64,000 bases of DNA. Origin: Lewinella sp. W8 (lineage in GTDB: Bacteria > Bacteroidota > Bacteroidia > Chitinophagales > Saprospiraceae). The stretch is taken from contig NZ_SNAQ03000015.1 in NCBI RefSeq assembly GCF_004375085.3, positions 1 through 64,000 of the forward strand, read 5' to 3'. Below, piece by piece: positions 1 through 64,000 of this stretch (position 1 is its first letter; each line of letters starts with the position of its first letter). The position numbers were made by a program, and so were the translations under genes. Below the pieces are notes generated by a model, which ran no database searches, had not been told where the DNA came from, and saw only the letters and a list, made by a program, of their open reading frames with translations.

Positions 1-309
1 ACGCGCCGCCCTTAAGGGCCGGCGCGGCCTTGCACGATCGCATCCCGGACCAAGGGGAGCTGTCTACGGGTAGCAAACACCCCGAAAACGTCTAATTTGA
101 GACTGTCCAAAGTTTGGGAAGGCTACACTTGAGGTTGGGGTTCCGCTGCCCCTCAAGGAATCTCAAAAGCTTGATGTATCCCCCTTCAAGTAAGTAAGCC
201 ATCAAAGGAGTTGACCTCGAAGTGTTTATCGAGGTGAACCATGGGTTCGCCTTGATGATCCTTTGAGGGTCAATCTGACCTTTATTTCAAGGCAACGAGT
301 CTCAAAACC
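1..309. other. Gene-free region rich in inverted repeats
   Basis: I see no coding sequence here. Positions 120-290 hold several short perfect inverted repeats: CTTGAGG 128-134 with CCTCAAG 151-157; an outer pair TCAAAGGA 202-209 with TCCTTTGA 259-266; inside it ACCTCGA 214-220 with TCGAGGT 229-235, then GAACC 236-240 with GGTTC 244-248; and after it GGTCA 268-272 with TGACC 276-280. The 202-266 set would fold into a three-way junction in RNA or single-stranded DNA. It lies downstream of the leftward gene that ends at 310, so it could be its 3' region, an independent small RNA or a decayed element. No known RNA family is recognised. Confidence 0.4.
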
Positions 310-948
310 TTAATCTCCTCCCACCCCACTAATCTCCGTCACCACCAGCACAATCTTCCGCGGCCCCTTCCGCCATTCGCGGCGGTATTCGACGTCGACC
401 CGGTCGCCAACGTGGAGCCGGTAGGGTTTGAGCAGGCCGCGGGGGACTTCAAAGGTGACCTCCTCCCCGCTTTCGTCCTTTAGGCGGAGCACGCCGCCCA
501 CCGGGCGGACGGAAATCGTGCCGGAGAACTTCCAGCGCGTGGGGACTTCCCCCGTGGTAGCCTCCATCGGGGGCGGGGGCGGTGCCTTTTTGCTACGGAA
601 GGTGGGGGGATGATCTTCCGACTTACCGTCGGACCAACGCTGCTTCTCGTCCGAGGGCAGCTCAAGGGTGAGGAGGATGGGGCAATCTTCGGCCAGGCGA
701 TCCACCAGAAGGTTACCGAAGCGGCGGCGATCAGAGGGCACCGACACGTTGAGGTCGTACTTGGCCAGGATTTCCGGCAGCAGGTCCTCCGTGGAGGATT
801 CCAGGCAGCTCTCTGCCTTCTCCACCGCTTCGGCCGACCGGACGCCCTGCATGCAGGCGCAGATGTCCCGGGACACCCGGTCCAGCAGGGACGACTGGGC
901 CCGCAGGCCCAGGGGAAGCAACAGCAAAAGGATTAACGTGAGGCGCAT
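310..948 (-). CDS. Secreted hypothetical protein with Cys-containing N-terminal region
   Basis: About 212 residues. The start at 948 gives a clean signal peptide (MRLTLILLLLLPLGLRAQ); ATG at 951 is one codon earlier, and the longer reading frame upstream adds an unlikely Arg/Pro-rich extension. After the signal come a helical segment with a CACM motif and two further cysteines, a low-complexity KKAPPPPP linker, and a C-terminal beta-rich stretch (roughly residues 140-205: GTISVRPVGGVLRLKD, then basic residues) that could be an OB-like or SH3-like fold. I do not recognise the family. Export to the periplasm is inferred from the signal peptide. It is divergent from the sulfatase gene that starts at 1144. 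Confidence 0.7.
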   Translation of the reverse strand: MRLTLILLLLLPLGLRAQSSLLDRVSRDICACMQGVRSAEAVEKAESCLESSTEDLLPEILAKYDLNVSVPSDRRRFGNLLVDRLAEDCPILLTLELPSDEKQRWSDGKSEDHPPTFRSKKAPPPPPMEATTGEVPTRWKFSGTISVRPVGGVLRLKDESGEEVTFEVPRGLLKPYRLHVGDRVDVEYRREWRKGPRKIVLVVTEISGVGGD

Positions 949-1011
949 CATCAAAAAGAAAGCTTTTGGGGGGGCGAAGGTTGGCCGCAGGAACACGGCC
1001 CGACCAAAATG

Positions 1012-1034
1012 CCGGCACCTGCACGCCGTTGCCC
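1012..1034 (-). repeat. Dispersed intergenic motif, copy a
   Basis: Read on the minus strand this is GGGCAACGGCGTGCAGGTGC followed by CGG, one of at least nine copies of a motif close to GGGCgacgGCGCAGGTGCC found only between genes in this window. It lies between two divergent genes. The function is unknown. Confidence 0.5.
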
Positions 1035-1143
1035 AATTAGCCCCCGCCAATCGGTTCAGGCCCGCGGGCGCCCTCCTACCCTTCCGAAGATGAAGAAAAG
1101 TGCCGATCTTGTCCGCGTAAATTCTCTCAACCGTATTCCCAAG

Positions 1144-2904
1144 ATGTCTACCTACCGTTTTTTGGTGCTCGCCCTTTTCCTCGCCACCCTGGCCTGCACC
1201 ACGGAGTCCACTCCCCCCGGCACCACGGCCGCGACTACGACTACGCCCCCCAATATCCTGTTCGTTTTAACGGACGACCAGGGCTACGGTGACCTTTCGC
1301 TGCACGGTAACGACAGCCTCGACACCCCCAACATGGACGCCTTCCTGCGCTCTGCGGCCCGCTTCGACCGCTTTTACGTCAGTCCGGTCTGCGCGCCCAC
1401 CCGGGCCAGCTTCCTGAGTGGGCAGTACGCGCCGCGTACGGGGGCCATCTTCGTCACGCGGCGGAGGGAAACCATGAGCGACTCCATCCAGACCGTCGCC
1501 GAGCTCCTCCGGGACGCGGGCTACCGGACGGGCCTCTTCGGAAAATGGCACAACGGCGCCACCTTCCCCTACCATCCGACCGGACAGGGCTTCTCCGATT
1601 TCCTCGGCTTCACCCTCGGCCACTTCAACGATTACTACCGGGGTGAGCTCCAAAATGAGTGGGACCAGTTGGTCCCCTTCTCCGGAGACCTGACCAAAAT
1701 CCTGACGGACACCGCCGCCCACTTCATGCTCCGGGAAACGGAGCAGCCCTTCTTCTGCATGCTGACCTACCAGGCACCCCACACTCCCGTGCAGGCGCCG
1801 GACAGTCTCTGGCGGAAGTACCAACAACGCGGCCTGAGCGACTACAATGCCGGGATTTACGCCATGATCGAGAACGTCGACGCCCAGTTCGGTCGGCTGC
1901 TGGACAGCCTGGAGGCCGCGGGCGTCCTCGACAATACGGTGGTCGTCTTTTCCACGGACAACGGTCCCAACGGCGACCGCTACAACCGCAACCTCCGTGG
2001 CCGCAAGGGCCAGATCGACGAGGGGGGTGTGCGGGTCCCCTTCGGGATTCGCCTACCGGGCGATCACCCGGCCAACGGTAAGCTGCTGGAGACACCGGCG
2101 GCTCACATCGACCTCCTCCCTACCCTGCTGGACCTGGCGGGCCAGGGAGCCCGCACACCGAAAAACCTGGACGGTAAAAGCCTGGTCCCACTGCTGGAAG
2201 GCGATCCCTCGGGCTTTGACGACCGCTACATCTACACCTTCCTCCAGGGCTATAACTTCAGTCCCTACCCCGGCTCGATGCGTAACCAGGAATACCTGTA
2301 CGTCCGGCGCGGCGCCGACGAGCACGAGCTGTACGACCTGCACGAAGACGAAGGGCAGCAAAAGAACCTCTTCGGGCAACGGGACGGCCTCGGACGGGAG
2401 ATGGCCGACCGCTACGCCGCCTTTGCGGCTACCGTGGCCCGCCCCGACCTCGTAGCCCCGCCCATTGACCTGGGGGCCGCACCGGGCCCCATCCGGCTGC
2501 TCGCCCACGAGGGCGAGCCCCGCGGCAAAACCCGCTTTCGGGAAACCAATGGGTGGGCCAACGACTTTTTCGTGGACCTGGGACAGGACGGCGCCCTATG
2601 GCCCATCCGCAACCCACGGGACGTCCTCTTCGACGTACAGATTGCCTACCACCTGGCCGGAGACGAAGCCCGCACCGTGGTGCTCAGCGATGCGAGTGGC
2701 AACGCCCGAACCCTCCGCCTGCAACCCGCCGTGACGGAGGAGCTGCCCGTCGCCGACCGGGTACCCCGCAAGGAAGTCTACCCCCGCTCCTGGGCCACGG
2801 CCACCCTCAAGGACCTGCGCATCAAGGCCGGTGCCACGGCCCTGACGATTTCCGGTCCCGACCAACCTGGCTTGTGGATCAAGGAACTCACGCTGATGCG
2901 TTAA
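1144..2904 (+). CDS. Sulfatase (arylsulfatase family), lipoprotein
   Basis: 586 residues from ATG 1144. This start gives a lipoprotein signal with LATLAC at residues 13-18; in-frame ATGs further upstream would bury it. The alkaline-phosphatase-like sulfatase domain begins at NILFVLTDDQGYGD (about 37-50), which carries metal-binding Asp residues. The type I signature CAPTRASF has Cys83, the residue that becomes formylglycine in this family; maturation needs an anaerobic or aerobic sulfatase-maturing enzyme, not seen here. The last ~130 residues form a separate beta-rich domain, probably carbohydrate-binding. The likely role is removing sulfate esters from a polysaccharide at the cell surface; the substrate cannot be told from sequence. 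It stands alone, not in an obvious PUL. Confidence 0.9.
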   Translation: MSTYRFLVLALFLATLACTTESTPPGTTAATTTTPPNILFVLTDDQGYGDLSLHGNDSLDTPNMDAFLRSAARFDRFYVSPVCAPTRASFLSGQYAPRTGAIFVTRRRETMSDSIQTVAELLRDAGYRTGLFGKWHNGATFPYHPTGQGFSDFLGFTLGHFNDYYRGELQNEWDQLVPFSGDLTKILTDTAAHFMLRETEQPFFCMLTYQAPHTPVQAPDSLWRKYQQRGLSDYNAGIYAMIENVDAQFGRLLDSLEAAGVLDNTVVVFSTDNGPNGDRYNRNLRGRKGQIDEGGVRVPFGIRLPGDHPANGKLLETPAAHIDLLPTLLDLAGQGARTPKNLDGKSLVPLLEGDPSGFDDRYIYTFLQGYNFSPYPGSMRNQEYLYVRRGADEHELYDLHEDEGQQKNLFGQRDGLGREMADRYAAFAATVARPDLVAPPIDLGAAPGPIRLLAHEGEPRGKTRFRETNGWANDFFVDLGQDGALWPIRNPRDVLFDVQIAYHLAGDEARTVVLSDASGNARTLRLQPAVTEELPVADRVPRKEVYPRSWATATLKDLRIKAGATALTISGPDQPGLWIKELTLMR

Positions 2905-2961
2905 GCAACCCGGACTTGGTGAACCATTGCCGTCTTTTCCGATTAAGTGGAAAAGACTGGC

Positions 2962-3540
2962 ATGATCAAGACCGAAAACTTCGCGCAGGTCGTCGTCGCC
3001 TCGGCCGACGAACTCCGGGCGTGGCTGCGGGAGCACCACGCACAGGAGGAAAGTGTGTGGCTGGTGACCTACAAGAAGCAGGTGCTGGACAAGTACGTCA
3101 GCGTCCAGGAAGTGCTCGACGAGCTGCTGTGCTTCGGCTGGATCGACGGCATCCGCCGCAAACTCAACGATCGGCAGACCATGCAACTCATCGCGCCCCG
3201 CCGGGCGCAGCACTGGGCAAAAACCTACAAGGACCGTGCGGCGAAGCTCATCGCCGAAGACCGGATGCATCCCTCCGGTTTGGCGGCCATCGAGCGCTCC
3301 AAAACGAATGGTATGTGGAGCTTTATGGACGACGTGGATGCCCGCATCATCCCCGAAGATTTCGGGGAGGCGCTCGACCAACGGCCGCCCGCACGGGAAT
3401 CCTTCACGGCCTTTGCCCCCTCCACCCAGCGCTTCATTCTCCGCTGGATCAAGCTGGCCAAAACGGAAGCTACCCGAAAACGCCGGATAGAAAAAGCCGC
3501 CATGCTGGCGCAGCAGGGCAAGAAAATTCCCGGGAGCTAG
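2962..3540 (+). CDS. YdeI/OmpD-associated family protein
   Basis: 192 residues from ATG 2962; a GTG at 2947 would add five residues and is less likely. The sequence matches the YdeI / bacteriocin-protection family pattern: a central ELLCFGWIDGIRRKLND block, then APRRAQHWAKTYKDRAAKLI and a basic C-terminal helix (KLAKTEATRKRRIEKAA). This family is cytoplasmic, often annotated as OmpD-associated, and has no firm biochemical role; some members carry a DUF1801 domain as well, this one does not. It lies 57 bp after the sulfatase on the same strand and may be read through from it. Confidence 0.8.
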   Translation: MIKTENFAQVVVASADELRAWLREHHAQEESVWLVTYKKQVLDKYVSVQEVLDELLCFGWIDGIRRKLNDRQTMQLIAPRRAQHWAKTYKDRAAKLIAEDRMHPSGLAAIERSKTNGMWSFMDDVDARIIPEDFGEALDQRPPARESFTAFAPSTQRFILRWIKLAKTEATRKRRIEKAAMLAQQGKKIPGS

Positions 3541-3788
3541 TCACCCAGTGCTCCTCCTGGCCATCGAGTGAAGCGAGTTGCTCGGAGGTATCGCGTACGG
3601 AAACCGTCACCTTGATCTAGTAGGCGCAGATACTTTTCCTGTCCACTACACTAAACGTCGATTCTCTAGAAATCGCGGACGTCACTGGCAAGCCTGTGCG
3701 AGTGGGAAATCGCAAACCGCCGGCCGACGAACTACCCGTTCGCGCCTTGCGTTTCGGCCAAAGCCCTGATCAAAAATTGCGGTCTTAC

Positions 3789-4751
3789 TTACTTCCCAAA
3801 CACGTAGGAGCCGTCCACGGCTTTGCGGATGTATTCTCCCCAGGTGAGATTGTCCTTACCGGGTTCCTGCGCCTGGGCGCGCTCGATGGCGTACTTGGCG
3901 GCGTGCTCGATCACCCATTCGAAGTTCTCCTCGCCTACGCTGAATTTATCGGCGTCGGGGGCGGGGTTACAGAAGTCGATGGCGTAGGGGACGCCGTCCC
4001 GGATGGCAAATTCCACGGTATTGAAGTCGTAGCCCAGCCAGTTGTTGAGCCGCAGGACGTAGTCGTGGATGGTGGCCAGGAGTTCGTCACTCACGTCGTG
4101 GTGGCACCGGTAGCGGTCCAGGAATTCGTTGCGGGGCTCGTAGTGCATGATCTTCACGTACTTACGGCCGATGCAGTAGCAGCGGAAGTAGGCGGTGAAG
4201 TCAATGGCCTCCTGGAGCATCATCACCAGCTGACCGGTTTCGGCGTGGGCTTTCCAGAGCTCGTCCGGATTGTGCAACTTGTAGACGCTCTTCCAGCCGC
4301 CACCCGCGTGGGGCTTCATGAAGGCCGGCCAGCCGATGTAGTTGAACATGCTTTGCCAGTCCAGCGGATGGGCCAGGTTGGTGAAGCTCTCGTCCGAGGT
4401 GTCGTCGGGGAGTTGGTGGCTGGGCAGCAGCACCGTTTTGGGTACCGGAACACCGGCGGGGCCTACGGAGAGGACGTTGTTGAAGAACTTCTCGTCGGCA
4501 CTCCACCAGAAGGGGTTGTTGATCACCGCGGTTCCGGTAGCGGCGGCATTCTTGAGCATGGCCCGGTAGAAGGGGACGTCCTGACTGATGCGGTCAATGA
4601 TGACCGCGTAGCCGGGGTTCAGCCCCTGACCTACCTTATCAATTTTCACGGGCTCGGCGGTAATGCCGTCCACGCCCATGGCGTTGATGCGATCAATGAG
4701 CGCAGGGGGGAAGGAGCGCTCTCTACCGTAAAGAATGCCGATTTTTTTCAT
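3789..4751 (-). CDS. ATP-grasp family ligase-like protein
   Basis: 320 residues from ATG 4751 (MKKIGILYG); an upstream in-frame start at 4772 would add seven residues. The N-terminal Rossmann-like part resembles RimK/D-Ala-D-Ala ligase preATP-grasp domains. The central part contains PAFMKPHAGGGWKSVYK, the typical Lys/Gly-loop of an ATP-grasp fold. The C-terminal part has NTVEFAIRDGVPYAIDFCNPAP, where an E and the D-x-N triad would bind magnesium. Family knowledge says such enzymes join a carboxylate to an amine or thiol through an acyl-phosphate. The substrate is unknown. It follows the permease-DtxR gene by 64 bp on the same strand, but a separate TACCTTTG promoter-like box sits between them. 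Confidence 0.8.
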   Translation of the reverse strand: MKKIGILYGRERSFPPALIDRINAMGVDGITAEPVKIDKVGQGLNPGYAVIIDRISQDVPFYRAMLKNAAATGTAVINNPFWWSADEKFFNNVLSVGPAGVPVPKTVLLPSHQLPDDTSDESFTNLAHPLDWQSMFNYIGWPAFMKPHAGGGWKSVYKLHNPDELWKAHAETGQLVMMLQEAIDFTAYFRCYCIGRKYVKIMHYEPRNEFLDRYRCHHDVSDELLATIHDYVLRLNNWLGYDFNTVEFAIRDGVPYAIDFCNPAPDADKFSVGEENFEWVIEHAAKYAIERAQAQEPGKDNLTWGEYIRKAVDGSYVFGK

Positions 4752-4795
4752 AGAATGGGTAATTTTTCTCAAAGGTCCAACGGACGGAACGCCAA

Positions 4796-4803
4796 CAAAG
4801 GTA
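4796..4803 (-). promoter_or_regulatory. Candidate -7 box for the ATP-grasp gene
   Basis: On the minus strand this reads TACCTTTG, a perfect match to the Bacteroidota -7 consensus TANNTTTG, about 45 bp before ATG 4751. No TTTG was found at the expected -33 distance, so confidence is moderate. Confidence 0.4.
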
Positions 4804-4815
4804 GGGAACCCAACG

Positions 4816-6099
4816 CTATCGCTCCAGACCGGCTTTTTTGTCCCTCGTGCGGGGAATCAGACTGCCGTGGGGGTCCTGGGTCGGATAGCCGAGTTCCCGG
4901 TCTACCCGTTCCAACATTTCGTCGGTGAGCAAATGTTCGAGGCGTTCGGCTTCTTCGTGAATCTGATCGGCACTCAGGCCGGCCTCCTGGTTGAGGTAAG
5001 TTTCCCAGAGCCGGTGGGCACGGACCAGCCGGAGGGCCATCAGCTGGCCGGAATCGGTGAGTTTCAGCTCCTCGGCCACGACGAGGCCCTTGCTCCGCAG
5101 GGTTCTCAGTTGACGGTTCCAGGCCGCCAGGCTAAGGTCGAGTTGCTCCCGGATCAGAGCGGGACGGGGCTGCTGCCCGCCCTGCGACTGCCGGAAGATG
5201 CGCTTCAGAATGTCTTCCCGTTCGGTGAGTTGCCGCCGCTGGCGGCGGTAAATGGCCCGCGCCATCATGCCGCGCTTCGGGGCGAAGACGACCGTCAGCA
5301 GGTACAGGAAGGTCGCCACTAGGGCCATGGCCGGTCCGGGAGGCGTATTGAGCCACACCGCCACGACCATCCCGAGGATGGCCGAGAGCATGCCGATGAG
5401 GCCGGCCAGGACGATCACCCGTTGCAATCGCTGGGAAAGCAGCAGCGCCGTTGCCGCCGGCGTGATCAACATCGCCACGACCAGAATCACGCCCACCGTC
5501 TGCAGGCTGGCCACCACCGCAAAGCTGAGGAGGAGCATCAGGAAATAGTGCAGCAACTGCACACTGATGCCCATCGTTTCGGCCACTACCGACTGAAAGG
5601 TGGAGGTGAACAGGTAGCGGTAAAAGACCACCACCGACACGAGCACGTAAACCATCACCAAACCGGTGAGCAGTAAGTCGGTATCCGAAACACCCAGAGC
5701 GTAGCCGAAGAGGAAGTCTTTCAGATCCAGGTGCACGCCGTCCTGTCGGCTGATCCGGCTGATGAGGATCACCCCCAGGGAGAACATGGAGGTGAACACG
5801 ATGCCTACCGCCGCGTCGTTCTTCGTTTTCACGCGCTGCTGGATCCAGGTGATCCCGACCGCGGTGGCCAGTCCGGCCACGACCGCTCCGGTAAAGAAGG
5901 CCATCGCGCTGTAGCCCACGAGCATGTAGGCCACCACTACGCCGGGGAGGATGGCATGCGCCAGGGCATCCCCCACCAGGGACATATTACGCAGAACAAT
6001 GAAGCAGCCCAGTACGCCACACATGAGGCCCACCATGCTGCTGGCAACGATGGCCCGAATGGCCCAGACTTCCGAAAGGATGGAGAATAGTTCCGACAT
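4816..6099 (-). CDS. Metal ABC transporter permease fused to a DtxR/MntR-type repressor
   Basis: 427 residues from ATG 6099. Residues ~1-275 are an ABC-3 family permease (ZnuB/MntB/SitC type) with about eight membrane helices; FIVLRNMSLVGDALAHAILPG is the family signature region. After a basic linker (~280-295) come a winged helix (~290-350) and a DtxR/MntR metal-binding and dimerisation domain with H364 and E387, E390, H391 (numbered two higher, from the GTG at 6105), spaced like MntR His77, Glu99, Glu102, His103. So a Mn/Fe/Zn importer subunit carries its own metal-sensing DNA-binding domain on the cytoplasmic side. The GTG at 6105 lies inside the promoter, so ATG 6099 is preferred. No ATPase or binding protein gene is nearby, so partners must be elsewhere. 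Confidence 0.9.
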   Translation of the reverse strand: MSELFSILSEVWAIRAIVASSMVGLMCGVLGCFIVLRNMSLVGDALAHAILPGVVVAYMLVGYSAMAFFTGAVVAGLATAVGITWIQQRVKTKNDAAVGIVFTSMFSLGVILISRISRQDGVHLDLKDFLFGYALGVSDTDLLLTGLVMVYVLVSVVVFYRYLFTSTFQSVVAETMGISVQLLHYFLMLLLSFAVVASLQTVGVILVVAMLITPAATALLLSQRLQRVIVLAGLIGMLSAILGMVVAVWLNTPPGPAMALVATFLYLLTVVFAPKRGMMARAIYRRQRRQLTEREDILKRIFRQSQGGQQPRPALIREQLDLSLAAWNRQLRTLRSKGLVVAEELKLTDSGQLMALRLVRAHRLWETYLNQEAGLSADQIHEEAERLEHLLTDEMLERVDRELGYPTQDPHGSLIPRTRDKKAGLER

Positions 6100-6104
6100 C
6101 GACA

Positions 6105-6135
6105 CAAAGTTAGACTAATCTAACATTTTTACAAA
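6105..6135 (-). promoter_or_regulatory. Canonical Bacteroidota promoter of the permease-repressor gene
   Basis: On the minus strand TTTG (6135-6132) is followed after exactly 19 bp by TAACTTTG (6112-6105), matching TTTG-N19-TANNTTTG. Transcription would start within a few bases of ATG 6099, so the mRNA should be nearly leaderless. Confidence 0.7.
6109..6124. promoter_or_regulatory. DtxR/MntR-like operator palindrome
   Basis: GTTAGACTAATCTAAC has perfect 6-bp arms (GTTAGA and TCTAAC) around CTAA. The core TTAGNNTANNCTAA-like pattern resembles boxes bound by DtxR/IdeR/MntR proteins. It overlaps the -7 box of the gene that encodes the DtxR-like domain, the expected place for autorepression. Confidence 0.65.
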
Positions 6136-6183
6136 AAACTAATGCTCAAACCCTAGGGGCCCGCCATTTGTTTCGCAGAAAGC

Positions 6184-6432
6184 ATGAAAAAACATTGGGA
6201 AAAAATCGTGGGGGGTCTGGTGCTGGGGGTGATTTTCGCCCTCGTACTGCAATTCATTCCCTGGGGCAGCTTTGACGGCTTTCACTGGGACGGCGAGTTC
6301 TGGGGCAACGTCGTCACCTACTCCCTCACCTTCATCCTGGTCGAATACCTTGCCGGTGGAAGCAAAGACTACGTTGCGCGCCGCAACCAGCGCTGGAAGG
6401 TACGCCGGGAACGGGAGAAAGGGTCGGAGTAA
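6184..6432 (+). CDS. Small membrane protein, hypothetical
   Basis: 82 residues. There are two likely membrane segments (about 8-26 GGLVLGVIFALVLQFI and 43-57 VVTYSLTFILVEYL) and a strongly basic C-terminal tail (RRNQRWKVRREREK) that should stay in the cytoplasm. It is divergent from the permease-repressor gene, with ATGs 84 bp apart, so the metal-responsive operator could affect it too, though the operator is centred on the other promoter. I do not recognise a family. Confidence 0.65.
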   Translation: MKKHWEKIVGGLVLGVIFALVLQFIPWGSFDGFHWDGEFWGNVVTYSLTFILVEYLAGGSKDYVARRNQRWKVRREREKGSE

Positions 6433-6510
6433 GCGTAATGAAGGAAAGTTTGAAGAACGGAGCGCCGGTTCCGAGGTCCGCAACTCGTCGGGATCGTCGA
6501 CTTTAATTAA

Positions 6511-6532
6511 TTGCGACGGTGCGCAGGTGCAA
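6511..6532 (+). repeat. Dispersed intergenic motif, copy b
   Basis: TTGCGACGGTGCGCAGGTGC followed by AA. The GCGCAGGTGC core is intact and the first two bases differ from the GGGC form of other copies. Confidence 0.45.
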
Positions 6533-6699
6533 TGATTTACCTTAGGGCCAGGTAAGATATTCCCGAGATTCGGGATATAATCTCACCAACCCACGCCCCC
6601 GGCCACACCCACCACCCCGGCACCCGCCACCGGCCATACACAAAATGATCATTCGCACGCTTTACTTACTTTTCACCCGATAGCACGATAAGTAGGCTG

Positions 6700-6732
6700 T
6701 TCCGTGAGAATTCATCAGCGATTCTCACGGAA
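6700..6732. repeat. 12-bp-stem inverted repeat
   Basis: TTCCGTGAGAAT (6700-6711) pairs perfectly with ATTCTCACGGAA (6721-6732) around a 9-base loop. No T-run follows in either direction, so it does not look like a simple intrinsic terminator. Confidence 0.55.
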
Positions 6733-6757
6733 TCGCGGCAGTTCAGAGGGGAGCACC

Positions 6758-6785
6758 GTAGCGGCAGGTAATTACCTGCCGCTAC
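6758..6785. repeat. Perfect 28-bp palindrome, REP-like with GTAG foot
   Basis: The left half is GTAGCGGCAGGTAA and the right half is its exact reverse complement. It begins with GTAGCG like the hairpins at 8203 and 54221, suggesting a family of REP-like extragenic elements. Confidence 0.5.
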
Positions 6786-6841
6786 TAGAAATTTCAAGGG
6801 TTTGATTGCCAATTGATTAATTCACAGAATAGCCTAGCACG

Positions 6842-8158
6842 ATGAGATACCTTAGCCTTTTCCCCCTTCTGCTGCTCGCTTTCGCCTGCACCGAGGAAGC
6901 TTCTACGAACCAGCAACGTTTCGTTTCCGACGACATCACCCACTTCTGGACCGCCTACGATCAGGTGGTCGCCACCCCCGACAGCGCCGAACAGGCCGAC
7001 ATTCTGCAGCGGGAATTCTTCACCCCCGGCACCCCGGGGCTGGAGGCCATCATGCGGGTCCGGAACTACACCCCCGAAGAATACCGGCAATCGATCCTGG
7101 CCTACCCGAAATTCTGGACCTCAATGCGGGAAAATATGCTGCGGGCTCCGGAAATGGCCACCGCCATTGAGGAGGGTATCGCCAAACTGGGCAAACATTA
7201 CCCCCACCTGGTCCCCGCAGACCTCTACTTTACCGTCGGGTGCTTTCGCACCAACGGCACCACCCTGGACAGCATTGTCCTGATCGGCTCCGAACTGGCC
7301 ATGGCCGGCCCGCAGGTTGACCTGAGTGAGTGGCCGGAGCGGATGGATGCCCTGCGGCCCTACATGGAAAGTTCCCCGATTGAGAACCTCGTTTTCCTGA
7401 ACGTCCACGAATTTGTGCACACCCAGCAGCCCACCAAAAGCGGGTACGATCTGCTCAGTCAGTGTATCTACGAGGGCGTTCCCGAATTCGTGGCCACGGT
7501 GGCGCTGGACCAAGCGTCGACTACGCCGGCCATCGCCTTCGGGCGGGCCAACGAAAACCGCATCCGTGACGTGATGGCCCGCGAGGTGGCCTCGCCTCTG
7601 AACTACAACTGGCTGTACAACAATACCGACAACCAGTTTGGGATGCGTGACCTGGGCTACTACGTCGGCTTCACCCTGGCCGAACGGTACTACGAGCGCG
7701 CCGACGATAAGATGGCGGCCATCAAAACCCTCATCGAGATGGATTACCGGGATACGGCCACCGTCGAACGATTCGTGGACGACCTCGGCTACTTCGACCG
7801 CCCCCTGGCCGAGCTGGCCGCCGACTACCGGAGCCGACAACCCAAAGTGGTTACGATTTCGGAATTCGCCAACGGCTCCAATGCCGTGGACCCCAGCCTG
7901 ACGAGCATCACCCTGGAGGTCTCCAAACCACTCGACGTCCGCTACCGATCCACCGGCTTCGGCCCGCTGGGTCGGGAGGGCGTTCCGGTCATTGAGGCCA
8001 TTTCCTTCGGCACCGACTCCCTGAGCGTTACCTATCAGGTGCAGTTGGCTCCGGGCCGCGACTACCAGTTCACCCTAGAACCCGGCTACCGCAGTCCCGA
8101 CGGAATTCCCCTCCAGCCCTACCTGGTGGAGTTTTCCACGCGGGCGGGAGATGATTAA
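6842..8158 (+). CDS. Lipoprotein, candidate zinc metalloprotease (DUF2268-like)
   Basis: 438 residues. The signal ends in LLAFAC with Cys16 as the lipidation site. The central part has VFLNVHEFVHTQQ with an HExxH zinc motif at 189-193, followed about 20 residues later by CIYEGVPEFVA, where Glu211 is a good third ligand, as in gluzincin-type peptidases and the DUF2268 family. The last ~90 residues (from about 345) form an Ig-like SbsA-type beta domain with a conserved FGTDSLSVTYQVQL region. It should act on the periplasmic or outer face of a membrane. Peptidase activity is inferred from motifs only; it might also be a non-enzymatic sensor. Confidence 0.75.
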   Translation: MRYLSLFPLLLLAFACTEEASTNQQRFVSDDITHFWTAYDQVVATPDSAEQADILQREFFTPGTPGLEAIMRVRNYTPEEYRQSILAYPKFWTSMRENMLRAPEMATAIEEGIAKLGKHYPHLVPADLYFTVGCFRTNGTTLDSIVLIGSELAMAGPQVDLSEWPERMDALRPYMESSPIENLVFLNVHEFVHTQQPTKSGYDLLSQCIYEGVPEFVATVALDQASTTPAIAFGRANENRIRDVMAREVASPLNYNWLYNNTDNQFGMRDLGYYVGFTLAERYYERADDKMAAIKTLIEMDYRDTATVERFVDDLGYFDRPLAELAADYRSRQPKVVTISEFANGSNAVDPSLTSITLEVSKPLDVRYRSTGFGPLGREGVPVIEAISFGTDSLSVTYQVQLAPGRDYQFTLEPGYRSPDGIPLQPYLVEFSTRAGDD

Positions 8159-8202
8159 TGGTGGGTGTTTAGTCCGCCAAACCAGGGAAACGTTTGGTTT
8201 TG

Positions 8203-8233
8203 GTAGCGCCGGATTTTCCGGCGGAAAGGCTAC
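8203..8233. repeat. REP-like GTAG hairpin
   Basis: GTAG (8203-8206) is followed by CGCCGGA, a TTT loop and TCCGGCG (to 8223), and CTAC (8230-8233) can pair with the foot. Nearly the same core occurs at 54221-54242. A GTAG tetranucleotide at a hairpin foot is typical of REP sequences served by RAYT transposases. No RAYT gene is in the window. Confidence 0.5.
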
Positions 8234-8386
8234 TCCTCAGGCCGCCCTTAGCTAAGCCGAAAGGCGCGGCAGTCAAGAGGTGAGCGGGTAGGATATTTAC
8301 GTCATCGCCAGTCATAAGCCCCAAATTTCTTTCGTTGCCTTGTGGAATTTTCTCGCCCGGGTCGTCCCTTAGGAAAACCCAAGACT

Positions 8387-10465
8387 ATGCGCGTTCTTTT
8401 ACCCCTATTCTTCAGCTTGCTCGGAGCAGGTCTTTTCGGACAACGCATCACCGTTCAGGATCCGATCGATTTCATTACCCAATTTCAGGACATCTATGTC
8501 GATGACGCCGGAACCGGCTACGCCGTCGGCACCTGCGGGGCCATCGTGTACACCGAAGACGATGGGGCCAACTGGTCCCTGATCGACGGTCCGCTGACGG
8601 ACGATAACTACGGTGCCGTGGGGTGCTCCCCCGCCGGCTGTGCCGCCGGAGTGGTGGTCGGGGGAACCGGCTACCTGGCCCTCCGCCAGGGGAACGGCAA
8701 CTGGACCGTCACCCAGGAATTTGGCACGCCCTTTGGCGTAGAGAATATTCACTGGCTCACCGACCAGGTGGTGATCGCGGACCTCGGTCAGGATGAATAC
8801 TACCGGTCCACCGACGGTGGCCAGAGTTGGAGTGCCCTGACCCTGCCCGTTAACTTGCGGGACGATATGTCTTTCCCCACGGCCGCCAATGGCTACTTCC
8901 TCGGAGATGACCAGAAAATCTACAACACCAAAGACCAGGGCGTTTCCTGGCAGGAAACCGGTTACACCCACGACACCACCTTCCGCAAAATTTTCACCTT
9001 TGACGACGACGTCATCTTTTTCATGGATGCAGCTTACGACATCAGTCGCAGCCTGGACGGCGGCCAGACCTTCACCACCGTCACCCCGGACGTCAACGTC
9101 AGAACCGCGGATTACTTCATCGCCTTTTCCCCCGACACCATCGGGGTGGCCACCGGCTTCAACACCACCTACCTGAGTGCTGATGCAGGCGCCACCTGGG
9201 TACGGCCCGCTTCCGGAGAAATTGCCACCGGGATACGGGGCAAATACCATAAGCGGGGAGATAACGTCTGGATCCTGGGCGCCATTTCGGCCGTGTATTA
9301 CTCCGCAAGTGGCTTTGAAGACTTTGTCTCCCAAATTCCGGGAGAGCGCGACGCCCGCCTGCTCGCCATTGCCTTTGCGAACGACGAGGTGGGTTATGCG
9401 GCCGGAAATTTCGGCCGGGCCCTGAAAACCGAAGATGGTGGTGACAGCTGGATCCCCATTGAAGTCCGACCCAATAGTTCGGGCATTTACTACAACATTG
9501 AAGTCTTCAGTGAAAACGAGGTCGTCTTCTTCTCCAATGGCCTCTCCCCACAGGTGACCACCGACGGGGGAGCTACTTTCACCGACTGGCTCCCCGCTTC
9601 CGTCCCCAGCGAAGACCAGCAGGTTTTCCACTACCAGCGCTTACCCGGAGGGCGGCAATACCTTCTGGGGCAGGAGAATGCCCTGTATACCGACGATGGC
9701 ACCACCTACACCAGCGTTCCGGTCTCCCTGCCCCGCACCCCGGATGCCATGTTCTTCGCCGACGATAACAACGGCTGGGTTGCGGGTACGCGGTTCATTT
9801 ACCGCACCCGTGATGGTGGACTCAGCTGGCAGGAAATCACCCTGCCGACCACCCAGCCCCTGGAGAGTCTGTACTTTTTCGACGCCAACAATGGCATGAC
9901 TTCCACCGGTAGTCGGGTATACCTCACCACCGACGGAGGGGACACCTGGGACACGGGCGCCAGTCCGGGGGGCTACGATTTCCGGCTGAACGCCGACGAC
10001 GGTGGGATTTACGTGGCCTCCTTCTCCACGGGAAATAACGGCACCGTCAACCGGAGCTACGATCAGGGCCAGAGTTGGGAAGAAATCGCCTACGTATGTG
10101 CCCCCTTCCGGGGAGGCACGCTGACGCCAAGCGGTAAGTTTTTCTACGGCATCGGCGACGGGGGCATCATCGTCAAGGTAGACATCGACGTGGTTAACCC
10201 CGTCCGGGAACGGACGGTTGCGGAGCCCCTGCGTGTCTTTCCCAATCCTGTAAGCACCTTGCTTACCCTCGAAGTCCCGCCCGGAACCCGGGCCGCTACG
10301 GTGAGTGTATTCTCCGCCGACGGAAGGTTGGTCCAGGAAGATCGGGTGGCGCCCGGCCAGCCGGTTCACCGGATGGACGTAGGTCTGCTACCGAAGGGTA
10401 TGTACCTGGTGCGGTGGTCCGGCGACAACGGATCGGTGCGGTCGGCAAGGATCGTACGGCAGTAA
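8387..10465 (+). CDS. YCF48/BNR-repeat beta-propeller protein with T9SS sorting tail
   Basis: 692 residues from ATG 8387, which gives the signal peptide MRVLLPLFFSLLGAGLFGQ. The body is made of repeated blades with motifs such as TEDDGANWS, STDGGQSWSAL, TKDQGVSWQE, TEDGGDSWIP, TRDGGLSWQE and TTDGGDTWDT, the Asp-box pattern of BNR/sortilin/YCF48-like propellers. The last ~85 residues (LRVFPNPVSTLLTLEVP through GMYLVRWSG) are a type A T9SS C-terminal domain, so the protein should be secreted across the outer membrane and perhaps anchored to the surface. It is a paralogue of the next gene, with alternating blocks of near-identical wording. The ligand or enzymatic role is unknown; family members bind proteins or sugars. 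Confidence 0.88.
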   Translation: MRVLLPLFFSLLGAGLFGQRITVQDPIDFITQFQDIYVDDAGTGYAVGTCGAIVYTEDDGANWSLIDGPLTDDNYGAVGCSPAGCAAGVVVGGTGYLALRQGNGNWTVTQEFGTPFGVENIHWLTDQVVIADLGQDEYYRSTDGGQSWSALTLPVNLRDDMSFPTAANGYFLGDDQKIYNTKDQGVSWQETGYTHDTTFRKIFTFDDDVIFFMDAAYDISRSLDGGQTFTTVTPDVNVRTADYFIAFSPDTIGVATGFNTTYLSADAGATWVRPASGEIATGIRGKYHKRGDNVWILGAISAVYYSASGFEDFVSQIPGERDARLLAIAFANDEVGYAAGNFGRALKTEDGGDSWIPIEVRPNSSGIYYNIEVFSENEVVFFSNGLSPQVTTDGGATFTDWLPASVPSEDQQVFHYQRLPGGRQYLLGQENALYTDDGTTYTSVPVSLPRTPDAMFFADDNNGWVAGTRFIYRTRDGGLSWQEITLPTTQPLESLYFFDANNGMTSTGSRVYLTTDGGDTWDTGASPGGYDFRLNADDGGIYVASFSTGNNGTVNRSYDQGQSWEEIAYVCAPFRGGTLTPSGKFFYGIGDGGIIVKVDIDVVNPVRERTVAEPLRVFPNPVSTLLTLEVPPGTRAATVSVFSADGRLVQEDRVAPGQPVHRMDVGLLPKGMYLVRWSGDNGSVRSARIVRQ

Positions 10466-10487
10466 GGCCAGTTCTCCCGCATGACGC

Positions 10488-10541
10488 AGAGCTCTCCGGC
10501 GAAGGGAAGCGCCCAGGTGCCCTTCCCCGTCGGAGAGCTCT
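10488..10541 (+). terminator. Long terminator-like hairpin
   Basis: AGAGCTCTCCG (10488-10498) pairs with CGGAGAGCTCT (10531-10541), with further partial pairing inside (GAAGGG with CCTTCC). It follows the stop at 10465 by 22 bp. The T-run after it is weak (CTTCC). Confidence 0.55.
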
Positions 10542-10681
10542 CTTCCGTTAGAAATGGCCTTCTCTATGAATTCCGGTAGTTTTTTTGAATCCTTGATAAG
10601 GGGGAGGTTGCGTGAGTGATAAAGGAAGACTTTTGGTATGAACAACACCTCACTAATCGCTTCGCTCTAAAATCACTCATT

Positions 10682-12772
10682 ATGAAACGAATAATCCTTC
10701 CCGTATTCCTCCTTACGCCCTTCTTGCTGCTGGCCCAGCTGGACGGCGTCGTCTATCCCAAAAACTTCGACACCAAATTCCAGGACGTTTACGTTGACGG
10801 CAACGACTTCGGGTACGCCGTCGGCACCTGTGGCGTGGTGGCGCAAACGCAGGATGCCGGGGTAAGCTGGACCGTCCTGCCCGCCCTGGAGGGCGAATAC
10901 GATTTCTACGCCGTCACCTGTCCCAATGATGACTGCAGTCAGGCCGTCATTGGTGGAGAGGGCGCCATCTTCAAGCGACAAAGCAACGGTAGTTTTTCCC
11001 TGGTTGGTAGCGGCGACGACTACATGGTAGATTACTTCCATCAGCTGGCCGGCGGTACCATCATTGGCGACGGACAGAGGGATCAATACCTCCGCACCAC
11101 CGACGGAGGAAGCAGTTGGACGGTCATCCCGCTAGACGTACTGCAAGGCAATGAAATGGCCTTTGGGGACAATAATACCGGGTACTACATGGATAACGAA
11201 CAGGCCCTGAGGAAAACCACTGATGCCGGACTTACCTGGTCCACCACCGGGTTTACCCTACCGGGAGGAAGTGTTCGTACGATGTACTTCCGGGACGCCG
11301 ACAACGGGTGGTTCCAGGAGGGCAGCAGCCGCAGTTTCTGGAGAACGACCGATGGCGGCGTGACCTGGACCGACCTGGAAGTAACCGACGGTCCCCGGGC
11401 GGCGCTCTACCTGGAATCTTTCTCCGAAACCCACCTGGTTTGCCTGGCGCTGGTCAACGACCTGTGGACGAGCATGGATGGCGGCGCGACCTGGACGCGG
11501 GGAGACTTCCCAACTCCCCAGGGAACGCGCCCCGGCTTCTACAATTACCACCGTCGGGGCGACGAGTTTTTCATCCCCAGTGATGCGGGTGAAGTCTTTT
11601 ATTCTCCGGCAGGCTTTACGGACTGGGAGACCACCTTTGGCGGCAATCGTGGTAGCGTCACCAACATCGAATTTGGCACGAACGAGCTGGGAGTAGCCGT
11701 AGGTTTCACCGGATTTTCCGTCATCACCCGGGACGGCGGAGACACCTGGGAGGAACTCGATGACGTGGGCGGTATTCCCCGTGCATCAGACATTTTCTTC
11801 CTCTCCGATGACACCTTCGTTATTCTGTATTCCAACGCCGATCCCCGCATCAGCCGCGACGGAGGTAATACGTTCTCTACCCTCGAGGTAGACCCCTCGA
11901 ACAACCGCCAGAACTACACCCAGATGGAAAGGCTACCGAGTGGAAGGCTTTACCTCCACGGCTTCGAAACCGGGGCCTATTCCGACGATGAAGGTGAATC
12001 CTGGACCCTCACCAATGGGGCATCCACCTTTGCGGCCGCCTCCATGGCCTTCATCAGCGATCAGGTCGGCTTTGCCGGCGGACTCCAGGGGCAGATGAGC
12101 CGGACCCTGGACGGTGGCTTGACCTGGACGGACCTGACCAAACCCAGTACCAGCTCCTCGGACATTACCTCCCTCTATTTCACCTCCGCCGACGAGGGCT
12201 ACGTGGCTACCTCCACCACCCAGTACCGCACCACCGACGGTGGGCAAACCTGGACGATGAATCGGGATGCCGGGGGCAGCAACTACCGGGTTTCTCCCGA
12301 CGGAACGGCCATCTACGCCGCCCGCTACGAGAGCGGCAATAACGGCACCTTCCGGCGGTCTACCGACGGCGGACAAACCTTTGAGGTACTGGACTACAGC
12401 TGCGCCGCCCTGCGCGGCGGCGGTTTGACCCCCGACGGAAAGTTCTTCTTCACCGGAGGAGATGGCGGACACATTCGTAAGCACGACATCGACCGTCTCG
12501 TTCCGGTTCGGAACAATTTCGTAACCGCGAAACGACTGAAGGTCTACCCCAACCCCGCCGCGGGCCAGACGACCCTGGAGCTGCCCGTACAGTCCGTAAC
12601 TACCCGGCTGTCCATCTTCTCTGCCGACGGCCGCCAGGTTCAACAACTTAACGTACCCGCCGGAACGGAGCGCTTCCGCGTGGACCTGTTGAACCTTAAT
12701 CCCGGACTGTATCTCCTGTCGTGGGTCGGTACCGAAGGAGAAAGACACACCGGCAGATTGGTGGTACGCTAA
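10682..12772 (+). CDS. YCF48/BNR-repeat beta-propeller protein with T9SS sorting tail (paralogue)
   Basis: 696 residues from ATG 10682 (MKRIILPVFLLTPFLLLAQ signal peptide). It shares with the preceding protein the opening KNFDTKFQDVYVDG block, the YAVGTCG motif, repeated Asp-box blades (TTDGGSSWT, TTDAGLTWS, TTDGGVTWT, TRDGGDTWEE, TLDGGLTWTD, TTDGGQTWTM) and a closing CAALRGGGLTPDGKFFFTGGDGG region. The C-terminal ~85 residues (LKVYPNPAAGQTTLELP to GLYLLSWVG) are a T9SS type A domain. The two genes are probably a tandem duplication that has diverged. A strong terminator follows. Confidence 0.88.
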   Translation: MKRIILPVFLLTPFLLLAQLDGVVYPKNFDTKFQDVYVDGNDFGYAVGTCGVVAQTQDAGVSWTVLPALEGEYDFYAVTCPNDDCSQAVIGGEGAIFKRQSNGSFSLVGSGDDYMVDYFHQLAGGTIIGDGQRDQYLRTTDGGSSWTVIPLDVLQGNEMAFGDNNTGYYMDNEQALRKTTDAGLTWSTTGFTLPGGSVRTMYFRDADNGWFQEGSSRSFWRTTDGGVTWTDLEVTDGPRAALYLESFSETHLVCLALVNDLWTSMDGGATWTRGDFPTPQGTRPGFYNYHRRGDEFFIPSDAGEVFYSPAGFTDWETTFGGNRGSVTNIEFGTNELGVAVGFTGFSVITRDGGDTWEELDDVGGIPRASDIFFLSDDTFVILYSNADPRISRDGGNTFSTLEVDPSNNRQNYTQMERLPSGRLYLHGFETGAYSDDEGESWTLTNGASTFAAASMAFISDQVGFAGGLQGQMSRTLDGGLTWTDLTKPSTSSSDITSLYFTSADEGYVATSTTQYRTTDGGQTWTMNRDAGGSNYRVSPDGTAIYAARYESGNNGTFRRSTDGGQTFEVLDYSCAALRGGGLTPDGKFFFTGGDGGHIRKHDIDRLVPVRNNFVTAKRLKVYPNPAAGQTTLELPVQSVTTRLSIFSADGRQVQQLNVPAGTERFRVDLLNLNPGLYLLSWVGTEGERHTGRLVVR

Positions 12773-12838
12773 GTAGCCTCCACTGTCCACCCAGGACCCC
12801 ATTGACGCTGGTCACTACAAACTATTTTGAGTGATTTT

Positions 12839-12880
12839 ACGCCCCTGCTGATAGCCATTATCAGCGGGGGTGTTTGTTTT
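12839..12880 (+). terminator. Intrinsic terminator
   Basis: Arms around CCCCTGCTGATA and TATCAGCGGGGG with a GCCAT loop, then TGTTTGTTTT. It lies 67 bp after the stop of the second propeller gene. Confidence 0.8.
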
Positions 12881-12954
12881 CCGGATTTTTTCTCCCGGCG
12901 GCCAACGTCCGGTCATTTCCCCCCGTCTACTCCGGCAGACCATCTTTCCGGATT

Positions 12955-13629
12955 ATGACCAAGAACCTGTTCCTACCCCTGCTCTTAGGGGCCAGCCTCC
13001 TCATTATGACGGGCTGCGACGACGATCAAGCGATCGTCACCCCTACGCCCACCCCACCTACTGAAGGACTGATCAACTTCCAGGACCCCGAAGTCGGCCA
13101 GGTGAACGCCTACCAGACCATCAGTTATTCGTGCGGGGAAGCACTTCCCAATGACCGGCCGGAACTTCGGTTAACGGTAACGGGGGTCAGCGACACGGAA
13201 ATTGAATTTACCGAAACTTTTGGCAACGCCGACCCCGTAGTGTTCACCGCCGAAAGACGCCCCGGCAATCTGCTCATCAGCGCGGAGGATCGCCGGGCCA
13301 CGGAACTGTTTTTCTTTTACGGCTCCGACAGCATCCGCCTTGATGCTCCCCCCACGGCCACCCTCAGCCAGAAGGATTGTGTGTTCTTTGACGGAGCCGA
13401 GAAGTTTACCGGAGACTACGTAGCGATGGTGCCCGCCTACAGCATCGGCGACCTTACTTTTCAGGATTTGAAGACCGTAAGCTGCGTTCCAACCATCCTC
13501 GACCTGGATGGCTACCTCCTCTACAATGAATTCACCCTGAAGGCATCCATTTCCGCTACCTCCAGCGAATTTGGGGGCCAGGTAGACCGCTTCGTACGAA
13601 GTTTCGTACTGATCGAAGACCCGGAATAA
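12955..13629 (+). CDS. Lipoprotein, hypothetical
   Basis: 224 residues from ATG 12955, which gives a lipoprotein signal ending LLIMTGC; the longer frame upstream would bury it. The mature part starts with acidic DDDQ and a Pro/Thr-rich spacer and then appears all-beta, with single cysteines in YSCGEALP, QKDCVFF and TVSCVPT. I do not recognise the family. It follows the terminator of the propeller pair, so it probably has its own promoter, which I could not identify. Confidence 0.65.
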   Translation: MTKNLFLPLLLGASLLIMTGCDDDQAIVTPTPTPPTEGLINFQDPEVGQVNAYQTISYSCGEALPNDRPELRLTVTGVSDTEIEFTETFGNADPVVFTAERRPGNLLISAEDRRATELFFFYGSDSIRLDAPPTATLSQKDCVFFDGAEKFTGDYVAMVPAYSIGDLTFQDLKTVSCVPTILDLDGYLLYNEFTLKASISATSSEFGGQVDRFVRSFVLIEDPE

Positions 13630-13752
13630 ACAATGGCAACGGGAGGGTTTTACCGTTTGATGATGAGTAGATGCGTACAACCCATGCTGGTGCTCCGGTT
13701 ACCCTGGTGTGCAATTGGGGCCCTCGGCCAATCGGCCAAACCTGACGCCGGT

Positions 13753-13769
13753 CCCCGAAATCTTCGGGG
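13753..13769 (+). terminator. Small terminator-like hairpin between convergent genes
   Basis: CCCCGAA and TTCGGGG around a 3-base loop, followed by a pyrimidine-rich stretch with CCCTTTTC. It could end the lipoprotein gene. The stem is only 7 bp. Confidence 0.4.
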
Positions 13770-13819
13770 CCGTTGCCCTTTTCGACCTCGCTAGGCTCGC
13801 CGCGGCTATTGCGCCTCCA

Positions 13820-15283
13820 CTATTCGACCCACCCCGGCAAGACGCCCGGCTGAAAATTCCAGAGCAAGGGTAAGATGAAATACCCCACGAGGGCGATGAT
13901 GAGGATAGAGATCAGGTTCAGCCGTAACCCGGCCCGCACCATATCCGGAATGGTCAGGTACCCCGAACCGAAAACGACGGCATTGGGGGGCGTAGCTACC
14001 GGCAGCATAAAGGCACAGGTGGCGGCCAGCGTGGCGGGCACCATCAGGGTGTAGGGATGAATCCCCAGGGGGATAGCCGCGGCGGCCAGCACGGGCATCA
14101 GCATGGAGGTGGTAGCCACGTTACTGGTCACTTCGGTCATGAAGTTTACCGCGGCAACGACCACCAGCGTTACCACGAAAAGCCCTACCCCGTCGGGCAC
14201 CGTGAGGGAAGCGGCGATGTAGTCCGCCAGTCCACTGGCGGCAAAACCCGCCGCCAGCGCAAAGCCTCCCCCCAACAGGAGTACGATTCCCCAGGGCAGC
14301 TTGACCGCTTCCTTCCAACTCAGCAAGGGGCTCCCATTATCCTTGCCCGGTAACAGAAACAGGGCAAAAGCACCGGTCATACCGATGACCGTATCGCTAA
14401 TTCCCGGAATGAGGGGGGCCAGGATGGATTTCCGGAAGATCCACCCCAGGGCCGTCAGCACGAAAACGACGAGCACCTTGATCTCTTCGGTGGTAATGGG
14501 CCCCAACTCTCGCTGTAATCGGCGGATTTCCTGACGACCACCAGAAAAGCCCGTTGACCGAAACTTGAAGGCCACCCGGGTCAGGTATACCCAACAAATG
14601 AATAACAGGACCAGAGAAATGGGGAACCCCAACTTGAACCATTCCATGAACCCGATGTCCACGCCGTACACGGTTTCAAGTTGTCCGACGAAAACCATAT
14701 TGACGGGGGTACCGATCAGGCTGGCCATCCCGCCAATGGAGGCGCTGTAGGCGACGGCCAGCATCAGGGCCTTGCCAAAAATGGCGTTCTCGTTTTCTTC
14801 GGTGTTGGGGTCATCCTTCAACTGAGCCGCAATGGCCATGGCAATGGGCAGCATCATCACGGAGGTGGCCGTATTGGAAATCCACATCGACAAAAGTGCC
14901 GTTGCCAGCATGGCCCCGAGAATGATCAACCGCAGGTTGGAGCCAATGAGGTAAATCACCCCAAGCGCAATGCGGCGGTGAAGGTTCCACTTCTCGATGG
15001 ACATGGCAATGATGAAGCCCCCCAAGAACAGAAAGACCAGGTAGTGTCCGTAGGGAGCCGTGGCCTCCGCCGTTTCCATGGCCCCCGTCAGGGGGAACAA
15101 AACGATGGGCAGCAGCGCCGTAACGGCAATGGGAATAGCTTCGGTAATCCACCAGACGGCCATCCAGGCCGTAACGGCCAGAACGGCGGTACCGGCGGCC
15201 GGCAGGCCTTCCGGTCGAACGAAGGCGAGAATCAGGGCAAAGAGCAGGGGGCCCAGGACCAGGCCGATACGTTTGGTGTCCAT
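13820..15283 (-). CDS. DASS/SLC13-family sodium:dicarboxylate or sulfate symporter
   Basis: 487 residues with about 11-12 membrane helices, the usual size for the divalent anion:sodium symporter family. The two substrate and sodium clamshell motifs are visible: ISNTATSVMMLPIA (about 135-148) and TSNVATTSMLMP (about 390-402), which face each other in the VcINDY structure. The second motif has SNV instead of SNT, which also occurs in active family members. Substrates of the family are succinate, citrate, tartrate, sulfate and similar anions. It is the last gene of a leftward cluster after glycerate kinase (41 bp gap), which suggests import of a hydroxy-carboxylate that ends in glycerate. Confidence 0.9.
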   Translation of the reverse strand: MDTKRIGLVLGPLLFALILAFVRPEGLPAAGTAVLAVTAWMAVWWITEAIPIAVTALLPIVLFPLTGAMETAEATAPYGHYLVFLFLGGFIIAMSIEKWNLHRRIALGVIYLIGSNLRLIILGAMLATALLSMWISNTATSVMMLPIAMAIAAQLKDDPNTEENENAIFGKALMLAVAYSASIGGMASLIGTPVNMVFVGQLETVYGVDIGFMEWFKLGFPISLVLLFICWVYLTRVAFKFRSTGFSGGRQEIRRLQRELGPITTEEIKVLVVFVLTALGWIFRKSILAPLIPGISDTVIGMTGAFALFLLPGKDNGSPLLSWKEAVKLPWGIVLLLGGGFALAAGFAASGLADYIAASLTVPDGVGLFVVTLVVVAAVNFMTEVTSNVATTSMLMPVLAAAAIPLGIHPYTLMVPATLAATCAFMLPVATPPNAVVFGSGYLTIPDMVRAGLRLNLISILIIALVGYFILPLLWNFQPGVLPGWVE

Positions 15284-15324
15284 TCGGGGGAATTCTCTCG
15301 GAGTAAAAACCTCCGGAAGGTAAG

Positions 15325-16446
15325 TTATTCCCCGCGAAGCGTGTTGACGGTAAGCTCTTCGAGCAATTGGCTCGTCTCCTGCATGGCCCGCCGGAGATCT
15401 ACGCCCGGCATCTCCAGGAGGGCGGCCACGCGGTCCAGCCCCAGTTCCTGGCGCTCCGACTCCGTCAGGGAGCTGCCCCCTCCCAGCGCAATCACCCGCT
15501 CTACCCCCGCCGTGCGGGCCCGTCGGGTAACGCCGCTTATCACCTTACCGCGTACCGTCTGATGATCAATGCGGCCCTCTCCGGTAATGACCAGATCCGC
15601 ACCCCGAAGCTGCTCTTCCAGCCCCAGCAAGTCCATCATCAGGTCAATGCCCGGCACCAACCGACCACCCAGAAAAGCCACGATGCCGGCCCCCAGTCCG
15701 CCGGCCGCCCCGGCCCCGGGTAAATCGGCCACCGCAACGTCCAACCAGTGGTTGATCCGACTGGCGAAATGCCGCATGTTCCGCTCCAGTTCCGGAAGAT
15801 CCTCAGGACTTGCCCCCTTCTGGGGAGCGTAGGTATAGGTAGCGCCTTCGGGACCCAAAAGTGGGTTATCCACGTCACAAACGGCGGTAAATTCCACCTC
15901 CCGGACCAGGGGGTTTACGTCCTTCTGGTCGATCCGCACGATCCATTCCAGCGAATCTCCCATGGGCACGAAGTCGTGCTCCTTATCCCCGAAAAACCGG
16001 TAACCGACCGCGGCGGCCATCCCGGCACCTCCGTCGTTGGTGGCGCTTCCGCCCAGAAAAAGATGGACCTGGCGGACACCCCGGGCCAGCGCATCCTCAA
16101 TGAGCATGCCCACCCCGATGGTCGTGGTGTTTCGGGGGTTCCGGAGTTCCTCCGGGACCTGCACCAGTCCACAGGCCTCCGCGATTTCGATAAAGGCCAT
16201 CCCGTCTCCCAGCAAATAATGGGCCTCGACGGGCGTGCGCAACGGCCCGGTAACGGTTACCCGTCGGCGCTGCAATCCCAGCAAATCTTTTAACAGGCTC
16301 AGGGAGCCATCGCCTCCGTCGGCAAGAGGCTGCTCGATGATTTCCGCATCGGGGTACACCCGTCGCACCCCGCGCCCGATGGCGCGGGCGACCTCCCGGC
16401 CGCTCAGGCTACCCTTAAACTTATCCGGAGCGATGACCACCTTCAT
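15325..16446 (-). CDS. Glycerate kinase (GarK/GlxK type)
   Basis: 373 residues, normal length for class II glycerate kinases. It starts with the family hallmark MKVVIAPDKFKGSLSGREVA and then QPLADGGDGSLSLL. The region HLFLGGSATNDGGAGMAAAVG (about 128-148) and the late GEGRIDHQTVRGKVISGV block (about 290-307) are typical. It phosphorylates D-glycerate with ATP to 2-phosphoglycerate (this GarK-like family) and so feeds glycolysis. It sits between a DUF1080 protein (20 bp upstream) and a carboxylate importer (41 bp downstream), so the three are probably co-transcribed. Confidence 0.92.
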   Translation of the reverse strand: MKVVIAPDKFKGSLSGREVARAIGRGVRRVYPDAEIIEQPLADGGDGSLSLLKDLLGLQRRRVTVTGPLRTPVEAHYLLGDGMAFIEIAEACGLVQVPEELRNPRNTTTIGVGMLIEDALARGVRQVHLFLGGSATNDGGAGMAAAVGYRFFGDKEHDFVPMGDSLEWIVRIDQKDVNPLVREVEFTAVCDVDNPLLGPEGATYTYAPQKGASPEDLPELERNMRHFASRINHWLDVAVADLPGAGAAGGLGAGIVAFLGGRLVPGIDLMMDLLGLEEQLRGADLVITGEGRIDHQTVRGKVISGVTRRARTAGVERVIALGGGSSLTESERQELGLDRVAALLEMPGVDLRRAMQETSQLLEELTVNTLRGE

Positions 16447-16466
16447 GGCGGAATTCTTTGTGGGCC

Positions 16467-17204
16467 CTAGAGTTCCCGGATCCAGATGTTTCGGTAGGAA
16501 ACCTTATTGGAATGATCCTGCAGCACGATGCTCCCATCATCGTGCGCCCGGTAGTGGGGCAAGCCGATATATTCGGTGGGGCCTTTGAGCTCAAAATGGT
16601 TCTGTACCAGCACGCCATTGTGCAGTACCGTAACGTAGGCCGGCCGAACGACCATGCCGTTTGTATCGAAGACCGGAGCATTAAAGATGATGTCGTAGCT
16701 GTTCCATTCTCCCATCGGACGGGTTGCGTTAACCAGCGGTGGACTTTGCTTATAGAGGGAGCCCGCCTGCCCGTTGGTATAGGTATCACTGCCGTGACTT
16801 TCCAGCACCTGAACCTCGTACCGTTCCTGTAGGAAAACCCCACTGTTACCGCGTCCCTGTCCTTCCTTATCGGGTTCGTTGGGGCTGCGCCACTCAATGT
16901 GCAACTGTACGGAGCCGAATACCCGGCGGGTTTTGATGGCTCCCGCACCGGGCTTGACCGTCAGCGTATTACCCTCCCGGGTCCACTCCACGGGACCACC
17001 ACCGTTGGCACTCACCCATTCGGCCGGATCAGCGTCTTCGCCGAGCAGAATGATGGCATCACTGGGGGGAGTATTCACGTGCTCCCCGGCCTGAACCTTC
17101 GGGGGGACGGGCGTATAGTATTCGGTAGCCTTGGGGTCCGTGATCTGCCCCTGAAGGCCAGCGGCAAAAAAGAGAAGAATAAGGGAATAGCAATACTTGA
17201 TCAT
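16467..17204 (-). CDS. DUF1080 (3-keto-disaccharide hydrolase-like) secreted protein
   Basis: 245 residues with a signal peptide (MIKYCYSLILLFFAAGLQGQ). The mature protein has the concanavalin-like fold pattern of DUF1080: FGSVQLHIEWRSPNE, GNSGVFLQERYEVQVLES, GSLYKQSPPLVNATRP, WNSYDIIFNAP, VTVLHNGVLVQNH and a closing IVLQDHSNKVSYRNIWIREL. Some members of this family hydrolyse 3-keto-glycosides; most are uncharacterised. It is the first gene of the leftward cluster with glycerate kinase and the carboxylate importer, which fits extracytoplasmic sugar or sugar-acid breakdown followed by uptake. Confidence 0.88.
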   Translation of the reverse strand: MIKYCYSLILLFFAAGLQGQITDPKATEYYTPVPPKVQAGEHVNTPPSDAIILLGEDADPAEWVSANGGGPVEWTREGNTLTVKPGAGAIKTRRVFGSVQLHIEWRSPNEPDKEGQGRGNSGVFLQERYEVQVLESHGSDTYTNGQAGSLYKQSPPLVNATRPMGEWNSYDIIFNAPVFDTNGMVVRPAYVTVLHNGVLVQNHFELKGPTEYIGLPHYRAHDDGSIVLQDHSNKVSYRNIWIREL

Positions 17205-17326
17205 GTGGCAAAATTTACGGCCTAAGGTAGAAAACTGATGGGCATTTTACTTAAAAAGCACGGGGTCAAGACGGAAAATAGGAAGCCATATCCTTACCGA
17301 AGCGGGAAGGACAGCACCACAAACAG

Positions 17327-17353
17327 GATCGGGCGAGTCCAGCTCGCCCGATC
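17327..17353 (-). terminator. Hairpin after the E2 gene
   Basis: GATCGGGCGAG and CTCGCCCGATC form a perfect 11-bp stem with a 5-base loop. Read leftward it follows the stop of the E2 gene at 17384 by 30 bp. The T-run is poor (CTGTTTGTGG). Confidence 0.55.
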
Positions 17354-17383
17354 ACCAGTAACAATTCTTTTCCCGTCGGGGAA

Positions 17384-18706
17384 TTACACCATCAGACGGA
17401 TGGGGTCTTCCAGCGTGGCCTTCACGTCGTTGAGGAAGGCGGCGGCGCTGGCACCATCAACGACACGGTGGTCGCTACTCAGGGTCACCTTCATCGTTTT
17501 ACCGGGAACCACCTGTCCGTCGCGGATCACGGCTTTGTCCTGGATGCCGCCCACGGCCAGGATGCAGGCGTCGGGCGGATTGATGATGGCCGTAAATTCT
17601 TCGACCCCAAACATGCCGAGGTTGGAGATGGTGAACGTATTACCGCTCATCTCCTCGGGGCTGAGTTTTTTGTTCTTCGCCCGTCCGGCCAGTTCCTTCA
17701 CCTCGGTGTTGATCTGGCTGAGGGATTTCATGTTCGCATAACGGATCACGGGAACGAGCAACCCGTCCGGAATGGCTACCGCCACGCCGATGTTGACGTC
17801 TTTGTTGGCCCGGATTTTATCCTCCATCCAGCTGGAGTTGATGGCGGGGTGCTTGGGCAGGTTAACCGCACAGGCCTTGACCACGAGGTCATTAAAGCTG
17901 ATCTTCACGGGAGCCACTTCGTTGAGGCGCTTACGGAATTCCCAGACTTTGTCCATGGCAATTTCCACGGTAACGTAGAAGTGGGGAGCCGAGAATTTCG
18001 ATTCTCCGAGGCGACGGGCGATCACCTTCCGCATCTGGCTGACGGGCGTATCCTCGTAATTCGCCTCACCGGCGTTGAAGGCAAAGGCCGGCACGTTGGG
18101 GGCTGCGGGAGCTTCCGCGGGGGCAGCGGCGGGGGCCGGAGCTGGCGTGGCCGCAGGTGCCGGGGCCGCAGGCTGAGGAGCAGCGGTACTGGCCTGTTCG
18201 ACGTCGCGCTTAATGATGCGGCCACCTTCTCCGCTTCCGCTGATGGAGCTCAGGTCAAGACCGGCTTCTTTGGCCATCGCGCGGGCCAGCGGACTGGCCT
18301 TTACCCGATCGTCCGTAGCCGGAGCAGCGGCGGCAGGTGCCGGGGCAGGTGCCGCGGCCTCGGAGGCTTTGGCGGGTTCGGAAGCGGTCTCGGCGGCGGG
18401 GGCTTCTTCCGCAGCGGCGGCACCATTGCTGCCACCTTCGGCCGCGGCCAGGGCGGCCTTCCAGTCTTCACCTTCCTCTCCGATGACGGCAATTATCCCG
18501 TCAATGGGTACTGCGCCTTCCTTCACGGCAATATGCAGCAGGACGCCCTCAAAGTAGGAGTCCAGCTCCATGGTCGCCTTATCCGTTTCCACCTCCGCAA
18601 GCGTCTGGCCGGGTTCGACGGCATCGCCTTCTTCAACGAGCCAGTCAACAATATTTCCCTCTTCCATCGTGTCGCTCATGCGGGGCATGCGAATTACCTC
18701 GGCCAT
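17384..18706 (-). CDS. Pyruvate dehydrogenase E2, dihydrolipoamide acetyltransferase
   Basis: 440 residues. A single N-terminal lipoyl domain (1-80) carries the lipoylation lysine in ETDKATMELD (Lys43). A long Ala/Pro/Glu-rich linker follows, then a peripheral-subunit-binding domain (about 133-170: KASPLARAMAKEAGLDLSS with GSGEGGRIIKRDV), a second Ala/Pro linker, and the catalytic domain (about 205-440) ending with DHRVVDGA, where His413 is the catalytic residue. It transfers the acetyl group from lipoamide to CoA in the pyruvate dehydrogenase complex. E1 and E3 genes are not in the window. A 2-oxoglutarate or branched-chain E2 is possible, but the single-lipoyl, PDH-style arrangement favours pyruvate. 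Confidence 0.92.
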   Translation of the reverse strand: MAEVIRMPRMSDTMEEGNIVDWLVEEGDAVEPGQTLAEVETDKATMELDSYFEGVLLHIAVKEGAVPIDGIIAVIGEEGEDWKAALAAAEGGSNGAAAAEEAPAAETASEPAKASEAAAPAPAPAAAAPATDDRVKASPLARAMAKEAGLDLSSISGSGEGGRIIKRDVEQASTAAPQPAAPAPAATPAPAPAAAPAEAPAAPNVPAFAFNAGEANYEDTPVSQMRKVIARRLGESKFSAPHFYVTVEIAMDKVWEFRKRLNEVAPVKISFNDLVVKACAVNLPKHPAINSSWMEDKIRANKDVNIGVAVAIPDGLLVPVIRYANMKSLSQINTEVKELAGRAKNKKLSPEEMSGNTFTISNLGMFGVEEFTAIINPPDACILAVGGIQDKAVIRDGQVVPGKTMKVTLSSDHRVVDGASAAAFLNDVKATLEDPIRLMV

Positions 18707-18836
18707 AATTGTATTTTTGGGTGTGCGGCAGCCGCCGCAAATTCTTGGGTGATTTGGGGCGGCAAATTTGCCACCAATTTATCGTAATTACAAGACGCTA
18801 GGGAAACAGTATGCCCCGACCATTGTTTTAGCCGTT

Positions 18837-19436
18837 ATGCAATTCTCTTCCAAGCTCATCGAGGATGCCGTGAATGCTTTTGCCGGATTACCCGGAATTG
18901 GCAAGAAAACCGCGCTCCGTTTAGTCCTCCATTTAGTCCAGCAACCCACCGTAGACAGTGTGGCCTTCGCCCGGGCAATTGCCACCATGCGGGAGAACAT
19001 TCAGCACTGTACGGTGTGCGGCAACCTGAGCGATCAACACATTTGCACCATCTGCCGGGACGAGCGGCGGGATCCGAGCCTGATCTGCGTCGTGGAATCC
19101 ATCCGGGACGTCATGGCCATCGAGGATACCCAACAATACCGGGGGCGCTACCACGTGCTCGGAGGCGTCATTGCCCCCATCGAGGGCATCGGCCCGGCGG
19201 ACCTCAACATCGATACCCTACTGGAAAGAGCCAAGCATCCGGACGTGCAGGAGATCATCATGGCCATCAGTCCCACCATTGAGGGCGACACCACCATCTT
19301 CTACATCAATCGCCAACTGCAGGACGTGGACGTATCCGTCAGCAACATTGCGCGCGGCGTATCCTTTGGCGGTGAGCTGGAATACGCCGATGAGGTTACC
19401 CTGGGCCGGAGCATTGTGGCCAGAACCCGCCTGTAA
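18837..19436 (+). CDS. recR: Recombination mediator RecR
   Basis: 199 residues from ATG 18837, exactly the usual RecR length; the longer frame upstream would add 23 unrelated residues. A helix-hairpin-helix (AFAGLPGIGKKTALRLVLHL, 15-34) is followed by a four-cysteine zinc finger (Cys58, Cys61, Cys70, Cys73) and a Toprim domain beginning LICVVESIRDVMAIEDT, with RYHVLGG and a closing VSFGGELEYADEVTLGRSI. RecR works with RecO, and RecF in some species, to load RecA on SSB-coated gaps. It is divergent from the E2 gene and convergent with the response regulator. Confidence 0.97.
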   Translation: MQFSSKLIEDAVNAFAGLPGIGKKTALRLVLHLVQQPTVDSVAFARAIATMRENIQHCTVCGNLSDQHICTICRDERRDPSLICVVESIRDVMAIEDTQQYRGRYHVLGGVIAPIEGIGPADLNIDTLLERAKHPDVQEIIMAISPTIEGDTTIFYINRQLQDVDVSVSNIARGVSFGGELEYADEVTLGRSIVARTRL

Positions 19437-19484
19437 AGACGAGGTTTCGTTTCCCGGCATCCCGGCTGAATACCAGGGTTGCTT

Positions 19485-19504
19485 GGCACCTGCGCGCAGC
19501 GCCC
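19485..19504 (-). repeat. Dispersed intergenic motif, copy c
   Basis: Minus strand GGGCGCTGCGCGCAGGTGCC, between the convergent recR and response regulator genes. Confidence 0.5.
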
Positions 19505-19524
19505 AGATAATTCGTCCCGAGCCC

Positions 19525-20181
<657 letters not shown>

Positions 20182-20194
20182 ACTTGGGTTCTAT

Positions 20195-21007
20195 TTAGTT
20201 CGAAGTGCTTTCCTGAGTAATCGGTAAATCAATATTCACGGAAACGCCCTGGCCCGGAGCGGCACGGTAGTCTACCGAGCCCCCCACCAGAGAGATTCTG
20301 CTTTCAATGTTTTTCAGTCCTAGTCCTCCCGTGGAGGTTCCACGCTCGGGCATTTCAAACCCTCTGCCGTTGTCCTGATAGGCAAACCGGAACCGGTCCC
20401 GCAGCCAATCAGCGTGGACTTCGATCCGCTTCGCCTCCGCGTGTTTGATGGTATTGTTTAGTAGTTCCTGCAGTACCCGATAGAGGGCAATTTCCTTTTG
20501 CTCGGGCAGCCGTTTGTTCACCGTGGCGGTGAAGTCGACGGAAACTCCTCCGCTATTATTGAGTCGGTCACAGAGATCCTCTGCGGCCGCGATGAAGCCG
20601 AATTTTTCCAATTCAGCCGGTAACAAATCGTGGGTTATCCGGCGGGTATTCTGGATGATTTCATCAAGAATATTCAGTGATTCCTGTCGGATCTCTTCGT
20701 TTCTCCCGGCATCACCCCCCGCCTTCATCTGCCGCAGATACAATCGCGCGGCGGTGAGGAGGCTGCCGATATCGTCGTGAAGGTCACGGGCAATGCGCCG
20801 GCGCTCGGCTTCCTGCACGTCCACCGCAGCCGCCAGCAAGGCCTGCTGGTGGCGGATTTCCTCCTGCTGCATCTGCCGATGTTGGGCCAGGAGCCTTCGC
20901 TGATACACCACAAAAAAGACGACCAGGGCAACCGCTAGTAAAAGCATGCCAATGATACTGCCCAATACGGTGGTCAGTGGAAACGCTATGTTCTCAATCT
21001 CTCCCAT
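20195..21007 (-). CDS. Sensor histidine kinase, NarX/DegS (HisKA_3) type
   Basis: 270 residues from ATG 21007; an upstream start at 21043 would add 12 residues. One membrane helix (about 12-35) is followed by a coiled coil, the HisKA_3 dimerisation helix with phospho-acceptor His77 in RRIARDLHDDIGSLL, and an HATPase_c domain with N-box NNTIKHAEAK, G1 box DNGRGFE and G2 box GLGLKNI. There is no periplasmic sensor domain, so the signal may be intramembrane or come from a partner; the 7TM gene directly upstream (21127-21807) is the obvious candidate. The protein phosphorylates the adjacent NarL-type regulator. Confidence 0.93.
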   Translation of the reverse strand: MGEIENIAFPLTTVLGSIIGMLLLAVALVVFFVVYQRRLLAQHRQMQQEEIRHQQALLAAAVDVQEAERRRIARDLHDDIGSLLTAARLYLRQMKAGGDAGRNEEIRQESLNILDEIIQNTRRITHDLLPAELEKFGFIAAAEDLCDRLNNSGGVSVDFTATVNKRLPEQKEIALYRVLQELLNNTIKHAEAKRIEVHADWLRDRFRFAYQDNGRGFEMPERGTSTGGLGLKNIESRISLVGGSVDYRAAPGQGVSVNIDLPITQESTSN

Positions 21008-21126
21008 AATGCTAAGGCAATATTCACCACGGCCAATTCGCAAATGGGGGAAGAGGTGCTATCTCGAGTAACTCGGGAAAAGGTAAGCCCGTTCCTGATT
21101 CCAATACTAGTGACAAAGTAAGTAAT

Positions 21127-21807
21127 CTATCCGACATTGGCTTGGAGTTTTTTTCCTGACCGGACCCAGAATGCGACGCCGTAGACCAGATTCACGATGA
21201 TGTTGAGAATGGAATGAACGGAGTACACTGACCAAAATGTCAGGGCGTCATTTTTGAGCACGTCCGTCATCAGAAATACGATGAAGTTGCCGGAAAAATA
21301 GATGGTCAACACCGCACTGATCCAGAACAGCGGCTCGCGTTCAAGCCGATCTATCTGCAGCTTTTGGAGCAACTGATAGAAGTAGTAAAATATCACGCTG
21401 AGCATCAGTACACTCTGGGTGGTTCTCACCGTGGTATTGAAGTTAAATACCCCATCAATGAAGAGCGCATTGATGATCACCAGCCCAGTGAATCCCCCCA
21501 GAATCCACTTCAACCAGCTCAACTTCCCCGCCTCCCGAAACACCGAGCGGTAGGCCAGCAACAGCAAGACGGTTTGCGCCCAGGTAAAGAGATGCAGCAG
21601 GGGCAGGTTGTTCCCGGTGATCTCCAACTGTTCAATGATTAACCGATAGATAACCAGCACCAACTCGGTTACCAAAGACAGCGCCACCAGATAAAACACC
21701 ATGCGCTGACTCCAGTCGTGCCGACGGAAGGTGAACCACCCCAGCAGGAACGGGATAATGACGGAGTAAGAGGAAGCATTTCTAAACCAGTCCATCCAGG
21801 GTTCCAT
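21127..21807 (-). CDS. Seven-helix membrane protein, hypothetical, next to a two-component pair
   Basis: 226 residues from ATG 21807 (MEPWMDWFRNASSYSV); starts at 21846 and 21795 are also possible. Seven hydrophobic segments are visible, starting with YSVIIPFLLGWFTF, MVFYLVALSLVTELVLVIY, LPLLHLFTWAQTVLLLLAY and continuing to ILNIIVNLVYGVAFWV, with a basic C-terminal end. It lies 119 bp upstream of a kinase that lacks a sensor domain, on the same strand. In Bacteroidota such proteins often stand next to NarL-type systems. A sensing role is inferred from position only. Confidence 0.7.
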   Translation of the reverse strand: MEPWMDWFRNASSYSVIIPFLLGWFTFRRHDWSQRMVFYLVALSLVTELVLVIYRLIIEQLEITGNNLPLLHLFTWAQTVLLLLAYRSVFREAGKLSWLKWILGGFTGLVIINALFIDGVFNFNTTVRTTQSVLMLSVIFYYFYQLLQKLQIDRLEREPLFWISAVLTIYFSGNFIVFLMTDVLKNDALTFWSVYSVHSILNIIVNLVYGVAFWVRSGKKLQANVG

Positions 21808-21851
21808 AAGCTGGCCATCTAGGGTTGACTTGTGCCCGGGGAGCACAAGCG

Positions 21852-22625
21852 TTAGGGGTTTTGCGGAGGAATGGGTTGGCTGAAGTCGTAGTAACTCGTA
21901 TCGTCGTCCTCGTCCGCCAAGCGTTTCTTGCGGGGATCATCCCCCACGTCAGGCTTTACCTGCAGCACCGGACGGAAGCTGAAGGGGTGGGTGCTGACGC
22001 TGATACCGCGCCCCAGGTGAACGTAGACCCGGACGGGGTTGTCCCCAAAATTCGCGATGGACTTGGTGATCTCCTGGCTCTCCTGGTTGGAGAACCGGTA
22101 GGCCTTCACCCGCCGCCCCAGCATGTAGGCATTGGACTCAAACGGTACGCCCAGGTCCTCGTGTCTCGTTTCCAGCCAGTGGTGAGCAAACAGGAAGGCC
22201 GCCGCTCCGGAGATGGCGTCTGGCCCGCTCTCGATGGACTCGTTCGGATTGGTGGGAAAGGAAGGGTCAGCGTCCCATTGGAGTAAGAAGCCGTTGGTAT
22301 ACTGATCGGAATCCTGGTCCCGGACCTGTAAGATGGGTTTGAAGTGGGGATCTTCGGGAGCAAACTCCCCGTCGTATCCCTTTTCCAGACCCAGATATAC
22401 CAGGTAGTAGGGCGTACCCTTCAGAGATTTTGTCCGGCGCTTGAGTTCCTTAACCTGCTTGTGGTCCAGGAAAAAGCTAACGATACGTTCGGTTTGGTTC
22501 TCTGCTTGGTCGTAGGCGTAGAACAGGCCCGGCAAGTCTTCCGAGCGACAGCGCTGCCAGCGTTTTGAGAAACCCTTGAAGTCATTGGAGTCAAGCGACA
22601 ACTCCTTCTTTTTTTTCTTCTTCAT
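21852..22625 (-). CDS. Hypothetical cytoplasmic protein with Lys-rich start
   Basis: 257 residues beginning MKKKKKKELSLDSNDFKGF. No signal peptide or membrane helix is seen. Features include YYLVYLGLEKGYDGEF, ILQVRDQDSDQYTNGFLLQWDADPSFPTNP, AAAFLFAHHWLET and a C-terminal RVYVHLGRGISVSTHPFSFRPVLQVKPDV segment, mixed alpha/beta. I do not recognise the family. It ends close to the start of the 7TM gene, so it may head the leftward operon with the 7TM protein, kinase and regulator. Confidence 0.65.
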   Translation of the reverse strand: MKKKKKKELSLDSNDFKGFSKRWQRCRSEDLPGLFYAYDQAENQTERIVSFFLDHKQVKELKRRTKSLKGTPYYLVYLGLEKGYDGEFAPEDPHFKPILQVRDQDSDQYTNGFLLQWDADPSFPTNPNESIESGPDAISGAAAFLFAHHWLETRHEDLGVPFESNAYMLGRRVKAYRFSNQESQEITKSIANFGDNPVRVYVHLGRGISVSTHPFSFRPVLQVKPDVGDDPRKKRLADEDDDTSYYDFSQPIPPQNP

Positions 22626-22943
22626 TCCTTTTGTGTTGAATCCGTAACGGTGGTGCCAAACTACCGCATTCGAGGTTTAAATGCTTGTTTTCAGGTGATT
22701 AATTCTGGACCCATACACTACTTCATCCGTAGGAAAGCTTCATCTTTCCCAGAGTGAAGTAGCATTTGACCACAAACAAGTGATTTCCCTCCCCTTAATC
22801 CAAATACATCACCGCTAAGCAGGTATTTCTACCTATTCATTCGGGGATTTACCCCCACGCCCACGCTAAAGCAGGGTGGGAAGGTCACCAGGCAAGAAAA
22901 AATTGCCCCCCAACGATTTGCGGAATCTACCCGAGGGAAAATA
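22626..22943. other. Gene-free region
   Basis: Between two leftward genes. It should contain the promoter of the upstream end of the two-component cluster and the 3' region of the 22944 gene. I found no full promoter match or convincing terminator and no coding frame. Confidence 0.5.
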
Positions 22944-24113
22944 CTAGGGATGACCCATCCCCAGGGCGCTCAGACTAAGTTCGGTGAGATAGGGTATCCT
23001 CCGGACGGGCCGCAGGGTGCCCAGGTCGGCCTCCCGGCCGAACCAGTCCTGTAGTACCCGGACGGAAAACATCCGGAAGTAGGTATACCAGCCTCCGTAT
23101 TCGGCGGCGGCCCAGAGTCCGATTTCATTTTCGTACTGGTTACAGGCCAGGGGCATGGCGCCCAGGTCGCAGAAGCGGGCCGTTTCACCGTCGCGCATAT
23201 TGGGCCTCACCCCCACCGAGAAGGGGCTGCCACTACCCTGTTTGAAGTAGTGCTTCCACTCTTGCCAGGGAATGTCGGTCTGGGTTTCTTCGGGGATAGC
23301 CGCGGCCCGGTAGCAGATGTACAGTCCCGTAGCCGTAGCCGTGGGTTCCAGGCGACATCGGTTGGTAGAACTGAAGGCCGCACAGGGCAAGCGGGATTCC
23401 TGGTAATGCAGTTCATCGCGAATGTAGGAAGTCCAGTCGGCCAGGGTGGCCCGGGAGTAGTCGGTGCCGGCGTATTGGTCGTACAGGCGGAGGGCGTAGG
23501 TGGCCGCGGCGTTGTCGGCGGGGCGGAAAAAGTCCTCACCGGCCCGGCTCCCCAGATGCTTGTACCGCCCCCGCTGTAGTCGTTTACCGATGTGTTCCCC
23601 GACGAGGCGGAAGGACTCACCGTAGGAGTCGTTCCCGGTAGCCAATTGATAATGGCCCAGGGTGATGCCGGCGTGAGCCAGGAAAAACACCTCCCGGTCA
23701 CGGTTGACGCCCCGGCCCCACTGTCGGAGGTTGTCCCGGTCGGCTACCCAGGAAGCCAGCACCCCCAGGGTGCTGTCAATGGCCGGCGCCCGCTCGGGGA
23801 GTTGGGTGCGGGCACGGTACAGGGCCTGGCTCGCGGAACTGGCCAGGAACAGGCGGTCCTCCACTTCCGCTAAGTCGTTGAGCTCAAAGAGGTCCTCCCG
23901 GTTCAGTTCCTCCAAAAGCTGGACAATTGCCCGGTCCTGTTGCACCCGAAGGCGGTCCTGGAAAAACACCGTAAGGGTGAAAAACACCAGCAGTAAACCG
24001 ATCGCTCCGGGAACGAAGGCCCATGGCCGTCGGCCGATGCGCCACAACCACCAGGTAGGTATGGCAAATAAAAGGCAGAAAAGTAGTGGAGGAAGAATTC
24101 CAGTTATCGACAT
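22944..24113 (-). CDS. Unknown protein with two N-terminal membrane helices and helical periplasmic domain
   Basis: 389 residues. Two membrane segments (about 5-25 and 31-50) are followed by a long, mostly helical soluble part with many aromatic residues. Notable stretches are LFLASSASQALYRA, REVFFLAHAGITLGHYQLA, RPADNAAATYALRLYDQYAGTD, a Cys-containing area (LPCAAFSSTNRCRLEP, LYICYRAA, RFCDLGAMPLACNQY) and WAAAEYGGWYTYFRMFSV. The repeating helices suggest an alpha/alpha-barrel like those in glycan-active or terpenoid enzymes, but I cannot assign a family. It begins 20 bp after the stop of the GH13 gene, so the two are very likely co-transcribed and may work on the same substrate. Confidence 0.65.
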   Translation of the reverse strand: MSITGILPPLLFCLLFAIPTWWLWRIGRRPWAFVPGAIGLLLVFFTLTVFFQDRLRVQQDRAIVQLLEELNREDLFELNDLAEVEDRLFLASSASQALYRARTQLPERAPAIDSTLGVLASWVADRDNLRQWGRGVNRDREVFFLAHAGITLGHYQLATGNDSYGESFRLVGEHIGKRLQRGRYKHLGSRAGEDFFRPADNAAATYALRLYDQYAGTDYSRATLADWTSYIRDELHYQESRLPCAAFSSTNRCRLEPTATATGLYICYRAAAIPEETQTDIPWQEWKHYFKQGSGSPFSVGVRPNMRDGETARFCDLGAMPLACNQYENEIGLWAAAEYGGWYTYFRMFSVRVLQDWFGREADLGTLRPVRRIPYLTELSLSALGMGHP

Positions 24114-24133
24114 AACGGTTGGCGGGATACCCT

Positions 24134-25969
24134 TTAGGGAGTAAAACGAAAGACGTGGGCGGAAAGCGGAGCAAGCGTCAGGGAAACCGTTCCCTCCACT
24201 AAATTGGCGTCGGCAGCGTCCCCCAGTAAATCCGTAAACGTATATGGTTTGGCCGGATCCAATCCCACGACCTCCAGGGCACTGGGCGGTACGGCCAGCT
24301 CCAGCGACTGAGGAGCATCGTCGGCAAAGTTGGTCACCACCAGGACGACCTCTCCCTCGGTGTACCGGAGAAAAGCATACTGCTTATCGGTATATCCCGC
24401 ACTGTTCACCGCCCGGTTGTAGGGATGTAAATCCAGAAAGTCTCCCCGGGCCACGGAGGGCAGTTCCGTGGACAGACGCAGGAGCGTCCGGTAGAAGGCA
24501 CGGAGTTGCCGCTGCTCTTCACTCAGGCCACCTCCGTCGAAAGCACCACCGTTTACCCACTTGAGGTGTTCGGGCACGCTCCAGTAGTCGAACATCGTCG
24601 TTCGGCCGTCATCCCCGCCGAAGCCACTCGCCCCGAGGGCGGGCTCCCCGTCTTCCTGGCCAAAGTAGACCATGACCGGACCGGTATACCAAAGCGCGCT
24701 GACGGCCATGGCCGGGATGGCGTAGCGCGGGTCTCCGGAAAAGAAGCGGGAGGCGATGCGTTGTTCGTCGTGGTTCTCCAGGAATCGGAGCAGGTGCTTG
24801 TTCTGCCCCTCGAGGGCCTTCCACACTCCGGGAAGGTTATCCGTACTGCCCGAGCCCGTCATCAGGTGGCGCAGCGTATCGTATAGCTGCACCTTATCGT
24901 ACAGGTAATCAAATTTTCCCTGCGTGAGGTAATCATCGTACCATTCCGGCACGTAGATCTCCGCCAGAAAAATGATGTCCGGATTGACGGCCTTTACCTG
25001 AGGGATGGCCCAGCCCCAAAATTCGTAAGGCGTAAACTGCACAAAGTCACAGCGAAACCCATCCACCCCGCGTTCGGCCCAGTAGGTGAGGATTTCCAAC
25101 ATTTGGTGCCAGGTTCGGGGAATGGGCTCAAAGTGCTTGGCCTCGTCATTATCCAGGTCCAGGCCATAATTCAGCTTGACGGTCTCAAACCAGTCGTTTA
25201 CGCTAGGCTGCGGGGTCATGGCGTTGTTGCCAGAAACCTTGGCCGGATTTTCCGCGAAGCTTCCGTCCTTGGTCGGGAAGGAATAGTCGCCGAGGGGGAC
25301 GTACCCTTCGGGAACCCGGAAGGACTCCCCGGGCAGATAGTAGAAGTTATTGTTGGGGGAGAACCGCACGGAGGTGTCGTCTTCTGCCCCCAGATCCACC
25401 ACTCCCGCCGGCTTCTTGTCCGAATAATAGTCGCGGGCAACGTGGTTGGGGACAAAGTCGATGATCACCTTCATATCCGCCGCGTGGGTCCGCTCCACCA
25501 GTTCGTCAAACTCTTCTAGCCGGCGGTCCACGTCAACGGCCAGATCGGGATTGACGTCGTAGTAATCCTTGATGGCGTAGGGAGAGCCCGCCCGCCCCTT
25601 GACGACGTCGGCGTCATCCAATCGGATACCGTATTCCCGGTAATCGCGAACGACGGCGTGCTCCAGTACGCCGGTATACCACACGTGAGTGTAGCCCATA
25701 TCGCGCAGGGCCTCCAGGGCCCGTGGGGTAAAGTCCGCAAATTTGCCGACGCCATTTTGTTCCGCCGTTCCGTAGACAACGTTCGACGTATTCTGGTTTC
25801 CGAACAGACGGGTGAATACCTGATACACCGCAATCTTTTCCAGCTTGTCGGGTTCGCGCAAGACGTTGTCCGTAATTAAGGTATCCATGGCTTCGTCTTC
25901 GGGGGCATTTCCACTACAGGCGGAAAAGAGTAGCACCAGCAGTAGAGCAAGAAATCTTGGATCATTCAT
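24134..25969 (-). CDS. GH13-family alpha-amylase-like lipoprotein
   Basis: 611 residues with a lipoprotein signal (LLVLLFSAC, Cys18). All four conserved GH13 regions are present: I DFVPNHV (171-177), II GFRCDFVQ (304-311) with the nucleophile Asp308, III FLAEIYV with the acid/base Glu337, and IV FLENHDEQR (397-404) with the transition-state Asp401. The C-terminal ~90 residues form a beta domain (LVVTNFADDAPQSLELAVPP). It should cleave or rearrange alpha-glucosidic bonds at the cell surface or in the periplasm. The exact specificity is open (amylase, maltogenic or transglycosylase). It is first in a two-gene leftward unit with the unknown membrane protein. Confidence 0.92.
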   Translation of the reverse strand: MNDPRFLALLLVLLFSACSGNAPEDEAMDTLITDNVLREPDKLEKIAVYQVFTRLFGNQNTSNVVYGTAEQNGVGKFADFTPRALEALRDMGYTHVWYTGVLEHAVVRDYREYGIRLDDADVVKGRAGSPYAIKDYYDVNPDLAVDVDRRLEEFDELVERTHAADMKVIIDFVPNHVARDYYSDKKPAGVVDLGAEDDTSVRFSPNNNFYYLPGESFRVPEGYVPLGDYSFPTKDGSFAENPAKVSGNNAMTPQPSVNDWFETVKLNYGLDLDNDEAKHFEPIPRTWHQMLEILTYWAERGVDGFRCDFVQFTPYEFWGWAIPQVKAVNPDIIFLAEIYVPEWYDDYLTQGKFDYLYDKVQLYDTLRHLMTGSGSTDNLPGVWKALEGQNKHLLRFLENHDEQRIASRFFSGDPRYAIPAMAVSALWYTGPVMVYFGQEDGEPALGASGFGGDDGRTTMFDYWSVPEHLKWVNGGAFDGGGLSEEQRQLRAFYRTLLRLSTELPSVARGDFLDLHPYNRAVNSAGYTDKQYAFLRYTEGEVVLVVTNFADDAPQSLELAVPPSALEVVGLDPAKPYTFTDLLGDAADANLVEGTVSLTLAPLSAHVFRFTP

Positions 25970-25991
25970 TTTGGTATCGACGGGTAGGCTC

Positions 25992-25999
25992 CAAAGCTA
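25992..25999 (-). promoter_or_regulatory. Candidate -7 box for the GH13 gene
   Basis: Minus strand TAGCTTTG matches TANNTTTG and lies 23 bp before the ATG at 25969, so the leader would be short. No -33 TTTG was found at 19-21 bp. Confidence 0.4.
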
Positions 26000-26108
26000 C
26001 GGAAGTCCCCTCACTTGGCCGGAGCGGCGAGAGATCATGGAGGCGGGTACAACATTTTGGGCGTCCATTCAGAGTTCCTCGGCTTTCGGGGGCGTCGATG
26101 CCATTAGC

Positions 26109-26131
26109 GGGCGACGGAGCGCAGGTGCAGG
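26109..26131 (+). repeat. Dispersed intergenic motif, copy d
   Basis: GGGCGACGGAGCGCAGGTGC followed by AGG, in the gap between the divergent GH13 and PolX genes. Confidence 0.5.
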
Positions 26132-26202
26132 GTAGTTCGCTTGAGCAGCCGGGGTACCCGGCAGTTGACGCGGGGAACGGAGAACTGGAAAGCAAAACCA
26201 TT

Positions 26203-26408
26203 ACGACCGGCTTGCGGAGCAAGTCTTTTCCGGGGGGCTCCTTCTTAGTCTTAGCCTTCTCCTCAGTTTTACGACCGGCTTGCGGAGCAAGCCTTTTCCG
26301 GGGGACTCCTTCTTAGTCTTAGCCTTAGCCTTCTCCTCAGTTTTGCGACCGGCTTGCGGAGCAAGCCTTTTCCGGGGGCCTCCTTCTTAGCTTTAGCCTT
26401 CTCCTCAG
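26203..26408. repeat. Three imperfect tandem repeats of about 68 bp
   Basis: Units start with ACGACCGGCTTGCGGAGCAA at 26203 and 26271 and with GCGACCGGCTTG at 26345. Each continues with CTTTTCCGGGGG, a CTCCTTCTTAG tract and a CCTTCTCCTCAG end. The second unit carries a 6-bp AGCCTT insertion, giving spacings of 68 and 74 bp. CTTGCGGAGCAAG in each unit is a small hairpin. A 64-codon leftward frame across it is a product of the repeats, not a gene. Confidence 0.75.
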
Positions 26409-26436
26409 CCTTAGCCAGAACACCTATCTTCGCCGC

Positions 26437-28068
26437 ATGACCAACGTTGACATTGCCCGCCACTTCCGTGAACTTGCCCGCCTGATGGAATTACATCAGG
26501 ATAATCCGTTCAAGATCCGGTCCTACAACAATGCCTACAATAAACTGCGTAAAGACGACCGGCCGCTGGCCAGCATGACCGAGGAGGAGCTTCAGCAACT
26601 GGACGGCGTGGGGAAGGCCATCGCCGGAAAGATTCACGAGCTGGCCACTACGGGTGCCATGGCAACGCTGGAGAAGTGGCGCGAGCAAACGCCGGAGGGC
26701 GTCCGGGAAATGCTGAACATCTCCGGTTTCGGTCCCAAGAAGGTCAAGGCCGTCTGGGACGGACTGGGCGTGACTTCCATCGGGCAATTACTCTACGCCA
26801 TCAACGAAAACCGGCTGGTCGAACTGAAGGGTTTCGGGGCCAAAACTCAGGCCTCCCTGAAGGAGAAACTGGAATTTCATCAGCGTAGTCAGGGACAGTA
26901 CCACTACCGCACCCTGGAAAAGCCCGCCCGCGAACTTCTCGCTGCCCTAAAGGAAGCTTTTCCCGACGCCCGTCACGAACTGACCGGTGCCCTGCGGAGG
27001 GCCTGCCCCACCCTGACCCACCTGGCCGTACTGACCACCGCGGCACCCGCGGCGATCGCCCAACTGGACAATCTTGTCGTTTCGGGGCAAGAAGAGCACC
27101 TCACCCGGGGATCCTATCAGGACTATCCCGTGACCATCCATCACTGTGCGGCCGAGAACTTCGGCTCAAAGCAGTTTCGGTTCACCGGCTCCGGGGAGTT
27201 CCTGCGGGCCTTCATTGCGGCCTTTCCGGAAACCGACTTTACGGGACTAACCGAAGAGCGGGCGGTTTTCGACAAGGTCGGCGCCACCTATCTCCCCCCC
27301 GAACTCCGGGAATCGGACTGGGGGCTGAATCTGTCCACCACCGATCGCGTTCCGGAGCTCCTGGAAGTCACGGACATCCGCGGAGTGGTCCACAGTCATT
27401 CCACCTGGAGCGACGGCATTCATTCGCTGCGGGAAATGGCGGAGGCGGCCCGTGATCGGGGGTACGCCTACCTGGTCATCACGGACCATTCCAAAGCCGC
27501 ATTTTACGCCAACGGACTTGACGAAGGCCGGGTACGCGAACAGTGGGCGGAAGTGGACCAACTGAACGAAGAGCTTGCTCCCTTCAGAATTTATAAAGGC
27601 ATTGAGAGTGACATCCTGGCCGACGGTAGCCTGGATTACCCCGACGAGGTGCTTGCGGGCTTTGAAGTGGTCATCGCTTCGGTTCACAGTAACCTGAACA
27701 TGACGGAAGAATCGGCCACCGAGCGACTACTGAGGGCAATTGCGAATCCCCACACGACCATTTTGGGCCACCCTACCGGAAGACTCCTGCTCAGCCGCGC
27801 CGGATACCCCATTGATCATACCCGGATTATTGATGCCTGTGCCGAACACGGGGTGGTGATTGAACTGAACGCCAACCCCTATCGGCTGGACCTGGACTGG
27901 ACCTGGATTCCCTACGCCATGGAACGGGGGGTACCCATCAGTATCAATCCCGACGCCCACGCTATGGGCGGAATTGATGATATCCGGTTTGGCGTGTTGG
28001 CCGCCCGGAAGGGGGGACTGACGAAAGCGGCCTGCTGGAATACGAGCGATGCTCCCCCATTAGGGTAA
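26437..28068 (+). CDS. PolX-family protein with degenerate polymerase core and intact PHP domain
   Basis: 543 residues. The N-terminal 8-kDa-like and helix-hairpin-helix part is normal (LDGVGKAIAGKIHELATTG, LNISGFGPKKVKAVWDGLG). The palm should carry GSxRR...GDxD and a third Asp in a VDLR-like strand. Here it reads TGALRRACPTLTHLAVL (183-199) and PVTIHHCA (231-238), so all three metal-binding aspartates are missing. The C-terminal PHP domain keeps its metal motifs: HSHSTWSDG (319-327), ITDHS, GIESDIL, ASVHSN, GHPTGR and INPDAH. So it should work as a PHP-type 3'-5' exonuclease or phosphoesterase with DNA-binding HhH motifs rather than a gap-filling polymerase. Family assignment is firm; loss of synthesis is inferred. 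Confidence 0.9.
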   Translation: MTNVDIARHFRELARLMELHQDNPFKIRSYNNAYNKLRKDDRPLASMTEEELQQLDGVGKAIAGKIHELATTGAMATLEKWREQTPEGVREMLNISGFGPKKVKAVWDGLGVTSIGQLLYAINENRLVELKGFGAKTQASLKEKLEFHQRSQGQYHYRTLEKPARELLAALKEAFPDARHELTGALRRACPTLTHLAVLTTAAPAAIAQLDNLVVSGQEEHLTRGSYQDYPVTIHHCAAENFGSKQFRFTGSGEFLRAFIAAFPETDFTGLTEERAVFDKVGATYLPPELRESDWGLNLSTTDRVPELLEVTDIRGVVHSHSTWSDGIHSLREMAEAARDRGYAYLVITDHSKAAFYANGLDEGRVREQWAEVDQLNEELAPFRIYKGIESDILADGSLDYPDEVLAGFEVVIASVHSNLNMTEESATERLLRAIANPHTTILGHPTGRLLLSRAGYPIDHTRIIDACAEHGVVIELNANPYRLDLDWTWIPYAMERGVPISINPDAHAMGGIDDIRFGVLAARKGGLTKAACWNTSDAPPLG

Positions 28069-28520
28069 TTAAGCAATAGAGATGTTGGGGGAGGAACAAG
28101 AATTATGACCTAATTCCCTGACAATCAAACACCCCCAAATAGACAAAGCAATAATCCATCTTCCCCTTCATGGAGCGGAGCAGGATATGCGAATTCGATG
28201 CAAAATTCTCTACACCAGAATTAATTGCAACTGTATCGACAGTATTAAAAAAGCCGTAAAACGTACAACAATGCTTTTCTGTTCATTGGCCTCCGTCATT
28301 TAAATCTCAAATTGGATAAGTCTGTTTTCCGAGCGACAGTTGACGCCAAAATCCCGCAACCACCAAGCAGCTTCTTTCATTGGTGCTACGTTCTTCCGAG
28401 TGCCCACATAAAACCATTTTGAGACAACATTTGCCGGGGCAACATTTGACCCGCATGGTCTTTGGGGGCATGGCGGATTCTCCGCTGTTGCACACCTTTA
28501 TTTCTTAAATCCATAATTAT
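28069..28520. other. Gene-free region upstream of susC
   Basis: No gene is seen. The first ~250 bp are AT-rich compared with the rest of the window. A candidate promoter lies near the susC end (28418-28448). Confidence 0.5.
28418..28448 (+). promoter_or_regulatory. Candidate susCD promoter
   Basis: TTTG (28418-28421) and AACATTTG (28441-28448) are separated by exactly 19 bp. The -7 box differs from TANNTTTG at one base. The leader to ATG 28521 would be about 65 bases. Confidence 0.4.
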
Positions 28521-31511
28521 ATGCGACGAATTAAACTCCTTAGTTGGGTGCTGTTGCTTTGTGGTATTGCCACGCTGCACGCCCAAACCATTACCGGTAC
28601 CATCACCGATGAATCCGGGGAAGGATTGATTGGTGCTTCCGTACTGGTTGCTGGTACCACCACGGGTACCGTCAGTGACCTTGACGGTAACTTCACGCTC
28701 AATCTTCCCGCGAACGCCGAGCAACTGATTGTGACCTACACTGGTTTTGACACCAAGGAGGTTATGCTCACCGGCGCCACTTCCTACGATATTGTGCTGG
28801 CCGAAAGCTCCACCACCCTCGAGCAGGTGGTAGTCACGGGTTACGGTACGCAGACGCGCCGCCGCCTGACGACCTCCATCGCCTCGGTGGGGACGGAAGC
28901 CTTTGAGAACGTACCCATCACCAACTTTGAGAATGCCCTGCAGGGTCGACTCCCCGGGGTAACGATCAACTCCAACTCCGGTACGCTGGGTGCCCAGACC
29001 TCCGTACGCGTGCGCGGTGTCGGCTCCATCAACAGTGACAACCAGCCGCTGTACGTAGTGGACGGGGTAATCATCAACTCCAACATCGAGGGTTCCCAGT
29101 TGGGTGGCCCGGGTACCAACCCCCTGGTAAACATTAACCCCGCCGACATCCAGAGCATCGACGTACTGAAGGATGCCGCCTCTGCGGCCATCTACGGTTC
29201 GCGTGGCTCTAACGGTGTAGTGATCATTACCACCAAGTCCGGTAACTTCAACCGTCCCGCCCAGGTGTCCGTAAACCACCAGACGGGTTTCACCGACCCT
29301 ACCAACCAGTACGAACTGCTTTCCGGCCCTCAGTACGCTGAGCTCTGGAACCGCGCTTTCCTCGCTGGCGGTGGCGACCCTAACTCCTCTGACCTCTACG
29401 CTGACCCCGCTTCTGAGCCCGACGCCCAGTGGTTGGACCGCGTGACCCGTACCGGTCTGCTGAACGAGACCAGTGCTAACGTTTCCGGAGGTACTAACGA
29501 CCTGGCTTACTTCATCGGCGGTACTTACCGCAACGAAGAGGGCTGGGTAGAAGGTACTGGTCTGGAGCGCTACAACATCCGCATCAACCTCGAGCAGAAG
29601 TTGGGTGATAAATGGCGCGTTGGCCTGAACATCAACCCCTCCCGTACGGTCAACACCCGCCAGAATGAGGACAACAACGTAGCTTCTCCGCAGACCTACG
29701 CTGCGCTGGCTTTCCCCAACCTCGACCCCTTTGACGAGAACGGTAATACTCGCGGTGGTATCCTCCGCACGAGCACGGGACGCGCCCAGTTTGCCGGTTC
29801 TCCACTAATCAACATCGAAGGACAGGACATCTCGCTGACGTCTAACCAGGTGATCGCCAAAGCTTTCGTTGGTTTTGAGCCCATCCCCGGCCTGAAACTG
29901 AACTCTTCTTTTGGTACGCAGTACCTGACGCTCCGCGACAACCAGAAGTCCAGCTCCCTGACCACTGACGGATTCGGTTCCGGAGGTACGGGTTCGGCCA
30001 ACTTCCAGGAAGTACTGAACTACACCTGGGACAACACGGCATCTTATCTGTTCGCATTTGGCAACTCTGAGCTTGACCTTACCGCTGGTTTTTCCGTGCA
30101 GAACGAGGAGACCAACACCCTGGGCGTAAACGGTAACACCTTCGCCGACGACCGCCTGCTGACGCTGAACAGTGCCGCCGAAATCACCGGTGGTGGTGGC
30201 TTCAACACCCAGTTCCGCTTCGTGGGCTACTTCCTGCGCGGTGTGTACTCGCTCAACGATAAGTTCTTCGTGAACGCCAGCGTACGTCTGGACGGTAGCT
30301 CTCGCTTCGGTTCCGACAACTACTACGGGGTATTCCCCGCCGTGTCTGCGGCCTATGACCTGGCCCGTGATATGGACGGTGGTCCCTTCAAGCAGTTGAA
30401 GATTCGTGGTAGCTACGGGGTAACGGGTAACGCCGGTATCGGCAACTTCGACTCCCGTGGTCTGGTGTCCTTCGGCAACGACTACAACTTCATTCCCGGC
30501 TTCCTCCTTTCTCAGCTGGAAAACACCGAACTGACCTGGGAAACGGCCCGTACGGTAGACGCTGCGGTGGACTTCGAGACCACCAACGGTTTCCTCAGCG
30601 GTAGCATTGGTTACTTCATCAAGACCAGCACGGACCTGCTGCTTGACGTACCCCAGCCCCAAACGAACGGTATTTCTTCCCTGACGGTGAACGCCGGCGA
30701 AATTCGCAACCAGGGTCTTGAATTCCTGCTGGACTTTAACCTGGTTGACCGCCCGGACTTCCAGTGGACTTTCAACGTTAATGGTGCTACCCTGGACAAC
30801 GAAGTGCTCCGCCTGATTGACAACAACGGTGATGGCGAAGCCGACGACATTACGGAAGGTCGTGCCCTGGTACGTGAAGGAGAGGCCATTGGCTCTTTCT
30901 TCCTGACCCAGTACGCTGGTGTCGACCCCGCCAACGGTGACGCCCTGTTCATTGACGCGGAAGGCAATACCACCAATGTTTTCCCCGGAGGTGACTCTCG
31001 CATCGTTGCCGGCAACCCGCTGCCCGACCTGACTTACGGATTCGGCAGTAACCTGCGCTTCAAGGATCTGGACTTCAGCTTCCAGTTCCAGGGTGCCGTT
31101 GGTCACCAGCTCTACCTGAGCGAAGGCCGCTTCGTGGAGAACAACCTCGGTGCGACCTGGAACCAGCGTACGACCCAGTTGAACGCCTGGACGCCCGACA
31201 ACACTAACACCAACGTGCCCGAGGCTCGTCGTCGTAACAACGGTGGCCAGCACTCTACGCGTTACCTCTCCGACGCCGACTACCTGCGTCTGCGTAACGT
31301 TCAGTTGGGGTACACTTTCCGGAACATCGGTCAGGGCAACACCAACCTGCGCCTGTACGTGAGCGGTGCTAACCTGCTCACCTTCACCGACTTTGCCGGT
31401 CTTGACCCCGAAGCCAGCGGCCAGGACGTAAATGGTTTCCGCCAGGGTGAAATTTTCTTCAGCCGTCCGCAAACCCGCATCCTTTCCTTCGGATTCAACC
31501 TCAACCTTTAA
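28521..31511 (+). CDS. SusC-family TonB-dependent outer-membrane receptor
   Basis: 996 residues, usual SusC length. A signal peptide (WVLLLCGIATLHAQ) is followed by a carboxypeptidase-like domain (TITGTITDESGEGLIGASVL), the SusC plug signature LEQVVVTGYGTQTRRRLTTS, DPLYVVDG-like and ASAAIYGSRGSNGVVIITTK motifs, and a 22-strand barrel ending FSFGFNLNL-like (ILSFGFNLNL). With the SusD partner 20 bp downstream it imports an oligosaccharide or other nutrient. Codon use differs from most neighbours: GGT, CGT, GCT and ACT are frequent where other genes use GGG/GGC, CGG and GCC, which points to very high expression. No glycoside hydrolase or sensor is adjacent, so the substrate cannot be inferred. 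Confidence 0.95.
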   Translation: MRRIKLLSWVLLLCGIATLHAQTITGTITDESGEGLIGASVLVAGTTTGTVSDLDGNFTLNLPANAEQLIVTYTGFDTKEVMLTGATSYDIVLAESSTTLEQVVVTGYGTQTRRRLTTSIASVGTEAFENVPITNFENALQGRLPGVTINSNSGTLGAQTSVRVRGVGSINSDNQPLYVVDGVIINSNIEGSQLGGPGTNPLVNINPADIQSIDVLKDAASAAIYGSRGSNGVVIITTKSGNFNRPAQVSVNHQTGFTDPTNQYELLSGPQYAELWNRAFLAGGGDPNSSDLYADPASEPDAQWLDRVTRTGLLNETSANVSGGTNDLAYFIGGTYRNEEGWVEGTGLERYNIRINLEQKLGDKWRVGLNINPSRTVNTRQNEDNNVASPQTYAALAFPNLDPFDENGNTRGGILRTSTGRAQFAGSPLINIEGQDISLTSNQVIAKAFVGFEPIPGLKLNSSFGTQYLTLRDNQKSSSLTTDGFGSGGTGSANFQEVLNYTWDNTASYLFAFGNSELDLTAGFSVQNEETNTLGVNGNTFADDRLLTLNSAAEITGGGGFNTQFRFVGYFLRGVYSLNDKFFVNASVRLDGSSRFGSDNYYGVFPAVSAAYDLARDMDGGPFKQLKIRGSYGVTGNAGIGNFDSRGLVSFGNDYNFIPGFLLSQLENTELTWETARTVDAAVDFETTNGFLSGSIGYFIKTSTDLLLDVPQPQTNGISSLTVNAGEIRNQGLEFLLDFNLVDRPDFQWTFNVNGATLDNEVLRLIDNNGDGEADDITEGRALVREGEAIGSFFLTQYAGVDPANGDALFIDAEGNTTNVFPGGDSRIVAGNPLPDLTYGFGSNLRFKDLDFSFQFQGAVGHQLYLSEGRFVENNLGATWNQRTTQLNAWTPDNTNTNVPEARRRNNGGQHSTRYLSDADYLRLRNVQLGYTFRNIGQGNTNLRLYVSGANLLTFTDFAGLDPEASGQDVNGFRQGEIFFSRPQTRILSFGFNLNL

Positions 31512-31531
31512 TTGAAAAAAGATTTGCAACC

Positions 31532-32998
31532 ATGCAAAAACTGAAATTATACCTACTGGCCGGCCTGGTAATTTGCCTCGCCTCCGCCTGTACGGATTAC
31601 CTGGAGACGCCCCAACCGGCACAATCTCTACCTTCTTCCGCTGCCTTCTCTGACGTAGCCGGTCTGCAAACTGCCCTGATCGGTGCCTACGAAGCCGTTC
31701 AGCGGTCTGACTACGGTGCCACGGGCACGTCCATCAACGCCAACGTACTTTCCGATAACGCCGAGTGGCGGGGATCTTTCCCGAGCTACATCGACATGTT
31801 CAACCGGGAAATGACGGCCTTCAACGGCGAAGCCGGTGGCATGTGGTCTAACGCCTACCTGTCCATCAACCACACCAACCTGGTGCTGAACGGTGTTGCC
31901 ACCATCGATGACCCCGCCCTGACGGCTGATGTCGCTAACCAACTGCGCGGCGAGGCCCTCTTCCTCCGCGCACTGGCGCACTTCGAACTCGTACGCTACT
32001 TCGGCAAGCCCTGGAGCAGCAGCAGTGCCAGCGACCTGGGGGTCCCCATCATGCTGACGCCCGTGGCCAATACGCCGGACATTACCTTCCCCGCCCGTAA
32101 CACGGTAGAGGAGGTGTACAACCAGGTGATTGCGGACTTCACCGAAGCGGCTAACCTGCTGCCCGCCACCAACGACGCTGGCCGGGCTAACAGCACCGCC
32201 GCTACTGCCTACCTGGCCGAAATTGCCTTCCAGCAACGTGACTACCCCCGTGCCGCCACCCTGGCACAGCAGGTAATTGATGCCGGATACACCCTGACGG
32301 CTTCTCCCGAAGAACCGTTCTTCAGCGAGGGAACTTCCGAGGAAATCTTCGCCATCATCAATACGGCTCAGGACAACCCCGGCGTGAATGGCTCTCTGGC
32401 CACCTTCCACCACATCAACGGTCGTGGTGGTGACGTGGTCGTTTCCGAAGACCTGCGAAACAACGGGTACCTGGCCATCATCACCGACGAACAGATGATG
32501 GAAGCCGAAGCAGCCGGTGATACGCTCATCGACCTGCGGGCGGCCCTGCTGACGTCCAACGGCATCTTCAACGTAGAGAAGTATGAAGACTTCACCAATA
32601 ACGCGGACGATAACGTCCTGGTGCGTCTGGCTACTTACTACCTGATGCGGGCCGAAGCACTGGCCCGTACCGACGGCATTAACCAGGAAAGCATCGATCT
32701 GCTGAACACCATCCGCAACCGGGCAATCCGCCGGGTTGACGCTGATGGTGTACAGGGTGACGCCAGCGACATCGTTTCTTACGAAGCCGATGATTTTGCT
32801 GACGCCGACGAACTGATCGAGGCCATCATCCTCGAGCGCCGCGTAGAGCTGGCCTTCGAGGGCAACCGCATTCACGATTTGCGCCGCCTGCAGCGCGACG
32901 TTCGTGGCGTTTCCTGGGACGCTGACGTACTGGTGTTCCCCATCCCCCAGCGGGAAATCGACGCCAACGACCAGCTCGTACAGAACCCCGGATACTAA
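31532..32998 (+). CDS. SusD/RagB-family nutrient-binding lipoprotein
   Basis: 488 residues. The lipoprotein signal ends LASAC (about residue 20), followed by TDYLETPQPAQSLPSSAAF, the typical SusD opening. TPR-like helices carry EALFLRALAHFELVRYFGKPW, the family hallmark, and the end has AIILERRVELAFEGNRIHDLRRL and FPIPQREIDANDQLVQNPGY. It caps the SusC barrel on the outer face and captures the substrate. It shares the high-expression codon style of susC, begins 20 bp after it, and is closed by a strong terminator at 33028. Confidence 0.95.
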   Translation: MQKLKLYLLAGLVICLASACTDYLETPQPAQSLPSSAAFSDVAGLQTALIGAYEAVQRSDYGATGTSINANVLSDNAEWRGSFPSYIDMFNREMTAFNGEAGGMWSNAYLSINHTNLVLNGVATIDDPALTADVANQLRGEALFLRALAHFELVRYFGKPWSSSSASDLGVPIMLTPVANTPDITFPARNTVEEVYNQVIADFTEAANLLPATNDAGRANSTAATAYLAEIAFQQRDYPRAATLAQQVIDAGYTLTASPEEPFFSEGTSEEIFAIINTAQDNPGVNGSLATFHHINGRGGDVVVSEDLRNNGYLAIITDEQMMEAEAAGDTLIDLRAALLTSNGIFNVEKYEDFTNNADDNVLVRLATYYLMRAEALARTDGINQESIDLLNTIRNRAIRRVDADGVQGDASDIVSYEADDFADADELIEAIILERRVELAFEGNRIHDLRRLQRDVRGVSWDADVLVFPIPQREIDANDQLVQNPGY

Positions 32999-33027
32999 TC
33001 CGGCCTAATCGATTCTATCGGTTCAAC

Positions 33028-33068
33028 GCACCCCACTTCCGTTCGCGGAGGTGGGGTGCTTGCGTTTT
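33028..33068 (+). terminator. Intrinsic terminator of the susCD operon
   Basis: GCACCCCAC-TCCG pairs with CGGA-GTGGGGTGC around TTCG, followed by TTGCGTTTT, 29 bp after the susD stop. Confidence 0.85.
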
Positions 33069-33213
33069 GTGGCCTCCTTTACGAAAATCAATTTTTGGGC
33101 AACAAGTGCAGGATGCCAACTTTATTTCCCGGGGGGCCGTGACCAGGGAGTACGTTAAAATCCGGGCTTTGGGCACCCGTAGCCCCCACCAAAACCTTTA
33201 TATTGGGTAAAAG

Positions 33214-34263
33214 CTGAACCCGATCAAACGTTTCTTCTCCATATTCTTCCTGCTCCTGCTTCCCGGCCTGAGCCTGTTGGCTCAGATCATGGGCTATAAG
33301 GACAGTGTGGAAGTTCACCGGATTGACACCATCTACTTTGCGTTTGGGAGTGCTGAAATATCGCCCGCAGCCCTCAGCGTAGTACGGCAGTTGGTCCAGG
33401 ATCGCCCCGATACCCTCGAGCTCTACCTGGAAGGTCATACCGATGCCGTGGGCTCCTACGGCGCCAACGACAAACTGGCCATGGCCCGGAGCCAGAACAC
33501 CCTCTCCGCCGCCCTCCAGGAAGGATGGCCGGCCGGGTCGGTGGAAATTCGTCACTTCGGAGAGCGGCGACCGGTCATCCGGACCAACGAACGGGAGTGG
33601 CGCAACCGCCGGGTTCTCCTTCGGTCGGGGCTCCCCCGACGCTACGCCCGCTTCCGGGGTCTGGTCGCCGACGAGCGGGGCCTGCCCCTCCCGGGCGGGG
33701 TCGTTGCCCACGGCAGGTATCTGGAGGATACCGTCCGCGCCGGCAACGACGGCAGCTACGAGATCTGGCTGCCCGTGGACGAGGCGGTCCGACTGGACGT
33801 CTACGCCGAAAATCACTTCTTCAAGAGCCACGAACTGACGTTAAAGGAGGCCTCAACACCGGAGCCCCTGGTCACCCGGCTGGCCGCCGCTGCCCCCGGC
33901 AGCAGCATGGACGTTCCCGACCTCTATTTCGTCAGTAATCGCACGGATCTACTGGAAGCCTCCTTCCCTACCCTGCCCCGTCTGTTGCAGTTTATGCGAA
34001 CCAGTCCGGAGCTGTCCATCGAGCTTGCCGGGCACGTCAACAGCCCCGGGAGCCGGAAGGGTCCCGGCAGTTGGCAATTTACCCTGGCCGAAAATCGCGC
34101 CAAACTCATCCACGATTACCTCATCAAGCGGGGCATTTCCCCCGATCGCCTCCGGTACCGCGGCTACTCGAATTACGAAATGGTGTTCCCCCGGCCGAAC
34201 TCCCCCCAGGAAAAGCGCGCCAACCGACGGGTGGAAATCAGGATTTTGGATAAGCGGAGTTAG
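33214..34263 (+). CDS. Secreted protein with two OmpA domains around a CarbopepD-like domain; probable CTG start
   Basis: 349 residues if started at CTG 33214. The frame opens only after a TAA at 33208, and the first ATG-like start (TTG 33277) would remove the signal peptide, whereas CTG 33214 gives LNPIKRFFSIFFLLLLPGLSLLAQ, a clean signal. Domain order: OmpA-like domain 1 (about 32-120: IYFAFGSAEISP, LEGHTDAVGSYGANDKLAMARS, NREWRNRRVLL-like end), a CarbopepD regulatory-like beta domain (about 130-205: GLVADERGLPLPGGVV), and OmpA-like domain 2 (about 235-345: LYFVSNRTDLL, AGHVNSPG, LAENRAKLIHDYLIKRGI, KRANRRVEIRIL). OmpA domains bind peptidoglycan. Domain 2 lacks the usual GHTD Asp (AGHVN), so its binding may be altered. 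Confidence 0.8.
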   Translation: MNPIKRFFSIFFLLLLPGLSLLAQIMGYKDSVEVHRIDTIYFAFGSAEISPAALSVVRQLVQDRPDTLELYLEGHTDAVGSYGANDKLAMARSQNTLSAALQEGWPAGSVEIRHFGERRPVIRTNEREWRNRRVLLRSGLPRRYARFRGLVADERGLPLPGGVVAHGRYLEDTVRAGNDGSYEIWLPVDEAVRLDVYAENHFFKSHELTLKEASTPEPLVTRLAAAAPGSSMDVPDLYFVSNRTDLLEASFPTLPRLLQFMRTSPELSIELAGHVNSPGSRKGPGSWQFTLAENRAKLIHDYLIKRGISPDRLRYRGYSNYEMVFPRPNSPQEKRANRRVEIRILDKRS

Positions 34264-34520
34264 GGTAATGGGTAATGGGTAGTGGGTAGTGGGTAGATAT
34301 CACGGAAAAGCGGCTACTCCTTATTTTTTTCCGATTGTTCGACGTGCTCGAAGGACTGCGCAGTAAACCCGTACGCCGAGCGCTCCTCGTAGCCGTCGAG
34401 TGCAACGAGCTGCTCCGAGGCGTCGCGGTATGGCAGAATCCATTCCCTAACCAATCCTACCATTTGCTACCAAGCGCGAAGCGCGCACTACCAAGCGCAT
34501 TGCGCCTCTACCCACTCCCC

Positions 34521-34542
34521 CGGCACCTGCGGCCCCTCGCCC
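34521..34542 (-). repeat. Dispersed intergenic motif, copy e
   Basis: Minus strand GGGCGAGGGGCCGCAGGTGC followed by CG. The CGCAGGTGCC core is intact with a variant middle. Confidence 0.45.
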
Positions 34543-34610
34543 AAATCTTCTACCGCAAAAGACTCTTTACCAAAAAAGGAGGAGGAGGGCTCAACTTTCC
34601 GGCTTTGTCG

Positions 34611-34618
34611 TAGGTTTG
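34611..34618 (+). promoter_or_regulatory. Candidate -7 box for the FMN reductase gene
   Basis: TAGGTTTG matches TANNTTTG, 26 bp before ATG 34644. No TTTG occurs at the proper -33 distance. Confidence 0.4.
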
Positions 34619-34643
34619 CCACCCGCAATCCTGAATCAGATTT

Positions 34644-35195
34644 ATGATTACCGTCATTTCCGGCACCAACCGATCCGGCAGTCGTACGCTCCTTTTCGCC
34701 AATTACTTTCACGAGTTGTTGATCAGTAAGGGCGTGGAGAGTCAGTTGCTGGACCTCACCAAACTGCCCCTGGGCGACTTCATTCCGGAGATGTACAGCA
34801 GCAAATTCATCGCCCCCGAATTGAAGTCTATTCAGGAGCGCTACGTTCTCGGTGCACAAAAACTAGCTATATTCGTGCCCGAATACAATGGAAGTTATCC
34901 CGGTGTCCTGAAGTTATTCATTGACGGAATCTCCGTAAATGAATACCCCAAGAACTTTAAAAACAAGGCAGTAGCCCTGATTGGAGTTGCTTCCGGCAGA
35001 GCCGGAAATCTTCGCGGGATGGATCACCTGGGCGACACCATTGCCCACATGGGTGGTTGGGTGCTGCCCAACAAACTGCCCCTGAGCAGCGTTGAACAAC
35101 TTCTGGACGATCAGGACAGATTGGTGGACGCTGACACCATTTCGGTTCTGGATAAACACGCCAATCAACTCATCGCCACCGATATTTCTGCATAG
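34644..35195 (+). CDS. NADPH-dependent FMN reductase family protein
   Basis: 183 residues with a flavodoxin-like fold. MITVISGTNRSGSRTLLFANYF is the phosphate-binding loop region (GTNRxxS), and FVPEYNGSYPGVLKLFIDGI is the PEYN flavin-binding motif of the YieF/ArsH/NQO1-like family. Such enzymes bind FMN and reduce quinones, chromate or azo compounds with NAD(P)H in the cytoplasm. It lies 22 bp upstream of topA on the same strand, so the two may be co-transcribed, a pairing with no clear functional logic. Confidence 0.9.
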   Translation: MITVISGTNRSGSRTLLFANYFHELLISKGVESQLLDLTKLPLGDFIPEMYSSKFIAPELKSIQERYVLGAQKLAIFVPEYNGSYPGVLKLFIDGISVNEYPKNFKNKAVALIGVASGRAGNLRGMDHLGDTIAHMGGWVLPNKLPLSSVEQLLDDQDRLVDADTISVLDKHANQLIATDISA

Positions 35196-35217
35196 CACCT
35201 TGTCATAATCCCCCTCC

Positions 35218-37773
35218 ATGTCTAAGAATTTACTTATCGTTGAGTCTCCCGCAAAGGCCAAAACAATTGAAAAAATACTGGGGAAGGATTACACCGTAAA
35301 ATCCTCCTTTGGGCACGTTCGTGACCTTGACAAGGGAGACGGTGCCGTGGACGTTGAGAAAAATTTCAAGCCCAAATACGTCGTCTCTCCCGAAAAACGT
35401 AAAGTGGTCAAGGAGCTGAAGGCCGCCATGAGTAAGGCCGACGAGGTTTGGCTGGCCACGGACGAAGACCGCGAAGGAGAGGCCATCAGCTGGCACCTTT
35501 GCGAAGTCCTCAAGCTCCCCGTCGACTCCACCAAGCGAATCGTTTTCCGGGAAATCACCCCGCCGGCCATCAAGGCGGCCATCAACAACCCCCGTCGCGT
35601 GGACGTCAATCTGGTCAACGCCCAGCAGGCCCGCCGGGTACTGGACCGACTGGTCGGCTACGAACTCTCCAACGTCCTCTGGAAAAAGGTCAAGTTCGGC
35701 TTGAGCGCCGGGCGGGTGCAGTCCGTTACGGTAAAGCTCGTCGTAGAACGCGAGCGGGAAATCATGAACTTTGAGGCTAAGCCCTTTTTCCGGGTAAACG
35801 CCATCTTCTCCGTCCGGAACGAACAGGGAAGGACCGTGCTGCTGAAGGCGGAAAGTCCGGACCGCTTCGACGACAAGGCCGGAGCCGAAGCCTTCCTGAA
35901 GAAGTGCATCGGAGCGGAGTTCAGCATCACGGACATCGAAGTAAAGCCCACCAAGCGTCGCCCCGCTCCCCCCTTTACGACCTCCACCCTGCAGCAGGAG
36001 GCCAGCCGGAAGCTCTACATGAACGTAGAGCGGACCATGCGGGTGGCCCAGCGCCTGTACGAAGCGGGTTTGATTACCTATATGCGTACCGACAGCGTCA
36101 ACCTTTCCGAAACCGCCCTGGCGGCCATCGAGAAGGAGGTGAAGTCGGCCTTTGGCGATCAGTACAGTCAGGTCCGGCGCTACAAGAGCAAGAAAAAAGA
36201 TGCCCAGGAGGCCCACGAGGCCATCCGCCCCTCCTACATTGATCGCCACACCATCAACATTGGCGACCGGGACGAACAGCGCCTCTATGAGTTGATCTGG
36301 AAACGGACGATCGCCAGTCAGATGGCGGACGCCCAGCTGGAGAAGACTACCGTCAACATTGGAGTATCCACCGTTCCCGATGCCCGCCTGCGGGCCCAGG
36401 GAGAAGTCTTGAAATTTGACGGGTTCCTCAAAGTGTATCTCGAAGGAAAGGACGACGACGATAGTGACGAACCGGAAGAGGGCATCCTGCCTCCCCTGAC
36501 CAAGGGGCAAATCCTTCCGCTGGCCGAGATGACCGCCACCCAGCGGTTTACCCGTCCGCCAAGTCGCTACACCCAGGCCAGTCTGGTAAAAAAGCTGGAG
36601 GAACTCGGCATCGGGCGTCCCTCTACTTACGCACCGACCGTATCCAAGATCATGGACCCCAAACGGGGCTACGTGACCAGCGAAACCCGCGAAGGCGAAG
36701 AACGACAGTATGATGTACTAACCCTGAAGGGCGGGGACATCACCACGGAGACCAAAACCGAAATTACCGGCGCGGTCAAAAACCGCCTTTTCGCCAGCGA
36801 TATCGGCATGGCGGTATCTGACTTCCTCGACGAACACTTCGAGGACGTGATGAACTACCGCTTTACGGCGGATATTGAAGACCTGTTTGACAACATCGCC
36901 GAAGGGCAGATCACCTGGACCCAGATGTTGGAGGACTTCTACCATCCCTTCCACGAACAGGTGGAGGACACCACGGAAAATGCGGGCCGGGTTTCGGCTG
37001 AGCGCATTTTGGGTAACGATCCGGAAACGGGACGGACCATCCTGGTGCGGCTGAGCCGCAACGGTCCGGTGCTGCAACTCGGCGCTCCCGATGAGCTTCT
37101 CCCCGACGAGAAACCCAAATACGCCAACCTGCCACAGGGAATGAGTATGGAGGCCGTGGATCTGGAAACGGCTCTGCCCCTCTTCGCGCTCCCGAAAGTA
37201 CTGGGTGAAGTGGAGGGCCGGGAAACCGCCGTGGGGATCGGCCGCTTTGGCCCCTACGTACGCTGGGGAGAGACCTTCGTCAGCCTCGACAAGGGGGAAG
37301 ACCCCCACTCCGTCACCATGGAGCGGGCAAAAGAACTCATCGCCGCAAAGAAAAAGGCGGATGCGCCCGTGATGACCTACAAGGGACTGGACGTGACCCG
37401 CGGCAAGGGCCGCTTTGGCCCCTTCCTGAAGTGGAACGGCATGTTCATCAACATCCCGAAGCGGTACGACCCGGAAAACCTCACCAAGGACGAAATGACT
37501 GAGCTCATTCAGGCCAAGGAGGAAAAAGAAGCCAACCGCTACATTCAGCGCTTCCCCGACGAAAAGATCGACGTGGAACAGGGACGCTGGGGGCCCTTCA
37601 TTCGGTTCAAGAAGAAATCCGTCAAGATTCCCAAAAACGACAAGGGAGAACGGATCACCCGCGAAGAAGCCGCCGAACTTAGCCTGGACCAGGTTAAAAA
37701 GTACATTGAGTTGGAAATTCCCGGCGCCTTTAAAACCAAGAAAAAAGCCGCGACCAAGCGGAAGAAAAAATAA
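35218..37773 (+). CDS. topA: DNA topoisomerase I
   Basis: 851 residues. The N-terminal Toprim domain starts MSKNLLIVESPAKAKTIEKI and includes DEDREGEAISWHL with the acidic DxD-E residues. The active-site Tyr288 is in LITYMRTDSVNLS. Core motifs RRVLDRLVGYELSNVLWKKV, LSAGRVQSV and GIGRPSTYAPT are present. The C-terminal part (about 600-830) contains repeated G-R-F/W-GPF/YVR/KW/F-type units (IGRFGPYVRWG, KGRFGPFLKWN, QGRWGPFIRFK) instead of zinc fingers, then a Lys-rich tail, usual for Bacteroidota. It relaxes negative supercoils by single-strand passage. Confidence 0.97.
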   Translation: MSKNLLIVESPAKAKTIEKILGKDYTVKSSFGHVRDLDKGDGAVDVEKNFKPKYVVSPEKRKVVKELKAAMSKADEVWLATDEDREGEAISWHLCEVLKLPVDSTKRIVFREITPPAIKAAINNPRRVDVNLVNAQQARRVLDRLVGYELSNVLWKKVKFGLSAGRVQSVTVKLVVEREREIMNFEAKPFFRVNAIFSVRNEQGRTVLLKAESPDRFDDKAGAEAFLKKCIGAEFSITDIEVKPTKRRPAPPFTTSTLQQEASRKLYMNVERTMRVAQRLYEAGLITYMRTDSVNLSETALAAIEKEVKSAFGDQYSQVRRYKSKKKDAQEAHEAIRPSYIDRHTINIGDRDEQRLYELIWKRTIASQMADAQLEKTTVNIGVSTVPDARLRAQGEVLKFDGFLKVYLEGKDDDDSDEPEEGILPPLTKGQILPLAEMTATQRFTRPPSRYTQASLVKKLEELGIGRPSTYAPTVSKIMDPKRGYVTSETREGEERQYDVLTLKGGDITTETKTEITGAVKNRLFASDIGMAVSDFLDEHFEDVMNYRFTADIEDLFDNIAEGQITWTQMLEDFYHPFHEQVEDTTENAGRVSAERILGNDPETGRTILVRLSRNGPVLQLGAPDELLPDEKPKYANLPQGMSMEAVDLETALPLFALPKVLGEVEGRETAVGIGRFGPYVRWGETFVSLDKGEDPHSVTMERAKELIAAKKKADAPVMTYKGLDVTRGKGRFGPFLKWNGMFINIPKRYDPENLTKDEMTELIQAKEEKEANRYIQRFPDEKIDVEQGRWGPFIRFKKKSVKIPKNDKGERITREEAAELSLDQVKKYIELEIPGAFKTKKKAATKRKKK

Positions 37774-37925
37774 TTAGTCGGTTGGTGTTTTAGTAAGTTA
37801 GTCTGTTAGTCTGTTAGTCTGTTGGTCATTTGGAAATTCAGACCCTTTGTCCAAGTGGAGGAGCTAACGGCCCAACAGACGAAAAGACTAAAGTCCAACT
37901 GACTAACAGTCCAAAGAACCATTCC
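37774..37925. repeat. Short tandem repeat (GTTAGTCT units) and inverted counterpart
   Basis: After the topA stop, TTAGTCTGTTAGTCTGTTAG (about 37799-37826) repeats an 8-bp unit three times. Complementary pieces (CCAACAGAC, AGACTAAAG, ACTAACAG) follow within 100 bp, so a broad hairpin can form. No gene is seen. Confidence 0.45.
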
Positions 37926-38255
37926 ATGGCAGAAGAAAAAAAGCAACCCCAGAATAAGCTCAACATTGAGCTTCCCGAAGAAATTGCCGAAGGTGTGTAC
38001 AGCAACCTGGCCATCATTGCCCACAGCAACAGCGAGTTCGTGGTGGATTTTGTACGCATCGTCCCAAATGCCCCGAAGGCTAAGGTCAAGAGCCGTGTGA
38101 TCCTGACGCCCCAGCACGCGAAGCGACTGCTGTCCGCCCTGGCCGATAACGTCCAGAAGTACGAAAAGCAGTTTGGCCCCATCGGGGACAATAACCAGGG
38201 GAATTCCGGGCCGCAGTTCCCGCCGATGAGCTTTACGCCCACGGCCCAGGCCTGA
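37926..38255 (+). CDS. DUF3467 family protein
   Basis: 109 residues from ATG 37926; a longer upstream frame runs through the repeat and is rejected. The sequence follows the DUF3467 pattern: LNIELPEEIAEGVYSNLAII, HSNSEFVVDFVRIVPN, AKVKSRVILTPQHAKRLLSA and ALADNVQKYEKQFGPI. It is a small cytoplasmic protein, common in Bacteroidota, with unknown biochemical role. The C-terminal tail is Gln/Pro/Asn-rich. It lies downstream of topA, 152 bp away. Confidence 0.88.
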   Translation: MAEEKKQPQNKLNIELPEEIAEGVYSNLAIIAHSNSEFVVDFVRIVPNAPKAKVKSRVILTPQHAKRLLSALADNVQKYEKQFGPIGDNNQGNSGPQFPPMSFTPTAQA

Positions 38256-38332
38256 TTCGTCAGCGTTTTGCTTAGCTTTCTTCGGAGGAGCCCATTGATC
38301 GGTCCCTCGTGGGGATCATTGGTGCGGTTAGC

Positions 38333-38353
38333 GTGCGACGGCGCGCAGGGTGC
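38333..38353 (+). repeat. Dispersed intergenic motif, copy f
   Basis: GTGCGACGGCGCGCAGGGTGC, a variant with one extra G in the AGGTGC core, upstream of the tRNA promoter. Confidence 0.4.
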
Positions 38354-38395
38354 AAAGTTCCCCTAAGAAAAGCAAAGAAATTTCTGCCGGAACGC

Positions 38396-38425
38396 TTTGG
38401 GATTTTCCCGACCGTTGTATATTTG
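38396..38425 (+). promoter_or_regulatory. Bacteroidota promoter for the tRNA genes
   Basis: TTTG (38396-38399), 18 bp, then TATATTTG (38418-38425), a perfect TANNTTTG. Transcription should start near 38432, about 90 bases before tRNA-Val. Confidence 0.65.
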
Positions 38426-38522
38426 CAGCCGCTTAGGTCACTACCTCCCCCGGAGGCAGTTCCTCACGGCAACTTCTCATCGATGGATGACGTTGTTTTG
38501 AGCAGCAACCTGGCAGCAGGAT

Positions 38523-38600
38523 GGTCGATTAGCTCAGTTGGTTTAGAGCGTTGCATTGACATTGCAGAGGTCACTGGTTCGAGCCCAGTATCGACCACCA
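38523..38600 (+). tRNA. tRNA-Val (anticodon GAC)
   Basis: 78 bases including an encoded CCA. The acceptor GGTCGAT pairs with ATCGACC; AGCTCAGTTGGTTTAGAGC forms the D arm; the anticodon stem TTGCA/TGCAG encloses the loop TTGACAT with GAC at 38558-38560; and CTGGTTCGAGCCCAG is the T arm. Discriminator A is followed by CCA at 38598-38600. It reads GUC/GUU valine codons. Confidence 0.95.
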
Positions 38601-38644
38601 TCACCCCCTTATTCGCCGGCCGCTGGCCGGCAACCAACATCACT

Positions 38645-38721
38645 CGGGATGTAGCGCAGCCCGGTAGCGCACACGCCTGGGGGGCGTGGGGCCGCTGGTT
38701 CGAATCCAGTCATCCCGACCA
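38645..38721 (+). tRNA. tRNA-Pro (anticodon GGG)
   Basis: 77 bases including CCA. The acceptor CGGGATG pairs with CATCCCG, with the C1-G72 pair typical of bacterial tRNA-Pro. The anticodon stem CACGC/GCGTG encloses CTGGGGG with GGG at 38679-38681; CTGGTTCGAATCCAG is the T arm; discriminator A38718 is followed by CCA. It is co-transcribed with tRNA-Val. Its 3' end is repeated five more times downstream. Confidence 0.95.
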
Positions 38722-39050
38722 AGTTAATGGCCGCTCTGCTCTGCAGAGTGGCCATTCTTCTTTTACCAGGGCCGTATCGGTTCGAGCGCGTAGCACACGA
38801 CCAAAGGGAGTAATCCAGTCATCCCGACCAAGTTAATGGCCGCTCTGCTCTGCAGAGTGGCCATTCTTCTTTTACCAGGGCCGTATCGGTTCGAGCGCGC
38901 AGCACACGACCAAAGGGAGTAATCCAGTCATCCCGACCAAGTTAATGGCCGCTCTGCTCTGCAGAGTGGCCATTCTTCTTTTACCAGGGCCGTGTCGGTT
39001 CGAGCGCGCAGCACACGACCAAAGGGAGTAATCCAGCCATCCCGACCAAG
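38703..39050 (+). repeat. 109-bp tandem repeat that carries the tRNA-Pro 3' end and a terminator
   Basis: AATCCAGTCATCCCGACCAA starts at 38703 inside the tRNA, then at 38812 and 38921, and as a one-base variant (AATCCAGCCATCCCG) at 39030, giving an exact 109-bp period. Each of three full units contains the last 19 bases of tRNA-Pro with CCA, a 14-bp terminator stem with T-run, and a filler containing GGTTCGAGCGCG and AGCACACGACCAAAGGGAG. Only the first tRNA 3' end belongs to a complete tRNA. Confidence 0.9.
38726..38764 (+). terminator. Intrinsic terminator of the tRNA operon
   Basis: AATGGCCGCTCTGC pairs with GCAGAGTGGCCATT (one G-T pair) around TCT, then CTTCTTTT. Identical copies occur one and two repeat units later, near 38835-38873 and 38944-38982. 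Confidence 0.9.
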
Positions 39051-39177
39051 TTCAGAAAGGTCAACTCGCTTGCGAGTTGGCCTTTTTGCGTTGGTACCGT
39101 CGGAAGGGAGCAAAGCGACCTTTCGTAAGGGATCAACGCAAAAAGGCCAAACCCCGCAGGGGTGGCCTTTCTGAACT
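39051..39177. repeat. Composite inverted repeat of two terminator hairpins
   Basis: The outer arms TTCAGAAAGG and CCTTTCTGAA and the inner arms CCTTTTTGCGTTG and CAACGCAAAAAGG are perfect complements. The left half holds a hairpin from AACTCGC/GCGAGTT, the right half one from ACCCC/GGGGT. So the two halves are inverted relatives of one terminator-like element. The left half can end transcripts from the left and the right half those from the right. Confidence 0.7.
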
Positions 39178-39883
39178 TGAGGCCTCCCCCAATCTGGATC
39201 AGCGACAGCTCATTCAGGTCATCTAAACGATAATCTTTATTGACAAAAAGGGTGGGTGCTATCCTACCCCGCGTGGCCCTGGCCAGTTCTGCGAACTGAC
39301 CGCAGACCACGCTCGCGGGAGGAAGTCCCTTTCAGGGCCTTATTGCTGAACTTGGGGTCTACCTAACCCCTGAGCAATCGGGAGCTCTTCCTGTCATCCC
39401 GACCAACGCAAAAAGGCCAAACCCCGCAGGGGTGGCCTTTCTGAACTTGAGGCCTCCCCCAATCTGGATCAGCGGCAGCTCATCCAGGTCATCTAAACGA
39501 TAATCTTTATTGACAAAAAGGGTTGGTGCGATCCTACCCCGCGTGGCCCTGGCCAGTTCTGCGAACTGACCGCAGACCACGCTCGTGGGAGGAAGTCCCT
39601 TTCAGGGCCTTCATGCTGAACTTGGGGTCTACCTAACCCCTGAGCAATCGGGAGCTCTTCCTGTCATCCCGACCAACGCAAAAAGGCCACCCCCCAGGGG
39701 TGGCCTTTCTGAACTTGAGGCCTCCCCCCCAATCTGGATCAGCGACAGCTCATCCAGGTCATCTAAACGATAATCTTTATTGACAAAAGGGGTTGGTGCT
39801 ATCCTACCCCGCGTGGCCCTGGCCAGATCCGCGAACTGACCGCAGACCACGCTCACGGGAGGAAGTCCCTTTCAGGGCCTTCT
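39131..39883 (+). repeat. 270-bp direct repeat, 2.8 copies, each ending in the tRNA-Pro 3' end
   Basis: Copies start at 39131, 39401 and 39671; the third breaks off near 39883. Each starts with CAACGCAAAAAGGCC and a GGGG/CCCC hairpin, holds a conserved middle (CTAAACGATAATCTTTATTG), a long GCGTGG...CCACGC inverted region and an ATTGCT...AGCAAT hairpin. The first two end in GTCATCCCGACCA, the last 13 bases of tRNA-Pro, exactly at the copy junction. Leftward frames of 73-109 codons across them share a peptide (RATRGRIAPTLFVNKDYRL), but they read through hairpins and I do not call them genes. Confidence 0.85.
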
Positions 39884-39904
39884 TAGCGTACAGCCTGCTG
39901 CCCC

Positions 39905-40360
39905 CTAATAAGACACCGCAATCTCCCGCCGCCCTTCGTGCATCCGAAAGCCCCGGGTTTTCTCTGGCAGGGCCAAAACCAGCACGTTAGTTTGATCTTC
40001 TACCTCAAGCAGGAATTCGTTTCTTACCAGAAAATCGCAAATATTCTCCTTGCTTTGGTCAAATTTTCCGTAGGCAACAATATGATGGTCCTGAGTGGTA
40101 AGCTTATCGATCAATAGTTCTCGTTCTTCGCCGTTGATAACCCAGGTCGTGCTTAGGTCTAAATAGTCCTGCACTTGCTGAGGGGTGACGTCCTTAGGAG
40201 TCAAGTCAAGCACCTTTAAATAATCATGCTGATCAAAGGTGAGCTCAAGGGCCAGACCGTTTTCGGTTTGCGACACCCGGAAGGTGGCCATGGCCACGTC
40301 GTGCATTTCGGTGCTCTCAAAAGCAAATAACGTCAGGATAAGGAGGATCATCAATTTCAT
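39905..40360 (-). CDS. DUF6702-like small secreted protein
   Basis: 151 residues beginning MKLMILLILTLFAFES, a short signal-like segment, then HDVAMATFRVSQTENGLALELTFDQHDYLKVL, which resembles the opening of Bacteroidota DUF6702-type proteins (secreted, ~160 residues). The rest is mixed beta with LVRNEFLLEVEDQTNVLVLALPEKTRGF near the end. The ATG overlaps the stop of the large sulfatase fusion by 4 bp (ATGA), so the two are translationally coupled. The family assignment is from memory of the pattern and uncertain. Function unknown. Confidence 0.65.
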   Translation of the reverse strand: MKLMILLILTLFAFESTEMHDVAMATFRVSQTENGLALELTFDQHDYLKVLDLTPKDVTPQQVQDYLDLSTTWVINGEERELLIDKLTTQDHHIVAYGKFDQSKENICDFLVRNEFLLEVEDQTNVLVLALPEKTRGFRMHEGRREIAVSY

Positions 40361-42930
40361 TGCACCACAATTTTACGGGTGCCCACGAGCTTTCCCGCAG
40401 ACCAAACGGTCAGAATATGAACACCCCGGGGTGCTCCGTGAAAGGACAGCAAACCATTACCGCTCCGTTCCTTGATCACTTGCCCGTTCACCGTGGTTAA
40501 CCGCAGGTCGAAGGTTTGGTCCCTGGGTGTTTTGATCCAGAAGGTTCCCGCATTAGGGTTGGGGCCGATGGTGATCCCGGCAACCGTAAGATCGTACACG
40601 CTGGTGAGCTGTCCGTCACAGTTTTCGTCGATATCATTGCCCTCTATTTCCGGAGCCAGCGGATTGACATTCGGGTCCGTATCGTCACAATCAAAGTCAC
40701 TCAGAAAACCATCACCGTCCCGGTCCAGTCCCGTCAGGGTTGGGGCACTATTGTCGAAATCTTCACTTACGTTCCCGAGCAGGCAGCGGGGGATTTGGGG
40801 AAAAGTGGAGGTAATCACGTAGTAGTACTCGAAGGTTTCCTCTCCCTGACTGGTCGGCAACGTCACCGTAGCTTCGATGCCATTACACTCGTTCAGGTCA
40901 CCCTTGCCGCAGATGTATTCGTAATCCCGGGTGTACTTACCGGTGTAGGGGCCGCAGGGCTCCTCGATTCCGTCGCCCGGACGTAGTCCGCTCCGTAACT
41001 GGAAACTCGGTAGCATTTCCTTCATGTTCCCGTCCTCATCCGGACCAAACCGGTAGAGAATCGGGAATCCGTCAGCCCCCCAACCAATGTGTATCGGTTC
41101 CTCGGGAATTTCCCGCGTGGTCGAACTCCCGGGCTCAATGGTTTCGAGGTACTCGAACATATTGCCATGATAATGATACCCCTGGTTATTGGCGTGGGCC
41201 GAAGCGCAATCGAGCCCTACCCGCCCCATGCCGTCTCCCTGGTTATTGGAGGCCTCAAAGACCCAGTCCCAGTTGTACTCTCCCGTATTCGGATTTTCAA
41301 AAACAAAAGGTAAACCAGGAGCTGGCATCAAAATCACGCCGTTCATGGCTACCCCAAAGAAGCGGGCAGGACGTCCATTATCCTGCACCAGTGGTGTGGT
41401 TTCACCACTGAACTGGGGGTTAAGATCCAGCTCATACAGGCGATACCGTGGCTCGGGGAAGGTCGCCGCATGGCAGAAATCGTGGTTGGGATAGTTATTG
41501 CTGTAGATTTTCCGCGCCCCATCTTCCACGAATTCATACAGCACACTGGGCTCTTCGGGCACCTCACAACAACCGATGTTCTCGGTACTGAGGATATCAA
41601 CTTCCGCACAATCGTTATCACAATCGTCAATGACCAATTCGTCTCCATTGCGGATGCCATCATTACAGGACCAACCGCTACGGATGATGGCGGCCTCGGC
41701 CGCCAGGCGGTCACGGACGACTTCTTCCTCGGGACTCAAATCATCAATAAGATTATTTTCTTCCAGTATATCTTCGACGACGTCGTAAAACTCCTGATTA
41801 CCAAACTCATCCTCGATCAATTTATAGCGTCCCGTTCGGGTAGCCCATACCAGGGTACCGTCGTCGTCGTAATCACTATAATTGATCTCCCTGAGTTCAC
41901 GGTCACCACAGGAAAGCAGTGGCGTAAGGCTAAGGCTGTTATTAATTCCGCCAGGTAATTGGAGGTCGAGTACCTCCATTAGGGTAGCGTATAGGTCGGT
42001 GGCCTGCACCAGACTTGGTTCTACTTCGCCTACCCGGCCAACGTCCTTCCCCGTAATGATTAGGGGAACCCGTAAGCCTCCCTCATAAATTGTTCCTTTG
42101 GAATGCCCCGGAGGGTAGAATTCATTCACTCCTCCTGGCGTACCGTTATCGCCAACGAACACGATCAGGGTGTTTTGACGGGTGGCAGCATCCATGCTAC
42201 GGAGCAGCCGACCGATTTCGTGGTCCATGGCCTCAATCATGGCAAAATACCGACTACGGTTATCATTCACCGGCGTCGAGGTGTACAGCTCTGCGGGAGG
42301 TTCGTGAAACGGACCGTGAGGGGCAATGTGCGCCAACCAGAGGAACCAGGGCTTATCTTGCTCCGCCACCCAGTCGATGGCCGCATCCGTGAAGTGGGTC
42401 GTGGCGTACTCCTCCACTTGTTCCGTAGCGCCGTTAATGACCTTCGTCCAGTCGTAGTAATCATCGACCCCCGAATTAAAGACGCCTTCGTAGTGATCTA
42501 CTCCCGTTTCCGCGGGATGATCGAGATCGCCGTTATTCCCGGCAATATGCCATTTGCCGATGGCCGCCATGCTATAGTCCAGCTGGCTTTGGTTACGGAT
42601 TTGATTGAAGATCGAGGTATGCAACTCCGGTTCCAGTAAACCCGGGGGCCGCATGACCCCGGTCTTTATCCCATACTTACCACTCATGATGGCGGCACGC
42701 GTTGGGGTACACTGGGGCGTGGCCCAGCAGTTGGTGAACGCAATACCGCTGGCGCGCAGCGAGTCAAGCGTTGGGGTGACGGGTTTATCCCCATCGACGC
42801 CAAAGCCCTCCATGACGTCGACGCCAAGGTCATCGGCAATAATCAGTAGTACGTTGGGCGTCTGTTCCTGGGCGAAGGATGCAATAGAAATAAACGAAAC
42901 GCATAAAAACAGAGGGAGTCTTTTCAACAT
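40357..42930 (-). CDS. Sulfatase fused to YHYH, MopE-like and T9SS domains
   Basis: 857 residues. A signal peptide (LFLCVSFISIASFAQ) precedes a sulfatase domain (about 24-430: NVLLIIADDLGVDVMEG, type I signature CTPTRAAIMSGKYG with Cys74, VGDNGTPGG). A Cys/Asp-rich joint (CNDGIRNGDELVIDDCDNDC) leads to a YHYH domain (about 470-700, with NNQGYHYHGNMFEYL and WGADGFPI). Then comes a MopE-like calcium motif (DRDGDGFLSDFDCDDTD, about 735-775) and a T9SS C-terminal domain (about 795-857, IGPNPNAGTFWIKTP). It should be exported by T9SS and act on sulfated substrate at the surface. YHYH domains usually occur in separate secreted proteins; the fusion is unusual as far as I know. Coupled to the DUF6702-like gene. 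Confidence 0.88.
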   Translation of the reverse strand: MLKRLPLFLCVSFISIASFAQEQTPNVLLIIADDLGVDVMEGFGVDGDKPVTPTLDSLRASGIAFTNCWATPQCTPTRAAIMSGKYGIKTGVMRPPGLLEPELHTSIFNQIRNQSQLDYSMAAIGKWHIAGNNGDLDHPAETGVDHYEGVFNSGVDDYYDWTKVINGATEQVEEYATTHFTDAAIDWVAEQDKPWFLWLAHIAPHGPFHEPPAELYTSTPVNDNRSRYFAMIEAMDHEIGRLLRSMDAATRQNTLIVFVGDNGTPGGVNEFYPPGHSKGTIYEGGLRVPLIITGKDVGRVGEVEPSLVQATDLYATLMEVLDLQLPGGINNSLSLTPLLSCGDRELREINYSDYDDDGTLVWATRTGRYKLIEDEFGNQEFYDVVEDILEENNLIDDLSPEEEVVRDRLAAEAAIIRSGWSCNDGIRNGDELVIDDCDNDCAEVDILSTENIGCCEVPEEPSVLYEFVEDGARKIYSNNYPNHDFCHAATFPEPRYRLYELDLNPQFSGETTPLVQDNGRPARFFGVAMNGVILMPAPGLPFVFENPNTGEYNWDWVFEASNNQGDGMGRVGLDCASAHANNQGYHYHGNMFEYLETIEPGSSTTREIPEEPIHIGWGADGFPILYRFGPDEDGNMKEMLPSFQLRSGLRPGDGIEEPCGPYTGKYTRDYEYICGKGDLNECNGIEATVTLPTSQGEETFEYYYVITSTFPQIPRCLLGNVSEDFDNSAPTLTGLDRDGDGFLSDFDCDDTDPNVNPLAPEIEGNDIDENCDGQLTSVYDLTVAGITIGPNPNAGTFWIKTPRDQTFDLRLTTVNGQVIKERSGNGLLSFHGAPRGVHILTVWSAGKLVGTRKIVVQ

Positions 42931-43171
42931 GGGTAATTACATCAAGTGGTGAGCTATTGCATCATCTGACCCGGTCAAGGTAAGAAGGTTTAAATCGGGT
43001 AAGGGCTATCTCTACAACCGCCAACCCCGGTTTTTCCCTACCCCACCCCATTCACTTACCCACTTCCTGGGGCCGGATGTCGGTTCCCTAAAGTCGCTCA
43101 CCGACCAAAAGGCGGGTGGCCTCAACCCTTTGCACATTATTTCCGACCTTGAGGGGCCCCAAATAATTGAT

Positions 43172-44293
43172 ATGCGCTCACTAATCCTCCTCATTTTCCT
43201 CTCCGCCTGCCTGACGCTAAACGCCCAGCAACGTCGACAAATCGATTCCACGCTGGTGATGGATTTTGAAAAATACGATCCCGTCTCTACTCTGGTGGTT
43301 CCCGAGCATCACCCCACCAGCGCTTCCATTCCCTTCGTGGACGTCCACAGCCATCACTGGCGGATGGCCACCCAGGACCTGGATAAGCTCATCCGGGAAA
43401 TGGACGAGCTGAACATGAAGGTCGTCGTGAACCTGAGTGGTCGTGGGGGTGAAGCGCTCAAGGCCATGCTCGACAACGTTAACGAGAAGGGATACCAGGA
43501 CCGCATCGTTTGCTTCACCAACATCAACATCCGGAGCATCGATGACCCAGACTATCTGGAATCCACCCTCGCCCAGCTTGAATTCGACCACAGTATCGGT
43601 GCCCGCGGACTGAAAATCTACAAATCCCAGGGCATGACCAATACCGATCAGGCCGGTAACCGCATCAGGATCAATGACCCGCGGCTGGCACCCATCTTCG
43701 ACAAAGTCGGTGAGTTGGGCATGCCGGTGCTCATTCACTACGCCGACCCCAAACCCTTCTGGGAGCCCCACGACGAGAAAAACGAACGGTGGCTGGAACT
43801 CAAGCTGCGCCCCAACCGCAAACGCGGTCCCGACAATCCCGCCTCCTGGGAAACAATCGCCGCCGAGGCCCACGACCTCTTCAAGCAACACCCCAAGACG
43901 ACCTTCATTGCCGCCCACATGGCCTGGTACGCCAATGACCTCACCAAACTGGGCAAATTTCTCGACGAAAATCCCAACGTCATGGTGGAAATTGGCGCCG
44001 TCATCGCCGAACTGGGGCGGCAGCCCCGCGCCGCCAATCGCTTTTTCGAAAAGTATCAGGACCGGGTGCTGTTCGGTAAGGATGCCTATAATCCCGGAGA
44101 ATACGCTACTTACTTCCGGGTACTGGAAACCGACGACGAATACTTCCCCTACTACAAAAAATACCACGCCTTCTGGCGGATGTATGGCCTCGACCTACCG
44201 GACCACATCCTCGAAAAACTCTACTACAAGAACGCCCTCCGAATCATTCCCGGGCTGAAGGAAAGCCTCTTCACCGAAGGAGCTCGCCGGTAG
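43172..44293 (+). CDS. Amidohydrolase family protein, secreted
   Basis: 373 residues from ATG 43172, which gives the signal peptide MRSLILLIFLSACLTLNAQ; the earlier in-frame ATG at 43130 adds 14 residues. The Amidohydrolase_2 TIM barrel is visible: FVDVHSHHWRM (metal motif HxH, residues 59-62), VVNLSGRGGE, GLKIYKSQG, PVLIHYADPKPFWEPH (third His), FIAAHMAWY (fourth His) and VLFGKDAYNP with the catalytic Asp. Relatives hydrolyse or decarboxylate ring or carboxylate substrates. The substrate is unknown. The last codons are duplicated downstream by a 172-bp tandem repeat. Confidence 0.88.
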   Translation: MRSLILLIFLSACLTLNAQQRRQIDSTLVMDFEKYDPVSTLVVPEHHPTSASIPFVDVHSHHWRMATQDLDKLIREMDELNMKVVVNLSGRGGEALKAMLDNVNEKGYQDRIVCFTNINIRSIDDPDYLESTLAQLEFDHSIGARGLKIYKSQGMTNTDQAGNRIRINDPRLAPIFDKVGELGMPVLIHYADPKPFWEPHDEKNERWLELKLRPNRKRGPDNPASWETIAAEAHDLFKQHPKTTFIAAHMAWYANDLTKLGKFLDENPNVMVEIGAVIAELGRQPRAANRFFEKYQDRVLFGKDAYNPGEYATYFRVLETDDEYFPYYKKYHAFWRMYGLDLPDHILEKLYYKNALRIIPGLKESLFTEGARR

Positions 44294-44583
44294 CAGATAG
44301 CTCCACCCGTTTGCTTTCAGCAGCTACCGGTCTTTGCCCAAGCAAGATCCGTGGTCGGAAGCCTGTTTTCCGAAGGCTTTGCCGAGGATAACGGCGTCCG
44401 ATCACTTGCGGAGTAGCAAATGGCTCCAAGTCAAAGGCCTCTTCACCGAAGGAGCTCGCCGGTAGCAGATAGCTCCACCCGTTTGCTTTCAGCAGCTACC
44501 AGTCTTTGCCCAAGCAAGATCCGTGGTCGGAAGCCTGTTTTCCGAAGGCTTTGCCGAGGATAACGGCGTCCGATCACTTGCGG
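44265..44583 (+). repeat. 172-bp tandem duplication covering the amidohydrolase gene end
   Basis: The stretch starting GCCTCTTCACCGAAGGAGCT near 44265 recurs 172 bp later near 44437, and the end TCCGATCACTTGCGG at 44398 recurs at 44570. So the last eight or so codons and stop of the amidohydrolase gene plus ~120 bp of intergenic DNA exist twice. Differences are minimal (ACCGGTC versus ACCAGTC). Each copy contains CCGGTAGC and GCTACCGG-like arms. The gene-free gap 44294-44597 is mostly this duplication. Confidence 0.85.
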
Positions 44584-44597
44584 GAACAATAACGGGC

Positions 44598-46055
44598 TTA
44601 CCGGGGCACGAGCACCCGGGCAGTCTGCACGGTACCCGGTCGGGTACTGGCCCGTAAGAAATACATTCCGGCCGCTAATCTTTGGGGGAGTTGCAGCAGA
44701 TTTCCGTTGAACAGTTCCTTCCGCTCCAGCAATACTTTGCCGTTGACGTCCAACAGCTGAATCCGGCTGCCTTCCGCCAGGCCATACACCCGATATTCCA
44801 GGTCACTATGGCGGACAACCCGTAGTTCTTCGGCGCCCTCCGGCACGAATACCGCTACCAGCGGACTGTATTCCATGCTGCCGTCGGCGTCCTCGATCCG
44901 CAGGCGGTAGGTGTTGTTGCCGGCCTGGGGTTGGGGGTCCCGGAACCGGTAGTCCGCCGGGCGGCCCTCGGCCGCCACGGCGCCGAGGGGGCTAAAGCTC
45001 CCCCCCGCAGGGCCTCTCCGCTCCACGATGAACCGGTCCGTACCAATTTCTGCGGACGTACCCCAGTCCAATTGTACCGTTTTGCCGTCCGTCGTTCCGC
45101 GGAAGGCAACGAGTTCTACCGGTAGCGCCCCGAAGAACACCCTGCTCTGTCCGTCCGGAGTATTGAAGCTGCGCAGCTCATTCCAGATGAAGTCCGAGAT
45201 GGCCACGTAGTTGTTCCGCACCTCTTCGTGCACGATGTCGGGCACCACGTACCCCTGGGGTACGCGCTCCTGAAAAATAGCTGAGTAGGTGACCATGGCG
45301 GCCAGGAAATACAGGGTGGCACGACCGTGGGGGTCCAGGTCTTCGTACAGTTCGGTGTAGGGAATCTGGTTACCCAGGTTACCCTCGAAAAGGTCCGCCA
45401 GAATGGGGCCTACGGGAATCATCTTTACCTGCAGATTCGGACGGGATGCCCGCACCAGGTCATGGTAATCCACCCACCAGGTGTGAAAGGACCCCAGGGT
45501 ATGCAGGTTGTAGGCCGTGAATTCCGCATCGTTGAGCGGGTAAGTAGGATTGGGAATGGCCAGGTTGGTCTCCGGCCAGTTTTCGTAAATGTAGAGTCGG
45601 GTGCCGGGTTCCTGCAGGCTCACCCAGTCAAAGATTTCCTCGGTGGCGGATACGGGACTGACGCCGGGCTGCCCGGCGTAATCCTGGCCGGGCAGGATGT
45701 CGTTCTGGATGAAGTTGGCTGCCGTCAGGAGCACGGAAGTAACGTCCGCCTCGCTGAAGGCTTCCGTATCCGACTCCCACACACCGGGTACCAGGTCGTA
45801 GCCCCACTGGGAAGTTGGGGGGAGGTTGCGGTGGGTAGTCAGAAAACCATACTGCCCGCCAGCCGAAAAGTCCTTTCCGGACGCCAGCGCCAGCAGGTAC
45901 ATCCAGTGCGGGACGGTCGTTTCGTCACTGGGGGTGGCAATGGCGGGTGGTCGGTGATCAATGAGACTATGGCCGAAAACAAACAGGCGCTCCGTCTGGG
46001 CGGAACAAAACACTGGCCCCAGCACCAGGAGCACAAGAAAAAAACGAGTGAGCAT
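44598..46055 (-). CDS. SGNH-like secreted protein with T9SS sorting tail
   Basis: 485 residues from ATG 46055, which yields MLTRFFLVLLVLGPVFCSAQ; the longer frame to 46193 lacks a signal. The N-terminal domain begins TERLFVFGHSLIDHR, resembling the GNSL/GDSL block I of SGNH hydrolases, and later has RPNLQVKMIPVGPILADLFE and LYEDLDPHGRATLYFLAAM, where D-x-x-H would supply the catalytic acid and base. A fibronectin-like linker (about 330-415: LPVELVAFRGTTDGKTVQLDW) and a T9SS tail (about 420-485) follow. An esterase or deacetylase role on extracellular glycans is plausible; the fold assignment is moderate. Confidence 0.75.
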   Translation of the reverse strand: MLTRFFLVLLVLGPVFCSAQTERLFVFGHSLIDHRPPAIATPSDETTVPHWMYLLALASGKDFSAGGQYGFLTTHRNLPPTSQWGYDLVPGVWESDTEAFSEADVTSVLLTAANFIQNDILPGQDYAGQPGVSPVSATEEIFDWVSLQEPGTRLYIYENWPETNLAIPNPTYPLNDAEFTAYNLHTLGSFHTWWVDYHDLVRASRPNLQVKMIPVGPILADLFEGNLGNQIPYTELYEDLDPHGRATLYFLAAMVTYSAIFQERVPQGYVVPDIVHEEVRNNYVAISDFIWNELRSFNTPDGQSRVFFGALPVELVAFRGTTDGKTVQLDWGTSAEIGTDRFIVERRGPAGGSFSPLGAVAAEGRPADYRFRDPQPQAGNNTYRLRIEDADGSMEYSPLVAVFVPEGAEELRVVRHSDLEYRVYGLAEGSRIQLLDVNGKVLLERKELFNGNLLQLPQRLAAGMYFLRASTRPGTVQTARVLVPR

Positions 46056-46185
46056 ATTTTTTGAACCCTTTAGAATGTGCTGGAAAAGGTACGACAATAA
46101 CTTGTTAGGTGGGTGATGGAATTGATTCTTCTGCCCCGCAATGGGGGACGCTAATTGGGTCCTGCATCGGGCCGGTAGCATGCGT

Positions 46186-46209
46186 GGGCGCAAGAGCGCA
46201 GGTGCCTGG
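46186..46209 (+). repeat. Dispersed intergenic motif, copy g
   Basis: GGGCGCAAGAGCGCAGGTGC followed by CTGG, between two leftward genes. Confidence 0.5.
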
Positions 46210-46330
46210 CTTCTCCGGAATATTCACGGCACCGGCGCGTGCGACAAAAACTTCCGCCCCCCACTTCAACTCAAGTTCCCTCATCTTTTTCCCCGTTCCT
46301 GAACGGGAGCCAACCGGAAATCCAGTACCT

Positions 46331-46364
46331 AAAAAAGTGGCTCCCCCTTAGTCGGGAGAGCCAC
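46331..46364 (-). terminator. Intrinsic terminator of the repeat-protein gene
   Basis: Read leftward: GTGGCTCTCCC, a GACTAA loop, GGGGGAGCCAC, then TTTTTT. It lies 29 bp after the stop at 46393. Confidence 0.88.
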
Positions 46365-46392
46365 CTGCTCAGAGAACCTGGGTAACCCTTGT

Positions 46393-49300
46393 TTAGAACT
46401 TGGTTACCCGACGAATGGCCGCCGAGGGGCCATTCAATATGCGTAAGAAGTAGGTACCAGCGGGAAACTGGTCGAGGGAAATCTGGTGACGGCCGTTGCC
46501 AAAATCTACCCGCTGTTCCAGCAGCATCCGTCCCGTTTGATCGAACAGCTGGAAGTCGGCCCGGTCACGGGGCAATCCGCTGATGTTGAGGGTTACGGCT
46601 CCCGAAGTGGGATTGGGGAACAGGCGGATATCCGCCGTCAGGTCCAGATCGTTCGTGGAGGTAGAATTATCGTTGGGCGCACACACCGTCTCGTCGGCCA
46701 GCGACCAGGTCAGCTCGTTGTCGTCACTGACGAAGGTCTGGATGCTTTGCGTTTCGGTGGGTGCCGTAACGAAGAAATCGGCCATCCAGATGCCGGCCGC
46801 AATGGCCGTAGCCGAGCGACCGTGTCCCGCCGATCCCCACTCGAGGTAGGAAACGATGGCGTCGCTGTTGCTGAATTCGTTGGTGGTATACAGGCCCAGT
46901 TCCGCATCCACGGCATTGAAGCCAGTGAAGCCGGATACGACGAGGTATTCACCGGGTTGAATCATCAGGCTACCACACTCCACGGTCATTTGGCTGAGCT
47001 GTTGGTAGGTCGGACGGTTACACAGCCAGTAATCGGAAACGTCGATCGCCGCGTCCGTTCCGTTGAACAGCTCCACCTGGCCGGTGGCCGTCACTTCATT
47101 GATGATGACATCGGTGAAATCGAATCCAGCCGCCTCCCGGATCACCGTGATGAAGTTGCTGGAAATGGCCTCACAATCGCCGTCGGCCAGCGTGGAGATG
47201 TCCTCCCCAACTACGGGGTCTCCTTCGCCGCGGTAGCTCCAGCCCCAAATCCGACAGGTACCGGCCGGCGCACCGGAAAGGTCCAGCGTATTCGTTTCGG
47301 CGCTGTTCGCAAAGGCAAGGATGGCATCGTTATCGTCGGTGATGATGTACCAGTAACTGAGGGCATCCGCCGTGGTGGTGTGGCTCACCTCCACGATGAC
47401 GTCACCGGCCGTGGCCGTTACGGTGGTTTCTCCACCGACGGTCATGACCATGCCGCCGTCGGGCGACTGCCGGTCCACGGAAATCGGGTTGGACAGGTCA
47501 AAGCAGCCCATCAGGTCACTGACGTTGTTGCCGACCATCAGGCCCTCCAGTCCGTCGGAGTAGGCGAGGTACCAGATGTCGCAGATACCGTCACCGGCGC
47601 CGTCCAGGTCGAAGGGGCCATTGCTGCCCGGGATAGCGAGGATTTCGTTGGTGGCCGCATCGGTGATGAGGAAGGTACGGTTGGCGCCCATGGCGTTACC
47701 GTCGCGGATGACTTCCAGCGGGTCGGCTACGCCGTCCACGCAGATCGACGTTGCCGTGGAACCATCCGCCAGGGTGATGCCACCACCGTTGTTTTCTTCC
47801 CGCGTGACCGCAATGGGGTTGGACAGGCCGAAGCACCCCTCCAGGTCGGTCAGGCTATTGCCAACCGCCAGGCCGGTCAGGCCATCTTCGTAGCCCAGGT
47901 ACCAGATGTCGCAGACTCCGCCACCGGCACCGTCCAGGTCGAAGGGACCATTATCTCCCGGGATCGCCAGAATTTCGTTCGTCGCCGCGTCGGTAATGAC
48001 GAAGGTGCGATTAGCGCCCATGCCGTTACCATCACGGATGACGGTCAGTGGATCGGCTACACCGTCCACGCAGATCGTGGCCGCCGTGGAGCCGTCTTCC
48101 AACATGATGCCGCCGCCACTTGCCATGCAGTCCGTTGCCTGACGGACAACGGTAATGAAGTTACTGGAGATGGCCTCACAATCCCCATCGGCCAGCGTAG
48201 AGATATCTTCACCAAGGACGGGGTCCCCCTCGCCACGGTAGCTCCAACCCCAAATCCGGCAGGTACCCGCCGGTGCACCGGAGAGGTCCAACACACTGGT
48301 CTGAGCACTGTTGGCGAACGCAAGAATACCGTTATTATCGTCGGTGATGATGTACCAGTAGCTCAGCGCATCGGCCGTAGTGGTATGACTCACCTCTACG
48401 ACGACGTCACCGGCGGTTGCGGTCAGGATGGTGGCGCCTTCCGTAGTCATGACCATGCCGCCGTCGGGCGACTGCCGGTTCACGGAAATCGGATTGGACA
48501 GGTCAAAGCAACCGCTCAGATCGCTGACGTTGTTGCCGACCATCAGCCCCTCCAGGCCATCGGAGTAGGCCAGATACCAGATGTCACAGATGCCGTCACC
48601 GGCACCGTCCAGGTCAAAGGGACCGTTATTATCCGGAATGGCGAGGATTTCGTTGGTGGCCGCATCGGTTATGAGGAAGGTGCGGTTAGCGCCCATGGCG
48701 CTGCCGTCGCGGATGACCTCCAGCGGATCCGCCACACCATCCACGCAGATCGACGTACTAGTCGACCCATCGGCCAGCGTAATGCCGCCGCCATTGTTTT
48801 CTTCCCGCGTAACGGCAATGGGGTTGGACAGGTCAAAGCAACCACTCAGATCGCTGACGTTGTTGCCGACCATCAGCCCCTCCAGGCCATCGGAATAGGC
48901 CAGGTACCAGATGTCACAGACCCCACCACCGGCGCCGTCCAGGTCAAAGGGACCGTCGTTACCGGGGATCGCCAGGATTTCGTTGGTGGCCGCATCGGTG
49001 ATGAGGAAGGTGCGGTTAGCGCCCGTGGCGCTGCCGTCGCGGATGACCGTCAGGGGGTCGGCTACGCCGTCGACGCAGATCGTGGCCGCCGTGGAACCGT
49101 CTTCCAGGGTGATGCCACCGCCATTGTTTTCTTCCCGCGTAACGGCAATGGGGTTGGACAGGTCAAAGCAACCACTCAGGTCGCTGACGTTGTTGCCGAC
49201 CATCAGCCCCTCCAGATCGTCGGAGTAAGCCAGGTACCAGATGTCACAGACACCGCCGCCGGCGCCGTCCAGATCGAAGGGGCCATCGTTGCCGGGGATC

Positions 49301-50733
49301 GCCAGGATTTCGTTGGTGGCCGCATCGGTGATGAGGAAGGTGCGATTAGCGCCCGTGGCGCTGCCGTCACGGATGACCGTCAGGGGGTCGGCTACGCCGT
49401 CGACGCAGATCGTGGCCGCCGTGGAACCGTCTTCCAGGGTGATGCCGCCGCCGTCGTTTGCTTCCCGCGTAACGGCAATGGGATTGGACAGGTCAAAGCA
49501 ACCACTCAGATCGCTGACGTTGTTGCCGACCATCAGGCCTTCCAGACCATCGGAGTAGGCCAAGTACCAGATGTCACAGACCCCGCCACCGGCGCCGTCC
49601 AGGTCGAAGGGACCGTCGTTGCCGGGGATCGCCAGTATCTCGTTGGTGGCCGCATCGGTGATGAGGAAGGTGCGGTTAGCGCCCGTGGCGCTGCCGTCAC
49701 GGATGACCGTCAGGGGGTCGGCTACGCCGTCGACGCAGATCGTGGCCGCCGTGGAGCCGTCTTCCAGCGTAATGCCGCCACCGTTATTTTCCTGCCGGTC
49801 CACGTCGATGGGATTGGATATATCGAAGCAGCCATTGAGGTCGCTAAGGAGGTTACCGACCGCCAGTCCGTTCAGGCCGTCGAAATAGGCCAGATACCAA
49901 ATCTGACAGATGCCGGGGCCGGCGCCATCCAGATCAAAGGGACCGTTTTTGCCGGGGATCGCCAGGATCTCATTAGTGGCCGCATCGGTGATGAGGAAGG
50001 TGAATTGTTCACCGCTGGTGTCCCCGTCCCTTACGACCTCCAGGGGGTCAGCTACCCCGTCGACGCAGATGGTCGTATCCACACTGCCGCTCGCCAGGGC
50101 GATGGCACCTGCGTCCGCGCTCTGCGAAGCCTCGGCGAACGCCGTCAACAGGCTCGCGTCAGCGGCACAGGTGTTTTCCGTCCCGGTGGTCCAGTCGATC
50201 GCATTATTGGCGTAGATGGTTTGCACGGAAGCGCCGGCAAGAGGGGCATCCACCCGGAATCCGTCCGTCCAGATGCCCGCGCCTACGGCAACGCTGCTCC
50301 GCCGGTGTGCCGAACTTCCCCATTCCAGGTAGGAGACGATGGCATCCGAACTGCCGAAGGAACCGGTGCGGTAAAGTCCGAGTTCTCCGTCCGTGACGTT
50401 GAGCGCATTAAAGCCACTCACCACCACGGTTTCGTTGGGGGCCAGCATCAGGCTACCGCACTCCAGGGTAAGGTCGCCCAACATCTGGTAGGACGGAAAA
50501 TTGCATAGCCAGTAGGTCGTCAGATTGACCGTCGAACCACCACCGTTATAAATTTCAATTTCTCCGTTGACGGTCACTTCACTCAGGACCGGGCCGGGCA
50601 AAAAGCCCGTGGGGCAGTCAACCTGGGCTCGGGCCGTGGAACCGATGAGCAATAAAATTATCAGACTGAGACCAAGCTGAATTTTCGCCCTCCAGTAGGG
50701 ACGAATTTGTGGGTAAAGTTTTGGGAATTGCAT
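46393..50733 (-). CDS. Giant lamin-tail and 110-residue-repeat surface protein with T9SS tail
   Basis: 1446 residues. A signal-like segment (LGLSLIILLLIGSTARAQ) is followed by a lamin-tail-like domain (about 38-190, ending in SYLEWGSSAHRRSS). Then come seven ~110-residue units beginning TICVDGVADPLTVIRDG and containing TDAATNEILAIPG, GPFDLDGAG and CDIWYLAYSDGLEG, and two related units beginning ATAGDVVVEVSHTTT with CRIWGWSYRGEGDP. A second lamin-tail domain (about 1215-1335, INEVTATGQVELFNG) and a T9SS type A domain (RLFPNPTSGAVTLNISG) close it. Each unit has a conserved Cys pair, likely a disulfide. It should be a long surface-exposed rod or adhesin. No enzymatic motif is seen. Confidence 0.88.
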   Translation of the reverse strand: MQFPKLYPQIRPYWRAKIQLGLSLIILLLIGSTARAQVDCPTGFLPGPVLSEVTVNGEIEIYNGGGSTVNLTTYWLCNFPSYQMLGDLTLECGSLMLAPNETVVVSGFNALNVTDGELGLYRTGSFGSSDAIVSYLEWGSSAHRRSSVAVGAGIWTDGFRVDAPLAGASVQTIYANNAIDWTTGTENTCAADASLLTAFAEASQSADAGAIALASGSVDTTICVDGVADPLEVVRDGDTSGEQFTFLITDAATNEILAIPGKNGPFDLDGAGPGICQIWYLAYFDGLNGLAVGNLLSDLNGCFDISNPIDVDRQENNGGGITLEDGSTAATICVDGVADPLTVIRDGSATGANRTFLITDAATNEILAIPGNDGPFDLDGAGGGVCDIWYLAYSDGLEGLMVGNNVSDLSGCFDLSNPIAVTREANDGGGITLEDGSTAATICVDGVADPLTVIRDGSATGANRTFLITDAATNEILAIPGNDGPFDLDGAGGGVCDIWYLAYSDDLEGLMVGNNVSDLSGCFDLSNPIAVTREENNGGGITLEDGSTAATICVDGVADPLTVIRDGSATGANRTFLITDAATNEILAIPGNDGPFDLDGAGGGVCDIWYLAYSDGLEGLMVGNNVSDLSGCFDLSNPIAVTREENNGGGITLADGSTSTSICVDGVADPLEVIRDGSAMGANRTFLITDAATNEILAIPDNNGPFDLDGAGDGICDIWYLAYSDGLEGLMVGNNVSDLSGCFDLSNPISVNRQSPDGGMVMTTEGATILTATAGDVVVEVSHTTTADALSYWYIITDDNNGILAFANSAQTSVLDLSGAPAGTCRIWGWSYRGEGDPVLGEDISTLADGDCEAISSNFITVVRQATDCMASGGGIMLEDGSTAATICVDGVADPLTVIRDGNGMGANRTFVITDAATNEILAIPGDNGPFDLDGAGGGVCDIWYLGYEDGLTGLAVGNSLTDLEGCFGLSNPIAVTREENNGGGITLADGSTATSICVDGVADPLEVIRDGNAMGANRTFLITDAATNEILAIPGSNGPFDLDGAGDGICDIWYLAYSDGLEGLMVGNNVSDLMGCFDLSNPISVDRQSPDGGMVMTVGGETTVTATAGDVIVEVSHTTTADALSYWYIITDDNDAILAFANSAETNTLDLSGAPAGTCRIWGWSYRGEGDPVVGEDISTLADGDCEAISSNFITVIREAAGFDFTDVIINEVTATGQVELFNGTDAAIDVSDYWLCNRPTYQQLSQMTVECGSLMIQPGEYLVVSGFTGFNAVDAELGLYTTNEFSNSDAIVSYLEWGSAGHGRSATAIAAGIWMADFFVTAPTETQSIQTFVSDDNELTWSLADETVCAPNDNSTSTNDLDLTADIRLFPNPTSGAVTLNISGLPRDRADFQLFDQTGRMLLEQRVDFGNGRHQISLDQFPAGTYFLRILNGPSAAIRRVTKF
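47490..50100 (-). repeat. Exact 330-bp internal DNA repeats in the repeat-protein gene
   Basis: The same sequence position (near CCAGATGTCACAGA) occurs at about 47574, 47904, 48574, 48904, 49234, 49564 and 49894, so the spacing is exactly 330 bp, with one 340-bp type-2 unit interposed. Units between about 48600 and 49790 are almost identical even at silent sites, which points to recent duplication or gene conversion. Confidence 0.85.
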
Positions 50734-51063
50734 AGATCAATTGGTGTTATCGGGACATGACGATGACGCCCCGCACCGAGGTGCAGGATGGGTTTTGTCC
50801 CGTAAATTGTTCAGTGGAAGAGCGAACCTTCCGGATGATAATTAAAGAGAACTGGCGCTGGGGTTCACGGCTGCGAAACCCGTCGTTTTTTCTCCCATGT
50901 TTCGCTTCCCCTTACTGGTCTCCAGGTAAAAAGGCTGCGTGAGTTGATAATTTTTTAAAATTATTTTTCCTTGATGACCAATAAACTAAGAGCCGACCCC
51001 TCCGCAAAGAGATCAGCTCGTGATAGTTTGATGATGCACAGATATTTTTGGCGACGGGCCGTC
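50734..51063. other. Gene-free region between two leftward genes
   Basis: No gene is seen. Around 50945-50970 there is an AT-rich TAATTTTTTAAAATTATTTTT stretch (T/A inverted repeat), and GAGCCGA/TCAGCTC-type weak arms near 50990-51020 that might end the 51064 gene. No promoter matches the full consensus. Confidence 0.45.
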
Positions 51064-52317
51064 CTAGCGCTTCCGGAAATCGAAGGTATAACTGAGGGAT
51101 GCACCGATGGTCATGAGTCGAACCTCGCCGTGGCCGATTCCGGTCAGCGGCAGTTGCACGAAGGACTCTAACTGGAAGGCCGATTTCCGCTTCATGGCCT
51201 GCTGGTATCCGATGCTGAACTGCCCCATCCCCAGGAAGTGCTGGTATTCGTTTTCTTCGCGCCAGGACTTAATGACGTTGGGGTATTCAAAATCGTAGGT
51301 GAAATCGTAGTCTTCCCGAAGCATAAAGTAGGTGGTCAGGCCGCCGGATACGTAGGGACCGGAAGCACGGCTACCCCGGAAATAGTAGGTAGCCAGCAGC
51401 GGCACTTCCAGCACCCGGCACTGACCGGTGATGGTGCTGGGCAGAATTCCGTCCGTCCAGAATCCGGCCTTGGCCGTGTAATTTTCCGTAGTCGTCTGAT
51501 AACATACGTCGTTGAGGTAGGCTCCTGTTCCGAAGGCCCACTTATCGTGTAGCCGGTATTCCACCTTGCCGCCGTAGCGCGGCTGGGCCATGGCAAATCC
51601 GTCATCGGCTACGGCCCCGAAAACAAGTCCGCCACCGATTCCGGCCGCAAATCCGGAAGCTACTTTTTCCTTCGCGTCAGGGTCCGGTAAGGTTTGCGGG
51701 TGAACGGAGCGTTCGGGGATGGTGGTCTCAACCATCAGGGTGACCGTAGGCATTGGCGACAGCGGACCGATCGCTGCCAAAGGGGCCTGGGATATCTCCT
51801 CCTGGGCGATGCTCTCCGCCCTCAATGCTTCCGTTGGGGGTACCGGAGCTCCCGCGGGTTCTTCCGCGCCACCGAGGGGAGTTTCGGCGATTAGGTTGCG
51901 GTCGGTCTTTTGTGATAAGCTGCCGGTGGGGGTGGGCAGACTGTTCGGTGTGGACGAGCTGTTTTCCTGACTTACCACCGGGGAAAGCTGAGGGGTCTCC
52001 ATCTGAATTTCGTCCCGCTCAACGGAAGGCCCGGCAGGTTCCGTCACTTTCGGAGCAGGAATTTCGGAGCCCGCCCGTTCGTCAGAATGCTCGGTGACCG
52101 TTGCGTCTGCGGCTTGTTTTGCCCCGGCGACCGGTTGCTGGAGCATGAGGTAGGAAAGCCCCCCCAACAGCAACAGCATCCCTAGGCCGAGCCACCACCA
52201 CAGAGCACGACGGCGACGCTTCTTGTCTTCGTCCAACAAGATGGTCATCTGTTCCCAGGCTTCGGGGTTGTAGCTGAAGTCATGCCGCTCCGCCCCGACC
52301 TGGAACATCTTGTCCAT
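51064..52317 (-). CDS. Membrane-anchored partner of an ECF sigma factor with outer-membrane-like C-terminal domain
   Basis: 417 residues from ATG 52317 (MDKMFQVGAERHDF), preceded by GAGGA about 9 bases upstream; an ATG at 52341 overlaps the sigma gene by 8 bp and is the alternative. Residues 1-38 form a short cytoplasmic part like those seen in Bacteroidota proteins next to ECF sigma genes (YNPEAWEQMTILLDEDKKRRRR). A membrane helix (39-59), a long Pro/Ser/Thr/Glu-rich periplasmic spacer (60-210) and a beta-rich domain (215-417: GIGGGLVFGAV, VEYRLHDKWAFGTGAYL, YLVQLPLTGIGHGEV-like end) follow, resembling PorT-type outer-membrane barrels. An anti-sigma role is inferred from position and layout. 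Confidence 0.75.
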   Translation of the reverse strand: MDKMFQVGAERHDFSYNPEAWEQMTILLDEDKKRRRRALWWWLGLGMLLLLGGLSYLMLQQPVAGAKQAADATVTEHSDERAGSEIPAPKVTEPAGPSVERDEIQMETPQLSPVVSQENSSSTPNSLPTPTGSLSQKTDRNLIAETPLGGAEEPAGAPVPPTEALRAESIAQEEISQAPLAAIGPLSPMPTVTLMVETTIPERSVHPQTLPDPDAKEKVASGFAAGIGGGLVFGAVADDGFAMAQPRYGGKVEYRLHDKWAFGTGAYLNDVCYQTTTENYTAKAGFWTDGILPSTITGQCRVLEVPLLATYYFRGSRASGPYVSGGLTTYFMLREDYDFTYDFEYPNVIKSWREENEYQHFLGMGQFSIGYQQAMKRKSAFQLESFVQLPLTGIGHGEVRLMTIGASLSYTFDFRKR

Positions 52318-52333
52318 ATTATGGTCCTCGAGA

Positions 52334-52891
52334 TTAGGCATTCTTTATGTCCAGTTGTTGTTGCAGGAGATCCTGGAGTTTCCTCCGGGCCCTCACCAGG
52401 TTAGATTTTGACGTGCTTTCCGAAATCCCCAGCGTGCGGGCGATTTCTTCGTGGCGGAAACCATCGATAACGTACATATTAAATACCGTACGGTAGGAAG
52501 TTGTTAAAGACTGTACCAGTTTTATGAGTTCCTGATAGCTGATCTGGCTGAGAATTTCTTCCCGGGCAGCAATGTCCTTTGCGTTTTCCATAGCTGTTTC
52601 CTTGCGGTATTTATGCTGCTGCTTGATGTGGTTGATGGCGGTATTGACCAAGATGGTCCGGAACCAGGGTTTGAACGGACGGCTCTCGTCAAATCGCCGA
52701 ACGTTTTTAAACACCTTGAGGAAGGCGTCATTGACGACCGAAATGGCCGCCGGCTCCTCCTCAACGTACCGAATCGCTACACTCATCCCGTAAGCGTAGT
52801 AGAGCTTATAGAGCGCATGCTGGCTTTCCCGTCGCTGCTTCCGACAGCCGGCCAGTATACCCGGTAAGTGTTGATCCGTTAGTTGGGACAT
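52334..52891 (-). CDS. ECF-type RNA polymerase sigma factor
   Basis: 185 residues. The sigma-70 region 2 part has AISVVNDAFLKVFKNVRRFDE and FKPWFRTILVNTAINHIKQQ, region 4 has LTTSYRTVFNMYVIDGFRHE and ARTLGISESTSKSNLVRARR, the usual DNA-recognition helix. The typical short linker between regions 2 and 4 is present. It should direct transcription of a small regulon, perhaps including itself. It overlaps or abuts the downstream membrane partner, which is the expected anti-sigma arrangement. It is divergent from ruvB. Confidence 0.93.
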   Translation of the reverse strand: MSQLTDQHLPGILAGCRKQRRESQHALYKLYYAYGMSVAIRYVEEEPAAISVVNDAFLKVFKNVRRFDESRPFKPWFRTILVNTAINHIKQQHKYRKETAMENAKDIAAREEILSQISYQELIKLVQSLTTSYRTVFNMYVIDGFRHEEIARTLGISESTSKSNLVRARRKLQDLLQQQLDIKNA

Positions 52892-53129
52892 TCGTTAGGT
52901 TATGAGCATCCTGTATTCCCCCTTACCATAGCTAATTCCAAAAGGCTGCGCGATGGCGGATTTTTTTTCCTGAAAGGATGCATTCCTAAATATCGGCACT
53001 ACCCTCCGGCCCCCACCGGATCATTTGGCAAGAATGTCGGCACCGGGCAATTCGGGGCGTCGACAAACTTACCAACAAAATGTTCCCCCATTCCGACAAT
53101 TCCTACCATTTGCCGTACCTTGTCCGCAC

Positions 53130-54158
53130 ATGAATGAGCATCTCGATCCCCACGCCAATCGCTTAGGGGCGGAAGACACCGCCATGGAACGGGCCCTGCG
53201 CCCGGACTCCCTGGATGACTTCAGCGGCCAACCCAAGATCGTCGACAACCTGAAGGTCTTCATCCAGGCGGCCCTCATGCGCGGCGACAGCCTCGACCAC
53301 GTGCTCCTCCATGGCCCTCCCGGGCTAGGGAAAACCACCCTGAGCCACATCATCGCCAACGAACTGGGGGCCGAACTCAAGCTCACCAGCGGCCCCGTGC
53401 TCGAAAAACCCGGAGACCTCGCCGGACTACTGACCAACCTCAGCGAAGGGGACGTCCTGTTCATCGACGAAATCCATCGGCTCAACAACGTAGTGGAGGA
53501 ATACCTCTATTCCGCCATGGAAGATTACCGGATCGACATCATGATCGACAGCGGGCCCAACGCCCGCTCGGTGCAAATCAGCCTGGAGCCCTTTACACTC
53601 GTGGGCGCCACCACCCGGATGGGACTTCTGACCGCCCCCATGCGGGCCCGCTTCGGCATCAACTGCCTGCTCGATTACTACGACCTCCCTACCCTGGTGA
53701 AGATCATCAAGCGCAGCTGCTCCATCATGGACGTCCCCATCACCGAGGACGGCGCCGTGGAAATTGCCCGGCGCAGCCGGGGCACCCCCCGGATCGCCAA
53801 CGCCCTGCTGCGGCGCATCCGCGACTTCGCCCAGGTAAAGGGCAGCGGTACCATCGATAAGAAAATCGCCGACTTCGGCCTCGCGGCCCTGAACGTAGAC
53901 GAGGGCGGACTCGACGAGATGGACAACAAAATCCTGGACGCCATCATCAATAAATTCAAGGGCGGTCCGGTCGGACTCACGACCATCGCTACGGCCGTGG
54001 GCGAAGACGCCGGCACCATCGAAGAAGTCCATGAGCCCTTCCTCATCATGGAGGGCTACCTGCAGCGGACCCCACGTGGCCGCCAGGCCACAGAAAAAGC
54101 CTACCACCACATCGGGGCCACACCTCCCGGAGCAGCGGGGACGTTGTTTGAGTTTTAG
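53130..54158 (+). CDS. ruvB: Holliday junction branch migration ATPase RuvB
   Basis: 342 residues from ATG 53130, the usual RuvB length; the frame continues upstream without homology. [20 protein letters not shown] is the family start. Walker A is [10 protein letters not shown] (61-70), Walker B is [10 protein letters not shown] (108-117), and sensor I/arginine-finger region is [20 protein letters not shown]. The C-terminal winged helix ends [20 protein letters not shown]. With RuvA it drives branch migration of Holliday junctions. RuvA and RuvC are not nearby. Confidence 0.97.
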
Positions 54159-54220
54159 GTAAGCTAGCGCCCCTTGCCCCTTTAGTTAATCAATTGGCCA
54201 TCCATCACCTGAATTTTCCA

Positions 54221-54242
54221 GTAGCGCCGGATTTATCCGGCG
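54221..54242. repeat. REP-like GTAG hairpin
   Basis: GTAG followed by CGCCGGAT, a TT loop and ATCCGGCG. It is almost identical to the element at 8203, 46 kb away. Confidence 0.55.
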
Positions 54243-54386
54243 AAAAGTCTGATTCAACGGCTAAAGTCATTTTTACCACAACCCCAAAGTCCCCGGGCGA
54301 AGTGTCTCCGTCATTCAATCCTTCACTCCCTCCGTCATTCCATCCCTCAATCCTTCAATCCCTCCATCCTTCAATCCCTCCATCAT

Positions 54387-54418
54387 CAAAAAAGCGCCCC
54401 CCATCACTGGGAGGCGCC
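54387..54418 (-). terminator. Intrinsic terminator of the TonB receptor gene
   Basis: Read leftward: GGCGCCTCCC, AGTGAT loop, GGGGGGCGCT, then TTTTTTG. It follows the stop at 54450 by about 32 bp. Confidence 0.88.
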
Positions 54419-54449
54419 AAACGATTACGAAGTAATCTAGTGCAAAGTC

Positions 54450-57356
54450 TTAGATACCGTAGCTCAGGCTGACGCTGAAGGTGCGTCCCCGCTGGTAACG
54501 GGTGAAGTCGTACTCCTGGCCCAGGAAGGTAGAGAAGCTGCGGAAGTCGGGGTCAATGAGGTTCCGGGCCCGCAGGCTCACCTTGAGGTTGTTGAATGCT
54601 TTGGAAACGGACAGGTCCAGCTGACTACGTCCCTGCTCAAAAATGTCGGGCGTACCGGGGCGGCCGATGGACTGCAGGCGATCACTGAAGTAGTTGTATG
54701 CAATGATGGCATCCCAAGGGTTATCTCCCGTGGTACGGTAAGCCAGGTTGGTGTTGATCACGAAGTCCGACTGGCCGTTGAAGGGGCGCTCACAGACGAA
54801 GTTCTCGTTCAGGGCGAGTCCCTGCTCACATTCCCGGTCGGCAATGTCCTGGTTGGACTGAATGACCGCCAGGTTATTGCTCAGCGTAAAGTTGCTCAGC
54901 GCGGGGCTCAGGAAGCCCAGGGACTTACGGATTTCAAATTCAATTCCGTAAAGGTTAGCCGATTCCGTGTTGGTCCAGGTAAACTGCTGGTTACCACCAC
55001 CACCGGGTAGGAAGGTTACTACGATGGGGTTGGTGAACTCCTTGTAGAACGCGCTAAAGCTGACGATCTCACCGTTGCCCTGCTCGGGGAAAATCTCGTA
55101 GCGCAGGTCAAAGTTGTCGATGGTTGACAGCGTCAGGTTCACGTTACCCACCACGTCCGGGTCCACCCCGTTGAAGGAAGCGAAGGGCGCCAGTTCCCGC
55201 ATGTTGGGCCGGGCCACGGTGCGGGAGTAAGAACCCCGCAGGTTGTGGTTCGGCTTCGTGTTATAGACGAAGTTGATGGCCGGCATGAAGTTGGTGGTGT
55301 CAATGTTGGCTACTTGCAGGTCCCGGTTGCTGGGATCAACGATGTCGGCGATATCGCTGGCGATGTCGATCATGGTCCGCTCGGCGCGGACCCCACCGGT
55401 AATCTTGAGGCGTTCTCCGAAGCCGTAGGTGGCCATCAGGTAACCCGCCGCCACTTCGTCGGTGCCCACGTAGCTGTTTCCTTCGGAGGTCGTGTTGATG
55501 ATGGACAAACCAATATCGTTGGACCCCGGCTCACCGCCAATAATGCCGGTGTTATCGTCGCCAAAGAACAGGTCAAAGTCGCCGTCGAGCTGGCTGAAGG
55601 TCAGGCCGTTGCCGGAGCGCTGGTAGTATTCGATCTGACGCTCGTTGAAGTCCCGCTCCTTGGTGCGGTACTGTCCGCCGAACTTGATAAGATTGGCGCT
55701 GGATTTTTCCGTCAGGAAGGGCAGGGTAAAATCCAGTTTACCTTCGTAGGATTCGTCCGTCAGGTCACGGAAGAAACGGCTCGGCTGGCGGAACTGGGAG
55801 GGGTCATTGAGGAAGCTGGTGGCCTGCTCGATGTACTCCATGTAGCGGAAGTCCGGCTCGTTCTGGTTACTGGTCACGTAGTTAGCCGTCCAGTTAATTT
55901 TCAGTTTGTTCAGCCCTACCACGGTGTGCTCACCCTGGAGCACATAGTCGGTAAGCTCCCGCTCCAGAAAGGCAGATTCCCGGCCAACGAAGTTGTTGTC
56001 CGGCTCGCCACTGGCTCCCTTGGATTCGTTACTACCCTGGGAGATTTTGACGGTGGCCGTACCCTGGTGGCTGTAGAGGGTGTAGAAGGAGATGTTGCTG
56101 GAGGGGCTCACCCGCAGGTTCAGGCCCACCATACCGCCCACGTCGGAGCTTTCCTGGCTCAGGTCACGGCGCAGGTCGAAGACTTCCTGCAGGGCCGTAG
56201 CGCCCAGTCCGGGAGTCAGGAACTGACCGGTAATACCGTTGTCGTAGGCAAAGTAATCCTTGCTGGCCGACACGGTGGCGAAGACACCGAGTGGCATCGT
56301 ACCCAGCTTGAACTGGTTACCGATATTGGCGCTGAAGCTGTAGTTCATGGGGGAGTTGGCCTCCTGGATACCGAATCCGGGACCGAAAGCATCCGTCACT
56401 TCTTCCAGTGACTGAGCAAGCTCATCGTCCCTGCGGCCCCGGCGCACGGCACCGCGGGAGAAGGTACCCAGCTCCTGAAAGCGAGCGGCATCAAGGTCCA
56501 CGGGAAGGGAGAGGCGCTCGTCGGGGTAGCCAAAGGAATTGGCGTCGTTACCCTCGTAAGTCAGGAAGTCGTCCTGAAAGTTGGATTGGGTATTGACGGA
56601 AGTTCCGAAGGAAAGGCCCCAGGTAAAACGCTCGGGCAGCGCTTTGATCTTCACGTCCACACTACCTCCGGTGAAGTCACCGGGCAGATCGGGGGTAAAG
56701 GTCTTGGAGGCGGAGATATTGTCGAGGATGCTGGTGGGAATCAGGTCAAGCTGAGCACTGTTCCGGTAGGGATCGATACTCGGCAACCGCAGGCCGTTGA
56801 TGGTCGTGGCCGAGTAACGGTCACCCAGGCCCCGTACGTACACGTACTTTCCGTCAACGACCGTCGTTCCGGTCACCTTCGTCAGCGCCGCAGAGACCGT
56901 CCCCGCTCCGAGGGAGGAGATTTCCTGCTGACTGATGAAGTCCTTGGCGTTAACGTCGTTACGACGCAGGCGCATAACCGCAGCGGTACCGCGTTCGAGG
57001 GCCTTCTCGGTTACCACGACTTCGGTCAGGTCGATACCACCGTCGGCATCGGGGTCAAAAACGATGTCGAGTAAAGTCGTCTCGTTGGCCTTTACTTCTA
57101 CGCCCTCTACTTTTTGGTCGGCGTAACCAATGAAGGTGGCAATGAGGGTGTAGACACCAGGATCCGCTTTAAACTGGTACTTTCCATCGATGTAATCCGC
57201 CTGTCCACCAATGGTGGTCCCTTCGATTACGACGTTAGCACCGTAAAGCACTTCGCCGTCTTTATCGAGGATGGTGCCAGAAACCGCACCCTGTTGGGCG
57301 TAGGTTGTTGCCGCAATTAGCAACGTAATGGCAGTGAGTAAAATGCGGTTGAGCAT
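54450..57356 (-). CDS. TonB-dependent receptor with N-terminal CarbopepD domain
   Basis: 968 residues. A signal peptide (LLTAITLLIAATTYAQ) leads to a CarbopepD regulatory-like domain (about 24-105: AVSGTILDKDGEVLYGANVV), then LTEVVVTEKALERGTAAVMRLR as the start of the plug, with YVRGLGDRYSATTINGLRLP, IPTSILDNISASKTFTPDLP and GDFTGGSVDVKIKALPE, a plug type different from SusC. A barrel follows, ending RGRTFSVSLSYGI. No SusD gene accompanies it. Instead a large T9SS beta-helix protein is 331 bp upstream on the same strand, probably a functional partner. The substrate is unknown; TonB, ExbB and ExbD are elsewhere. Confidence 0.93.
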   Translation of the reverse strand: MLNRILLTAITLLIAATTYAQQGAVSGTILDKDGEVLYGANVVIEGTTIGGQADYIDGKYQFKADPGVYTLIATFIGYADQKVEGVEVKANETTLLDIVFDPDADGGIDLTEVVVTEKALERGTAAVMRLRRNDVNAKDFISQQEISSLGAGTVSAALTKVTGTTVVDGKYVYVRGLGDRYSATTINGLRLPSIDPYRNSAQLDLIPTSILDNISASKTFTPDLPGDFTGGSVDVKIKALPERFTWGLSFGTSVNTQSNFQDDFLTYEGNDANSFGYPDERLSLPVDLDAARFQELGTFSRGAVRRGRRDDELAQSLEEVTDAFGPGFGIQEANSPMNYSFSANIGNQFKLGTMPLGVFATVSASKDYFAYDNGITGQFLTPGLGATALQEVFDLRRDLSQESSDVGGMVGLNLRVSPSSNISFYTLYSHQGTATVKISQGSNESKGASGEPDNNFVGRESAFLERELTDYVLQGEHTVVGLNKLKINWTANYVTSNQNEPDFRYMEYIEQATSFLNDPSQFRQPSRFFRDLTDESYEGKLDFTLPFLTEKSSANLIKFGGQYRTKERDFNERQIEYYQRSGNGLTFSQLDGDFDLFFGDDNTGIIGGEPGSNDIGLSIINTTSEGNSYVGTDEVAAGYLMATYGFGERLKITGGVRAERTMIDIASDIADIVDPSNRDLQVANIDTTNFMPAINFVYNTKPNHNLRGSYSRTVARPNMRELAPFASFNGVDPDVVGNVNLTLSTIDNFDLRYEIFPEQGNGEIVSFSAFYKEFTNPIVVTFLPGGGGNQQFTWTNTESANLYGIEFEIRKSLGFLSPALSNFTLSNNLAVIQSNQDIADRECEQGLALNENFVCERPFNGQSDFVINTNLAYRTTGDNPWDAIIAYNYFSDRLQSIGRPGTPDIFEQGRSQLDLSVSKAFNNLKVSLRARNLIDPDFRSFSTFLGQEYDFTRYQRGRTFSVSLSYGI

Positions 57357-57493
57357 ATTCCAATATGATTTAAAGGAGGGTTTGCACTAGATGCCGCAAA
57401 GGTCGGGGGGATTCCCCGTGGGTGAATTGCCCCCGAGTTTATCAAAAGGTTAAGTTTGATTTCGGCTGGAGCCTAATGTTTATGCGGTGTTTC

Positions 57494-57515
57494 GGGCGCA
57501 AGCGCAGGTGCCAGG
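57494..57515 (+). repeat. Dispersed intergenic motif, copy h
   Basis: GGGCGCAAGCGCAGGTGCCA followed by GG, between the TonB receptor and T9SS genes. Confidence 0.5.
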
Positions 57516-57616
57516 GGCCATCGCCAATGAGCAATGTGAAGCGAATGTTAATCAAATCAGGCCAACATAGTGTACACACAACACTAAGGCGCTTCAATCC
57601 CCGGTTCTTGCCAAAA

Positions 57617-57651
57617 TAAATCAGCCCGATCCGCGGAGCGAATCGGGCTGA
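57617..57651 (-). terminator. Intrinsic terminator of the T9SS beta-helix gene
   Basis: TCAGCCCGAT and ATCGGGCTGA form a perfect 10-bp stem; read leftward it is followed by TTTATTTTGG. It is 36 bp after the stop at 57687. Confidence 0.85.
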
Positions 57652-57686
57652 TGGTGACGCACCTCAGTGGTGCGGTAGGTGAGTGC

Positions 57687-60600
57687 TTACTTGTTGACCA
57701 CCAGTTTCTGGACCAGGCGGCTGCCCTGGGCGTCCAGCAGGATCAGGTAAGTACCGTTCGGCAGGTTGCCGACGTTGATGCGTACGCGCTGTTCACCGGC
57801 GCCGTACTGACGGGTGGTGGAGCTCAGCGGGCGGCCCATGAGGTCAACGACCGTCAGGGTCAGCTGGCTGGCCTGGGGCAGCGTAAAGCTCACCGTAGCC
57901 ACGTCGTAAGCGGGGTTGGGAACGGGAGCATCCAGCAGGAAGCCGTTTTCCTCCACTTCACCAACGCTGGTCGTAGCGTTGATGACGATATTGGAAGTCG
58001 TCAGGGCCGTCCAACCGTTGATCCACGCGGGCTGGGAGTTTCCGTTGTCTTCGGCGGGCTCAAAGGCACCGAAGTACTCCACGGTTTCGCAACCGTCTAC
58101 TGCGGGGGCACCGTAGCCAGCGTCGGCAAATTCATTCGGACGGGGGTCGATGTCACCACCGGCCATGTCCCGGTCCGCGTCGATGAATTTGGGGTCCAGG
58201 ATCCGGTTACCGGCGGTGGTCATCGCCGTGGCGAAGGTGGCCGATTGCGTAGTCTGAACTTCTTCGTCGGGATTCACCACCGTGAAGATATCCGCGGGGG
58301 TATCACCAAAGCCGAAGCTCCAGAAGATGTTGTTGTTCAGCTCAAGGTCACCGGCCTGGAAACGCGCCCAGGAGTCTACCTCGTCGTTGTCGCGGTCTTC
58401 GATGGCAATGGCGCTGCCGTTGAAGTCGCTGAAGATGCTGTTGTTGTACGATCCGGCGGCGTTATCGCGGAAGATAACGGCCTGCTGACGGCCTTCCCGG
58501 TTGGCGTCACCACCGGTAGCGGACTCGTTGGCACCGATACCCACGTAGGTAGCGTTACAGATGAGCGGCTGAGAGAAGGGCATGGCACCGTCGGGGGTAG
58601 CACCATCGTGCTCACCGGCCCGGCCGGTAGAGGTTCCGGGGCCCTGGAGGCTGTACCAGAACTGGCCACCACCTTTCCATCCCTGGTCGTAGTCGTAGGC
58701 ATCATCACCGCAGAAAGAAACGGCGGCGTGGTCAACCGTTACGGTACCACCAAACCATTCGATACCGTCGTCCAGGTTGGCGAATACTTCCACATAGTCA
58801 ATCTCCGTACCGGAACCCACGGCACCGAGGGTCAGGCCGTTAATTTCGTTATCGGCAGAAAGCTGGGCTCCACCGTGACGGATGGAAATGTAACGGAGAA
58901 TACCGCTGTTGTCGGCGTCGTCGTTACCCCCGTATACTGCGCGGGTTTCCGTGGCGGCAATACCTTCGATATTGTCGGTCGGATCACTGTTCGCGATCGT
59001 GGCGTTACCGAGGATGATTACCCCACCCCACTCACCGCGGTCCACGCTGGTGAAATCTTCGGGATCGTTCAGGTCATCGTCGGCGGCCGTAAAGATGATG
59101 GGGTCCGTAGCCGTGCCGGTAGCGTTGATGGTCGCATCACGGGTGATGATCAGCGCAGAGGTGTTGTCACCGGAAGTCACCCGGTCGCGGTCAAGACCAC
59201 GGATAACCGTACCGGCCTCAATGTTGAGTACTCCATCGGCCTCCAGGTATACCAGGCCGTCAAGGGTGTAACAGTTGTTACTGGTCCAGTTGTAGGTCAT
59301 GCCACCGACCAGGTCTTCGTCACGGATAACGATGCAGTCAAAGTCATCCACTTCCTCCACCAGATCACCCAGGTAGTTCATATGAGAAAGGGCCGTCCAG
59401 TCCTCCAGCCAGTTGGTGGAGTTGTTGAAGGCTCCCCGGTAAGAAACTGCCTGAAAGAAGTCATCACTGTCCGCAGGTACTCCTCCAGTCAGGGCCGCAC
59501 CCTCGGCGTCGATCCGGGGATCAAGCATCATGTTGGGTTCCCGGCTGATGCTGGCGATACCCGAGGCTCCGATTTCGTTGGCTCCTCCCAGCGTGGCATT
59601 CACCATGTCGTTGGATGCACCGGGAACGATTTCTTCGTCCTGGTTGATGGCGTTAAACAAATCGGCGGCGGTGTTGCCCGCGCCGAAGTTTTCGAACAGG
59701 TTGTTCTCAATCACGAGGTCACCGTCCAGGAAGCGCTGGTAGCTATCGATGTCGTCGTTAGGCCGGTCCTCAATGGCAATGGCCCGCTGGTTGAAGCCGG
59801 TGAACAGGGAGTTGCGGTAAGCACCTCCGGCATTGTCCCGGAACACCACGCTCTGCTGGCGGCCTTCGCGGTTGGCGTCACCGCCGGTGGCCACACCATT
59901 TTCTCCAATACCAATGTAGGTAGCGTTGTAGATGGTCGGGTTGCTGAAGGGAGCCACGTTGTCGGGCGTAGCGCCATCGTGCTCACCGGAACGACCGGTG
60001 CTCGTGTTGGGTGCCTGGATGGCGAACCAGAACTGGCCGCGTCCGCGCCATCCCTGGTCGTAGTCGAAGGCATCATCGCCGCAGAAAGCAACGGTAGCGT
60101 ACTTGACGTCCACCGTTCCTCCGAAGAATTCGATACCGTCGTCCAGGTTAGCGAATACTTCAATGTATTCAACTACCGTTCCGGAGCCCACGGCTCCTAG
60201 GGTCAGACCGTTAATTTCGTTGTCGGTAGACAGCTGAGCCCCCCCGTGGCGGATGGATACATAGCGCAGGACACCACTGTTGTCCTGATCGTTGGTACCA
60301 CCGTAAACGGCCCGGGTTTCGTTGGCCGAAATGCCTTCAATGTTGTCCGTTTCGTCGCTGTTAGCGATGGTGGCGTTACCCAAAATGATTAGACCGCCCC
60401 ATTCTCCGCGATCTACGGCGGAGAAATCTTCCGGGTCAGAAGTGTCATCGTCGTTGGCGGTAAAGATGATCGGGTTATCCGCCGCGCCTTCGGCGAAAAT
60501 CTGGGCGTCACGCGTGATGATCAGCGCAGTGGTGTTGTCACCGGTGGTGACCTGGTCCTGGGATAGTGCCTTAATTACCGTACCGGGCTCAATGTTAAGT

Positions 60601-60773
60601 CGGCCTCCGGCTTCAAGGTAAACCAGTCCGTCAAGGATGTAGGTGTTGTCGCTGGTCCAGTTGTACGTCATGTTACCCTCCAGGTCACCGTCTTTAATGG
60701 TAACCTCCGTTTGGGCAAAACTGAACGTGCTGAACAACACAGCGAACAAAAGAATTGTCAATCTGCTGATCAT
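57687..60773 (-). CDS. Internally duplicated T9SS beta-helix protein
   Basis: 1028 residues from ATG 60773 (signal MISRLTILLFAVLFSTFSFAQ); the ATG at 60815 adds 14 residues. Two ~440-residue halves are alike: each starts with DGDLEGNMTYNWTSDNTYIL / DEDLVGGMTYNWTSNNCYTL and has LDGLVYLEAGG, GEWGGLIILGNATIANSD, RHGGAQLSTDNEINGLTLGA, CGDDAFDYDQGW and GGDANREGRQQ. The wording fits a right-handed parallel beta-helix. The last ~85 residues form a T9SS type A tail (DAPVPNPAYDVATVSF to NGTYLILLDAQG). DGDGD-like Asp/Asn-rich loops may bind calcium. It is likely surface-exposed and linked to the TonB receptor that follows. Confidence 0.88.
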   Translation of the reverse strand: MISRLTILLFAVLFSTFSFAQTEVTIKDGDLEGNMTYNWTSDNTYILDGLVYLEAGGRLNIEPGTVIKALSQDQVTTGDNTTALIITRDAQIFAEGAADNPIIFTANDDDTSDPEDFSAVDRGEWGGLIILGNATIANSDETDNIEGISANETRAVYGGTNDQDNSGVLRYVSIRHGGAQLSTDNEINGLTLGAVGSGTVVEYIEVFANLDDGIEFFGGTVDVKYATVAFCGDDAFDYDQGWRGRGQFWFAIQAPNTSTGRSGEHDGATPDNVAPFSNPTIYNATYIGIGENGVATGGDANREGRQQSVVFRDNAGGAYRNSLFTGFNQRAIAIEDRPNDDIDSYQRFLDGDLVIENNLFENFGAGNTAADLFNAINQDEEIVPGASNDMVNATLGGANEIGASGIASISREPNMMLDPRIDAEGAALTGGVPADSDDFFQAVSYRGAFNNSTNWLEDWTALSHMNYLGDLVEEVDDFDCIVIRDEDLVGGMTYNWTSNNCYTLDGLVYLEADGVLNIEAGTVIRGLDRDRVTSGDNTSALIITRDATINATGTATDPIIFTAADDDLNDPEDFTSVDRGEWGGVIILGNATIANSDPTDNIEGIAATETRAVYGGNDDADNSGILRYISIRHGGAQLSADNEINGLTLGAVGSGTEIDYVEVFANLDDGIEWFGGTVTVDHAAVSFCGDDAYDYDQGWKGGGQFWYSLQGPGTSTGRAGEHDGATPDGAMPFSQPLICNATYVGIGANESATGGDANREGRQQAVIFRDNAAGSYNNSIFSDFNGSAIAIEDRDNDEVDSWARFQAGDLELNNNIFWSFGFGDTPADIFTVVNPDEEVQTTQSATFATAMTTAGNRILDPKFIDADRDMAGGDIDPRPNEFADAGYGAPAVDGCETVEYFGAFEPAEDNGNSQPAWINGWTALTTSNIVINATTSVGEVEENGFLLDAPVPNPAYDVATVSFTLPQASQLTLTVVDLMGRPLSSTTRQYGAGEQRVRINVGNLPNGTYLILLDAQGSRLVQKLVVNK

Positions 60774-61071
60774 AAGTGAAGTTGGATTTTGGAGTTGATT
60801 TAGCGCAAAGGTCACTTCGCTTCATAAACTCCCTTTTACTTTAGTGTTAACTGTAAGTTATTCGCGGATTGACACCCAAAATCAACTCACTACCAAACAT
60901 AAACAAAGTATTTTTTATTTAATTTGAAATATATTTATCCATATCCACTGATCCCTTCGTGTAGAATTCACACTTTTCCACAGTTTCCACACCCCACCGC
61001 CTTCTCCCGACAAAATGTTTCAGTTCAGCTGAAATAAACGCATCCACCCAACCGTTTAAATCCCGAATCAA
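60774..61071. other. AT-rich divergent intergenic region
   Basis: It lies between the divergent beta-helix and DUF2147 genes. The middle (60890-60960) is strongly AT-rich. TATGTTTG on the minus strand (60901-60894) fits TANNTTTG, but no -33 TTTG stands at the right distance. Confidence 0.45.
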
Positions 61072-61515
61072 ATGCAGTTAATGGCTAAACATTACTTTCT
61101 ATTCCCCTTCTTCATTTTGGTATCCTTTTTTGGACTCAGTGCGCAGAGCACCGACTCCCCCGAAGGCCGTTGGCGAACCATCGACGACGAAACCGGGGAG
61201 ACCAAAAGTATCGTTGAAATTTACGAGCAGGACGGTGCCTATTTCGGCCGGATTGCGGAAATCCTGACCAACCGGCGCGACGCCATCTGCGAGAAATGCA
61301 GCGGTGAACGAAAAGACCAGCCCGTTTTGGGAATGGTCATCGTCGAAGACCTCAAACCCTCCGGCGACTACTGGAAGGGCGGTACCATCCTCGACCCCCA
61401 GAAGGGAGCTACCTACAAGTTATCCGCCTGGTTTGAAGAGGACCCTAATACCCTTTTCATTCGTGGAAAACACTGGACGGGCCTCTTCCGTACCCAGAAG
61501 TGGCTGAGAGAGTAA
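61072..61515 (+). CDS. DUF2147 family secreted protein
   Basis: 147 residues (ATG 61072; ATG 61081 is equally possible). A signal peptide (HYFLFPFFILVSFFGLSAQ) is followed by the DUF2147 pattern: GRWRTIDDETGETKSIVEIY, DGAYFGRIAEIL, a CEKC pair, QPVLGMVIVEDLKPSGDYW, GGTILDPQKGATYKLSAWF and RGKHWTGLFRTQKWLRE. The fold is a small lipocalin-like barrel in the periplasm; the function is not known. The small gene at 61638 follows on the same strand. Confidence 0.92.
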   Translation: MQLMAKHYFLFPFFILVSFFGLSAQSTDSPEGRWRTIDDETGETKSIVEIYEQDGAYFGRIAEILTNRRDAICEKCSGERKDQPVLGMVIVEDLKPSGDYWKGGTILDPQKGATYKLSAWFEEDPNTLFIRGKHWTGLFRTQKWLRE

Positions 61516-61637
61516 ACGAGAGCGCTAAAAATTCATTCGTACCCTCGGGGAGACCACGTCCCGCCGATGTTGCGTATCTTAAAGTCGAAAGACCACTTCC
61601 CCGGTCTTTCATCATGATCAAACCTGAAGCATACCAC

Positions 61638-61874
61638 ATGAAGCAAACCTTTACCCAAAATGACATGATCGCCTATTTGTACGGCGAAAGCACCGCAGCC
61701 CAGACGCAGGCGACGGAGGCGGCCCTGGCCGCTGACCCGGTACTGCGCGGAGAGCTCGCGGAGCTCACCGAAGCCCAGGCCGCTTTACCGAAAGTGAAGT
61801 TCCAGCCCCGGCGGAGATTGCTGCGCTTCCTCCGGGACTACGCCAGCATCGACTATCAGCTGAGCGTAAGCTGA
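61638..61874 (+). CDS. Small anti-sigma-like protein without a membrane helix
   Basis: 78 residues from ATG 61638 (MKQTFTQNDMIAYLYGEST); ATG 61614 is a possible longer start, and the long frame from 61500 overlaps DUF2147 and is rejected. NDMIAYLYGE resembles the N-terminal D-LI-YLYGE helix of short Bacteroidota anti-sigma or zinc-finger-like proteins, followed by a helical AAQTQATEAALAADPVLRGE, as in RseA-like N-terminal domains. No cysteine or His pair and no membrane helix are seen. It could be a soluble sigma-factor-binding protein. A terminator follows. Confidence 0.7.
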   Translation: MKQTFTQNDMIAYLYGESTAAQTQATEAALAADPVLRGELAELTEAQAALPKVKFQPRRRLLRFLRDYASIDYQLSVS

Positions 61875-61879
61875 TCCAC

Positions 61880-61914
61880 AAAGCGCCGGACCGAGCAATC
61901 GATCCGGCGCTTTT
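61880..61914 (+). terminator. Intrinsic terminator
   Basis: AAGCGCCGGA pairs with TCCGGCGCTT around a 12-base loop, then TTC. It lies 6 bp after the stop at 61874. A run of A on the other side makes it partly bidirectional. Confidence 0.8.
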
Positions 61915-62118
61915 CAATTACTGCCCTCCCTTCCCACACAACGTTAGTACAGAGTTTGTTTGGAGTTTGGTCATCTGGCCGAATTTGAGATTTTTTTGGT
62001 GATAGTGAGGCGGAAAAATTGGAGTATAGCAGCACTAAATGAGAATTTTTCCAACGAAACTAGCGCCCAAAAAGGCCAAATGGAGGCCGATTATTAAATT
62101 ACAAACAAGCTCTCACCT

Positions 62119-62622
62119 ATGCGCATCGGCCTCCTCTCCGATACCCATTCCTTCCTGGATCCCACCATCTTCGATCACTTCGCCGACTGCGACGAAATAT
62201 GGCACGCCGGCGACGTCGGCGATGCCTCCGTACTGGACGCCCTCGAAGCCTTCAAGCCCCTCCGCGCCGTCTACGGGAACATCGACGATACGGTGGTCCG
62301 CAGCCGATTACCCCTCAACCAACTCTTTACGGTGGAAGGACTCCGGGTACTCATCACCCACATCGGAGGCTACCCCGGTCGCTATACGGCCCGCGTCAGA
62401 AAACTCATTCAGGAGGAGCAGCCCAACCTGTACGTTTGTGGCCACAGCCACATCCTGAAGGTGGTCCCCGATCAAAAAAACCAACTCCTGCACCTCAACC
62501 CCGGAGCCTGCGGCAAACACGGATTCCACCGGATGCGGACCCTGCTCCGCTTTTCCGTCACCCAGGGAAAAATAGAACACCTGGAGGTCATCGAACTTGG
62601 CCTCCGGGGAGCCATCGAATAA
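62119..62622 (+). CDS. YfcE/MJ0936-type metallophosphoesterase
   Basis: 167 residues, usual length. Metal motifs: MRIGLLSDTHSF with Asp8 and His10, IWHAGDVGD with Asp32, VYGNIDD with Asn54, ITHIGGYPG with His in the fourth motif and VCGHSHI for the last. The closing LHLNPGACGKHGFHRMRTLL is also typical. Relatives hydrolyse phosphodiesters such as cyclic nucleotides or artificial substrates with Mn or Ni. The in vivo substrate is unclear. It is preceded by an AT-rich gap. Confidence 0.93.
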   Translation: MRIGLLSDTHSFLDPTIFDHFADCDEIWHAGDVGDASVLDALEAFKPLRAVYGNIDDTVVRSRLPLNQLFTVEGLRVLITHIGGYPGRYTARVRKLIQEEQPNLYVCGHSHILKVVPDQKNQLLHLNPGACGKHGFHRMRTLLRFSVTQGKIEHLEVIELGLRGAIE

Positions 62623-62643
62623 ACACGGCTCTACCCCATCTAC

Positions 62644-62665
62644 CCGGCACCTGCACGCGTTGCCC
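62644..62665 (-). repeat. Dispersed intergenic motif, copy i
   Basis: Minus strand GGGCAACGCGTGCAGGTGCC followed by GG, between the convergent phosphoesterase and CorC-type genes. Closest to copy a. Confidence 0.5.
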
Positions 62666-62867
62666 GGATGATCCGACTACGGTGTAGACTGCACTGCGCA
62701 TCCTAGAACTTTCGTAAGCTAAGTAGAGCGTCAAACTATTTACCCCCTATTTTGCTGAGCGGTCGTCCGACAAATTCTTTATTTCTGACGTAGTCAATAT
62801 AAAGTTTGTCTGACGAATCGCGGTATTAAAAGTACTCGCCGTTGACATGATACTTGGTATCAGCGCC

Positions 62868-64000
62868 CTACTCTTTCTCGGGTACTTCCGTACCGGAGTT
62901 TGACGTCCGCTTGGGGAGATGGTCCACGTCGGCCAGATCAATCCCCATGGCCTTGGCCCGCTTGCGCCAGCGCTCCCGCGCCAGGTGCTGCATGTCCTTG
63001 GTATTGTCGGACTCGTCCATAATCTCCAGGCCCAGCAGAGTCTCCATGGCGTCTTCCATGGTCACCAGCCCCTCCATGCCGCCGAATTCGTCCACCACCA
63101 GGGCGATGGGTTCCCGGCGCTCCAGCATGAGGTCGATCAGTCGGTGCAGAGACGTGGTGTGGGGCACCAACAGCATTTCGCGCTTGAGGGCGCTGATCGG
63201 CTCCGTCTGCCGGCCGTCAATGATGGCCTTGTACATCATGTCCTTGAGGATGTAGCCCTCCACCTGGTCCCGGTTTTCCTTGAAGATCGGAAAGCGACTG
63301 AAGGGACTTTCGTCGTATTTCTCGTAGAAGGCTCCGATGCTCGTATCCGAGCGCTCGGCCAGCACCACCGTCCGCGGCGTCATCACGTCGTGTACCGTCA
63401 GGCTCTCGAAGGCCAGCAGGTTCCGCAGGATGCGGCCCTCCTCTTCCTTAAGCTGTCCTTCCTCCGTCTGGGCCTCGGCCATGGCCAGGAATTCCGTTCG
63501 GGTGAGGGCAGTGCCGTGGGGATCATCGCCCCGCAGTAACAATTTCTTGATCTTATTCGACAGCCAGATGAAGCCCGTCCAGGTAAAGATTTTCACCAGC
63601 ACGTTCAGCGCCTTTACGGTAAATGGAGCCAGCTGCTTCCAGTAGGTGGCCCCCAGGTTTTTCGGGATGATTTCCGAGAGCACCAGAATGGCCAATGTCA
63701 TGACCACGCTCACAATAACCTCGTAACTCAATTCAAATGAGCCAATCGTGAAACCTCCTTCTCCGAAAGCGGCACCGGTGCTGGCGCCCACCAGAATTGC
63801 CCCCACCGTATGCGCAATGGTGTTCAGCGAAAGGATGGCCGTCAGGGGCGCATTAACCTCCTGTTTAAATTCCTGGAGGAGTTTTCCGGTCTGAGTGCCT
63901 TCCGCAAGCTTGATCTTGACGTAGGAAGGCGTTACGGAAAGCAGAACCGCTTCCCAGATGGAGCACATAAAGGAAAAGGCGATGGAAAGCGTCGCAAAGA
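62868..64000 (-). CDS. CorC/CNNM-family hemolysin-like protein, 5' end outside the window
   Basis: At least 377 residues are in the window. The frame stays open to 64000 (codons before the internal Met at 63968 read FATLSIAFSF), so the true start lies beyond the edge. The N-terminal CNNM transmembrane domain has LTAILSLNTIAHTVGAILVG and EVIVSVVMTLAILVLSEIIP with GATYWKQLAPF; then two CBS domains (about residues 190-320: MTPRTVVLAER, FPIFKENRDQVEGYILKDMM, VDEFGGMEGLVTMEDAMETL). A C-terminal linker with LADVDHLPK ends it. The CorC_HlyC domain itself seems absent or very short. Family members export magnesium or sodium or regulate cation transport. Confidence 0.9.
   Translation of the reverse strand, partial: FATLSIAFSFMCSIWEAVLLSVTPSYVKIKLAEGTQTGKLLQEFKQEVNAPLTAILSLNTIAHTVGAILVGASTGAAFGEGGFTIGSFELSYEVIVSVVMTLAILVLSEIIPKNLGATYWKQLAPFTVKALNVLVKIFTWTGFIWLSNKIKKLLLRGDDPHGTALTRTEFLAMAEAQTEEGQLKEEEGRILRNLLAFESLTVHDVMTPRTVVLAERSDTSIGAFYEKYDESPFSRFPIFKENRDQVEGYILKDMMYKAIIDGRQTEPISALKREMLLVPHTTSLHRLIDLMLERREPIALVVDEFGGMEGLVTMEDAMETLLGLEIMDESDNTKDMQHLARERWRKRAKAMGIDLADVDHLPKRTSNSGTEVPEKE

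Follow-up and report, generated by a model that had tools for sequence, protein, structure and literature searches.

An ABC permease joined to a DtxR/MntR-like domain

The window analysed here, a stretch of 64,000 nucleotides from Lewinella sp. W8, carries on its minus strand a gene for a protein in which an ABC-3 permease is followed by a metalloregulator-like domain. The gene, its domains and its upstream elements are as follows, with the basis of each assignment in brackets.

4816..6099, minus strand: permease-DtxR fusion gene, ATG at 6099-6097, stop at 4818-4816, 427 aa (open reading frame, PF00950 and PF02742)
5284..6060, minus strand: ABC-3 permease domain, residues 15-273 (Pfam, own-genome search, Foldseek match to PsaC)
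5182..5268, minus strand: predicted unbroken helix, residues 279-307, which leads from the basic end of the membrane part into the DtxR domain (AlphaFold2, 30-row alignment)
4843..5232, minus strand: DtxR/MntR-like domain, residues about 291-420, without a third (SH3/FeoA-like) domain (Pfam, sequence and structure searches)
5086..5130, minus strand: position of the recognition helix, residues 325-339, unconserved among fusions (alignments of fusions against standalone regulators)
4852..5037, minus strand: metal-binding and dimerisation domain, residues 356-417, conserved, with ligands H363, E367, H382, E386, E389 and H390 (Pfam, alignments)
6109..6124, no strand assigned: candidate operator of the DtxR/MntR type, GTTAGACTAATCTAAC, in the spacer and -7 element (sequence and pattern searches)
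6105..6135, minus strand: Bacteroidota-type promoter TTTG-N19-TAACTTTG (pattern search)

Residue numbers follow the translation of window:4819-6102 on the minus strand and run one ahead of the ATG start at 6099, a start that is backed by relatives.

The two domains lie in one open frame, and the original prediction of a permease and a DtxR/MntR-type domain in a single chain was thus correct. The PF00950 match covers residues 15-273 (E 2e-70, 237.7 bits against a cut-off of 20.1), and PF02742, the C domain of the iron-dependent repressors, covers residues 349-418 (E 9.9e-25, 86.8 bits against a cut-off of 27). In sequence searches against solved structures, the permease part matched the pneumococcal manganese permease, and residues 294-420 could be aligned to the solved DtxR/MntR repressors that respond to manganese and iron. 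The N-terminal DNA-binding model of the DtxR family, PF01325, gave no match in the fusion protein of the window. The gene is the only ABC-3 permease gene identified in its own 6.18-Mb genome.

AlphaFold2 with a 30-row alignment gave a full-length predicted model with a pLDDT of 84 and a pTM of 0.73; a prediction from the single sequence (pLDDT 51) was of no use. Both folds were recovered from the full-length model by Foldseek, namely that of the permease PsaC (7kyp; target TM 0.91, 38% identity) and that of the manganese repressor DR2539 (8pvt; target TM 0.86-0.87, rmsd 1.4-1.6). The region that links them has a block pLDDT of 85-91 over residues 271-310, and a flexible linker was not predicted. 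A stretch rich in lysine and arginine directly follows the last membrane helix of the permease part, from which we infer, by the positive-inside rule, that the DtxR domain faces the cytoplasm. The claim of a complete winged helix held as far as the predicted fold is concerned, but PF01325 is unmatched, the wing is short and the recognition helix departs from the canonical form. An internal translation start that would free a regulator was also considered and rejected, as Met279/Met280 at the domain border are unconserved.

The metal ligands of the fusion are D297, H363, E367, H382, E386, E389 and H390, with a spacing of 23 between H363 and E386. In DtxR, the position that matches E386 is reported to be Cys102, and its partner is His79, which likewise gives a spacing of 23. 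In the MntR of Bacillus subtilis, His77 and Glu99 are reported to be 22 apart (PMC4805248). The predicted metal site is present in the fusion, and its ligand spacing is therefore DtxR-like rather than MntR-like as first proposed.

The surroundings of the gene were examined as well. An ORF at 3789-4772, which starts about 45-65 bp downstream of the fusion, has a sub-threshold match to ATP-grasp R2K clade family 2. Neither this ORF nor the small ORF at 6184-6432 nor the ORF at 6842-8158 had a tblastn match at E 1e-4 in 50 locus stretches, some of them from the own genome, and the idea of conserved neighbours beside the fusion was therefore rejected.

The operator and its copies in the genome

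The motif TTTG-N19-TANNTTTG has a single occurrence in the window, counting both strands, and this is the promoter of the fusion. The palindrome core TTAGN6CTAA likewise occurs once in the whole window, and the complete palindrome GTTAGACTAATCTAAC at 6109-6124 is situated inside TTTG-N19-TAACTTTG, so that a DtxR-type palindrome does overlap the -7 box of the gene's own promoter, as had been predicted. The -7 element is only 5 nt from the ATG (window 6099-6105), which suggests that the mRNA of the fusion may be leaderless or nearly so. The half-sites of the operator are TCTAA or CCTAA in most of the copies compared, and CCTAA repeats are reported to be read by IdeR (PMC8464063).

The exact 16-mer GTTAGACTAATCTAAC is found in two copies in the 6.18-Mb genome, and a third copy has two mismatches; each of the three immediately precedes an operon for metal transport or for a receptor and a regulator. 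The second exact copy precedes a gene for a TonB-dependent receptor, which is followed by a thioredoxin-like gene and then by a standalone DtxR/MntR regulator with PF01325, PF02742 and FeoA domains. Here the operator is likewise placed between TTTG and TATCTTTG. Together, the three genes look like one operon that follows the exact operator (L009:5148-8856, own genome C13), and a cupin gene diverges from the operator region. The third copy is located just upstream of the only gene for a ZnuA-type SBP, followed by an ABC ATPase gene (PF00005); this SBP promoter has the box, but a search for the complete TTTG-N-TANNTTTG motif gave no match there.

With the SBP and the ATPase encoded downstream of this operator too, and no ABC-3 gene other than the fusion, the importer is complete in this genome; its genes are divided between two loci that have one operator in common. 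The ABC partners, which were first thought to be missing, are indeed absent beside the gene; they are encoded at another genomic site, which the same palindrome precedes. The suggestion that an orphan permease might work mainly as a sensor was consequently rejected. With up to three mismatches, a reversed control pattern gave 11 and 10 matches in the own genome as compared to 3 and 4 for the operator pattern, and hence only the near-exact copies are meaningful. A fourth candidate operator at C66:140384, with three mismatches, was rejected as noise because the reversed control is commoner at that stringency.

The operator in related genomes

Among the close fusions, TTAGN6CTAA is located at most 250 bp upstream in 31 of 44 cases, whereas 500 dinucleotide shuffles averaged 0.26 and never exceeded 2 of 44, and a stretch inside the gene gave 0 of 44. 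The 44 close fusions are made up of 15 from the same order, the own one included, and 29 named loci, with L133 left out as a duplicate of L048. Of the 13 without an exact box within 250 bp, three (L052, L140 and L145) are situated inside operons that have a box at the operon start. Furthermore, in L090 (in genome G005), L140 and L154 one box stands at the start of an apparent operon that contains a standalone MntR, an SBP, an ATPase and a permease-DtxR fusion, with the SBP and the ATPase in one frame in L090. A fusion preceded by a box is also present in L120, from the culturable relative Lewinella cohaerens.

The operator is also found before standalone regulators. The strict pattern GTTAGANTANTCTAAC is present in 7 of the 149 genomes of the order, and its reversed control in 2 of 149. 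Three of the seven genomes (G148, G095 and G053) have matches to the fusion at the level of the DtxR domain only, with best E values between 1e-17 and 6e-21 and with a number of matches equal to that of their PF02742 proteins, and were on these grounds taken to be fusion-free; in all three, the strict-pattern site precedes a standalone mntR. The core box is found near the start of standalone genes at 11 of 30 loci, that is 9 of 24 without and 2 of 6 with a fusion in the genome. The broad pattern KTTAGAYNNRTCTAAM matched 72 of 149 genomes as compared to about 41 for the reversed control, and for this reason its genome-wide presence says little, and it is the position before metal genes that counts. 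Genome G068, from the same genus and rated 100% complete, has a standalone MntR, no match to an ABC-3 permease and neither the strict nor the broad operator pattern.

No other PF02742 protein was found in 6 of 43 fusion genomes, a count that omits G098, the fusion of which is cut. Three of the six (G142, G076 and G122, which are 68, 93 and 75% complete) contain the fusion and a box near the operon, and no box was found near the operon in the other three. Likewise, no standalone PF02742 protein was found in G011, G104 and G133, all from one genus; two of these have the fusion but no box in the 8-10 kb around it, and one has neither.

Conservation of the metal site and the recognition helix

To compare fused and standalone domains, we set 103 non-redundant fusions, of which 47 are close and 56 distant and which by their record titles span at least eight phyla, against 72 standalone regulators. 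Of 106 fused and 76 standalone domains, these 103 and 72 passed the filters on identity (95%) and coverage (80%); the sets were restricted to fused proteins with a permease score above 60 bits and to standalone proteins shorter than 300 aa. The metal ligands are retained in the homologs: H363, E367, E389 and H390 are invariant in 103 of 103 fusions, and position 382 is a histidine in 45 of 47 close and 47 of 56 distant fusions, the remainder having an aspartate. Position 386 is a glutamate or aspartate in 47 of 47 close and 48 of 56 distant fusions, and D297, in the place of Asp8 of MntR, is an aspartate in 47 of 47 and 17 of 56, respectively.

The conservation of the metal and dimer region is 0.65 and 0.62 in the two groups of fusions and 0.64 in the standalone regulators (15, 16 and 52 sequences), whereas that of the recognition helix is 0.28 and 0.32 as compared to 0.54. 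Met331, which is near-invariant in the standalone regulators (68 of 72), is found in none of the 103 fusions. At the base-contact columns (326, 327, 330 and 331, matched by alignment to the base-contact region of IdeR/DtxR), identity where the metal domains are 65-75% identical is 0.12 in the close and 0.14 in the distant fusions but 0.82 in the standalone regulators. The medians per sequence are 0.11 (n=47) and 0.15 (n=38) for the fusions as compared to 0.79 (n=66) for the standalone regulators, a comparison among related sequences for which P values are not to be taken literally. Within the own genus, where four fusions and five standalone regulators were compared, the identity of the metal domain is equal (0.85), whereas that of the DNA-facing positions is 0.33 in the fusions and 0.80 in the standalone regulators.

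The domain models gave a similar picture. PF02742 matches 30 of 30 fusions and PF01325 only 7 of 30 (best E 0.0016), whereas 11 of 11 standalone regulators, the own one and 10 others, match PF01325 at E 8.5e-11 or better and PF02742 too. HTH_45, a generic winged-helix model, matches 7 of 30 fusions (best E 1.1e-5). The recognition helix of the fusions has kept its hydrophobic core and has a net charge of +3.0 and +2.9, compared to +2.3 in the standalone regulators, while the region from helix 2 to the wing has a charge of +2.3 and +2.2, compared to +3.2. A basic helix with a hydrophobic core speaks against a simply dead helix and, along with the generic winged-helix matches, suggests that the helix is folded and may touch something. 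DNA binding by the fused domain, perhaps of another specificity, is thus possible. Judged from these alignments, the fused domain has retained its metal site and dimer fold but shows no recognizable DNA-reading surface.

Probable natural loss of the fused domain

Three loci from metagenome-assembled genomes of the Saprospiraceae (L155, L156 and L157) encode permeases that are 55-62% identical to the window permease and end after the membrane part. In these loci, tblastn found no remnant of a DtxR-like domain, and each of the genomes contains one PF02742 protein, a standalone one with a frame length of 229-252 aa, and one ABC-3 gene. The three permeases are nested among the fused proteins in the permease tree, with FastTree support of 0.825 for a 33-member and 0.927 for a 39-member group and a support of 0 for a 15-member node, and this position suggests that the fused domain has probably been lost. 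The box is nevertheless retained 34-83 bp before the start of the match in all three, and the fused domain is therefore not required for the presence of the box. A fourth close permease without the fusion, in L153, has no box directly upstream and sits behind an SBP-ATPase pair.

A proposed two-level feedback on metal import

We favor the hypothesis that the standalone MntR reads the box and that the fused domain is a metal sensor on the transporter itself, and we give this reading a probability of roughly 55%. In its favor are the three near-exact copies of the operator in the own genome, the box before standalone mntR genes of fusion-free genomes and before the unfused permeases of L155-L157, the invariant ligands next to an unconserved recognition helix in the 103 fusions, the scarcity of PF01325 matches among the fusions, the single ABC-3 gene in most genomes and the confidently predicted helical link. 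According to this hypothesis, the gene product would be the membrane subunit of an ABC importer of the manganese/iron type, with the binding protein and the ATPase supplied from another operon. Of 22 genomes selected from the close group and its relatives, 21 contain exactly one ABC-3 gene and one contains none. A single gene per genome suggests that the permease would act as a homodimer, in which two DtxR-like domains would come to lie side by side under the membrane. Metal-loaded standalone MntR would occupy the box and block the RNA polymerase at three promoters, so that the permease, SBP-ATPase and TonB-receptor operons would be switched off together. The paired fused domains would sense the cytosolic metal, and uptake would be adjusted or stopped when the internal metal level is high. 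Feedback would thereby be exerted at two levels, on transcription by the free MntR and on transport by the fused MntR-like domain.

Two adjacent permease genes, both with a DtxR-like domain, were identified at ten of 80 loci in the Planctomycetota and three further phyla, which again corresponds to two domains per transporter. These are operons of the order SBP-ATPase-permease-permease (L167, L169, L171, L173, L176, L181, L185, L186, L187 and L189) from the Planctomycetota, Latescibacterota, Gemmatimonadota and Omnitrophota. A broader proposal, to which we assign slightly less than an even chance, is that the DtxR/MntR domain has in many phyla become a gate of the importer, keeping the metal sensor and the dimer, giving up sequence reading and closing transport directly at high cytosolic Mn or Fe, while a sister standalone MntR that reads the same metal shuts off transcription.

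Several observations count against the preferred reading. The Q43A variant of IdeR is reported to still bind the consensus with its affinity kept (PMC8464063), so that the loss of a base contact is tolerated there, and the chlamydial YtgR, which is a fused domain, is reported to repress DNA targets (PMC5599777, PMC7755916, PMC6504234). In addition, the three incomplete genomes G142, G076 and G122 have the box and the fusion with no other regulator found, an exact box within 250 bp is absent from 13 of 44 close fusions, and the core box is near the start of no more than 11 of 30 standalone loci.

Alternatively, the fused domain could itself repress its own promoter and the two others that carry the box in a metal-dependent manner, whether cut free by proteolysis or still tethered to the membrane. 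A permease with its own DtxR repressor has been published for the YtgCR protein of Chlamydia (PMC5599777, PMC7755916). YtgR is reported to be cleaved from YtgC and to repress the ytg promoter with Fe2+ (PMC5599777, PMC7755916), the fold and the basic helix are kept in the fused domain, and no other PF02742 protein was found in the three incomplete genomes with box and fusion. However, the recognition helix is unconserved in both groups of fusions although the box is conserved, PF01325 is hardly recognizable in the fusions (7 of 30), the box persists where the fused domain is absent, and the operator is common to the fusion and the standalone MntR. Moreover, the predicted link is a helix with no disordered cleavage site, and Met279/Met280 are unconserved as an internal start. 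We therefore consider this explanation unlikely, at about one chance in four. Of the self-repression that was first suggested, the intact metal site and the operator on the gene's own promoter remain, whereas the fused domain as the reader of that operator finds no support, given the sharing of the box with the standalone MntR, its retention without the domain and the lack of conservation of the recognition helix in 103 fusions.

The domain could instead be a module for dimerization or assembly of a homodimeric permease, or a site for metal handover, with a structural metal and no regulatory role. The conservation of the dimer and metal domain but not of the DNA face would fit such a role, as would the one permease gene per genome that was seen in the close group and the ten of 80 loci with two adjacent, domain-bearing permease genes. 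Yet L155-L157 manage without the domain, there are distant operons that pair one fused with one unfused permease and would thus have a single domain per transporter, and a structural role alone would leave the conservation of nearly all sensor ligands unexplained, all of which makes this explanation improbable. It is also conceivable that the labor is divided such that the fused domain titrates or competes with the standalone MntR, for example by forming heterodimers or retaining it at the membrane. The genes for the fusion and MntR are located behind the same operator and the dimer fold is common to both, but L155-L157 keep the box and MntR without the domain; we consider such an interplay very improbable.

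The fusion itself is already known, as the original prediction acknowledged, and has been reported from 11 phyla in a review (PMC5599777). Among the papers listed by searches of the open-licence part of PubMed Central, we found no report of a DtxR-type domain as a transport sensor, nor of the loss of the DNA-reading helix in the fusions, of an operator shared with a standalone MntR or of domain loss with the operator kept. If the gate hypothesis is true, the published permease-repressor model would be the exception rather than the rule for the fusions, and a transcription-factor domain would have been taken over for post-translational metal sensing. The ABC importers would gain a new regulatory fold, and there would be reason to change the annotation of fusions in at least eight phyla, for many of which the label "repressor" would be misleading.

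Comparison with known systems

The YtgCR protein of Chlamydia (CT069/CTL0325) resembles the fusion in that an ABC permease is followed by a C-terminal DtxR-like domain with conserved metal ligands, and regulation of the transporter operon has been ascribed to this domain (PMC5599777, PMC7755916). Unlike in YtgCR, the operator is here common to a standalone MntR and the link is predicted to be helical. Furthermore, the DNA-reading helix is unconserved across the 103 fusions, a set that does not include the helix of the chlamydial YtgR.

The standalone regulators MntR, DtxR, IdeR and DR2539 are similar to the fused domain in fold (target TM 0.86-0.87 to 8pvt) and metal ligands. However, the fused domain is without a FeoA/SH3-like domain, has a short wing and a non-canonical recognition helix, and is joined to a membrane protein. 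Likewise, the manganese ABC importer PsaBC (7kyp) has the same permease fold (target TM 0.91, 38% identity), but the PsaC chains match the permease part only and are without the fused sensor.

Among the ABC importers, the added regulatory domains of ModC and MetN are reported to cause transinhibition by the internal substrate (PMC10710835). The logic proposed here from architecture and conservation would be similar, in that a cytoplasmic domain would bind the substrate inside the cell and halt transport. In ModC and MetN, however, the regulatory domains are attached to the ATPase and have other folds, whereas the domain in the fusion is attached to the permease and has the DtxR fold.
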